This document shows positions 1 to 45,158 of a stretch of DNA of 45,158 bases, piece after piece. Where the stretch lies: positions 1 through 45,158 of the forward strand of contig MGQA01000010.1 in NCBI GenBank assembly GCA_001797665.1, written 5' to 3'. The position numbers and the translations under genes are program-made. The number at the start of each line of letters is the position of its first letter. Position 1 is the stretch's first letter. The notes beneath the pieces were generated by a model that saw nothing but the letters and a program-made list of their open reading frames with translations, was not told where the DNA came from and searched no databases. This stretch comes from Deltaproteobacteria bacterium GWF2_42_12. GTDB taxonomy: Bacteria; Desulfobacterota; GWC2-55-46; UBA9637.

Positions 1-48
1 GGCAACTTGCAGGTTTCCCCAAAAATCAAACGCTATTTTTGGGACATT
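1..48 (-). repeat. Truncated end of the dispersed ~270 bp repeat (fragment D)
   Basis: CTTGCAGGTTTCCCCAAAAATCAAACGCTATTTTTGGG matches the end of copy B at 22928-22970; cut by window edge. Confidence 0.7.
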
Positions 49-138
49 ACAAAACATTTGACAATATGTTGGCCTAATTGTATTGTATAAAAGTTATCAG
101 TTCTCTTCCAATACAAGTCTTATCAGATAAATCCATAT

Positions 139-230
<92 letters not shown>

Positions 231-448
231 AGCTTAGCTTGACATAGGCGCGCTAAGCGCGCCGCCAGTTTTATTCATTGATTCTTAAAGGACATGGCCT
301 AAAGCTACCCTAACGATAGCCTGATAGAAGATAATAGAAGATACAGGAAGGATACAGTTGACGCAAGATAGATTGACCTATTATCTTAGAAAGAATTTTT
401 TATTATTTTCATCGAAATCTATAACAGTGGAGTATCCTTTTTTAAAAT

Positions 449-1213
449 CTATGCTCTCCTCAAAGGTATAATCATTCCTACTTTAGAGATAATCTTGCCT
501 ACATCCGCAGGCAATTGACTTGTTGCAGGCTTTAAAAGAGAGAGGGCCAAGAGTATGCCCACAATAGGAATGCCAATGAGTCGAGGAGGATTAATAACAG
601 GGTGGGATACCCTTATAAGATGAATCCACAGGAAAATAAAGAGGAGCACGGGCACCATGATATGCAAGAAAAGCGCTACAAAGAAAAACAGGTTAGTAAT
701 AAGATTATTGCGAGAGAAGGAAAGGGAAAGCAACTCTCCAAATATTGGAAAAAAATCCAGAAAGGCTGCGGTTAAATCAGCTATAATCTGGCCTCTCTCA
801 TCCCAAACCATCCAGTAACCTATAATTCCTGTTAACCATATAAAGGCAAGGAGAAAAATACCAGATACCCACGCAATCCACCGCCAGTGGCGGTACCTAT
901 CTGTAAAATACACCTGAATGAGATGCAGTATTGTAGCTATAATCATTCCATCTGCTGCATAACGGTGGACACTGCGCATTATGCCGCCTAAGTACCACTG
1001 CTCTTCTGTAATGTATTTTATTGAATTATAGGGAGCGCCAATCTCGTAAAAGATGAATAGGTATATGCCGCTTACCACAAGAAGCCATAAAAAGAATATG
1101 GCTATTGCCCCAAGATAATAGAAAGGATTGTATTGGGGCGTAAATATTCTGTCTGCCAGCTCTTCGACTGCTAAAACCCCTTTTCTTCCATACATGAGAA
1201 ACTTTTGATACAT
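449..1213 (-). CDS. Cytochrome b/b6 N-terminal domain membrane protein
   Basis: 254 aa; SVHRYAADGMIIATILHLIQVYF and HIMVPVLLFIFLWIHLIRVSHP heme-ligand helices typical of cytochrome b. Confidence 0.88.
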   Translation of the reverse strand: MYQKFLMYGRKGVLAVEELADRIFTPQYNPFYYLGAIAIFFLWLLVVSGIYLFIFYEIGAPYNSIKYITEEQWYLGGIMRSVHRYAADGMIIATILHLIQVYFTDRYRHWRWIAWVSGIFLLAFIWLTGIIGYWMVWDERGQIIADLTAAFLDFFPIFGELLSLSFSRNNLITNLFFFVALFLHIMVPVLLFIFLWIHLIRVSHPVINPPRLIGIPIVGILLALSLLKPATSQLPADVGKIISKVGMIIPLRRA

Positions 1214-1269
1214 AGTATTAATTTTAAGGGTCTTAATAAAAGTTACATATGATTTTAGTCATATTGCGC

Positions 1270-1543
1270 AGAAAATAGGGTCTACCCTCTCCAAAATAGA
1301 CATTGATTTTTGGGGAAACTGCCCCCGATTGATTCTATCGGGGGTTGCCAGACGAGGCGGAGGCCATCCCTGATAAAAGCACTCAGGGACATGTTTTTGC
1401 GATGAGCCCTCCCCCTTTATCCCCCTCATGGAGGGGGACAGGGGGAGGATACAGTGAAGAGCAAAAATGCGCTGACAACAAAGTATGGCAGTCAAATCGC
1501 CAGTTTGTAAAATAGCGAGGTTTTCAATCGCTATTTTACGGAC
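1270..1543 (+). repeat. Dispersed ~270 bp repeat, copy A
   Basis: Shares long near-identical blocks with 22686-22970 (inverted) and 32672-32932; terminal hairpin GTAAAATAGCGA..TCGCTATTTTAC. Confidence 0.9.
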
Positions 1544-1601
1544 TCTTTAAACCTTTGACACAGATTGCTTTATAGGCTATACTTGCAATCGGGAGGGCTT
1601 A

Positions 1602-1988
1602 ATGGCATTTACCGTTACAATTTCAGAACTTGCGCTTCTGCTTGCGGCAATAGCCTTCTTTATCCTGATTATATATCTAATCCCTGCGATTATTCAACTA
1701 CGCAATACTGCAAAGGGAGTTGAGGATGTTTCTCAAGAGGCAAAAGAGGCAATAAAGGGATTAAAGACCCTATTTAACAAGATAAATAGCCACACGGATG
1801 ATGTCGGAGAGGTAGTAAAAAAGATAAAGGATGTTGGATTAAAGGCAACGTATCTGGCTGATATAGTTGTAAGCCAGCTTAAGATCCCGATAATTACAAT
1901 TGTTAGTTTAATAGCGGGAGTAGATTTTGGTTTGAAACATTTTAGAAAAAAAAAGGAGGGTGATAAACATGGCGGAGAACAGCAATAA
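1602..1988 (+). CDS. DUF948-type membrane protein
   Basis: 128 aa, N-terminal TM then EDVSQEAKEAIKGLKTLFNKINSHTDDVGEVVKKIKDV; adjacent to YtxH gene as often seen. Confidence 0.75.
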   Translation: MAFTVTISELALLLAAIAFFILIIYLIPAIIQLRNTAKGVEDVSQEAKEAIKGLKTLFNKINSHTDDVGEVVKKIKDVGLKATYLADIVVSQLKIPIITIVSLIAGVDFGLKHFRKKKEGDKHGGEQQ

Positions 1989-2283
1989 TACATTAGGTGT
2001 TATGCTCGCCTTTATAGTTGGGGGCCTTGTTGGAGCAGGGCTTGCGCTTTTATATGCCCCAGCTGCTGGAGATGAGACAAAAAGGCGAATAAGAGAAGAG
2101 ATAGACCAAACAAGAGAGAAGCTGAGAGAGGGTTATGGTACAGCAGTAGATACTGTTGAAGATGGTTTGGGAAAGGTAAGGGAGATTGTTGAAGAAAGAA
2201 AAGGCGAGGTTATAGCGGCATATCACGCAGGCAAAGAGGCCTATCAGAAAGAAAAGGGCAAACATACAAAGGAAACTGCGTAA
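1969..2283 (+). CDS. YtxH domain-containing protein
   Basis: LAFIVGGLVGAGLALLYAPAAGDETKRRIREEIDQ is a YtxH signature; SD AAAGGAGG upstream of ATG 1969 (ORF-track start 1960 is GTG upstream). Confidence 0.85.
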   Translation: MAENSNNTLGVMLAFIVGGLVGAGLALLYAPAAGDETKRRIREEIDQTREKLREGYGTAVDTVEDGLGKVREIVEERKGEVIAAYHAGKEAYQKEKGKHTKETA

Positions 2284-2305
2284 GGGCAGCCAATTTAATG
2301 CTCTT

Positions 2306-2342
2306 TACCCTCGCACCAAAAATCTTTGGTGTGGGGGTTTAC
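2306..2342. terminator. Palindrome between convergent genes, candidate terminator
   Basis: CCCTCGCACCAAA-AATC-TTTGGTGTGGGGG followed by TTTAC; similar palindrome at 22718-22753. Confidence 0.55.
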
Positions 2343-3082
2343 CGTTGTTCCTGTATATCCTTCATCTTTTCTAAAATTGCCTCAGCGCGCGCCTTGTAGT
2401 CAGCAGCTGTTTTGTTATAAGGGTCAAGCTCAAGTACAATCTTCCACTCTTTAATTGCTAATTCAAGTTCCTCTTTCTGAAAGTAGTCAATTCCATTCTT
2501 GAGGTGAATGTTGATAGCTTCATTTATTTCCTTTGTTGTGACTGTAAGTAGCTTTTCAGTATCTCTGTAGCGAGGGATGAGTTTCATGACAAGGGCAAAT
2601 TCATCCCTTGCCTTGGCGAATTGTTTTGAATTGAGAAATGCAATCCCTTTTTTGTAATGTACGTTTGCAAGGGCCTCCTGGTTAGCAGTAGTTAGCTCCT
2701 CTGTCTGAATAGATGATTGTATTTGCTCAACAGCCTCAAGTTTTTTGCTTATTATTCGATTATCAGGGTCAAATTCAAGGGCAGCAGCATATTCCTTTGC
2801 TGCAAGTGAATAAAGTCCTACCCTTTCATACTCCTCGCCTAACGCAGCGTGCCGTTCTGCAAACTTGGGGGCCAATCTATCTATCTGCGAGAGTAAATCC
2901 CGCGCTGCTTTATATTCAGGCTCGCCTTTTTTGACTGAAAAGGCTATTTCCCTTGCCTCTGCCATCATTCCCTCATTGAATAAGATAAGGGATCTGTCAT
3001 AGGCTGAGCCAGATAGATACTGAGGTGTAAATTTTACACATCCTGTAAGTAATAACAGTATTATGAAATATCTAAAATACAA
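2339..3082 (-). CDS. TPR-repeat lipoprotein
   Basis: 247 aa; lipobox LLLLTGC; repeated TPR-like KKGIAFLNSKQFAKARDEFALVMKLIP and KNGIDYFQKEELELAIKEWKIVLELDP. Confidence 0.75.
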   Translation of the reverse strand: MYFRYFIILLLLTGCVKFTPQYLSGSAYDRSLILFNEGMMAEAREIAFSVKKGEPEYKAARDLLSQIDRLAPKFAERHAALGEEYERVGLYSLAAKEYAAALEFDPDNRIISKKLEAVEQIQSSIQTEELTTANQEALANVHYKKGIAFLNSKQFAKARDEFALVMKLIPRYRDTEKLLTVTTKEINEAINIHLKNGIDYFQKEELELAIKEWKIVLELDPYNKTAADYKARAEAILEKMKDIQEQR

Positions 3083-4517
3083 TGCCTTCCTTCCTCATCT
3101 TAAGAAGAGTAGTATTAACAGCGTCATCAATTACTGGCCGCCATGATTCTTTTGTCTCTTTAATATTATACATTGTAAATGGTTTTTCAATACCCTTTAT
3201 ATTAACATCAGGTATCTTTACACATGAAATTTTATCCTTTATCTTCATAAATACGTGCTCACCTACAAGTAGCTCTCCGCCCTTTGCTATTCCAGACAAC
3301 CTCGATGCAACATTTACTGCATCTCCAATTGCAGTGTACTCCATCCTGACTTTAGATCCCATACTTCCTACAATTGCATATCCTGAATCCAGTCCAAGCC
3401 CCATTGGAAGCTGAACAGCCCCTTTCTTAGCCCTTAAACGATTTACCTCTATCATTATTTTATTTATGACCACAGCAGCCTTTACACCTTGCTCAAGATG
3501 TTCTTCAGTTGGGATGGGAGACCCAAAAACACCCATTACTGCATCGCCAATAAATTTGTCCACAGTACCATTAAAATAAAAGATAATCTCTGTCAAAACA
3601 GTAAAATATCTGGTTAAAAGTTCCACTATTGATTCAGGGGGCATCCGCCGTGTCAAGGCAGTGAATCCTCTGATATCAGCAAAGAGTATAGTTATTTCCC
3701 TTCCTTCTCCAGCGAGATGTATTTTGTCGGGGTTTTTGAGAATCTCATCCGCAACATGTGGGCTTACATATCTGTTAAAGGCGCCCTTTATTATTTCTTT
3801 TTTCTCTAACTCGGCTGCCATGCTGTTGAAGGAATCAACAAGCTCTCCAAGCTCATCACTTTTGCCAGAGGGGATACGGTACCAGAAGTGGCCGAGAGAG
3901 ATTTCCTTTGTTCCCCTTACAAGTAAAAATATTGGTTTTAGTAGTTCGGCTGCCAGTGGAATTGAGAGAATTACAATAATTATAATTACCAAGACAGATA
4001 TAACGGCTATTTTCTTTTGTGCCTCCGCTATTTTGTCCTTTATAAACTCTTTTGAGAACGACATGACAACATAGCCGACCCTTGTGTCTTTGAAAGAGAT
4101 GGGCGAGGCAAACGTGAGGGTAGCCTCATCTGCACTAATGAGCCATGGGTGTGGCCCAGAGACAGTTGCAATTGCGTTTTCACTACCGTAATACTTAATA
4201 CCAACCTCTGCAAGCTCTTTATGCCCTTCTATAAAAAACTTTTCATTGAGTATATATGCATTGACTGCACCCGGATATTTAAGAACATTCTGGACGAGCA
4301 GATTCATGGTAAGACGATCATTCTGCAGAAGAGACATCTTGCTATCGCTCGCAAACTCACCTGTTATAGTGCTTGCCATATTCCGCATCTGCGCCTCTAA
4401 TGAACTTCGCTCATGTGCAATCATTATTATCCCGATAAATATTGTTAAAAGTGACATCAAAATAGATAGAATGACGGTGAGCTTTATTCTGATAGAAATT
4501 TTTAAAGGAGACTTCAT
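3072..4517 (-). CDS. HAMP domain adenylate/guanylate cyclase
   Basis: 481 aa; two TMs, HAMP, class III cyclase core ITILFADIRGFTALTR...KFIGDAVMGVFGSP...YTAIGDAVNVASRL. Confidence 0.92.
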   Translation of the reverse strand: MKSPLKISIRIKLTVILSILMSLLTIFIGIIMIAHERSSLEAQMRNMASTITGEFASDSKMSLLQNDRLTMNLLVQNVLKYPGAVNAYILNEKFFIEGHKELAEVGIKYYGSENAIATVSGPHPWLISADEATLTFASPISFKDTRVGYVVMSFSKEFIKDKIAEAQKKIAVISVLVIIIIVILSIPLAAELLKPIFLLVRGTKEISLGHFWYRIPSGKSDELGELVDSFNSMAAELEKKEIIKGAFNRYVSPHVADEILKNPDKIHLAGEGREITILFADIRGFTALTRRMPPESIVELLTRYFTVLTEIIFYFNGTVDKFIGDAVMGVFGSPIPTEEHLEQGVKAAVVINKIMIEVNRLRAKKGAVQLPMGLGLDSGYAIVGSMGSKVRMEYTAIGDAVNVASRLSGIAKGGELLVGEHVFMKIKDKISCVKIPDVNIKGIEKPFTMYNIKETKESWRPVIDDAVNTTLLKMRKEGIVF

Positions 4518-4846
4518 AAGAGATTATCCAAAATTTGTGCTGTATTTATATCAAAAAAATTCTGCTATAGTTTGCAGCGGGGATAATATTGCAGCATATA
4601 TACTGTGAAAAACGGCTTGCCAATTCGTGATTCCATTCTTGCCTTTAAGGAATGCCCTACTATCTGTTGATGTTCGTCATTTGATAGTTTTTTGGAAAAT
4701 TTTAAATAGTGAAACCAATTTTAAATCCTTTTATACATCAAAGTCAATTATTTGTATAAGTCCGAAAATAGACGCATTGATTTTTTTCAGAGCAACGATA
4801 ATTATTGACATAGTCCTTATTAGCAAATATTATAGGTTTTAATAAT

Positions 4847-5881
4847 ATGAAAGCCATCTGGCGATTTTTTGCATCTACTGAGCTTACCATAATCCTTGCC
4901 ATATTAATCTGCATAAACGCAGCATGGGGTTCTATTGTTTCCATGAAAAACCCTGCCGTGTTTCAGGCATTAGATCAAGCAATACTTTTTCCGTGGCTTT
5001 TTACCATAGGTAAGGCGAATTTTAATATAAGCCTCTGGATTTTTATACTTGTTATACTGACGACAATATTTGCCATAAATACCACAGTCTGCACCTTAGA
5101 TAAGCTCTATTCCATACTCAAAGACAAAAGACCGTGGCAGTCATTCTTCCCGCAGATTGTTCATATTGGTTTTTTAATAGCGCTGCTGGGCCATCTCGTC
5201 GGGAGCATATACGGCTTTCGAAGTCCCGGGAATTTTGTGTTTCAGGGACAGGCCATTAAAGTTCCTACTCAACCAGGCCTCTTGCTCCGCCTTGATGACA
5301 TTGAGATGAAGACTTCTCGGAAGGCAGGCCTGGAAGATTTGAAAACAAAGGTTACCCTGCTTAAAGGTGAAAAAGAAATTCTTAAATACAACATTCAACT
5401 CAACGGTCCGCTTATTTACAAAAGCATCGCCTTTTATCATGCAGATCAGGGCCAGGCTCCATCAGGGCTTGTCTTAAGAATTGGAGAAGAGGATTTTAGG
5501 ATAAAATTTGGCGGGGCATTCAGGACAGCACAGGGGGCGATATTCAAGCTTGGAAGCATTATCCCTGATTTTGCAATGGACGAGCAAGGAAATCCCTTTT
5601 CCCGTTCTCAGGAATACAGAAATCCGTATCAGGAGATTATATCTATCTCTGGCAAGAAGGACTGGCTTCCCTTATCCGCGCTCGGCAGTAGTGTAAATCT
5701 TGAAGGCCAGACTATAGAGCTTGTTGATTATATCAACACACCCTATGTTGTGCTTAATATAAACAAAGATCCGGGAATTGGGTTTATAATTTCAGGCTCT
5801 GCTGTATTGGTAGTCGGAATGCTGCTTCTGCTTTTCTTGAGAGGAGAAAGGGCAGAGCTTGTGCGGCGGATAGAAAATTAG
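4847..5881 (+). CDS. ResB-like cytochrome c biogenesis protein
   Basis: 344 aa; RFFASTELTIILAILICINAAWGSIV N-terminus, VHIGFLIALLGHLVGSIYGFR, C-terminal TM. Confidence 0.82.
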   Translation: MKAIWRFFASTELTIILAILICINAAWGSIVSMKNPAVFQALDQAILFPWLFTIGKANFNISLWIFILVILTTIFAINTTVCTLDKLYSILKDKRPWQSFFPQIVHIGFLIALLGHLVGSIYGFRSPGNFVFQGQAIKVPTQPGLLLRLDDIEMKTSRKAGLEDLKTKVTLLKGEKEILKYNIQLNGPLIYKSIAFYHADQGQAPSGLVLRIGEEDFRIKFGGAFRTAQGAIFKLGSIIPDFAMDEQGNPFSRSQEYRNPYQEIISISGKKDWLPLSALGSSVNLEGQTIELVDYINTPYVVLNINKDPGIGFIISGSAVLVVGMLLLLFLRGERAELVRRIEN

Positions 5882-5936
5882 AAATTTTCAATCACCAACC
5901 TAATCTTGATAAATTGTTTAAAACAGGAGTATTAAA

Positions 5937-6088
5937 TGATAAGAATAGTAAAAAACAATAGAATACTAGAGGCAGTAGAGGGGGCATGGCTATACCCAGA
6001 AAGAAATTGCTGATTACCTAATGATGCACTATTCAACTATCAGCAGACTGGTTAAAAAAGAGGCGACAGCAAAAAACAAGACCTGATC
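5937..6088 (+). pseudogene. Decayed C-terminus of a REP-associated (Y1-type) transposase
   Basis: KNNRILEAVEGAWLY (frameshift) QKEIADYLMMHYSTISRLVKKEATAKNKT*: HTH tail typical of RAYT-family transposases. Confidence 0.6.
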
Positions 6089-6132
6089 CCGTTTCGCCCG
6101 TTAAGTTGGTTTGACACGTTTATGTTTTTAGT

Positions 6133-6161
6133 TTGACTGAAATTATAAACGTATGTATAGT
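6133..6161 (+). promoter_or_regulatory. Sigma70-type promoter for the AAA ATPase operon
   Basis: TTGACT (6133-6138), 17 nt spacer, TATAGT (6156-6161); flanked by inverted repeat ACGTTTAT/ATAAACGT (6116-6123/6145-6152). Confidence 0.6.
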
Positions 6162-6206
6162 TCGTAGTTTCCCCAGAAGACGTAGTTATTAAAGGAGGTA
6201 ATTGTA

Positions 6207-7340
6207 ATGTATTTGAAGTATTTAGATTATAGCGAGTTTGATGGCACACCAGATGAATGGAGTATAGAAGGTTTTACGCTTAAAAAAATAAATCTTATCG
6301 TAGGTAAAAATGCATCTGGTAAGACACGAGCTCTTAATATAATTGCAAATCTTGGTAACTTAATCTCTGGTTATAAGCCGCAACTTTATTCTTCGGGTAA
6401 TCACCTTTTAAAGTTCAATAATGATACTAGATTAGAATATTTATTAAAATTAAAAGACAACAAAGTTATAGAGGAAAAACTAATTAAGGATAATAAGACA
6501 CTTCTCGACAGGGGCATGAATGGAATTGGTAAAATATTTGCTGTCAAAATCAATGACTTTATAGATTTTCAGACCCCGGATAATGTCCTCGCATGTTCAG
6601 CAAGAAGAGATTCTGTTCAACATCCATACTTTGAAGAACTTTTTCAATGGGGCGATTTAATAAGACATTATCACTTTGGTTCACAATTAGGAAAAGATCA
6701 TTTGATAATATCCACGCCTGATAAGCCAGCCAAGGTAGATTTAAAAGATGAAAATAGTATTGTTTTTAAAATTGGATTGGAGTCATTTGGAGAAGAATTT
6801 ACTGAATTGATTATTGATGATATGAGACACATTGGTTATGATATAGAAATTGCAGTATATGCACCTCTTCCCAGCATAAAAGTACAAGGGCTACCCGCCG
6901 GTGAAGTAATCGGGATTATCGTCAAGGAATCCAGTGTTAATAAACATATAAGTCAGCTTGATATGTCCCAGGGAATGTTTAGGGCTTTAGCCCTACTTAT
7001 ACATATAAATTATAACTTGCTTACAAAAACTCCAAATTGCTTGTTAATTGATGATATTGGTGAGGGTTTGGATTTTGAACGTTCAACTGCTTTAATTAAG
7101 CTTCTGATAGATAAAGCGAAAGAATCGGCTGTGCAACTTATCATGACAACTAATGATAGATTTACAATGAATAGTGTTCCATTAGAATACTGGTCTGTAA
7201 TTCATCGTGTAGGCGGGAAATGTAGAGTATTTAATTATGATAATTCAAGGAAGATTTTTGACGAATTTGTCTATACCGGCTTGTCAAACTTTGACTTTTT
7301 TGCTACTGAGTTTTATGAGAAAGGTTTTGATGAAAAGTGA
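6207..7340 (+). CDS. AAA family ATPase (AAA_15/AAA_21-like, OLD/PARIS-like)
   Basis: 377 aa; Walker A VGKNASGKTR, Walker B NCLLIDDIGEGLD, VQLIMTTND sensor-like strand; SD AAAGGAGGT. Confidence 0.85.
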   Translation: MYLKYLDYSEFDGTPDEWSIEGFTLKKINLIVGKNASGKTRALNIIANLGNLISGYKPQLYSSGNHLLKFNNDTRLEYLLKLKDNKVIEEKLIKDNKTLLDRGMNGIGKIFAVKINDFIDFQTPDNVLACSARRDSVQHPYFEELFQWGDLIRHYHFGSQLGKDHLIISTPDKPAKVDLKDENSIVFKIGLESFGEEFTELIIDDMRHIGYDIEIAVYAPLPSIKVQGLPAGEVIGIIVKESSVNKHISQLDMSQGMFRALALLIHINYNLLTKTPNCLLIDDIGEGLDFERSTALIKLLIDKAKESAVQLIMTTNDRFTMNSVPLEYWSVIHRVGGKCRVFNYDNSRKIFDEFVYTGLSNFDFFATEFYEKGFDEK

Positions 7341-8041
7341 AAAAATTAGCTATATTTGTCGAGGGTTTGACTGAGCAATTATTTATTTCAAAATTATTCA
7401 TTGAATTGACTGGCGGAAAAAATATAAAAATTGAATGCCAAAAAGCAAGAAAAACTCCGAGAGGAAACCGCTCTTTTCAGGTTATTGATGCCACATCAAC
7501 TGACACAGGTCAAAAATATTATGTTCTTATACGTGACTGTGGTGGTGAATCTACTGTCAAGTCTGATATCGTAGATTCCTGTGCTGATTTGACGCGAAGC
7601 AATTATGAAAAAATATTGGGTCTTAGAGATGTTTCTCCTTCATTCACTCACGCTGATATACCTAAGCTAGAGAGACTTTTAACCTATATGGTTCCAACTA
7701 GATTTATTCCTATACGTATTCTTTTAGCAGTTATGGAATGTGAGGCATGGTTTCTTGCGGAAACTACTCATTATGAGAAAATAGACTCTTCAATTACTCT
7801 TGATAAAGTTAGAGATTTACTCTCATTTGACCCTTCTTGTAACAATGTTGAAGCAAGGATGCACCCAGCTGATGACTTAAATAGGATATATCATTTAGCA
7901 GGGAAAGCGTACATAAAAGATAGAAAAAGGATCTCAAGAACAGTTGAGGTACTTGATTATGGACTTATTTACTTGGACTTGAGAAATCGCATTCCTAGAT
8001 TAGATGAGCTAATAAGAGAGATAGACGTGTTTCTGCAATAA
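7337..8041 (+). CDS. DUF4276/TOPRIM-like protein, partner of the upstream ATPase
   Basis: 234 aa; IFVEGLTEQLFISKLF (TOPRIM-like acidic motif), VLIRDCGG, AVMECEAWFLAETTHYE; GTG start overlaps upstream stop (GTGA). Confidence 0.7.
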   Translation: MKKLAIFVEGLTEQLFISKLFIELTGGKNIKIECQKARKTPRGNRSFQVIDATSTDTGQKYYVLIRDCGGESTVKSDIVDSCADLTRSNYEKILGLRDVSPSFTHADIPKLERLLTYMVPTRFIPIRILLAVMECEAWFLAETTHYEKIDSSITLDKVRDLLSFDPSCNNVEARMHPADDLNRIYHLAGKAYIKDRKRISRTVEVLDYGLIYLDLRNRIPRLDELIREIDVFLQ

Positions 8042-8052
8042 ACATGGAAAAA

Positions 8053-8179
8053 TTAAGAGACATCTCCCGTATTCTTGCACAAACGCCATCTTCTGGATAC
8101 ACCATCCTTCCTGTCAGGAAAGGATAGCACGCAAAATCCCTTGGAAGTTTTGGAAGTTAAGGGACACTTCCCGTATTCT
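8053..8179. repeat. Direct-repeat pair downstream of the ATPase operon, REP-like
   Basis: TTAAGAGACATCTCCCGTATTCT (8053-8075) and TTAAGGGACACTTCCCGTATTCT (8157-8179), 20/23 identical; imperfect palindrome ATCCTTCCTGTCAGGAAAGGAT between them. Confidence 0.6.
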
Positions 8180-8335
8180 CCGTCTGGAAATGGTTATTAT
8201 TCCCATATATACTGCCCTTTGTGAAATATATGGCTGATTATTGCCCATGCATGTAATGTTGTCAAGTGTTGTTTCAGCGGCAATAGGAGCGATAGCAGCC
8301 AATTTTTAATTTGGTTTACAATTTGGTTTACTCTC

Positions 8336-8365
8336 TTGACAAATACAACCTATTGGTTGTAAGAT
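8336..8365 (+). promoter_or_regulatory. TA promoter with embedded palindromic operator
   Basis: TTGACA (8336-8341), 18 nt, TAAGAT (8360-8365); ACAACC-TATT-GGTTGT at 8345-8360. Confidence 0.65.
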
Positions 8366-8372
8366 AAAAACG

Positions 8373-8732
8373 ATGAAACTGTTCGTCAATTACTGGCGTA
8401 ACCCTTCGGGTAAGGCTCCTGTTGAAAGGTATATTGATAAAATAGGCAACAAAGAAGAAAGGGCGGAGTTATTATCTATCTTAAAAGGGATACAGGAAAA
8501 CGGCACTGATGCTGTAGGCGTTGAGTTTAGACATATTGAAGGCAAACTCTGGGAGTTAAAGATACGGAGACACGGCAACCAGCACAGGATATTTTATGTT
8601 GTGCTAAAAGGCAATGAAATGGCGCTCTTGCATGCCTATTTAAAAAAGACTCAGAAAGCGCCAATAAGGGAGATAGGGGTTGCAAGACAAAGACTGAATC
8701 AACTATTGGAGGGGAGGCAAAATGAAAAGTGA
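8373..8732 (+). CDS. RelE/HigB-type toxin (phage Gp49-like family)
   Basis: 119 aa; GIQENGTDAVGVEFRHIEGKLWELKIRRHGNQHRIFYVVLKGNEMALLHAYLKKTQKAP. Confidence 0.87.
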   Translation: MKLFVNYWRNPSGKAPVERYIDKIGNKEERAELLSILKGIQENGTDAVGVEFRHIEGKLWELKIRRHGNQHRIFYVVLKGNEMALLHAYLKKTQKAPIREIGVARQRLNQLLEGRQNEK

Positions 8733-9003
8733 TCTTGACAGACATATTGAAAGGCATTTAAAGGATAAGGAATTTAAAATTTACTTTGACAGGGCAGAAG
8801 CGAAAAGGAGGATTGCCCAGAAGGTAGCCTCATTGAGAAATGCCAAACACCTTACCCAGACAGAACTGGCAAGAGAAGTTGGAACAAGACAGCAGGTAAT
8901 ATCAAGACTTGAAAATCCTGCAGACACCCGGTTACCCTCATTGGATTTCTTGGACAAAATAGCGCGGGCCCTTGATAAAAGACTGGTGTTGTCTCTGGAG
9001 TAA
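8722..9003 (+). CDS. XRE-family HTH antitoxin (HigA-like)
   Basis: 93 aa; SLRNAKHLTQTELAREVGTRQQVISRLENPADTRLPSLDFLDKIARALDKRL; overlaps toxin gene. Confidence 0.9.
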   Translation: MKSDLDRHIERHLKDKEFKIYFDRAEAKRRIAQKVASLRNAKHLTQTELAREVGTRQQVISRLENPADTRLPSLDFLDKIARALDKRLVLSLE

Positions 9004-9106
9004 GTTTTTAGATGATTGTCATTACGAGAAGCGAAGTGGCTCGCAACGACAATATAGATGTCAACCTATTTAAGCCGTTTACTATAATAGCAAAGACGGA
9101 GGCAAT

Positions 9107-10309
9107 ATGTTCCACATCGCAGACCCAAAGGATATTAAATCAGGCAGGACTACAGATGTCTATTTTGCAAGGACAGTAGAGATACTCAAGAAAAAGGGCA
9201 TAGACAAATGGGTGAGGGCTGAGTTTTTTGCAAAGAATCTTCCTCATGACTGGCAGTGGGCTGTGCTATCAGGCATAGAAGAGGTTGCTTATTTGATGGA
9301 GGGTAAGCCTGTAAATATAAGGGCATTTAATGAGGGAACTATTTTTAAGCCGTATGAGCCTGTTATGGAGATAGAGGGGATGTATACGGATTTCGGTGTG
9401 TTTGAAACAGCCATGCTCGGTCTTATATGCCAGGCAACTGGTGTTGCAACAAAGGCAGCTCGGATTCGACTTGCAGCAGGCGATAGGATGGTGGTGAGCT
9501 TTGGAGCGCGCAGAATGCACCCGGCGGTTGCGCCCATGATTGAGCGCTCTGCATACATAGGCGGGTGCGACGGTGTTGCTGTTATTGTAAGCGCAGAGCT
9601 TATTGAAACAGACCCTATGGGCACAATGCCGCATGCCCTAATACTGGTTCTGGGGGATACGGTTGAAGCAATAAAGGCGTTTGATGAGTGTGTTGATAAA
9701 AAGGTAAAGAGAGTTGCGCTTATAGATACATTCAATGATGAGAAGTTTGAGGCACTGCGTGTTGCAGAGGCAATGAAGGGAAAACTCTATGCAGTAAGGC
9801 TTGATACGCCTGCGTCAAGAAGAGGGAATTTTTATCGTATATTTGAAGAGGTGCGGTGGGAGCTTGATTTACGCGGATTTAAAGATGTAAAGCTCTTTGC
9901 CAGCGGAGGGCTTGATGAAAAAGAGGTAATGGAACTAAAATCTTTGGTTGACGCCTTTGGCGTTGGCACATGTATAAGCAATGCGCCTGTTGTTGACTTT
10001 GCCATGGATATCATGGAGATAGATGGCAAGCCAATGGCAAAAAGAGGAAAGTGGTCTGGGGCAAAGGAGATACTAAGGTGCAGGAAATGCGGCAGTGATA
10101 AAATCGTGCCTCTATGGAGCAAGCCGACCGTGTCGGCGTTAAGACAACGGCAACATGGTTGCCTTGATCCAAAATGCGCCTGCGGCGGGAAGTATGAAGG
10201 GCTTTTACAGCCATTGATTAAAAAGGGAAAGGTTGTGAGGAAGCTGCCAACGCCAAAGGCTATAAGGAAATATGTTTTAGAACAACTGAAAAGAAAATCA
10301 CTTGCCTAA
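9107..10309 (+). CDS. Nicotinate phosphoribosyltransferase with C-terminal zinc ribbon
   Basis: 400 aa; FGARRMHPAVAPMIERSAYIGGCDGV, LFASGGLDEKEV, FGVGTCISNAPVVDFAMDI; C-terminal CRKCG...CACGG. Confidence 0.9.
   Translation: MFHIADPKDIKSGRTTDVYFARTVEILKKKGIDKWVRAEFFAKNLPHDWQWAVLSGIEEVAYLMEGKPVNIRAFNEGTIFKPYEPVMEIEGMYTDFGVFETAMLGLICQATGVATKAARIRLAAGDRMVVSFGARRMHPAVAPMIERSAYIGGCDGVAVIVSAELIETDPMGTMPHALILVLGDTVEAIKAFDECVDKKVKRVALIDTFNDEKFEALRVAEAMKGKLYAVRLDTPASRRGNFYRIFEEVRWELDLRGFKDVKLFASGGLDEKEVMELKSLVDAFGVGTCISNAPVVDFAMDIMEIDGKPMAKRGKWSGAKEILRCRKCGSDKIVPLWSKPTVSALRQRQHGCLDPKCACGGKYEGLLQPLIKKGKVVRKLPTPKAIRKYVLEQLKRKSLA
10113..10170. repeat. 58 bp palindromic element, in-frame copy inside NAPRT
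   Basis: TATGGAGCAAGCCGACCGTGTCGGCGTTAAGACAACGGCAACATGGTTGCCTTGATCC; about 90% identical to 26102-26159. Confidence 0.9.
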
Positions 10310-10311
10310 CC

Positions 10312-11376
10312 TCATTGCTTTGTACCCGGTGTATAAATTTCTTTGAATCCAGAAGACATCGTTAACTTCCCATCCGCGCGAATTATCAATCCCTCCACAC
10401 CAGGCAATTCTTCAATGAGTTTCATGCCACTCTCCGGCCCCATAATGAATACAGCTGTTGATAAAGCATCTGCCAGCGTTGGGTCTTTTGTCACCATAGT
10501 CGCAGTTATAGATTTATTGGCTGGAAAACCAGTAGACGGGTCCATGATATGGTGGTATCTTTTGCCGTCCTTAACAAAAAATCTTTCATAGTCTCCTGAT
10601 GTAGCTACTGTTGTATTAGAAACCTTAAGAGTGCCGATAATGTTGTCTTTGTTTCGGGGGTCTTGAATGCCGATGAGCCACGGAGGACTATCTGGTTCAT
10701 TGAATACAATCATATCGCCGCCTGCGTGTACAATGCCTTTTTTTATACCATGCCTTTTTAATGCCTCGGCTGCCTTGCCAATGATATATCCCTTTGCAAT
10801 GCCGCCGAGGTTTATCTTCATTCCTTGTTTTGCAAGCTTTACGGTATTGTTCTGTTTATCGATAATTATCTGATGATAGTCTACAAGCGGAAGGAGCTTT
10901 TTCACTTCTTCTGCAGAAGGTGGGGTCAGCTCTCCTTTGTCATCTTTTGTAAAATGCCACGCCTTTCCCAAAACACCCATGGTTACATCAAATGAACCGT
11001 TGGTGAGACGAGAAGCATTTAATGATACTTCTACTACTTCAAAGGTTTCTTTTGAAACAGCTACCGCCTCTTTTCCTGCCGCATTATTTACCCTCGCAAC
11101 ATCGCTATCTTCTCTATAGTGGCTCATTAACGCTTCGAGCCGTTGTATTTCAGCAAATGCAGCCTCTGCAGCAGCGTTTAATTGTGCCTCATCTCTTCCA
11201 GCAAGGGTAATCTCTACAACAGTTCCCAGCAGGAGGCGAGTGTATTTTATTTCTGAAGGTTTTCTGTTATAAATGGCAAGGGCGATGATTAATAAAACGA
11301 GGATAGTTGCTGAAAGGGCAAGGAGATTTCTTTGTTTGCTGGTCATTGAGTGAAGTAGATTTGTTATAAGCTCCAC
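10312..11376 (-). CDS. apbE: FAD:protein FMN transferase (ApbE)
   Basis: 354 aa; NLGGIAKGYIIGKAAEAL, HAGGDMIVF, HHIMDPSTGFPANKSITATMVTKDPTLADALSTAVFIMG. Confidence 0.95.
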   Translation of the reverse strand: MELITNLLHSMTSKQRNLLALSATILVLLIIALAIYNRKPSEIKYTRLLLGTVVEITLAGRDEAQLNAAAEAAFAEIQRLEALMSHYREDSDVARVNNAAGKEAVAVSKETFEVVEVSLNASRLTNGSFDVTMGVLGKAWHFTKDDKGELTPPSAEEVKKLLPLVDYHQIIIDKQNNTVKLAKQGMKINLGGIAKGYIIGKAAEALKRHGIKKGIVHAGGDMIVFNEPDSPPWLIGIQDPRNKDNIIGTLKVSNTTVATSGDYERFFVKDGKRYHHIMDPSTGFPANKSITATMVTKDPTLADALSTAVFIMGPESGMKLIEELPGVEGLIIRADGKLTMSSGFKEIYTPGTKQ

Positions 11377-11462
11377 CGTAGAGGTAGAGCCTACAACAAG
11401 CTAAGGTGGTTACTTATGGATGAGTAATTTGCAAAATAGGCCGAACAGAATTATGATGCTAT

Positions 11463-12059
11463 CTAAAATTCTTCTTCCTCAATCTCTGTCTTTTCAAGGA
11501 TGCCAATGCCCGGCTCTTCCTCATACCGCCTTCTGGCGCCCCGCTCTCTTTCATCCTTTGATTTGCAGTCTACGCATACTCTGGTAAAAGGCATGGCCAA
11601 AAGGCGTCCCTCTGCAATCAGCTCACCGCACTCTTCACAGACTCCATAACTTCCGTTTTTCAGCCTCTCGAGCGCATCTTCTATCTCTGCAAGCTTTTCC
11701 CTTTCCCTGTCGCCAAGCATGAGAGTTAATTCTCTGTCCCGTTCATTACTGGCAATATCGTAAATGTCACCAATCTCGAACTTGAGGGTATTGCTCTCAT
11801 TCTTTATCTTTTCCGCAACCTCTGTTAAAAGCACTTCTTTTTCTTTGAGAAGCCTTTTTACTATTTCTTTTTTGAAAGGCTCTTTTACCTTGATTTTTGC
11901 TACTGGTGTTGGAACAGGAGCAACGGCTTTTTCCGGGCCTTTTTTTGCAGGGATTTTCTTCTGAACCGATTTTGTCTTGGCCTTGCTTAGTTTAGCAGGT
12001 TTCTTTTTTGTAATTTTTTTTGCTTTGACAAGTGATTTCTTTTTCTTTAAGTTTGCCAT
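11463..12059 (-). CDS. TraR/DksA-type C4 zinc finger protein with Lys-rich N-terminus
   Basis: YGVCEECGELIAEGRLLAMPFTRVCVDCKSKDERE; likely start MANLKKKK at 12059. Confidence 0.9.
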   Translation of the reverse strand: MANLKKKKSLVKAKKITKKKPAKLSKAKTKSVQKKIPAKKGPEKAVAPVPTPVAKIKVKEPFKKEIVKRLLKEKEVLLTEVAEKIKNESNTLKFEIGDIYDIASNERDRELTLMLGDREREKLAEIEDALERLKNGSYGVCEECGELIAEGRLLAMPFTRVCVDCKSKDERERGARRRYEEEPGIGILEKTEIEEEEF

Positions 12060-12141
12060 AATGGGTTGAGTAGTATACACGAAAAAAAATAATTGTCAAT
12101 AAAAATTGATACAAAATTAATACGAAACTGTCAGAATGTTC

Positions 12142-12171
12142 TTGACACTGCCAATAAATCTCGTGTAGTCT
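12142..12171 (+). promoter_or_regulatory. Sigma70-type promoter upstream of riboswitch
   Basis: TTGACA (12142-12147), 18 nt, TAGTCT (12166-12171) with extended TG; expected TSS just before the conserved AAAGGGGAGTAG. Confidence 0.6.
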
Positions 12172-12177
12172 TATGAA

Positions 12178-12312
12178 CAAAAGGGGAGTAGTAGCCTGCT
12201 TTAAGCAGGTGTGAGGAATCGTCAACACGGCTCTTTATGAGTCCGGTTCCTCTGGTTTCTTATGAACATACGAGACCTTTACCTGGTTTTATCCGGGTAA
12301 AGGTCTTTTTTT
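12178..12312 (+). ncRNA. Candidate yybP-ykoY (Mn2+-sensing) riboswitch with expression-platform terminator
   Basis: AAAGGGGAGTAGTAGCC...TCGTCAACACGGC...CATACGAGACCTTTACC then GACCTTTACC..GGGTAAAGGTC + T run. Confidence 0.82.
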
Positions 12313-12313
12313 T
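12274..12313 (+). terminator. Intrinsic terminator / expression platform of riboswitch
   Basis: GACCTTTACCTGGTTTTATCCGGGTAAAGGTC followed by TTTTTTTTT. Confidence 0.85.
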
Positions 12314-12371
12314 TGGGCTTTTACCGCGCCCGATACCCCAACCTTCTTTTTTTGGAGTGAAGATAAATAAA

Positions 12372-13019
12372 ATGGATAAACTCTATAAAGGCATCCACAA
12401 ATTTCGTGAATCATATTTTGCGAGGGAAGAGGAGTTCTTTAAAGGCCTTTCCCATACTCAGACGCCAGAAGTTCTTTTTATTACATGTTCTGATTCACGG
12501 GTTGATCCGAATCTCGTAACCCAGAGCAGGCCCGGAGAGCTTTTTATCGTAAGAAATGTAGGGAATATCATCCCTCCTTATGATGCTATAAAGGATAAAA
12601 ATAGTGTTGCCGCAGCAATTGAATTTGCCGTAATGGTCTTAAAGATAAAGGATATCATCGTGTGCGGACACTCTAATTGCGGCGCAATCGAGGCGCTTTA
12701 CAGGGCTGAACAGGATTTTGATAAAATGCCTCATCTCAAGGACTGGTTAAAGATAGCTTCTCCGGTCAAGGATATAGCCACCCTGTTTTTTCCTGAGATT
12801 TCTGGGGAATCCAGCCAAAGGGTTGTAGAGACAGCAAATATACTGGTCCAGTTAAAAAATATAGAGACATACCCTTTTGTAGTAGAGGCATTGAATAATG
12901 GGGCTATTCACCTTCACGGCTGGTATTATGATATTGGAACAGGAGAGGTGTATTCGTATAATCCGGTCAATGGCGCGTTTAAACAGATAGTTTACAATAA
13001 AGAAAAGGAGGATGCGTAA
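12372..13019 (+). CDS. Beta-class carbonic anhydrase
   Basis: VLFITCSDSRVDPNLVTQSRPGELFIVRNVGNIIPP, ICGHSNCGAIEAL; start MDKLYKG at 12372 rather than the ORF-track start 12237. Confidence 0.95.
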   Translation: MDKLYKGIHKFRESYFAREEEFFKGLSHTQTPEVLFITCSDSRVDPNLVTQSRPGELFIVRNVGNIIPPYDAIKDKNSVAAAIEFAVMVLKIKDIIVCGHSNCGAIEALYRAEQDFDKMPHLKDWLKIASPVKDIATLFFPEISGESSQRVVETANILVQLKNIETYPFVVEALNNGAIHLHGWYYDIGTGEVYSYNPVNGAFKQIVYNKEKEDA

Positions 13020-13022
13020 ACC

Positions 13023-13049
13023 TCGTTAGAGAACAAGATTCTCTAACGG
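13023..13049. repeat. Stem-loop between carbonic anhydrase and SPFH genes
   Basis: TCGTTAGAGAACAAGATTCTCTAACGG inverted repeat. Confidence 0.6.
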
Positions 13050-13078
13050 GGTAAACCAAAAAAAGGAGGTAATAAAAA

Positions 13079-13933
13079 ATGTTTCAGAATCGTCAGGATC
13101 CAGATGTAGAAGAGATAATAAACAAGGTAAAGGGATTTGGAAAGCGCTTTGGCAAAGTCCCCATAATAATTGGGGCGCTCATTATTGTAATGCTGCTAAT
13201 GGGCGGGCAACCGTGGTCTATTGTGGGACCAGGGCAGAGAGGTGTTCTAATCAGGCTTGGGGCTGTGCAAAAAGGTGTATTTCAAGAAGGGTTGAACTTC
13301 AAAATGCCATTCATAGACAGAGTTGTAAGGGTGAATGTTCAGGTACAGAAAAATGAGGCAAAGGCCGAGGCAGCTTCGAAAGACCTTCAGATCATATCTA
13401 CAGTCATGGCCACAAATTATCACCTGATCCCGGAGGCAGTGGACGAGGTGTATCAAAAGATAGGGCTGGCCTTTGAGGACAAGGTAATCCAGCCTGCGGT
13501 GCAGGAGGTTATCAAGGCCGTGACAGCCAAATACACGGCAGAGGAATTGATAGCAAAGAGAGGCGAGGTTAAATCCGCCATACGGACAGAACTGACTGAC
13601 AGACTTGTAACCTTCAATATCAAGGTTGTAGAGGTATCAGTTGCGGATTTCAACTTCTCCAGGACGTTCAATGATGCAATTGAGGCAAAACAGGTGGCGG
13701 AACAGCAGGTTGCCAAGTCCAGGAATGAGTTGGAAAGGATAAAGGTGGAAAACGAACAGAAGATCAGTCAGGCAAAGGCAGAGGCTGAGGGGTTAAAGAT
13801 ACAGAGGCAGGAGATAACGGAATCCCTCCTGAAGCTCAGAGAGATTGAGAACCAGCGGAAGGCGATAGAAAAATGGGACGGGAAACTGCCGAGCGTAACA
13901 GGCGGGGCCATGCCATTTATACAGGTTAAGTGA
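13079..13933 (+). CDS. SPFH/prohibitin family protein
   Basis: 284 aa; GPGQRGVLIRLGAVQKGVFQEGLNFKMPFID, VEVSVADFNFSRTFNDAIEAKQVAEQQ; SD AAAGGAGG. Confidence 0.93.
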   Translation: MFQNRQDPDVEEIINKVKGFGKRFGKVPIIIGALIIVMLLMGGQPWSIVGPGQRGVLIRLGAVQKGVFQEGLNFKMPFIDRVVRVNVQVQKNEAKAEAASKDLQIISTVMATNYHLIPEAVDEVYQKIGLAFEDKVIQPAVQEVIKAVTAKYTAEELIAKRGEVKSAIRTELTDRLVTFNIKVVEVSVADFNFSRTFNDAIEAKQVAEQQVAKSRNELERIKVENEQKISQAKAEAEGLKIQRQEITESLLKLREIENQRKAIEKWDGKLPSVTGGAMPFIQVK

Positions 13934-13944
13934 TTGCAGCTAAG

Positions 13945-13975
13945 AAAAAGGCAGACCAATTGGTCTGCCTTTTTT
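13945..13975. terminator. Bidirectional-looking intrinsic terminator
   Basis: AAAAAGGCAGACC-AATT-GGTCTGCCTTTTTT. Confidence 0.9.
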
Positions 13976-14032
13976 GTTTTTACATGTAATCGTTTATCAA
14001 AATATGCGCATCCAGCTAATAAGGAGACAGTT

Positions 14033-14338
14033 ATGCCAGACAAACCAAGCGAACAAGAACAAGAGTATTTTGCACGAATAGAATACGAACAGAGAAAAAA
14101 GTCAGAGGAAGAAAAACAAAGAAGGCTTGCGGAAGAAGAGAAAAAGAGACTCAAAGAACTCCATCATATGAGATGCCCTAAATGCGGTATGCAACTGATA
14201 GAGATTGATTATAGCAGTATGAAGGTGGACAAGTGTTCAAACTGCGAAGGCATATGGCTTGATGCCGGAGAACTTGAGGCTATATCAAGGCTTGAGAAAA
14301 AAGGCCTTGATAAGTTATTCAGTGTATTCAAAAGATAG
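14033..14338 (+). CDS. zf-TFIIB domain protein
   Basis: MRCPKCGMQLIEIDYSSMKVDKCSNCEGIWLDAGELEAI; probable start ATG 14033. Confidence 0.87.
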   Translation: MPDKPSEQEQEYFARIEYEQRKKSEEEKQRRLAEEEKKRLKELHHMRCPKCGMQLIEIDYSSMKVDKCSNCEGIWLDAGELEAISRLEKKGLDKLFSVFKR

Positions 14339-14412
14339 GGTGTAGGTGGGGTGTAGGGAATAGGATATAGGAAAGGATTTTTCCATTCCCCAACTCCTAC
14401 CTCCTATACACG
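14338..14412. repeat. Degenerate tandem-heptamer block (intergenic)
   Basis: GTGTAGG-GAATAGG-ATATAGG then TTTTTCC-ATTCCCC-AACTCCT-ACCTCCT-ATACACG. Confidence 0.75.
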
Positions 14413-14420
14413 AGGTTTTT

Positions 14421-17144
14421 ATGCGCTGGCATCAAAAAGAAATAAATGGAGTCATTGAAGATTTAAAGTCATCTCTTCAGGGGCTTTCTCCAGAAGAGGC
14501 ACGGAAACGGCTCGCAGAATACGGACCGAATGAGCTAAAAGAAGGCAAGAAGAGGACTTCTTTGATGATGCTCCTTGACCAGTTCAAGGACTTTATGATT
14601 GTTGTCCTGATAGCGGCGGCTGTAATTGCAGGTGCGATAGGAGAGGCGGCTGATACTATTGCCATCGTTGCTATAGTTGTCATAAATGCTATCATCGGTT
14701 TTATTCAGGAATACAGGGCTGAAAAGGCTATGGAGGCCCTGAAGCTCATGGCATCGCCAACGGCGACCGTACTCAGATCAAATAACCCAATCACGATCCC
14801 TTCTTCAGAAATAGTCCCCGGAGACATTGTCATCCTTGAAGCAGGGAGGATTGTCCCGGCTGATTTACGGCTTGCGGATACAGCCCAACTCAAGATTGAA
14901 GAGGCAGCCCTTACCGGAGAATCTATCCCTATAGAAAAATCTACAGCGCAGATTCACGATGAGATGATACCACTGGGAGATAGAAAGAATATTGCGTATA
15001 AAGGGACGATTGTGAGATACGGCAGAGGCAAAGGTATTACCGTAGCTACGGGCATGGAAACTGAACTTGGGCGCATTGCCACAATGTTACAGGCAGAGGA
15101 AGAGGTTAAAACCCCGCTTCAAAAACGGCTGGCTGTTGTTGGCAAAAGACTTGCAATCGCTGCCTTGGGTATCTGTGCCATAGTCTTTGCAGTCGGTATT
15201 ATGAGGGGCGAGCCGCCTGTGCTCATGTTTCTCACAGCAATAAGCCTCGCAGTGGCAGCCATACCTGAGGCGCTCCCTGCAGTAGTGACCATCTCCCTGG
15301 CATTGGGCGCACGGAAATTGGTTAAGCAGAATGCACTCATCAGAAAGCTTCCTGCAGTAGAGACCCTCGGTTCAGTAACCTATATCTGTTCTGATAAAAC
15401 AGGAACTTTGACTCTCAACAAGATGTCAGTTGAGGAGATATATGTTGATGGAAGATTAGTCAAGGGGACTGTCCCAGATTTACGGACGGAGCGCAGCGGA
15501 GTTCCCGAAGCAACTACGTTGTTCGGGACAGGCTCCGAATCGGGACTGTCCCCGGAAAAGACGATTCACAACCTCATGCTTGCTATGGCCCTAAGCAACG
15601 ATGCCGCAAGGGATTCCGATGGGAACCTTATCGGAGATCCAACAGAGACAGCTATCCTATCGGCGGCTGAAGGGGCAGGCTTTGATAAAAAGCATCTGGA
15701 GGAGAGTTATCCGAGGATTGCTGAAATTCCATTTGATTCTGATAGGAAGATGATGACGACATTTCATAAAATCCCCGCCATTCCCCCTTTGGAGACAGAT
15801 TTCAAATCTGTCCCCAGTGGTGCGGGGGGGTTTATCTCTTTTACCAAAGGAGGAGTAGAGGTCCTTCTTGATAGAAGTAAGGATATACTCTTTTCATCTG
15901 GAGTACAGGAGATAGATAGAGAGGAGTTAGTAAGAGAGAGCGAAAGAATGGCTGCTGACGGGCTAAGGGTCCTTGCCATAGGGATGAGGAGGTGGGAAGC
16001 TGTTCCTGAAGTAATGATCCCTGAGGAAGTAGAGAACAGGCTTACCATCCTAGGTTTTGTAGGCATCATGGACCCTCCGAGGGAAGAGGTTAAAGAGGCA
16101 GTTGCGTTATGCAAATCCGCCGGAATAAAACCTGTTATGATTACAGGAGACCATCCGATCACTGCGAGGGCAATAGCAAGGAGGCTTGGCATTATAGATG
16201 ACGGCGGAGAGGTCATAACAGGAACGCATCTCGAAAGGCTTCCTATGGATGAGTTCGAGAAGAAGGTGGAAGAGATAAGGGTCTATGCCAGGGTAGCCCC
16301 TGAGCAGAAGCTGAAGATCGTAAAGGCCCTCCAGGACAAGGGACAGTTCGTCGCCATGACAGGAGACGGAGTTAATGATGCGCCTGCGTTAAAGAGGGCG
16401 GATATCGGCGTTGCCATGGGAATAACAGGCACAGACGTCGCCAAAGAGGCGGCTCATATGATTCTCCTTGACGATAATTTTGTCACAATTGTAGCTACTG
16501 TCAGAGAAGGGAGAAGGATATACGACAATATAAGAAAATTTTTCAAATATCTTCTTACGAGCAATTCAGGTGAGATATGGACTCTGTTTCTTGCGCCGTT
16601 TCTTGGCCTCCCCATACCGCTTATGCCGATTCATATACTCTGGATAAACCTTGTTACTGATGGCGCGCCTGCCCTTGCCCTGACTGTTGAGCCGCCCGAA
16701 GGAGATGTTATGAAAAGAAGGCCAAGGCGGCCGCAGGAAGGTTTATTTGCAGGAGGCATGTGGCAGCATATACTCTGGGTTGGCCTCCTCATGGCAGGAA
16801 TCACCTTATTGACACAGGCGTGGGCAATAACAACAGAACATACTCATTGGCAGACTATGGTATTTACTGTCTTGTGTCTTTCTCAGTTTGGCCATGTGCT
16901 GGCAATCCGCTCAGAAAAGGAATCTCTTTTTACTCAGGGAATATTCTCAAACAAGCCTTTATTGGGGGCGGTAGTTTTGGCCTTTGCTCTTCAGATGGCA
17001 ACCATATATATGCCATTTCTGCAGCCTGTCTTCAAGACAGAGCCGCTAACGGTAAGCGAGCTTATAATTTGCCTCCTCCTCTCATCAGTCGTCTTTGTCG
17101 CTGTTGAGATAGAAAAATATTTTAAACGAAGGATAATGAAATAG
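14421..17144 (+). CDS. Cation-translocating P-type ATPase (Ca2+/Mn2+ type, P2)
   Basis: 907 aa; CSDKTGTLTLNKM phosphorylation motif, TGESIP, MTGDGVNDAPALKRADIGVAMG. Confidence 0.95.
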   Translation: MRWHQKEINGVIEDLKSSLQGLSPEEARKRLAEYGPNELKEGKKRTSLMMLLDQFKDFMIVVLIAAAVIAGAIGEAADTIAIVAIVVINAIIGFIQEYRAEKAMEALKLMASPTATVLRSNNPITIPSSEIVPGDIVILEAGRIVPADLRLADTAQLKIEEAALTGESIPIEKSTAQIHDEMIPLGDRKNIAYKGTIVRYGRGKGITVATGMETELGRIATMLQAEEEVKTPLQKRLAVVGKRLAIAALGICAIVFAVGIMRGEPPVLMFLTAISLAVAAIPEALPAVVTISLALGARKLVKQNALIRKLPAVETLGSVTYICSDKTGTLTLNKMSVEEIYVDGRLVKGTVPDLRTERSGVPEATTLFGTGSESGLSPEKTIHNLMLAMALSNDAARDSDGNLIGDPTETAILSAAEGAGFDKKHLEESYPRIAEIPFDSDRKMMTTFHKIPAIPPLETDFKSVPSGAGGFISFTKGGVEVLLDRSKDILFSSGVQEIDREELVRESERMAADGLRVLAIGMRRWEAVPEVMIPEEVENRLTILGFVGIMDPPREEVKEAVALCKSAGIKPVMITGDHPITARAIARRLGIIDDGGEVITGTHLERLPMDEFEKKVEEIRVYARVAPEQKLKIVKALQDKGQFVAMTGDGVNDAPALKRADIGVAMGITGTDVAKEAAHMILLDDNFVTIVATVREGRRIYDNIRKFFKYLLTSNSGEIWTLFLAPFLGLPIPLMPIHILWINLVTDGAPALALTVEPPEGDVMKRRPRRPQEGLFAGGMWQHILWVGLLMAGITLLTQAWAITTEHTHWQTMVFTVLCLSQFGHVLAIRSEKESLFTQGIFSNKPLLGAVVLAFALQMATIYMPFLQPVFKTEPLTVSELIICLLLSSVVFVAVEIEKYFKRRIMK
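15465..15553. repeat. Nested palindromic insertion in P-ATPase ORF (1)
   Basis: CGGAGTTCCCGAAGCAACTACGTTGTTCGGGACAGGCTCCG, flanked by GGGACTGTCCC repeats; encodes DLRTERSGVPEATTLFGTGSESGL. Confidence 0.75.
15773..15829. repeat. Nested palindromic insertion in P-ATPase ORF (2)
   Basis: CCCCGC...GGAGACAGATTT-CAAATCTGTCCCC...GCGGGG; encodes AIPPLETDFKSVPSGAGG. Confidence 0.8.
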
Positions 17145-17463
17145 ATATTTGCTGTCATCTATGAAAAAGCATGTCAATAAAAAACTATCCCTGTAGCAAA
17201 AAAATGGCAAAATATGACTTTTTGCCATGCATCCTTCCGAGTCACTTGAACCAATCAAGATATAAGGTTTTATAAGAATTAGGTTCAAATTAGTCAAATT
17301 AGGGTCAGCGCCTATTTTATTGAAATGGATAAATCAGGGATGCTCCCCAATAAAAGATAGCTCATCAAACTTTTGTAAGATTCAAAGAACTTTTTTGCAT
17401 TTATTGAAAGTTTCCACCTTTTCTATGATTGACTTACCTCTCACGAAGCTTTAATATTACCAA

Positions 17464-18195
17464 ATGCTTTTTAGAACCTTGCTTGTATGGATAATAGGCC
17501 TTCCTGTTACAATCTTCCTTTTTATCTTTGTATTGCTTTCGCTCATCTTTGACAGAAGCGGTAATTCAATTCATCGTATAGGCCGTTTGTGGGGTAGAAT
17601 CCTGCTCTTTTTGAGCGGTGTGGCCATTGAAATAAAAGGCACAGAAAATCTGCTTCAGGGCAGACCGCAGATTCTTGCCTCAAACCATCAAGGCGCATTT
17701 GATATTTTAGCTTTACAGGCCTTTATCCCGATGCAATTCCGGTGGGTCGCAAAAAAGAGTCTTTTTAAGATACCTATTGTGGGATGGTCAATGAGCCTTG
17801 CAGGATATGTTGGCATTGAGAGGGAACGCGCAAGCAGTGCCTATAAAAGCATTGAGGCAGCAGCCGAAAGGATAAAAAATGGAACATCTGTGCTGATATT
17901 TCCAGAAGGGACGAGAAGCGCTACAGGTGAGCTTCTGCCTTTCAAGCGGGGTGGATTTTTACTTGCTGTGAAGAGCGGTGTGCCTGTTATACCTATATCT
18001 ATTACAGGGACAAAGGATATAATGAAAAAGGGAAGCGTATTAATAAACCCCGGTCGGATAAAGATAGTTATTGGCAGACCAATACAAACCAAATCCCCCC
18101 TCACCCCCCTTTATAAAAAGGGAGAAGGGGGGATTGCTGATGAAAAGGTTTTGATGGATGCGGTCAGAAAGGCGATAGAGGAGGGGCTGTTATAA
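17464..18195 (+). CDS. plsC: 1-acyl-sn-glycerol-3-phosphate acyltransferase (PlsC-like)
   Basis: SNHQGAFDILAL (HX4D), FPEGTRSATGELLPFKRGGFLLA. Confidence 0.93.
   Translation: MLFRTLLVWIIGLPVTIFLFIFVLLSLIFDRSGNSIHRIGRLWGRILLFLSGVAIEIKGTENLLQGRPQILASNHQGAFDILALQAFIPMQFRWVAKKSLFKIPIVGWSMSLAGYVGIERERASSAYKSIEAAAERIKNGTSVLIFPEGTRSATGELLPFKRGGFLLAVKSGVPVIPISITGTKDIMKKGSVLINPGRIKIVIGRPIQTKSPLTPLYKKGEGGIADEKVLMDAVRKAIEEGLL
18091..18135. repeat. C-rich/G-rich palindromic element in plsC
   Basis: AAATCCCCCCTCACCCCCCTTTATAAAAAGGGAGAAGGGGGGATT; encodes KSPLTPLYKKGEGGI. Confidence 0.9.
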
Positions 18196-18265
18196 AAGTT
18201 GCAAGCTACAAGTTGCATGTTGCAAGTAAAAACTTAAATCTTAAAACCTGCATCCTGCAATTCAT
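18196..18265. repeat. Perfectly phased degenerate heptamer block
   Basis: AAGTTGC-AAGCTAC-AAGTTGC-ATGTTGC-AAGTAAA-AACTTAA-ATCTTAA-AACCTGC-ATCCTGC-AATTCAT. Confidence 0.9.
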
Positions 18266-18969
18266 ATTTTTTGTTTCAACCCATCCACCAACTCCCTAAT
18301 CCTCTCCGGCTTTGTCTTGAGTGACGCCCGGTTGCAAATGAGCTTTGAGGTAACCTTCATAATCTCTTCCACCTCAACAAGGCCGTTCCTCCGCAGGGTT
18401 TCACCGGTTGCGACAAGGTCAACAATCCTTTCTGAAAGGCCGAGAATAGGCGCCAATTCAATAGAGCCGTAGAGTTTTATTATTTCAACCTGTATCCCTT
18501 TGTTCATGAAGTGCTTCAACGTAATGTTCGGATACTTTGTGGCAACCCTTATGTGCGTCCAGTGTCTCGGATTATCTTTCGTGCCAAGCTCTTTTGGCTC
18601 TGCAACAACCATTCTGCAAAAACCAATGCCGAGGTCAAGCGGTTCATAGATATCCCTTTCCTGCTCCAAAAGCACATCCTTTCCAGCTATACCAACATCC
18701 GCAGCCCCGTATTCAACATAGGTAGGCACATCCTGAGAACGTATTACCATAAATCTGATGCGATCTTTCTTGTTTTCAAAGATGAGCTTTCTGCTGTCTT
18801 CTATTACATCCGAGCAGTCAATGCCAATTTTTTTAAAAAGGGCAACAGCCTCGTTAAGGATACGCCCCTTGGGCAAAGCGATGGTTAAATAGTTGTATTT
18901 CTGGCTCCTGGCTCCTGACCCCCGCTTAAAGCCTGCGGGGGCAAGCTTCTGACTCCTGACTTTTTTCAT
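18262..18969 (-). CDS. hisG: ATP phosphoribosyltransferase (short-form HisG)
   Basis: [54 protein letters not shown]; unusual N-terminal extension. Confidence 0.95.
18899..18960. repeat. Heptamer/palindrome block inside hisG 5' coding region
   Basis: TTCTGGC-TCCTGGC-TCCTGAC-CCCCGC..GCGGGG-..-TTCTGAC-TCCTGAC. Confidence 0.85.
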
Positions 18970-20219
18970 TCCTTTACCCTCTTTATCTTTGCCCCAAGCC
19001 CTGCCAATTTTTCCTCTATCCTTTCATAGCCTCTATCAAGGTGATAGACCCTGGAGATCTCTGTTATTCCTCCTGCTGCAAGGCCCGCCAATACTAATGA
19101 TGCGCTTGCCCTCAAATCTGTTGCCATTACAGGCGCACCGCTCAACAAAGGCCGTCCTTTAATAATGGCATTTCTTCCCTCTATTTTTATATCTGCTCCC
19201 ATTCTTTTAAGTTCACTCACATGCATGAATCTGTTCTCGAAGACATTCTCTGTTATAACACTCAATCCGTTCGCAATACCCATCATTGCCATCATCTGCG
19301 CCTGCATATCAGTAGGGAAACCTGGGTAGGGAAGGGTCTTTATATCTACGCTTCTTATGTGAGCATCTCCGCTGACGCGTACAGAGCCATTCTCTGCCTT
19401 AATTTCTACTCCTGTTTCCTTTAATTTCATAACAAGCGTCTCAAGGTTTTGAATAGGGCAGTTTTTGATTATTACATCCCCCTTTGTCATGCCTGCTGCA
19501 ATCATAAATGTGCCTGCCTCTATCCTATCTGGCATTATTGTGTGTGTTATCGGCCTTAAACTATCAACGCCCTCTATTGTTATATAATCTGTGCCTGCGC
19601 CTTTGATGCGTGCGCCCATCTTATTTAGAACCTCTGCGAGTTCAACCACCTCTGGCTCCTGTGCGGCATTTTCCAATACAGTGACACCGTCGGCAAGCGC
19701 TGCGGCCATCATGATGTTTTCTGTGCCGGTTACCGTCGAGATATCAAAATATATCCTTGCGCCTTTTAGTTTATCAGCCTTTGTATTTATATAACCGCCT
19801 TCTATCTTAATATCAGCGCCCATCTTTTCCAACGCCATAAGATGGAGATTCAACGGTCTTGCGCCGATCGCACATCCGCCTGGCAGAGAAACCTTAGCGC
19901 GCTTAAATCTTGTTAAAAGCGGCCCAAGCACCAGAGAAGATGCCCTCATGGTTTTGACTAACTCATATGGCGCTTCAAGGCTTTTGATATTTTTGGTTCT
20001 AATCTTTAATGTGTTGCCGTCTTCTTGAATCTCAGCGCCAATATGCAGGAGTAGCGCCTTCATGGTTGCTATATCTCGTAGCTTTGGGACATTGTAAAAG
20101 GTACTCCAATCATTGGTCAAAAGCGCAGCAGAGAGTATAGGCAATGTTGCATTTTTTGAGCCGCTAATAGTAACCTCGCCAACAAGACGATTTGGGCCTT
20201 CTATAATAATCTTGTCCAT
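18966..20219 (-). CDS. murA: UDP-N-acetylglucosamine 1-carboxyvinyltransferase
   Basis: 417 aa; [59 protein letters not shown]. Confidence 0.98.
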
Positions 20220-20221
20220 AC

Positions 20222-21322
20222 TTATGCCTGTAAGGCCATATTCTGACTCTTTAAGGCCTCTGTCTGATAATGGTGTATAAGCGTTTCAATAAGTTCGTTC
20301 AGGTCTCCCTCCATCACAGCATCAAGTCTGTGAATGGTAAGACCAATCCTGTGGTCTGTGACGCGGTTTTGAGGAAAGTTGTATGTTCGTATCTTTTCAC
20401 TCCTGTCGCCGGTTCCCACCTGGCTCTTTCTTTCCTGGGCAATCTTTGCCTCCTGCTCCCTTTGTTTTATATCGAGAAGCCTTGAAGCAAGAATCTTCAA
20501 TGCCTTTTGTCTGTTTTTATGCTGGCTTTTTTCATCCTGACAGGAAACAACAAGGCCAGTAGGGATATGAGTCATTCGAACTGCTGTTTCTACCTTGTTC
20601 ACATTCTGACCGCCGTGTCCGCCTGCACGGAATGTGTCTACCTTCAGTTCATCCGGTTTTATGTCAATCTCTACCTCCTCTGCCTCTGGCAATACTGCTA
20701 CGGTAACAGTGGATGTATGGATTCTGCCTGACGCCTCTGTTGCAGGGACGCGTTGGACGCGGTGCACGCCACTTTCATATTTAAGTTTGCTGTAAACACT
20801 CTTGCCAGCAATAATAGCTATTACCTCCTTTAATCCACCAACCCCAATGGGATTGCTGCTCAACACCTCTACCTTCAATCCATGCGCATCAGCATACTTT
20901 GAATACATCCTGAAAAGGTCTGCGGCAAATATCGAAGCCTCATCGCCACCCACGCCTGCCCTTATTTCAAGAATTATATTCTTTTCATCATTCTGGTCTT
21001 TTGGAAGGAGAAGAACCTTAAGCCTTTCTTCTAAATCAGCCTTTCTCTTCTGGAGTAAAGGGATCTCTTCTTTGGCCAGCTCCCTTAACTCCTCATCCTT
21101 TCCATCAAGTATAGCCTTGCTTTCTTTCAGCTCATTTTCTACCTTTTTATATTCAAGATAGACCTCGACGAGCTCGCAAAGCGAAGAGTGTTCCTTGCCG
21201 TATCTCTGAAAACTCTCCTGGTCTGAGATTATCTTTGGGTCGCTCAAAAGATTACCAAGCTCAATATATCGTTTTTCTATTTGTTCAAGACGGTTCAGCA
21301 TGTCGCTTTGCTCCATTGCCAC
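20222..21322 (-). CDS. prfA: Peptide chain release factor 1
   Basis: GGQ motif [49 protein letters not shown]; true start may be the internal Met (MLNRLEQ). Confidence 0.97.
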
Positions 21323-21362
21323 GCTAAGCGTGGCTTAATCACGCTTTGCGTGCTTGTAAAAT

Positions 21363-21501
21363 ACAAAGTGCAAATTTTCTGTTAGAGATTAGTTGATTAG
21401 AGATTAGCGAATTAGAAAAAAGCTGATTCACTAATTCTCCAATTCGCTTCTTACTTTTGCGTTTTGCAATCTTCAATCTTCAATGTTCAATGTTCTATAT
21501 T
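21363..21501. repeat. Degenerate tandem heptamer/octamer block between prfA and thyX
   Basis: AGAGATT.AGTTGATT.AGAGATT.AGCGAATT ... CAATCTT-CAATCTT-CAATGTT-CAATGTT-CTATATT. Confidence 0.8.
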
Positions 21502-22184
21502 TTTTTAAATTCCTTCCTTATCTCATCCGGTCTTCCGCAGGTCATCTCTCCTTCTGTGCATTTACCTGTGCTTACGCAACCAGGGCCTGCGGCACTAAAT
21601 ATAAAAGGTGCCTCCTTTTTTACCAAAGAGAGCATCCTCTTTGCCATATCCCGTATCTCCCACTGTGCCCTTTCGCATGTGCGCAGCCCAAAAAAATGTA
21701 GAAGCTCTCTGGCATTCATAGTAGCGATAATCTTTGTAGTTGCAGCGTTGGGAAGTATATACCTTGCATCCTCTGCTGGTATGCCTGCATCGAGCATCTC
21801 CTTGTAAAAACTATACAGAGATTCTATTGTGTCAGAAAACCTCTTTTCATTTTTCGCATCCTTCTTTATTGAGGATGGGATTACAAACTCAGGCTCTTTA
21901 AATTTAACATACCGCTGACTCTGCTGGGAATACGATGCAAGGCGATGCCTCACGAGCTGATGAGAGGTAGCCCTTGAGATGCCCTCTATACCAAATGTGA
22001 AGCTCGCATGCTCCAATACAGAGAGGTGTCCCATCTTGATAATCTTACCCAGGAACTTCTCATACGAGACGCCTTTTGCCTTATCCTCTAATTGGGAGAT
22101 ATTACTGTCCGAATAGCAGAGTTTGGCAGCCAAGACTATAGTCTTTTCAGGGTTTGGGGTAAAGTTAAGGAGGGTTACCTTCAT
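21495..22184 (-). CDS. thyX: FAD-dependent thymidylate synthase
   Basis: ThyX motif RHRLASYSQQSQRYV; LEHASFTFGIEGISRATSHQLVRHR. Confidence 0.96.
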   Translation of the reverse strand: MKVTLLNFTPNPEKTIVLAAKLCYSDSNISQLEDKAKGVSYEKFLGKIIKMGHLSVLEHASFTFGIEGISRATSHQLVRHRLASYSQQSQRYVKFKEPEFVIPSSIKKDAKNEKRFSDTIESLYSFYKEMLDAGIPAEDARYILPNAATTKIIATMNARELLHFFGLRTCERAQWEIRDMAKRMLSLVKKEAPFIFSAAGPGCVSTGKCTEGEMTCGRPDEIRKEFKKI

Positions 22185-22285
22185 CCCGTTAGACCTCCTT
22201 TGAAAACAAGTTGTAACATCAGGCTTTCTGCTACCATCGGTTTTATTGGGAAACGGTCATAATGATGGATAGGTCTAACGGGATT
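22182..22285 (-). promoter_or_regulatory. thyX leader: inverted repeat spanning SD and start codon
   Basis: ATCCCGTTAGACC (22183-22195) and GGTCTAACGGGAT (22272-22284), perfect 13 bp; includes end of GGAGG and the AU of AUG. Confidence 0.6.
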
Positions 22286-22303
22286 CACACTACCTCATAA
22301 AAA

Positions 22304-22510
22304 TTATGTTGTTTTTTTCTGAAACTTCTTCTTAAACTTTTCAACCCTGCCAGCAGAATCTACCAGTTTGTGCTTACCCGTAAAAAAGGGATGGCAACTC
22401 GAACATATTTCTACCTTGATATTCTTTTTTGTAGAACGTGTCTTAACAACATTACCGCAGGCACACTCAATGGCTGTTGGTTCATACTTTGGATGTATTT
22501 CTTCTCTCAT
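22304..22510 (-). CDS. rpmE: 50S ribosomal protein L31
   Basis: [63 protein letters not shown], Zn-binding Cys retained. Confidence 0.97.
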
Positions 22511-22685
22511 AAGGCCTCCTGTCTCAGATTTCAAAAATATATATACTAACAGCTACATCGCATTTGTGCAAGAAAAATATTACATAATTATATACAAATT
22601 TTGTTGAATTACTCAATAACTCTCTGTAGTGGTGTGTTCATACATCTTATTTTGTATGTTTCGGTTGCATATGGATAATCTGGAT

Positions 22686-22970
22686 CCGTAAAATAGCGAT
22701 TGAAAACCTCGCTATTTTACCCCCACACCAAAGTTTTTGGTGGGGGGGTTTACAAACTGGTGTCCGCCTTAGGCGTATGACTGCCATACTTCGTTGTCGG
22801 CGCATTTTAGCTCTTCACCGTATCCTCCCCCTGTCCCCCTCCTGAGGGGGATAAAGGGGGAGGGCTTCATCGCAAAAACATGTCCCTGAGTGCTTTTATC
22901 AGGGATGGCCTCCGCCTCGTCTATCAGACAACTTGCCAGTTTCCCCAAAAATCAATGTCTATTTTTGGGT
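22686..22970 (-). repeat. Dispersed ~270 bp repeat, copy B (inverted)
   Basis: Reverse complement of copies A and C; carries an extra palindrome CCCCCACACCAAAGTTTTTGGTGGGGGGG. Confidence 0.9.
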
Positions 22971-23063
22971 GGATGTGGAACCTTGACAACAGTGAGAAAG
23001 GAACATACATTAAAGGGTATAGAATAATCGTTTTGTCTCCTTTGCAAGGACGGCGAAGAGTTG

Positions 23064-23141
23064 ACCCTTGACAAATTATCTGCTTTGTCGTGGACAAAGC
23101 AGATTTGGATTTTGCGTTGCAAAACATAATTTGTCAAGGGT
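23064..23141. repeat. 78 bp three-way-junction palindrome upstream of dnaK
   Basis: ACCCTTGACAAATTAT...ATAATTTGTCAAGGGT (16 bp perfect) enclosing CTGCTTTGTC-GTG-GACAAAGCAG and TTTTGC-GTT-GCAAAA. Confidence 0.9.
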
Positions 23142-23193
23142 TTGACAAACAATTTAAAAAGGTTTATATTAAAAAAACAGTAAGGAGGATTTT

Positions 23194-25110
23194 ATGGGAA
23201 AGATTATTGGTATTGACCTCGGCACAACAAATTCAGTTGTTGCGGTTATGGAAGGCGGTGAGCCAAAGGTTATTGTAAATGAAGAAGGAAGCAGAATTAC
23301 GCCGTCTGTAGTTGCGTTTACAAGGGATGGCGAAGTGCTGGTCGGCCAGGTTGCAAAAAGGCAGGCTGTTACAAATCCAGAAAACACTATCTTCTCAATA
23401 AAGAGGTTTATGGGAAGGAATTATGATGAAGTGACAGAAGAGATGAAGATGGTGCCTTACAAGGTGATTAAGGATGAATATGGCAGGGCGGTTGTTGAAG
23501 TGCCTAATATGAAGAGAAGATACACGCCTCCAGAGGTATCTGCCTTTATTTTGCAAAAGCTCAAGAAGGCTGCTGAGGCATATCTTGGCGAGCCTGTTAT
23601 AGAGGCTGTCATAACGGTACCGGCATATTTTAATGACAGCCAGAGACAGGCAACAAAGGATGCAGGTAAAATTGCGGGACTGGATGTTAAAAGGATTATA
23701 AACGAGCCCACAGCGTCTTCCCTTGCATACGGATTGGATAAAAAGAAGGATGAGACCATAGCTGTGTATGATTTTGGCGGCGGCACATTTGATATATCTG
23801 TACTCGATGTGGGAGAGGGTGTTTTTGAGGTGAGGGCTACAAATGGCGATACGCATCTTGGCGGCGACAACTTTGATCAGAGAGTCATTGACTGGCTTAT
23901 TGTAGAGTTTAAAAAGGATCAGGGGATAGACCTTTCAAAGGACAGGATGGCCCTCCAGAGATTAAAAGAGGCAGCTGAAAAGGCAAAGATAGAACTTTCT
24001 TCAACTATGGAGACAGAGATAAACCTTCCCTTTATAACAGCGGATGCAACAGGGCCGAAACATCTTGTTGTGAGGCTTTCGAGGGCAAAGCTCGAGCAGC
24101 TTACAGAGGACCTTGTAGAGAGAAGCCATAAACCGTGTGAACAGGCATTAAAGGACGCTGGCATTCAATCGAGCGCGATAGATGAAGTAGTTCTCGTCGG
24201 TGGAATGATAAGGATGCCAAAGATCCACGGGTTTGTTAAAGGTTTTTTTGGCAGAGAACCTCATAAAGGTGTTAATCCTGACGAGGTTGTTGCAGTTGGC
24301 GCAGCTATTCAGGCAGGTGTTTTGGCAGGTGAAGTTAAGGAGGTTGTGCTTCTGGATGTTACACCTCTATCACTCGGCGTAGAAACCCTTGGTGGTGTGT
24401 TGACAAAATTGATAAACCGTAACACTACTATCCCAACAAGAAAAAAGGAGACATTTACCACTGCTGCTGATAATCAGACGCAAGTCGAAATACACGTGCT
24501 TCAGGGTGAAAGGGAAATGGCGAGGGATAACAGGACGCTCGGCAGATTTCACCTTATAGGCATACCACCTGCGCCGAGGGGTATGCCTCAGATAGAGGTG
24601 ACTTTTGATATAGACGCAAATGGCATACTCAATGTCTCTGCAAAAGATATGGCAACAAATCGGGAACAGAAGATTACTATTACAGCGAGCAGCGGACTTT
24701 CCAAAGATGAAGTCGAGAAGATGGTTAAGGATGCTGAGGGTCATGCAGAAGATGACAGAAAGCGAAAAGAGGTTATAGAGTTAAGAAATCAGCTTGATTC
24801 CATTATCTATTCAACAGAAAAAACCCTTAGTGAGCACAGGACCAGAATTCCTGCAATGGATATAAAGGCTATAGAGGATGCAATTGCAGAGGGCAAAAAG
24901 GCCCTTGAAAAGGAAGATGCTGATACCATGAAAAGGGCTATTGACAATGTAAGTAAGGCGTCTCACAAGATGGCAGAGGTCATGTATCAGGCAGCAGCAC
25001 AGCAAGGTCAAGCAGGCGCGACCGCAGGCGCTGGAGCGAAAAAAGAGGGCGAGGTTGTTGAGGCAGAATTTGTTGATGAGGAGACCAGGAGAGAAGATAG
25101 AAAGCAGTGA
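23194..25110 (+). CDS. dnaK: Molecular chaperone DnaK
   Basis: 638 aa; [55 protein letters not shown]. Confidence 0.99.
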
Positions 25111-25116
25111 GAAGGT

Positions 25117-25189
25117 AAGGGATTAAGAAGATAAGAAGTTAGGGTGTTAAGAATGCCAAACTTCTAAACTTCCCATCTTCTCAACTTCT
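25117..25189. repeat. Degenerate tandem octamer block between dnaK and dnaJ-like gene
   Basis: AAGGGATT-AAGAAGAT-AAGAAGTT-AGGGTGTT-AAGAATGC-C-AAACTTCT-AAACTTCC-CATCTTCT-CAACTTCT. Confidence 0.85.
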
Positions 25190-25199
25190 GAATTTAAAC

Positions 25200-26099
25200 A
25201 TGGCTAAAAAAGATTATTACGAGATACTCGGGATTTCGCGAAATGCAACTGAAGAGGATGTAAAAAAGGCATATAGAAACCTTGCCAGGAAATACCACCC
25301 TGACCTGCATCCTGGCAATAAAGAGATAGAGGCGCGGTTTAAAGAGATAAATGAGGCATATGAGGTTTTAAAAGACCCTAAAAAGAGGGAGCAGTATAAC
25401 AGATTCGGCAGCGCAGTATTTGAGCCTGGTTTTGAGGGTGCCAGGACATACACTTACACTACAGGCGGGCCAGTCAACTTTGAGGATTTAGGTTTTGATA
25501 TCGGAGGAATTGAGGATATATTTGGCGATATATTTGGAAGGACAAGGGCTAAAAGGGGGACAGTAAAAGGCGAAGATGTTGAGTATATTTTAGAAATAGG
25601 TTTTGAGCAGGCAATAAGAGGTACTGAAGTCAGGCTCACAATAAATGGCGATAAATTAACGGTTAAGATACCATCTGGTGTTAAAGACGGTTCAAGGGTA
25701 AGGGTGGCGGGTAAAGGTAAACCAGGGATGTTAGGCGGAACTCGCGGAGACCTTTATATTATTACAAAGATAAAACCGCACCCATACTTCAAGAGAGAAG
25801 AAGATGATATATATCTTGAAGCTCCTGTAACTATAACAGAAGCGGTGCTGGGTGCAAAGATTCATATCCCCACTATTGATGGCAAGGCATTATTAGTGAT
25901 TCCTCCCGGCACACACAGTGGGCAAAAATTGAGATTAAAGGGCAAAGGGGTTCCACATATAAAAGATAGAGGCAGAGGCGATCAATATGTTATAATAAAA
26001 ATAATTGCTCCCAAGGATTTGGATGAAAAGTCAAAAGGACTTTTAGAAGATTTTCAGAAACTTAATCCATATGACCCGCGGAAAGAGGTGGGTTGGTAG
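25200..26099 (+). CDS. J-domain protein, CbpA-like DnaJ without zinc finger
   Basis: DYYEILGISRNATEEDVKKAYRNLARKYHPDLHPG; C-terminal DnaJ substrate domains; no CXXCXGXG repeats. Confidence 0.93.
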   Translation: MAKKDYYEILGISRNATEEDVKKAYRNLARKYHPDLHPGNKEIEARFKEINEAYEVLKDPKKREQYNRFGSAVFEPGFEGARTYTYTTGGPVNFEDLGFDIGGIEDIFGDIFGRTRAKRGTVKGEDVEYILEIGFEQAIRGTEVRLTINGDKLTVKIPSGVKDGSRVRVAGKGKPGMLGGTRGDLYIITKIKPHPYFKREEDDIYLEAPVTITEAVLGAKIHIPTIDGKALLVIPPGTHSGQKLRLKGKGVPHIKDRGRGDQYVIIKIIAPKDLDEKSKGLLEDFQKLNPYDPRKEVGW

Positions 26100-26101
26100 T
26101 T

Positions 26102-26159
26102 TATGGAGCAAGCCGACCATGTCGGCGTAAAAGCAACGGCAACACGGTTGCCTTGCTCC
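26102..26159. repeat. 58 bp palindromic element, intergenic copy
   Basis: TATGGAGCAAGCCGACCATGTCGGCGTAAAAGCAACGGCAACACGGTTGCCTTGCTCC; pairs with copy in NAPRT. Confidence 0.9.
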
Positions 26160-26170
26160 AGAGGAAGACC

Positions 26171-28447
26171 ATGTTAGAACTTGAAGGCTTTAAGGAAAAA
26201 TTGACACAAAAGGGCCTCAGGGTTTTAGAAACTGCTGTTGAGGAGAGCAAGAGGCGGCAGCACTATTATCTCGGCGTGGAGCATATCTTTATTTCCTTTG
26301 CTATTGTGGAAGAGGTCTTTTTCAGGGATGTAATGAGCGACCTCAACCTTGATGCAAATCAGGTTATTTCTTTTTTAAATGACCACCTTAATGTATCGCG
26401 TCAATACATAGGTGTTGGTCTGAAAATCCCGCCTACAACAAAGACAATCTTTAAACTTGCCTGGGAAGAGGCGCAGAGATGGGGAAGGGAAGAGATAGAT
26501 TCTACTGACCTTTTCATAGCCATATTTCAGGAAAGCCACAGCCTTCCGGCAAAGGTATTTAGAAACTTCGGCCTTGACCCTGATTATGTTATGAGAAGGA
26601 TAACATCGCGGGTAAGGAATAAAGAGGAAATAGAAGAAGAACTGAAGAAGAAGTACGACCTGCCGCCAAACCTAAAACACTTTGCTGTTAATCTTAATAA
26701 GCTTGCCCATTATGATAAGCTTCCTCCTATTATTGGAAGGGATAATGAGATAGAACAGGTAATGGAGATACTCTGTCATGTGGAGCGGAGCAACTCTGTT
26801 ATGATAGTTGGCGAGCCTGGTGTGGGAAAGACAGCCATAGTAGAAGGGCTTGCAAGAAAATTAGAGTATGAACCCCACAGGGTTCCAAAGAGGCTGAGAG
26901 AAAAGCAGATAGTGAATCTTCAGATGAACTCTGTTGTAGCAGGCACTATATTCAGGGGCATGTTTGAGGATAGGGTTGAAAAGATAATAAAGGAACTCAA
27001 GGATAGGAAAAATATAATCCTTTTTATAGATGAGGCGCACTCCCTGATTGGTGCTGGCTCTGCAATGGGTGTGCCGTCAGATGCGGCCAATATATTCAAA
27101 TCAACGCTTGCAAGGGGTGAGATTCAGATAATCGGCGCTACAACCCTTGCTGAATATAAAGAATACATAGCTGAAGATGAGGCGCTTGCAAGAAGATTCA
27201 GGATAGTAAATATTGATGAGCCGTCAATAGAAGATACAAGAAAGATACTATATGGCATCAGGCCGCGGCTTCAGAAAAATTATTCAGTAAATATAACTGA
27301 TAGCGCAATTGAGACTGCCCTGGATATGTCTCAGAGATATGTGCGTAGCCTGAGACTCCCTGATAAGGCAATAGCCTGGCTTGATACCGCCTCTGTAAAG
27401 GTTGAGATAAATAAGCCGCATGAGCAAGTAACAGGCAATGATGTGATAGATGTCATATCCCAGGAGACAAAGATACCGAGAGATATGATATTCAGAGATA
27501 CTACAACAAGGTTTAAGGATATGGAGACTGCGCTGGCTCAAAGGGTTATTGGACAGAGGGAGGCAATAGAGGCGCTTGCGAAAAGGTTAAGGCTTAATAA
27601 AGGTCCGCTCAAGGAAAATTATGCAAGGCCTGATGGGGTGCTGCTATTTCTCGGCCCCACAGGGGTTGGCAAGACAGAACTCGCCAAGGCCCTTGCAGAG
27701 TTTCTCTTTGGTGACGAGAAGAAGATGGTGCGACTGGATATGAGTGAATACAAGGATTCATCTATTGCAGTTGATAAGCTCATTGGCATGCCCAGGGGTA
27801 TTGTTGGCAGTGAGCGCGGCGGTATACTTACAAATCAGGTAAGGGAAAACCCTTATTCCGTGGTCCTTTTGGATGAGGTAGAGAAGGCGAATCCATATGT
27901 GCTAAACCTCTTCCTGCAGGTCTTTGATGAGGGTTGGCTTACAGACGGCAGAGGCAAGAGGGTATATTTCAGTGATACCGTGATTATAATGACCAGCAAT
28001 CTTGGAAGCGATGAGTTCAAAAAATTCACAAAGCCAATGGGTTTCTTGCCAGAAGGCCAGAAACTTGGAGACTTAAAAAAGAGCATCATGAAAGAGGTGG
28101 AGAATACTTTTTCTCCGGAATTTTTGAATAGAATTGATGACATTATAATCTTCTCTCCACTTACACGAGAAGAAGTGAAGAGGATTGCCATACTCTATCT
28201 GAGCAATATAAAAAGGCATATGGAAGAGAATGACAAGTTTCTTGAGATTTCTGATGCAGCCGTGGAAGCGCTCGTTGATACAGGATACAGCCCCAAATAC
28301 GGCGCGAGATTTTTAAAGAGACACATAGATGAAAAGGTGAAGGTTCTCATAACACTAAAATGGAAAGAGGGCTCTGCATTTAAGGTAAATGCAATCGACA
28401 ATGAGATTGTGGTTGAGTGTGTGACAAATGAATTAGTTACTGTTTAA
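26171..28447 (+). CDS. ATP-dependent Clp protease ATP-binding subunit (ClpA/ClpC-like)
   Basis: Two AAA modules GEPGVGKTAIVEGLA and GPTGVGKTELAKALAE; Clp N domain; start ATG 26171 (ORF-track start reads through the palindrome). Confidence 0.93.
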   Translation: MLELEGFKEKLTQKGLRVLETAVEESKRRQHYYLGVEHIFISFAIVEEVFFRDVMSDLNLDANQVISFLNDHLNVSRQYIGVGLKIPPTTKTIFKLAWEEAQRWGREEIDSTDLFIAIFQESHSLPAKVFRNFGLDPDYVMRRITSRVRNKEEIEEELKKKYDLPPNLKHFAVNLNKLAHYDKLPPIIGRDNEIEQVMEILCHVERSNSVMIVGEPGVGKTAIVEGLARKLEYEPHRVPKRLREKQIVNLQMNSVVAGTIFRGMFEDRVEKIIKELKDRKNIILFIDEAHSLIGAGSAMGVPSDAANIFKSTLARGEIQIIGATTLAEYKEYIAEDEALARRFRIVNIDEPSIEDTRKILYGIRPRLQKNYSVNITDSAIETALDMSQRYVRSLRLPDKAIAWLDTASVKVEINKPHEQVTGNDVIDVISQETKIPRDMIFRDTTTRFKDMETALAQRVIGQREAIEALAKRLRLNKGPLKENYARPDGVLLFLGPTGVGKTELAKALAEFLFGDEKKMVRLDMSEYKDSSIAVDKLIGMPRGIVGSERGGILTNQVRENPYSVVLLDEVEKANPYVLNLFLQVFDEGWLTDGRGKRVYFSDTVIIMTSNLGSDEFKKFTKPMGFLPEGQKLGDLKKSIMKEVENTFSPEFLNRIDDIIIFSPLTREEVKRIAILYLSNIKRHMEENDKFLEISDAAVEALVDTGYSPKYGARFLKRHIDEKVKVLITLKWKEGSAFKVNAIDNEIVVECVTNELVTV

Positions 28448-28504
28448 GCCAAAAATTGCATTTGTCAGAAAATATTATTGCATTTTCTGGGCTAAGGAAA
28501 AGTT

Positions 28505-29338
28505 GTGTTCAAAAATATACTAATACCTCAGGATGGTTCAAAGCACAGCAGGGCAGCCCTTGCCTACGGAACATGGCTTGCCAGAAAATGCGATGCCAAG
28601 GTTATTGGCCTTTATGTTGTTGATGTTGTTGCAATGGAAGGCCCCTTTCTCCATGACCTTTCCGGGTCGCTTGGATTCGAGCCCTTTTTGAACTTCTCCA
28701 CAAAAATGCGGGAGATTCTGGAAAGTAAAGGACAAGGCATTTTAAAAGAATTTACAGAGAATTGTCAGAGGGAGGGAGTTGTTTACGACAGTGTTCAGGA
28801 TTTCGGAATAGTTGCAAATACCATCTGCGAAAAGGCAAAGCTTGCAGATATGGTTATCATGGGCCGCAGGGGAATAAATATACAATTTGAATATGGTCTT
28901 CTCGGTTCTACAACCGAAGGGGTTATTCGTAAATGTTCAAAACCAGTGCTCATTGTTTCTGATGAATATAAGGAAGTGACAAAACCGCTTCTTGCATATG
29001 ATGGGAGTTTTACATCAAGTCGCGCAATGCACTCTGCTGCTGAATTTGTGAACACATTAAAACTTCCGCTCACGGTCATAACGGTTTCAAAAGATGGAAA
29101 TGGAGAGGCGCTTTTAAATGATGCACGGGAATACTTTAAACCCTATGACATCCAGCCTCAATTTGTGTTGCTCAAGGGACATGCACCGCAGGAGATAGTT
29201 AAGTATTATAAAGAACATGACCACGATATACTATTCATGGGCATTACCAGCCATTCGAGGATTGTAGAAATGGTTCTCGGCAGCACTACAGAATATGTTA
29301 TGAGAAGCGTCAACGGCCCTGTGTTTTTAGAGAGATAA
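28505..29338 (+). CDS. Universal stress protein (tandem UspA)
   Basis: ILIPQDGSKHSRAALAYGTWLARKCDAKVIGLYVVD; GLLGSTTEGVIRKCSKPVLIV and VLGSTTEYVMRSVNGPVFL. Confidence 0.92.
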   Translation: MFKNILIPQDGSKHSRAALAYGTWLARKCDAKVIGLYVVDVVAMEGPFLHDLSGSLGFEPFLNFSTKMREILESKGQGILKEFTENCQREGVVYDSVQDFGIVANTICEKAKLADMVIMGRRGINIQFEYGLLGSTTEGVIRKCSKPVLIVSDEYKEVTKPLLAYDGSFTSSRAMHSAAEFVNTLKLPLTVITVSKDGNGEALLNDAREYFKPYDIQPQFVLLKGHAPQEIVKYYKEHDHDILFMGITSHSRIVEMVLGSTTEYVMRSVNGPVFLER

Positions 29339-29560
29339 TCCTAAAAAACTTTTTAAATTTCCTTTCTCTGTATACTTATCTAAAAAGACCCCTCCTTTTA
29401 GCGCCAAAATTATTGACTTATCCTTTTGGTGTGTGCTACTTTCAAAAACAATATGAATAGTGTTGTTTAACCTCTCTCTGAGTGAAATAAAGATAGACAA
29501 ATCAAAAAAGTTATCTTTCCTTCCACTCACTGAGCTTACCGAGGAATAGGGATAAAAAAG

Positions 29561-30922
29561 ATGCCAGATGATGTCAAGACAAATAATATTGACGCATTAA
29601 AAGACCTTATCCAAAAAAGGGATGATGTGGCTGTAATCGGCCTTGTCGCGTCTTTGCATCCATCAGATATTGCTAAGCTTTTTTCAAGCCTTGAAGAAGA
29701 AGAAAAGATATATGTCTTTGGCCTCCTTGACCCCGAGGTGGCATCCAATGTCCTACTTGAGGTAGATGACCCGACAAGGGAAAAGCTTATTGCATCAATA
29801 TCAAAGGCAGAGCTTACCGAGATAGTTGATGAAATGGCAACCGATGATGCTACTGATGTGATTGCAGAACTCCCGCATGAAGAGGCAAAGACAGTCCTTG
29901 AAGGCATAGACTGGAAAGAATCAGCCGAGGTTCAAAAGCTTCTTAAATACCCGGAAGACACTGCCGGTGGCATCATGCAGACAGAAATGGTTATGATTAA
30001 AGAGGATGCCACAGTTCAGGAGACAATAGATGAAGTGAGAAAAAAAAGTGAAGAGATACCAAATATTCACTGCGTGTTTGTAGTAGATGACGATACCAAA
30101 CTTGTCGGGACAGTTCCTTTAGAAAAGTTAATCCTTGCAAAACCACATTTGCCCATTAAAGATCTAATGAACTCTAAGTCAGTTAAAGTAGGAGTTGATA
30201 CTGACCAGGAAGAGGTGGCCCGGATATTCCAGAAATACGATGTTGTTACTGTTCCGGTTGTAGATGGGAGCGAGAAGCTTCTCGGCAGGATTACCATAGA
30301 TGATGTAATGGATGTTATAGAAGAAGAGATATTTGAAGATTTTTATAGAATGGCAAGTCTAAGCACAGATGAGCGGGTCTTGGATTCAGCATCCAGGTCT
30401 TTCAGGTTGAGATTCCCCTGGCTTCTGATAAATCTTGCAACGGCATTTGTTGCAGCAAGTGTGGTAAAGGTGTTTGAGAACACAATTCAGGCGGTTGTTA
30501 CATTGGCGGTTTTTATGCCGATCGTTGCAGGGATGGGGGGGAATGCAGCAACGCAGACAATCACAGTCGTTGTCCGGGGGCTTGCATTGGGCGAATTGGA
30601 ATTAAAATATGCAAAAAAGGTGCTTGTTAAAGAGGTTATAGTTGGCTTTGCCAATGGAGCATTAAATGGCGTAGTTGCAGCTATTGTCGCGTATCTTATG
30701 GGTGTAAATTATATGATTGGCTTATTGCTATTTCTTGCGATGATTGCTAATCTCGTTATAGCTGGTTTCAGCGGCACAGTAATTCCTTTTATACTAAAAT
30801 GGTACAAGGCAGACCCTGCCCTCTCTGCAACAGTTTTTGTTACAACCTGTACTGATGTGGGTGGGTTCCTTTCATTCTTGGGGCTTGCAGCAATATTTCT
30901 TAAATATGGAATGCTCGGATAA
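29561..30922 (+). CDS. mgtE: Magnesium transporter MgtE
   Basis: 453 aa; N-domain repeats, CBS pair, GGNAATQTITVVVRGLALGEL, FVTTCTDVGGFLSFLGLA. Confidence 0.96.
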   Translation: MPDDVKTNNIDALKDLIQKRDDVAVIGLVASLHPSDIAKLFSSLEEEEKIYVFGLLDPEVASNVLLEVDDPTREKLIASISKAELTEIVDEMATDDATDVIAELPHEEAKTVLEGIDWKESAEVQKLLKYPEDTAGGIMQTEMVMIKEDATVQETIDEVRKKSEEIPNIHCVFVVDDDTKLVGTVPLEKLILAKPHLPIKDLMNSKSVKVGVDTDQEEVARIFQKYDVVTVPVVDGSEKLLGRITIDDVMDVIEEEIFEDFYRMASLSTDERVLDSASRSFRLRFPWLLINLATAFVAASVVKVFENTIQAVVTLAVFMPIVAGMGGNAATQTITVVVRGLALGELELKYAKKVLVKEVIVGFANGALNGVVAAIVAYLMGVNYMIGLLLFLAMIANLVIAGFSGTVIPFILKWYKADPALSATVFVTTCTDVGGFLSFLGLAAIFLKYGMLG

Positions 30923-30979
30923 TGCAATTATAAATTACGATTTCTTAATGTATAATTTTTATCCTTCATTGTCTTTACT

Positions 30980-31738
30980 ATGACTGGCCATTTTAAGACA
31001 GAGGCAATTGTATTAAAATCCATGGACTATGGAGAGTCTGATAGGATAATTACATTTTATACATTAGAATTTGGAAAGGTAAAGGGCATTGCAAAGGGCG
31101 CCAGAAATAGCAAAAAGAGATTTGTGAATAATCTTGAACCATTCTCATACATAAATCTATTGTTCTTTCAAAAGCAGGGAAGAGACCTTGTCATAGTAGA
31201 ACAGGCTGAGGTCATCAGGAGGTTTGACACTCTCACAGCGGATCTGGAGAGGTTTGCATTTGCCTGCTACTGTCTTGAACTGCTTAATGAGATGACGCTT
31301 GAAGAGCAAAAGAATATAAAGGTCTTTGAACTGCTTGTCAAATTTCTTATAATGCTCAATGGCGGGGCTGGCATCAAAACTATCGTCATGTTTTTTCAAA
31401 TAAAGCTTTTTTCACTGCTCGGCTACTATCCCCATCTTGACACCTGTATTGTGTGTAAAAACATTCCGACAGATGATAACAAGGTGTTTTTTTCGACCGC
31501 CAGAAGCGGTATCCTCTGTTTTGTTTGCGGAGACCAGGAAAAATCGCTGATACCGGTTTCACAAGGGACAGTAAAATTTCTCATCCTGGCGGCAAGAATA
31601 GACATTGAAAAGGCAGAACGAATAGATATGGCAGAGTGGGCAGCAAAGGAGTGTGAAAAGGTTATCGGAGATTTTATAATACATCATTTGGGTAAGGAAT
31701 TGAAGAGCAAGAAATTTCTAGAGAAAATAACCGAATAA
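30980..31738 (+). CDS. recO: DNA repair protein RecO
   Basis: [42 protein letters not shown]; Cys4 CIVCKN..CFVCGD. Confidence 0.94.
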
Positions 31739-31758
31739 GGATAAGAAAGGAAGCGCTA

Positions 31759-32598
31759 ATGTATTTTCAGGATATAATCATAAATCTCCAGACATACTGG
31801 GCAAAGCAGGGATGCGTCATTTGCCAGCCCTATGATATGGAAAAGGGCGCAGGGACATTTAATCCCATGACATTTCTAAAGGTTCTTGGGCCTGAGCCGT
31901 GGAAGGGTGCGTATGTAGAACCCTCAAGGCGGCCCACAGATGGCCGTTATGGTGAAAATCCAAACAGGCTTCAGCATTATTATCAGTTTCAGGTTATATT
32001 GAAGCCGTCGCCTGATGATATTCAGGATATATACCTCAACAGCTTAAAAAAACTTGGCATAGACCCATTAAAACACGATATACGGTTTGTTGAGGATGAC
32101 TGGGAATCTCCCACATTAGGCGCATGGGGGCTTGGATGGGAGGTATGGCTTGATGGAATGGAGATAACACAGTTCACCTATTTTCAGCAGGCTGGTGGCA
32201 TAGAGCTTAAACCTGTATCAGGTGAGCTTACCTACGGACTCGAAAGAATCGCCATGTATCTACAGGGTGTTGATAGTATCTTTGACATAGAATGGACAAA
32301 AGGTACCAAATATGGCGATGTCCATCACAGGGGTGAGGTCGAGCATTCTATTTATAATTTTGAGGCAGCTGATACAGAAATGCTTTTCAAGCTCTTTGAT
32401 ATGTATGAAAAAGAGGCCCAAAAACTCCTTGAAAAGAGCTTAGTGCTTCCCGCATACGACTACTGCCTGAAGAGCTCCCATACCTTTAATCTCCTTGACG
32501 CAAGAGGAGCAATAAGTGTTGCTGAAAGGACAAGGTTTATAGCACGGGTAAGGGATATTGCAAGAAGGTGTGCTGAAGGATATTTAAAGAAAGGCTGA
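31759..32598 (+). CDS. glyQ: Glycyl-tRNA synthetase alpha subunit
   Basis: [81 protein letters not shown]. Confidence 0.98.
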
Positions 32599-32671
32599 GG
32601 TTAAGGTTGATAGCAATCTGGCTTACCTTTTCTTTTGACAACCATAGAAATGTGGGCTAACATTTTATATG

Positions 32672-32932
32672 TAGACCCAAAAATAGATATTGATTTTTGG
32701 GGGAACTGGCAAGTTGTCCCCGATAGATTCAGTCGGGGACAGAGGAGGCGGAGGCCATCCCTGATAAAAGCACTCAGGGACATGTTTTTGCGATGAGCCC
32801 TCCCCCTTTATCCCCCTCATGGAGGGGGACAGGGGGAGGATACGGTGAAGAGCAAAAATGCGCCGACAACGAAGTATGGCAGTCAAATCGCCAGTTTGTA
32901 AAATAGCGAGGTTTTCAATCGCTATTTTACGG
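32672..32932 (+). repeat. Dispersed ~270 bp repeat, copy C
   Basis: CCCAAAAATAGATATTGATTTTTGGGGG ... GTAAAATAGCGAGGTTTTCAATCGCTATTTTAC; matches copies A and B. Confidence 0.92.
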
Positions 32933-32946
32933 TGTAGAGGAACAAT

Positions 32947-33921
32947 ATGCACATCCAAGAGGCATATCACATAATACGGGAAGATCTCAAGCAAGTAGAG
33001 CTTGAATTTAGAAGAAACCTTGAGTCAGAAGTAGTTCTCATACGAAAAGTAGGGGAATATATTTTAAGTAACGGAGGCAAACGACTGAGGCCCACGTTGT
33101 TGCTTTTATCTGCCAGACTGTGCGGTTATCAGGGACGTCGCCATATACCACTCGCTGCAGTAGTAGAGTTCATCCATACTGCAACACTTCTCCACGATGA
33201 TGTTATTGATAATGCCAGTATGCGGCGGGGAAAGGCATCTACAAATATCCTATGGGGTAATGGTGCGAGTATTCTTATAGGTGACTTTCTTTTTTCAAAG
33301 TCTTTTTATTTGACTGTGGCTGATGGAGATTTAAGCATTCTTAAGGTTTTATCTGGCACTACAACGCGGATGGCTGAGGGCGAAGTTTTACAACTTCTAA
33401 AAGGCTGTGATGTTGAGGCAACAGAAAAGGATTATCTCTCAGTTATAACAAACAAGACCGCATCGCTTATATCTGCCGCATGTCAGATAGGTGCGATATT
33501 GGGTAAGATTACCAAAAATAAAGAAACCGCCCTTGCTGACTATGGCATGAATTTAGGTATTGCATTTCAACTGATGGATGACTGTCTCGACTACACATCG
33601 AGCAATGAGGAGTTGGGTAAAGTAATAGGAAACGACCTGAGAGAGGGAAAGATTACCCTTCCACTGATTTTTGCTATTAAAAATGCAGTCCCTGCAGAAA
33701 TGGAAGATATTTTAGAGGCGTTGGAGTCCGATAAGCTTCAAGATGCGCAACTTTCGTCTGTAGTGAGTTTGATTAATAAATATAGGGGAATAGATTACAC
33801 ATTAAATATGGCAAGAAAATATGTTGAGAATGCAAAGGCCTGTCTTAATATCTTTGAGCCAAGCCTTGAAAAAACCGCTCTTATAGCCTTGACAGATTAT
33901 GTTGTAGAAAGGACGTATTGA
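32947..33921 (+). CDS. Polyprenyl diphosphate synthase (IspB-like)
   Basis: GGKRLRPTLLLLSARLCG, LLHDDVIDNASMRRGK, LMDDCLDYTSSNEELGK. Confidence 0.95.
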   Translation: MHIQEAYHIIREDLKQVELEFRRNLESEVVLIRKVGEYILSNGGKRLRPTLLLLSARLCGYQGRRHIPLAAVVEFIHTATLLHDDVIDNASMRRGKASTNILWGNGASILIGDFLFSKSFYLTVADGDLSILKVLSGTTTRMAEGEVLQLLKGCDVEATEKDYLSVITNKTASLISAACQIGAILGKITKNKETALADYGMNLGIAFQLMDDCLDYTSSNEELGKVIGNDLREGKITLPLIFAIKNAVPAEMEDILEALESDKLQDAQLSSVVSLINKYRGIDYTLNMARKYVENAKACLNIFEPSLEKTALIALTDYVVERTY

Positions 33922-33923
33922 TT

Positions 33924-35918
33924 CTATCCCATCAAGACCTCCATCTCTTCAAGCTCCTTTATCCTATCCCTTAGCTCTGCTGCCTTTTCAAAGTCAAGTT
34001 TTTTTGCTACCTCCTGCATTTCCTTGCGTAAAGATTTTATTATTTCAGGCAGTTCATGGGGCGGGATATACTCTTCCTTCTTTTCAGCCACAACTGGCAC
34101 AGTATAGTAATCTGCCTCATAGATAGAGCTTAACACATCCTTGATTGAACTCTTGATGGTCTCTGGTGTAATTCCATTCTTTTTATTGTATTCAGCCTGA
34201 AGCTTATGCCTTCTGTTTGTTTCATCAATTGCCTTTTTCATAGAGCCTGTTATAGTATCAGCATACATAATGACACGACCATTCACATTCCTTGCAGCCC
34301 TTCCGCAGGTCTGAATAAGGGAGCGCTCAGAGCGCAAAAATCCTTCTTTATCAGCATCAAGAATAGCCACAAGTGAAACCTCTGGGAGGTCAAGTCCTTC
34401 TCGTAAGAGATTTATCCCTATCAGGCAATCAAATTCGCCGAGTCTCAATGCCCTTAATATCTCAACCCTTTCAAGTGTCTCAATATCAGAGTGAAGGTAT
34501 TTTACCTTTAGGCCGAGGTCAGCATAATATCTTGTCAAATCCTCTGCCATTCTCTTGGTAAGCGTAGTTACCAGTACACGCTCCTTTCTTTCAACCCTCT
34601 TTCTTATCTCGCCGAGCAGGTCATCCACCTGTGCCTTTGCGGGCCTGACTTCAATAATAGGATCCATAAGCCCTGTTGGCCGCACAATCTGCTCTGCAAT
34701 ATATCCCTTTGCCTTTTTCATTTCATATTCAGCAGGTGTTGCAGATACATATATTGCCTGCCTCACCCTTTTTTCAAATTCTTCAAACTTCAAAGGCCTG
34801 TTGTCTAATGCAGACGGAAGCCTGAAGCCGTATTCAACGAGCGTATTCTTCCGAGACCTGTCTCCATGATACATGCCGCCAATCTGAGGGATGGAAATAT
34901 GGCTCTCGTCAACAATCAGGAGAAAATCCTCCGGGAAATAATCAATCAAAGTATACGGTGGCTCGCCAGCAAGCTTTCCGGACAGATGCCTTGAATAATT
35001 CTCTATCCCTGAGCAGTAGCCCATCTCCTCAATCATCTCAAGGTCAAACATTGTCCTCTGCTCAAGACGCTGTGCCTCAAGAAGTTTATTTTCATTCTTT
35101 AATAACTTTAACCTCTCCCTTAATTCCTCCCGTATGGTGTCCATCGCCCTTTTGAGATTATCCCTTGTTGTCACATAATGGCTTGCGGGATGGATGAGCG
35201 CCTTATTTGCCTTTTGAATAATCTTGCCCCTGAGCGGGTCTACCTCTGATATGGCGTCTATCGAATCCCCAAAGAACTCAAGCCTTATCGCCCTTTCTGC
35301 CTCATAAGCAGGGAATATCTCCACAACATCGCCCCGGACCCTGAAAGTCCCTCTGTAAAAATCATAGTCATTTCTCTGATACTGCATCTCCACAAGCCTT
35401 TTCAATACCTCATCCCTCTGCGTCTCCATCCCCTTTTCTGCATAGAGATGCATACTTCCGTAATCATCAGGTGAGCCTATGCCGTAGATGCACGATACAG
35501 ATGCGACAATAATCACGTCATTGCGCGTAAGCAGCGCATGGGTTGCAGAATGCCTGAGCTTATCTATCTCATCATTGATTGACGCATCCTTTTCTATATA
35601 GGTGTCGGTTGTCGGGACATACGCCTCCGGCTGATAGTAGTCATAGTAAGACACAAAATATCCAACCGCATTTTCGGGAAAAAGCTCCCTGAATTCTGCA
35701 AAAAGCTGCGCCGCAAGGGTTTTGTTCGGCGCAAGCACAAGGACTGGCTTATTTACATTCGCAATCACATTGGCTATGGTAAATGTCTTGCCTGAGCCGG
35801 TAACTCCAAGAAGCGCCTGATGCTTAATCCCCTTGTTTATTCCGCTTGTCAATTCTTTAATCGCCTTTGGCTGGTCGCCCTTTGGCGTGAATTGGGTTGT
35901 GATTTTGAATTTGTGCAT
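33924..35918 (-). CDS. uvrB: Excinuclease ABC subunit B
   Basis: [59 protein letters not shown]. Confidence 0.99.
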
Positions 35919-36025
35919 AGAAATAATAATAGCACACAGAGGGCAATTCTCAAATAGAACTTCTCTTGTGCTATTTTACCTACTCCTCAGTTGACCGTCA
36001 TGAAGAATGGGGATATACTAAAATT

Positions 36026-38659
36026 ATGAGCATGCAGAAAAAGGTAATCGCTGCAATCTTGATTGCAGGCTTTATAGCGCTGTCAACAGGTCTTTCTATC
36101 ACATACTTTGAGGTGAGAGATGTCCTCATAGAGGCAATCGGCAGAGACTTTGCTGAGATAGCAAAGAAGACTGCAGAGAGGTTTGATGCAGCAGCAAAAG
36201 GGGAGATTATAGCACTGCAGCGTTTGGCCGCAGACCCGGAATTTATCGCAGCAGTCAGGGGGAACAGAGGAAAGGAAGTTGAGGTTTATCTCAAGAATTT
36301 CTTGCGATATGCGGAAGTGAAGGAAGATCATCTCGGTCTCCTGGTTGCCAATAGAGAGGGGAGAGTTATTGCTCATCTGAGCCAGAAGTTTAACTATGAT
36401 GGAGATCAGTCAAGTGAATTATGGTGGGAGGTGACATATAGTGAAGGGAAAGGGAAAATTTATGCCAGTGGTATCCACCTTGATGCGCTCTCAGGGAGCA
36501 GGGTCTTTGATATCGGTATACCTGTTTTAGACCCAGTAACATATCAGGTCGCAGGCGGGATCAGGAGCATCATCAATGCTGACCTATTTTTTAGCTTTGT
36601 TAATGAGATGAACTTTGGAAGAACGGGCCACGGGATGCTGGTAGATTCCAATGGAACCCCGCTCATATGCTCCATTTTAGCTCTCGTTGAACACTCGATG
36701 AATCAGCCGCTCATAACGCAGATAACAAGGCCAGGGATCAACTGGGCTATTGCGAGAGATGATGCACACGGAGGGAGAGATTCAGTCGTCGGCTTTAGTC
36801 CTGTAAAGTTTATGAATTCCCTTGGTCCAGAAAATCTTAATGGCCATAAATGGTATACCTTTGTGCGCCAGGATCCGAAAGAGACCTTTGCCCCGGTCAA
36901 CAGGGTTATCCTCGGAGTATTCCTGTTTGAGTCTGCAATGGTCTTGATAATCTCTGTTCTGGGTTTCTTTATAGCGAACAGGCTTCTCATACAACCGGTA
37001 ACGCTCCTCCACAAAGGGATAGACCGGATCGGGAAAGGGGATTTTGATTACAAGGTAGATATCCGAACAGGCGATGAACTCGAATCCTTGGCGAATGTCT
37101 TTAACAGGATGGGCGATACCCTTAAAGGGCTTTACGATAACCTTGAAGAGAGGATAAAGGACAGGACAACGGAACTGGAAAAGACAAAGAATTATCTGGA
37201 AAGTATCATGAGAAATTCGAGTGATGCGATTATTACAACGGATCTTGATGGCAGAATCGTTACATTTAATGAAGGGGCAGAGCGGATCCTGGGATACAAG
37301 ATGGGCGAGGTCATTGGGACCGGCATGGCTGATTATTATTATCAGAGAGAGGAGAGGGGCAAACTCCTCGATATGATTAAACGCGAGGGTATGGTATCCA
37401 ACTATGAAACCAGGCTTGTGCGAAAAGGTGGAAGGATTATTGATATCAGCCTTTCCCTTTCCTTGCTCAGGGACGAAAACGGAAGAGAGATTGGGGCTGT
37501 AGGTATAAGCAAGGATATCACTGAATGGACGAGGGCCCAGGAGCAGCTCAGGGAATATTCCCATAAACTCGAATCTATGGTTACGCAGAGAACCCTCGAG
37601 CTCGTTGATAGCAAAAGCCGCCTCGAGGCGATGTTGAGTGGTATAGCTGATGGAATTATCTTTGCGAATCAGGAAAATAAGATAACCTTTATGAACGAGG
37701 CGGCTGAGGAGATATTCAATATGAAGCGGGAGGAGTTGCTCGGCAGAGACTTCAAGGATTGCCATTCGCTCGAGAGTCACGAGAAGTCCATTGAGCTCAT
37801 TAAAGACATGCGTGAGGGCAAGATAAAATCCTATGCAGCCGAGTTTAAATCCGGCGATAAGACTGTCTTTGCCCACTTCTCACCGATCATGCACGGTCCG
37901 GAATATCTGGGCGTTATCTTTATTGCGAAAGATGTGACAGAGATGAAGAGGTTGCAAGAGGAACTCGTAAAAACAGAGAAGCTTGCGCTCATCGGTAAGA
38001 TGTCTTCTACCATAGCACATGAATTGAGGAATCCGCTGGTGCCTATCGGCGGTTTTGCCAGGCTTATCTATAGAAAGGCAGAACAGGGCTCTCCTTTTAA
38101 GATGTACGCAGACCTTATCATAAAAGAGATAGATCGGTTGGAAGAGCTTTTCCACGACTTTCTCGGTTTTGCAAAAGAGGTAAAACCTGTGTTTCAGCCC
38201 ATTCATCTGAATCAAATAATAGAAGAATTGCTCCTCCTTTACAAAGATACCTTCGGCGAGAAAAATATAAGGGTAAATTCCCTGATCTCTGTGGAAATGC
38301 CCCCTACCTCCCTTGACCCGATGCTTATCAGGCAGACATTCATCAATATGTTCAATAACGCAATCCAGGCAATGCCAGATGGTGGAACACTTACCATCGA
38401 GACTAAGATAAAGGAAAAAAATGGAAAACGCTATGCATCGGTCAGCATAGGGGATACAGGCATGGGAATCCCTGAAGAGGTAAAACAGTATATCTTTGAG
38501 CCTTTTTACACAACGAAAATCCATGGCCTGGGATTAGGACTATCTGTTGCAAAAGGTATTGTTGAATCTCATGGAGGGGAGATAGAGGTGAAAAGCATAA
38601 AGAACATAGGAGCCATTTTTACCATAACCCTGCCGGTAGAGAAACGTGCAGAAACATGA
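36026..38659 (+). CDS. Membrane sensor histidine kinase (Cache-HAMP-PAS-PAS-HisKA-HATPase)
   Basis: MSTIAHELRNPLVPIGGFARLI H-box; IGDTGMGIPEEVKQYIFEPFYTTKIHGLGLGLSVAKGIVESHGGEI. Confidence 0.94.
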   Translation: MSMQKKVIAAILIAGFIALSTGLSITYFEVRDVLIEAIGRDFAEIAKKTAERFDAAAKGEIIALQRLAADPEFIAAVRGNRGKEVEVYLKNFLRYAEVKEDHLGLLVANREGRVIAHLSQKFNYDGDQSSELWWEVTYSEGKGKIYASGIHLDALSGSRVFDIGIPVLDPVTYQVAGGIRSIINADLFFSFVNEMNFGRTGHGMLVDSNGTPLICSILALVEHSMNQPLITQITRPGINWAIARDDAHGGRDSVVGFSPVKFMNSLGPENLNGHKWYTFVRQDPKETFAPVNRVILGVFLFESAMVLIISVLGFFIANRLLIQPVTLLHKGIDRIGKGDFDYKVDIRTGDELESLANVFNRMGDTLKGLYDNLEERIKDRTTELEKTKNYLESIMRNSSDAIITTDLDGRIVTFNEGAERILGYKMGEVIGTGMADYYYQREERGKLLDMIKREGMVSNYETRLVRKGGRIIDISLSLSLLRDENGREIGAVGISKDITEWTRAQEQLREYSHKLESMVTQRTLELVDSKSRLEAMLSGIADGIIFANQENKITFMNEAAEEIFNMKREELLGRDFKDCHSLESHEKSIELIKDMREGKIKSYAAEFKSGDKTVFAHFSPIMHGPEYLGVIFIAKDVTEMKRLQEELVKTEKLALIGKMSSTIAHELRNPLVPIGGFARLIYRKAEQGSPFKMYADLIIKEIDRLEELFHDFLGFAKEVKPVFQPIHLNQIIEELLLLYKDTFGEKNIRVNSLISVEMPPTSLDPMLIRQTFINMFNNAIQAMPDGGTLTIETKIKEKNGKRYASVSIGDTGMGIPEEVKQYIFEPFYTTKIHGLGLGLSVAKGIVESHGGEIEVKSIKNIGAIFTITLPVEKRAET

Positions 38660-38694
38660 TACCTGTTTTATTGTGGTACGCTGAGTACGAGCCT

Positions 38695-41600
38695 TTAAGC
38701 AGATCGTGCCGTTGCAGGACATATATTATTAAAGGCGCAGTAGCCGCAATTAAGGTATTCCGGTTTTGCTGTGTAATCCCTCAGCCTGATGCCTTTGGCT
38801 ACTTCGTCTATCATGCTCAAAACCTTTTCTATATGCTTCTCCTCAAAGGCTACTTTTCCAACAAGACCTGACTCAAGAAAATGCAGTTCGCATCCTGCAG
38901 GGAGTTTTTTATGGTTCTCTTTATATGCCATCGCATAGAGCATAAGCTGGACGCTCTCCTTTGCCTTTTTATGCGCAGCTTTTTCCTCCCGAACATCAGA
39001 GGTCTTGAAATCTATGATGTATGGGCCGTCTTTTCTTTCCTCTATCAAGTCCCATCTGCCCTTGAGCCTGTTCATATTGAGGTCAATCACAAACTCCCTC
39101 TCTATTGCGGCAGGATTAATGCCATTTTGCGCCTGAGTTTCATAAAACTTCCTAATAGCCTTTTTGCCTGCCTCGTATCTCTGCGTCTCATGCTCTTTTG
39201 TCACAAAGCCTGCGCTATGCCAGTTGGCAGTAAAAACTCCGATAAGCTCATCAAGGGTTATTAAATTGCCATCAGCCTTTTTTCTGAAAAATGTGGAAAC
39301 CGCCTCGTGCATGGCCTTTCCGTACATGACCGTATGATGTGGAAGAAGCGGTACTTTAAGGATGTGGATATATTTATATTTTAACGGACAGGTAAGATAG
39401 TCGTCTATCTGATAATAGCTCAACGAAAGGACTGCATCTTCCGGTATCGGTGGAAGCTCTTGTTCTGTTTGTTCAACAGGCGCGAACCGCTTAATAGCCT
39501 CTATTGGCTTGGTTTTTACTGCCGCAGTTTCTGCCTTTGGCATGTCAAGCGCTTCAAGCACAAACTGGCTTATCTTTTTTGCCCGCACACCGCCATAGTC
39601 TGAGGCACTTGTAAGATAAAGCTCATTCATTGCCCTTGTCATACCAACATAAAAAAGCCGTCTTTCTTCCTGAAGGTGAAAGTCGCCGGAGGGGAGAATG
39701 TCTTTTATAAGTGCGTAAGGCAATTCTATCTGTTCCCTCCGCTCCTTTCTCGGAAATCTATCTGCAACAAGGCTTACCATAAATACTACCGGAAACTCCA
39801 ATCCCTTTGCCTTATGCACGGTCAAAACCTGCACCCAGTCTGCCTCCACATCAGGCTCAGCAGTTCCGGGATTGTCTCCGGCCTCCATCAGGATATTGAG
39901 ATATTCTACAAATGCAGTTACCTTTTTTACTTGCAGGGTTGCCTCCATGTGCTGCGTTAATTCAAAAAACTTTGCAATATTCTGCACCTTTTCCACTGCG
40001 CTGGCAGAGTTTTCCTGTGAGAGTCTTGTAAGATAGCTTGTATCCTTGTCCCCGAATGCTTTAATCGGGGATGTAAGAAATGAATATAAAACCTTGCCAA
40101 CGGATTCTTTTAGCGCCATCTCACTGTATTTTTCTATGTCATGGATAAGTTTTGTTATGGTGGCAAAACCTTCCTGGGAAATGGGAGGTTGGAGGTTGGA
40201 GGTAGGTATTAAGCTTTTGTCTTTCCCATATCCCACATCCCGCATCCCGCATCCAATGAGTTCCTTCATCACATAATACAGCGGTTTGTGGCTTTGCCGG
40301 GATAAATTGTGGCATGGTATTAAATCCGCAGCCTTAAGCTGATATACCTCTGACGATGCGAGATGAAATAAACTCATGCTGTCATTGAAATTTGTTATTA
40401 CATTTAAAAATGCAATCAAAAGCCTTATTTCTTCCCTTGAATAGAGTCCCTGATTTCCGGAAAACCTGTGCGGTATGCCCTTATCTTTAAGCGCCTTTAA
40501 AAACGGCTCTGCGTCGCTGTTCGCCCGGACAAGTATGGCAAAATCTTTATAACTTAATCCCCGCTCGTCCTTCCCTTTTTCAAATCCCCCCTTACCCCCC
40601 TTTTCTAAGGGGGGTAAGGGGGGATTTTTTACTTTTGACTCTATCATCTCCGCCACACTCTCTGCCTCTTTTATCAGTGTATCAAAATGTAGATATTTTA
40701 CCTGCCCCTTGCCCCTTGCCCCCTGCCCCTCTGCAGCCAGCCTTTTATCTATCCCACTCTTTACCTCAAGCCTGTCAGGATTATTATGCGATATGAGCCT
40801 GTATGCTGAGTCAAGGATTGGCTGGCAGGAGCGGTAGTTTTTGGTAAGCGTAATCAGTTTTGCATCAGGGTATATTTTTTGAAAGCCCAGCACATTGCTT
40901 ATGGCAGCGCCCCTGAACTTATAGATTGATTGGTCGTCGTCCCCAACTACAGTGATATTTTTGTGTCTTTCTGATAGAAGCTTCACAAGCTGAAACTGTG
41001 CAAAATTCGTATCCTGAAATTCATCAACAAGGATGTATCTGAACTTTTCCTGATACCGTTTTAGAATATGCGGCCTTGCCCTGAAAAGCTTTAAAGGCAA
41101 AACAACCTGGTCTCCAAAATCAAGATAACCATGCTTTGCCATAAGCTCCTGATATTTTGCATAGGTCTTTGCCAGCTCATCCTGTTGCTCAAGGCCAAAG
41201 CCTTGAGCTGTAGGGGAGGGGCTTGTCCCCTCCCGATGGGAGACCACAAGGGTCTCCCCTACGAGTTTTTTCAACCCATCCGCATACGTAACATACTCCT
41301 CAACCCCCACATCTTCATCCTTCAGCCTGCTTATAAGCCCTGTAATAGCAGAAATATATTTGATTGGATTGCCGAGTGGCCGATAATAATTCAAAGGAAG
41401 CTCAAAGAGGTGCTCTTTTAAAAATATGATTTTCTCTGCCTCGCTAAGCACCTTAAAATCTGGAGCCAACCCTATCTCAAGGACATTGTCCCTTAAAATC
41501 CTATCTCCGAATGAGTGAAAGGTTGATATCCAGACATTTGAATACCCATACGGCACAAGCCTGTCAACCCGCTCCTCCATCTCTCCGGCAGCTTTTTCCG

Positions 41601-41784
41601 TGAATGTAAGCGCAAGTATCTGATTTGGATTCACACCGTTTTCAATAAGATGCGCAATCCTGTGCGTAATGACCTTTGTCTTGCCTGTGCCTGCGCCTGC
41701 AATAATGAGCAGAGGCCCATCGCCATGGGTGACTGCAATGAGTTGTTCAGGGTTTAATGGTATTTCATCTGTTAATAGTTGCAT
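38695..41784 (-). CDS. UvrD/PcrA-family helicase fused to C-terminal PD-(D/E)XK nuclease
   Basis: IAGAGTGKTKVITHRI, VDEFQDTNFAQF, VGDDDQSIYKFRGA, VLTVHKAKGLEFPVVF; C-terminal GRWDLIEERKDGPYIIDFKTS and CGYCAFNNIC. Confidence 0.95.
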   Translation of the reverse strand: MQLLTDEIPLNPEQLIAVTHGDGPLLIIAGAGTGKTKVITHRIAHLIENGVNPNQILALTFTEKAAGEMEERVDRLVPYGYSNVWISTFHSFGDRILRDNVLEIGLAPDFKVLSEAEKIIFLKEHLFELPLNYYRPLGNPIKYISAITGLISRLKDEDVGVEEYVTYADGLKKLVGETLVVSHREGTSPSPTAQGFGLEQQDELAKTYAKYQELMAKHGYLDFGDQVVLPLKLFRARPHILKRYQEKFRYILVDEFQDTNFAQFQLVKLLSERHKNITVVGDDDQSIYKFRGAAISNVLGFQKIYPDAKLITLTKNYRSCQPILDSAYRLISHNNPDRLEVKSGIDKRLAAEGQGARGKGQVKYLHFDTLIKEAESVAEMIESKVKNPPLPPLEKGGKGGFEKGKDERGLSYKDFAILVRANSDAEPFLKALKDKGIPHRFSGNQGLYSREEIRLLIAFLNVITNFNDSMSLFHLASSEVYQLKAADLIPCHNLSRQSHKPLYYVMKELIGCGMRDVGYGKDKSLIPTSNLQPPISQEGFATITKLIHDIEKYSEMALKESVGKVLYSFLTSPIKAFGDKDTSYLTRLSQENSASAVEKVQNIAKFFELTQHMEATLQVKKVTAFVEYLNILMEAGDNPGTAEPDVEADWVQVLTVHKAKGLEFPVVFMVSLVADRFPRKERREQIELPYALIKDILPSGDFHLQEERRLFYVGMTRAMNELYLTSASDYGGVRAKKISQFVLEALDMPKAETAAVKTKPIEAIKRFAPVEQTEQELPPIPEDAVLSLSYYQIDDYLTCPLKYKYIHILKVPLLPHHTVMYGKAMHEAVSTFFRKKADGNLITLDELIGVFTANWHSAGFVTKEHETQRYEAGKKAIRKFYETQAQNGINPAAIEREFVIDLNMNRLKGRWDLIEERKDGPYIIDFKTSDVREEKAAHKKAKESVQLMLYAMAYKENHKKLPAGCELHFLESGLVGKVAFEEKHIEKVLSMIDEVAKGIRLRDYTAKPEYLNCGYCAFNNICPATARSA
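40178..40254. repeat. Heptamer block inside helicase ORF
   Basis: GGAGGTT-GGAGGTT-GGAGGTA ... CCCATAT-CCCACAT-CCCGCAT-CCCGCAT. Confidence 0.85.
40582..40627. repeat. Perfect 21 bp inverted repeat inside helicase ORF
   Basis: AAATCCCCCCTTACCCCCCTT-TTCT-AAGGGGGGTAAGGGGGGATTT; encodes NPPLPPLEKGGKGGF. Confidence 0.95.
40703..40730. repeat. Tandem heptamers inside helicase ORF
   Basis: TGCCCCT-TGCCCCT-TGCCCCC-TGCCCCT; encodes EGQGARGKGQ. Confidence 0.85.
41188..41272. repeat. Compound palindrome inside helicase ORF
   Basis: CTCAAGGC-CAAA-GCCTTGAG then GTAGGGGAG..CCTCCC-GAT-GGGAGACC..GGTCTCCCCTAC; encodes VVSHREGTSPSPTAQGFGLEQQ. Confidence 0.85.
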
Positions 41785-41808
41785 AATTTCTGCCTTGGCT
41801 TTTGATTC

Positions 41809-43026
41809 TTAATTCTTAACTCGCTTATACTGATACCACACCCTGCAAGTCCCATCCATAGAAACCATGCATGGGCCATAGGGCGCATCTGGGATGCATG
41901 TGCTTCCGAAGAGAGGACAATCTATTGGTTTTATCTTTCCAATCATTATGAGATGGCAGGAGCAGCCCGGGTTTATATCCAACCCCACTTCACCCCCCTT
42001 TTGCAAAGGGGGGGATGGGGGGTTGGCAAACCTGCATCTTGCATCATACATCTTGTATCTTTCTTTCAAGTTTAAGCCTGACCTCGGTATCTTTCCTATG
42101 CCGCGCCAGTATGCAGGCACAACATCAAAAACTTCTTTGATAGCCATCTGCGCCTTTATGTTTCCCTTCTCATGCACAGCCCTTTGATACACATTTTCAC
42201 ATTTATAAACTCCTTCATTTGTCTGCTTCACAACAGCCAGTATTCCCATAAGAACATCCACGGGCTCAAAGCCTGCTGCAACAGTAGGCATCCTGTATGC
42301 CTCTGGAAAAAGCTGATACTGCTCCAAGCCCATTACTGTGGCAACATGGCCGGGTATGAGAAAACCATCTATGCAAATATCGCCGACCCCTAATAAAAAC
42401 TCCATGGAAGGCGGAATCAGGCGATGGGAAACAAGAATACTGAGGTTTTTGGGAAAATCGGATTGTTGAATGAGTGAAGCCACGCCGCAGGCAGTGGTCT
42501 CAAATCCAACTGCAAAAAGCACAACCTCTTTATCAGTATTTTCTTTTGCAATCTTTATGGCATCAAACGGCCCGTATACAACCCGTATATCAGCGCCTTG
42601 GGTTCTGGCATCAGAGAGAGACCCCCGACCTAAAGGTTGGGGGCTACAGGACGGCACCTTAATCATATCGCCGAAGGTGGCGATTATTGCTTTTTGCTTT
42701 AAAGCAAGCTCAATGGCAAGTTCTATATCATGTCCCGGACAAACGCACACTGGACAGCCAGGGCCTGCAATAACTTCTATATTTTCCGGCAGTAAATCCC
42801 GCAATCCAAAGCGGCTTATAATATTCTCGTGCGTTCCGCATACGTGCATAATCTTTATAGCGCGTTTTAGAGAGACTGTTTTTATTTTTTTAGATAGCCT
42901 GTCAACAATTGTTTTATCTTTGTATATAGAATCTATGACCATATTATTAACAGTCTCATTATTGAATTTACATAAATCCAATCCCCGCGCTGTCATTCCC
43001 GCAGAGCCTGCCCCTGAAGGTTTCAA
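41809..43026 (-). CDS. hypD: Hydrogenase formation protein HypD
   Basis: IKIMHVCGTHENIISRFGLRDLLPENIEVIAGPGCPVCVCP; FAVGFETTACG; start may be MVIDSIYK at about 42942. Confidence 0.95.
   Translation of the reverse strand: MKPSGAGSAGMTARGLDLCKFNNETVNNMVIDSIYKDKTIVDRLSKKIKTVSLKRAIKIMHVCGTHENIISRFGLRDLLPENIEVIAGPGCPVCVCPGHDIELAIELALKQKAIIATFGDMIKVPSCSPQPLGRGSLSDARTQGADIRVVYGPFDAIKIAKENTDKEVVLFAVGFETTACGVASLIQQSDFPKNLSILVSHRLIPPSMEFLLGVGDICIDGFLIPGHVATVMGLEQYQLFPEAYRMPTVAAGFEPVDVLMGILAVVKQTNEGVYKCENVYQRAVHEKGNIKAQMAIKEVFDVVPAYWRGIGKIPRSGLNLKERYKMYDARCRFANPPSPPLQKGGEVGLDINPGCSCHLIMIGKIKPIDCPLFGSTCIPDAPYGPCMVSMDGTCRVWYQYKRVKN
41981..42024. repeat. C-rich/G-rich palindromic element in hypD
   Basis: AACCCCACTTCACCCCCCTTTTGCAAAGGGGGGGATGGGGGGTT; encodes NPPSPPLQKGGEVGL. 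Confidence 0.9.
42619..42648. repeat. Short palindromic insertion in hypD
   Basis: CCCCCGACCTAAAGGTTGGGGG; encodes SCSPQPLGRG between KVP and SLSDAR. Confidence 0.85.
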
Positions 43027-43050
43027 TCAGGGGTATTAAGCGGGAATCCA
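42992..43050. repeat. Intergenic compound palindrome upstream of hypD
   Basis: ATTCCCGC...CCCCTGA-AGGTTTCAA-TCAGGGG...GCGGGAAT. Confidence 0.8.
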
Positions 43051-43068
43051 TTACAAAGACTCTGGATG

Positions 43069-43147
43069 CGTCCCCCCGAATGTTTCTATCGCCGATAGTA
43101 ACATTCGGGGACGCCCCCCTTTAGAAAAGGGGGGTAAGGGGGGATTT
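43069..43147. repeat. Adjacent palindromes (GCGTCCCC..GGGGACGC; partial CCCCCCTTTAGAAAAGGGGGG element)
   Basis: GCGTCCCCCCGAATGTTTCTATCGCCGATAGTAACATTCGGGGACGC then CCCCCCTTTAGAAAAGGGGGGTAAGGGGGGATTT. Confidence 0.85.
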
Positions 43148-43254
43148 GAGGTATTGTCCGAACAAAGGTATAGCAAAAAAGCAGGGTCTAAAAAAATTTA
43201 CGGTAGTTTAAAGACTATTAGCAGAATTAGCTGACTACTGGCGGAGATGGATAA

Positions 43255-44019
43255 TTAGCTTACCTTATCTTTTAACCTTTCGAGTAGTTGCTTGGTGGCT
43301 TTCACGGTCACATCCTTAAGTAAAGGGTGCAATTTTTTGAAATTCACAGATTCGCCAACAGCCCCGATACTGTCGTCCGACTCTGCCCGCACCATGTCTC
43401 TCCATATAATATCTCCGGTTTTATCCGTAGCAGACACAGTTATTATTGCAACACCGTGGTGGTAACCTGCGGCCACAAGACCAAATAATCCAACACCTCT
43501 GAAAGCAAACCCATAAGTCAAATTAATTGTTACTACACCTTCTACCTTTAGGTGTCTTGCGAGCTTAGAAAGTTTTTCTTTGTCTGACAAATATTTATAT
43601 TTCTCGGCAGTAACATACTCCTGCCATAGAACCTTTGGTTCGTCCCCTGAAATATCTGCATATGTCTTGCTCTTTAGAATATTTTCTTCAGGCAAAAGGG
43701 TAAAGTTTTTAGATGTATGAAACTCTTTTAATATCAGAGGTAATGTGTCCTTAAAAATGATGTCGGAATTATTACTGTAGCCTGAGTCTTTTGAGATGGC
43801 TTTTATCAGTCCGGAAGCAGACCTACCTTGGCCTCTTGCTGACCCGCTGCCCAGATCTATAATTTCCGGTAAAGTTACAATAGATACGATTGCATATTTC
43901 TTTGATGGTCCGAATGATTCTGGTTTATACCGTGCAGTTGCGCAACCAGTCAACCATAAAAGAGAAATAAGAACCATACATACAAATCTGCCAAGCAGTT
44001 TTTCCGTTCTAATATTCAT
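43255..44019 (-). CDS. Hypothetical lipoprotein
   Basis: 254 aa; signal VCMVLISLLWLTGCATA lipobox; no family recognised. Confidence 0.7.
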   Translation of the reverse strand: MNIRTEKLLGRFVCMVLISLLWLTGCATARYKPESFGPSKKYAIVSIVTLPEIIDLGSGSARGQGRSASGLIKAISKDSGYSNNSDIIFKDTLPLILKEFHTSKNFTLLPEENILKSKTYADISGDEPKVLWQEYVTAEKYKYLSDKEKLSKLARHLKVEGVVTINLTYGFAFRGVGLFGLVAAGYHHGVAIITVSATDKTGDIIWRDMVRAESDDSIGAVGESVNFKKLHPLLKDVTVKATKQLLERLKDKVS

Positions 44020-44067
44020 AGCACTCCTCCCAAAGATAAGATTAATGACTTCTTGCTTATTAATATT

Positions 44068-44982
44068 TTATAGGTATGCTAACCACATTGCGTATTTTTT
44101 TTCTCTTCCCTTTACTGCATTGAAGAATGTCTCCTGAATTATTTTTGTCACAGGCCCTGGTTTGCCTTCTCCAATCTTTCTGTTATCCACTTCTCTTATG
44201 GGGGTTATCTCAGCGGCTGTGCCTGTGAAGAATGCCTCATCTGCTGTATAAAGTTCGTCACGGCTAAATCTGCCCTCCAGTACCGGTATGCCTTTATCCT
44301 TTGCAATCCGTATAACCGAATCTCGTGTGATGCCTCTGAGAACAGAGGTCAGCGGGGTGGTTTTTAAGAGACCATCCTTAACCATAAAGATATTTTCACC
44401 GCTCCCTTCCGAGATATAGCCATCGGTATCCAGGAGGAGCGCCTCATCATATCCCATAGCAATGACTTCCCGCTTCGCCAGAATAGAATTTACATAGTTT
44501 CCAACAACCTTTGCCTTTGTCATTCCAACATTCACATGGTGTCGCGTAAATGAAGATATCTTTACACGAATCCCTTCTTTGATGGCTTTTTCCCCAAGGT
44601 AAGCCCCCCAGCTCCACACAGCGATTGCAACCTTTACCGGATTATCTTTTGGATATATACCCATGCTTCCTGCACTGAGATAAACCAAGGGCCTAATGTA
44701 TCCCTCTTTCAGGTCATTGACTTTTAGTGTTTCAATGATTGCCTTATTTATATCTTCTCTTGAATATGGAATCTGAACCTGCATTATATGGGCTGATTCA
44801 AAGAGTCTGTCCGTATGCTCTTGAAGTCTGAATACAGCGGATCTTCCATCCTCGCATTTATAACACCGTATTCCTTCAAAGACGCCGAGGCCATAGTGCA
44901 GGGTATGGGTCAGTATATGCACATTAGCATCCTCCCAGTTTACAAATTTTCCATCCATCCAGATTTTTTTTGTTTTTTCCAA
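44068..44982 (-). CDS. ilvE: Branched-chain amino acid aminotransferase
   Basis: [62 protein letters not shown]. Confidence 0.97.
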
Positions 44983-45025
44983 AATATGCTCCTCCTAAAG
45001 ACAGAAATTACTAAAATGGAAAGTC

Positions 45026-45131
45026 AACTACCACCGCCTAAAGGCGGTGGCTTTGAATTCGGCTGTAAGCCGACTATAGTAATGCAACTGCTTAACCCCT
45101 CACCCCAACCCTCTCCCGCAAGGGGAGAGGG
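45026..45131. repeat. Cluster of palindromes upstream of ilvE
   Basis: CCACCGCCTAAAGGCGGTGG, TCGGCT-GTA-AGCCGA, CCCTCTCCC-GCAA-GGGGAGAGGG. Confidence 0.8.
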
Positions 45132-45158
45132 AGTTTTAAATATTTCCCCTCCCTTGAT

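Follow-up and report, generated by a model that had tools for sequence, protein, structure and literature searches.

A yybP-ykoY-family riboswitch, predicted to sense Mn2+, precedes a beta-carbonic anhydrase gene in a deltaproteobacterial genome and recurs ahead of carbonic anhydrase genes in Nitrospirota

Positions 12177-12316 of the window (i.e., the whole 45,158-nt stretch of Deltaproteobacteria bacterium GWF2_42_12 DNA analyzed here) very probably constitute a Mn2+-sensing riboswitch of the yybP-ykoY family that acts as a transcriptional ON switch for genes encoding a beta-carbonic anhydrase (CA) and an SPFH/Band-7 protein (Table 1). CA is apparently an unreported and recurrent target of a standard yybP-ykoY riboswitch; a literature search, whose reach stopped short of the gene lists in the primary papers, returned no paper tying a CA to this RNA.

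Table 1. Positions of the riboswitch elements and neighboring genes in the window
Feature	Position	Strand	Basis or detail
Putative promoter	12142-12171	+	TTGACA 12142-12147, 18-nt spacer, TAGTCT 12166-12171
yybP-ykoY (Mn2+) riboswitch aptamer	12177-12283	+	R1; RF00080; covariation in 106 homologues
P1 switch helix, 5' strand AAAGG	12180-12184	+	Pairs with 12276-12280; R1 alignment, homologues
L1 consensus GGGGAGUAG	12183-12191	+	98-100% conservation per position across 106 homologues
P2 hairpin	12194-12210	+	Fold; longer than in the Nitrospirota copies
P3.1, L3, P3.2	12213-12252	+	P3.1 is 12213-12218 with 12247-12252
Predicted Mn-ligand adenosine A12224	12224	+	Invariant in 106/106 homologues and 13/13 CA-linked copies
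P4 hairpin GUUU...GAAC	12255-12267	+	R1 alignment and fold
Intrinsic terminator	12272-12316	+	15-bp stem 12272-12307 plus T tract; terminator scan
Beta-carbonic anhydrase	12372-13019	+	Pfam PF00484 (Pro_CA), 168.5 bits; start ATG 12372
SPFH/Band-7 protein	13079-13933	+	Pfam PF01145
Second intrinsic terminator	13944-13975	+	Terminator scan; 3' of the SPFH gene
Zn-ribbon protein, usual P-ATPase neighbor	14033-14338	+	Pfam PF13453
Type IIA (PMR1/SERCA-like) P-type ATPase	14421-17144	+	NCBIfam TIGR01522, 716 bits

Sequence and structure both place the aptamer in the yybP-ykoY family. The hallmark motifs that the initial annotation had pointed out are all present in the leader, which carries GGGGAGUAG, UCGUCA..ACG, CCGG, and CAUACGAGACCUUU. 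The covariance-model comparison that it had proposed also bore out the assignment: RF00080 matched the leader with an E value of 1.7e-6, although the score of 29.5 bits fell below the gathering score of 45 bits. A second model, R1, was built from nine Nitrospirota copies with the window excluded. It gave a single match in the window (39.7 bits, E = 8.3e-10), and the same site was its sole match across the whole genome. R1 also recovered two validated Mn riboswitches of Escherichia coli, alx (29.5 bits) and mntP (24.4 bits), both with lower scores than that of the window. By comparison, RF00080 (Rfam 15 version, 177 positions) yielded no match in a search of the whole genome, and an Rfam search of the window at the gathering cutoff returned only a tRNA. 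The same model detected only 2 of 20 R1-type loci at an E value of 0.01, scored E. coli mntP at 41.6 bits, which is likewise below the cutoff, and did not recover alx at an E-value limit of 0.1 (E. coli loci L231 and L232). Because one validated riboswitch falls below 45 bits and another is missed, the gathering score does not define the family; it is a curator's cutoff and not a defining trait of yybP-ykoY RNAs. We thus attribute the shortfall of the window to the insensitivity of RF00080 and do not count it as evidence against membership.

The leader folds more stably than shuffled sequences (z = -5.9), and P1, P2, P3.1, P3.2, and P4 surround a four-way junction with few broken pairs in the window. 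The first two G residues of the L1 consensus also pair within P1, L3 is composed of 12219-12229 (UCGUCA..ACG) and 12243-12246 (CCGG), and the 3' hallmark CAUACGAGACCUUU occupies 12267-12280. The same long P2 is found at three other loci (L092, L096, and L098). The R1 alignment of 106 homologues had 94.3% of its cells paired, with both-side changes in 20 of 23 pairs. Double-change cells numbered 301, compared with 88.5 +/- 9.7 after shuffling and no more than 44 with slid partners; these counts lean toward the structure, as the alignment was fitted to it. The conserved L1/L3 core includes the adenosine A12224, a predicted Mn contact that is equivalent to A41 of Lactococcus lactis and A48 of Xanthomonas oryzae, the N7 ligand of Mn2+ (PMC6754395).

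The promoter had been described as good in the initial annotation, and this assessment stood only in part. The TTGACA hexamer is perfect and the TTGACA...TAGTCT arrangement likewise precedes the aptamers of four other loci (L002, L007, L008, and L009), but the -10 hexamer is weak and absent from the list produced by the promoter scan. The proposal that the terminator is built from the GACCUUUACC segment was confirmed. The 5' arm of the terminator contains the 3' strand of P1, so that 12276-12280 are used by both and the expression platform is exclusive with P1. This overlap, with a T-rich tail, was also seen in 71 of the 91 Nitrospirota copies with enough sequence. In energy minimization, the unconstrained fold, which forms the terminator, reached -54.7 kcal/mol, and the fold with P1 forced reached -41.6 kcal/mol. 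Energy minimization alone thus favors the terminator, and switching would depend on cotranscriptional folding and ion binding. Without Mn2+, the GACCUUUACC segment would fold as the terminator stem and the transcript would end. With Mn2+, L1 and L3 would dock around the ion at A12224 and stabilize P1, which would keep the segment out of the terminator and allow RNA polymerase to continue into the CA and SPFH genes. From the shared bases and their match to the antitermination mechanism shown for the L. lactis switch (PMC11087558), we infer the Mn-ON direction; Mn2+ as the ligand and cotranscription of the two genes are predicted in the same sense.

Three alternative explanations of the leader were considered. 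That it is another RNA element, or resembles the family by chance, has a negligible probability: the failure to attain the Rfam gathering score would favor it, but the E values from both models, the covarying homologues, and the recovery of alx and mntP by R1 speak against it. Chance resemblance in particular was ruled out by the R1 match, the covariation, and that recovery. It is very improbable that the leader is a decayed riboswitch and that the CA is expressed mostly from another promoter. The weak, unlisted -10 hexamer is in line with decay, whereas the core positions and helices are all intact, the terminator is strong and carries a T tract, and the interval from the terminator to the CA start contains no listed promoter. 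Somewhat less remote, though still improbable, is an aptamer that has kept the yybP-ykoY fold but has a different ligand, either another divalent ion or Mn2+ together with Ca2+, to which the CA would respond. Some yybP variants are suspected to respond to other divalent ions (PMC7266159), a Mn/Ca-sensing riboswitch has been described before the P-type ATPase gene mgtA of Streptococcus pneumoniae (PMC11434433), and a Ca/Mn-type ATPase is encoded nearby in the window. Against this, the near-invariant L1/L3 positions, including the N7 ligand, are the same in 13 CA-linked copies as in the others; the one exception is a copy with C in place of U at the position matching 12189.

The gene directly downstream of the leader encodes a beta-CA, as had been claimed. 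Its zinc-site residues are C39, D41, R43, H100, and C103 (Cys-x-Asp-x-Arg and His-x-x-Cys), and its best match among solved structures, 5swc, is a carbonic anhydrase. The suggestion that a Mn-sensitive or metal-promiscuous enzyme might explain the arrangement found no support in these ordinary residues, and a CA with an altered metal site was likewise not supported by the alignment to 5swc. The second terminator probably limits the riboswitch transcript to the CA and SPFH genes; because it intervenes, control of the P-ATPase gene by this transcript is doubtful. The Zn-ribbon protein has relatives at four loci (L007, L008, L010, and L096). The P-ATPase possesses P-type ATPase domains and is PMR1/SERCA-like, with a TIGR01522 score below the equivalog cutoff (798). 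Its closest solved structures are those of lmo0841 (LMCA1) and ATP2C1, and it is likely a Ca/Mn pump. A palindromic repeat, CCCCGTTAGA...TCTAACGGGG, recurs in the window more often than expected by chance (13021-13051; 22184-22283) and was also found at L010 (4428), L014 (5899), L003 (4865-4902), and L209 (4192). The L010 copy is located within the riboswitch, where it substitutes for the 3' strand of P1; the repeat may thus be a mobile element that broke the L010 switch.

The pairing of riboswitch and CA is not confined to the window. Among CA orthologues in public genomes, the same RNA was located directly upstream of the gene in several Nitrospirota metagenome-assembled genomes. R1 matched 70 of 396 Nitrospirota genomes, where the first gene after the switch mostly encoded a type IIA P-ATPase or an HtpX-like protein and more rarely TerC, UPF0016, SPFH, PGPGW, or CA. 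The genes behind homologous riboswitches include those of the accepted Mn regulon, namely, type IIA P-ATPase, TerC-like, and UPF0016-like genes. Close relatives of the CA in Nitrospirota started within about 300 nt behind a riboswitch in 10 of 24 cases, or in 12 when HtpX-first loci (G404 and G761) were included, and about half had no adjacent riboswitch. None of the 34 distant CA genes in the Nitrospirota draw lay behind one (Fisher's exact test, p = 4e-5 for 10 of 24 and 3e-6 for 12 of 24; the p values are indicative, since related genomes were compared and the tally was done by hand from the listed coordinates). The pairing is not due to chance, and in Nitrospirota CA is part of a recurrent gene set behind the riboswitch (HtpX, CA, SPFH, PGPGW, Zn-ribbon, and type IIA P-ATPase). 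Most genes of this set are also found behind the switch in the phylum of the window, in which 39 of 395 genomes carried the switch and the switch-CA pair was seen in the window alone. The CA had been called an unusual regulon member; it does lie directly behind the switch, but the Nitrospirota counts show that it is no lone oddity.

Several features of these loci were recorded in addition. The HtpX-like protein, a membrane M48 protease named from its sequence, is among the commonest first genes in both Nitrospirota and the phylum of the window (e.g., L025, L090, L095, L096, L151, L159, L209, and many others). A purE-like gene (AIR carboxylase family, identified by eye) lies immediately 5' of the CA gene at L010/L209 and L022, and the order at L209 is switch-HtpX-purE-CA. 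L012, L011/L225, L175, L183, and L212 contain two or three Mn riboswitches spaced by a few kilobases, with a different gene behind each; at L012 (5866 and 6728), one precedes the CA gene and one follows it.

The pairing apparently evolved more than once. On the CA tree, riboswitch linkage requires at least three to four label changes within Nitrospirota. The CA of the window groups with those of L001, L005, and L006 (support of 96/93), none of which has a switch directly upstream. The aptamer of the window shares 80% identity with that of G173, a genome of the same family, 77% with that of L096, 75% with that of L098, and at most 54% with all others. These 75-80%-identical aptamers of the same phylum precede ATPase or HtpX genes. 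A single older origin followed by losses is not favored, given the grouping with switch-less CAs and the affinity of the aptamer to ATPase/HtpX switches. The order in G173 is switch-PATPase-SPFH, which indicates that the CA in the lineage of the window occupies the slot of the G173 P-ATPase, independently of Nitrospirota. Compared with G173 (L233), the SPFH protein of the window is 91% identical and the P-ATPase 68%, a disparity that suggests that the Zn-ribbon/P-ATPase pair of the window was replaced or acquired. From these comparisons, the switch-CA pairing of the window looks to have arisen separately from that of Nitrospirota. The G173 arrangement, with the aptamer directly before the P-ATPase, would also accord with a real riboswitch whose proper target is the SPFH or P-ATPase gene, the CA being a passenger that landed between the switch and this target and for which Mn control is useless. 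We consider this explanation unlikely, because CA has come to lie behind the switch repeatedly in Nitrospirota, with differing intermediate genes and with a linkage above chance.

Compared with the yybP-ykoY (RF00080) structures from L. lactis yoaB and X. oryzae, the window has in common L1 (GGGGAGUAG), UCA(41) of L3, the 3' segment GAGACCUUU, the P1 switch helix overlapping a terminator, and the four-way junction. It differs in its long P2 and in its target, a beta-CA plus an SPFH protein and not an exporter directly. At the S. pneumoniae mgtA locus, too, a Mn riboswitch adjoins the gene of a P-type ATPase that is considered to transport Mn2+/Ca2+, whereas in the window the ATPase follows the CA, the SPFH protein, and the second terminator. 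R1 matches E. coli mntP and alx, as it does the window, and their Mn response is tied to alkaline pH (PMC9603457). However, their targets are exporters and not a CA, and the mntP switch is described as translational (PMC11647493), in contrast to the terminator platform of the window. Also comparable are the Nitrospirota riboswitch-CA-(SPFH)-ZnRibbon-PATPase loci (L002, L007, L008, and others), which have the CA directly behind the switch and the gene order of the window. L008 (G402) reproduces this order in full, and the CA gene is accompanied by Zn-ribbon and P-ATPase genes in G396, G401, and G405. The aptamers of the Nitrospirota loci are about 50% identical to that of the window and have a short P2, and their origin was probably separate.

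The recurrent pairing beside Mn/Ca pump genes suggests a previously unreported link between Mn stress and CO2/bicarbonate chemistry. Type IIA pumps counter-transport protons. Our guess, which may well be wrong, is that the CA balances CO2, bicarbonate, and pH during Mn2+ (or Mn2+/Ca2+) overload and pumping by the neighboring type IIA ATPase. In E. coli, the cytoplasm becomes alkaline under Mn stress, and the mntP riboswitch binds Mn more tightly at alkaline pH (PMC9603457). The enzyme could buffer both this alkalinization and the proton counter-transport of the pump; alternative roles are the trapping of Mn as carbonate and compensation for a mismetallated CA. Slightly better placed, though still tentative, is the broader reading that induction of a CA by Mn2+ has been selected and has evolved convergently as an arm of bacterial Mn/Ca homeostasis, in which CO2/HCO3- interconversion is raised upon Mn2+ efflux for pH balance or carbonate trapping of Mn2+. 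If so, the pH need would come from the H+ counter-transport of the pump and from Mn-induced alkalinization.

For the family, these results indicate that the present RF00080 cutoff misses many Mn riboswitches in under-studied phyla, which would stay unannotated, and that beta-CA, HtpX-like, and SPFH proteins join the yybP-ykoY regulon, with genes that recur in the first or second place. That separate lineages have a CA following a Mn switch provides a direct and testable link from Mn2+ excess to CO2, bicarbonate, and pH handling, one that fits the alkalinization and mntP pH findings in E. coli (PMC9603457).
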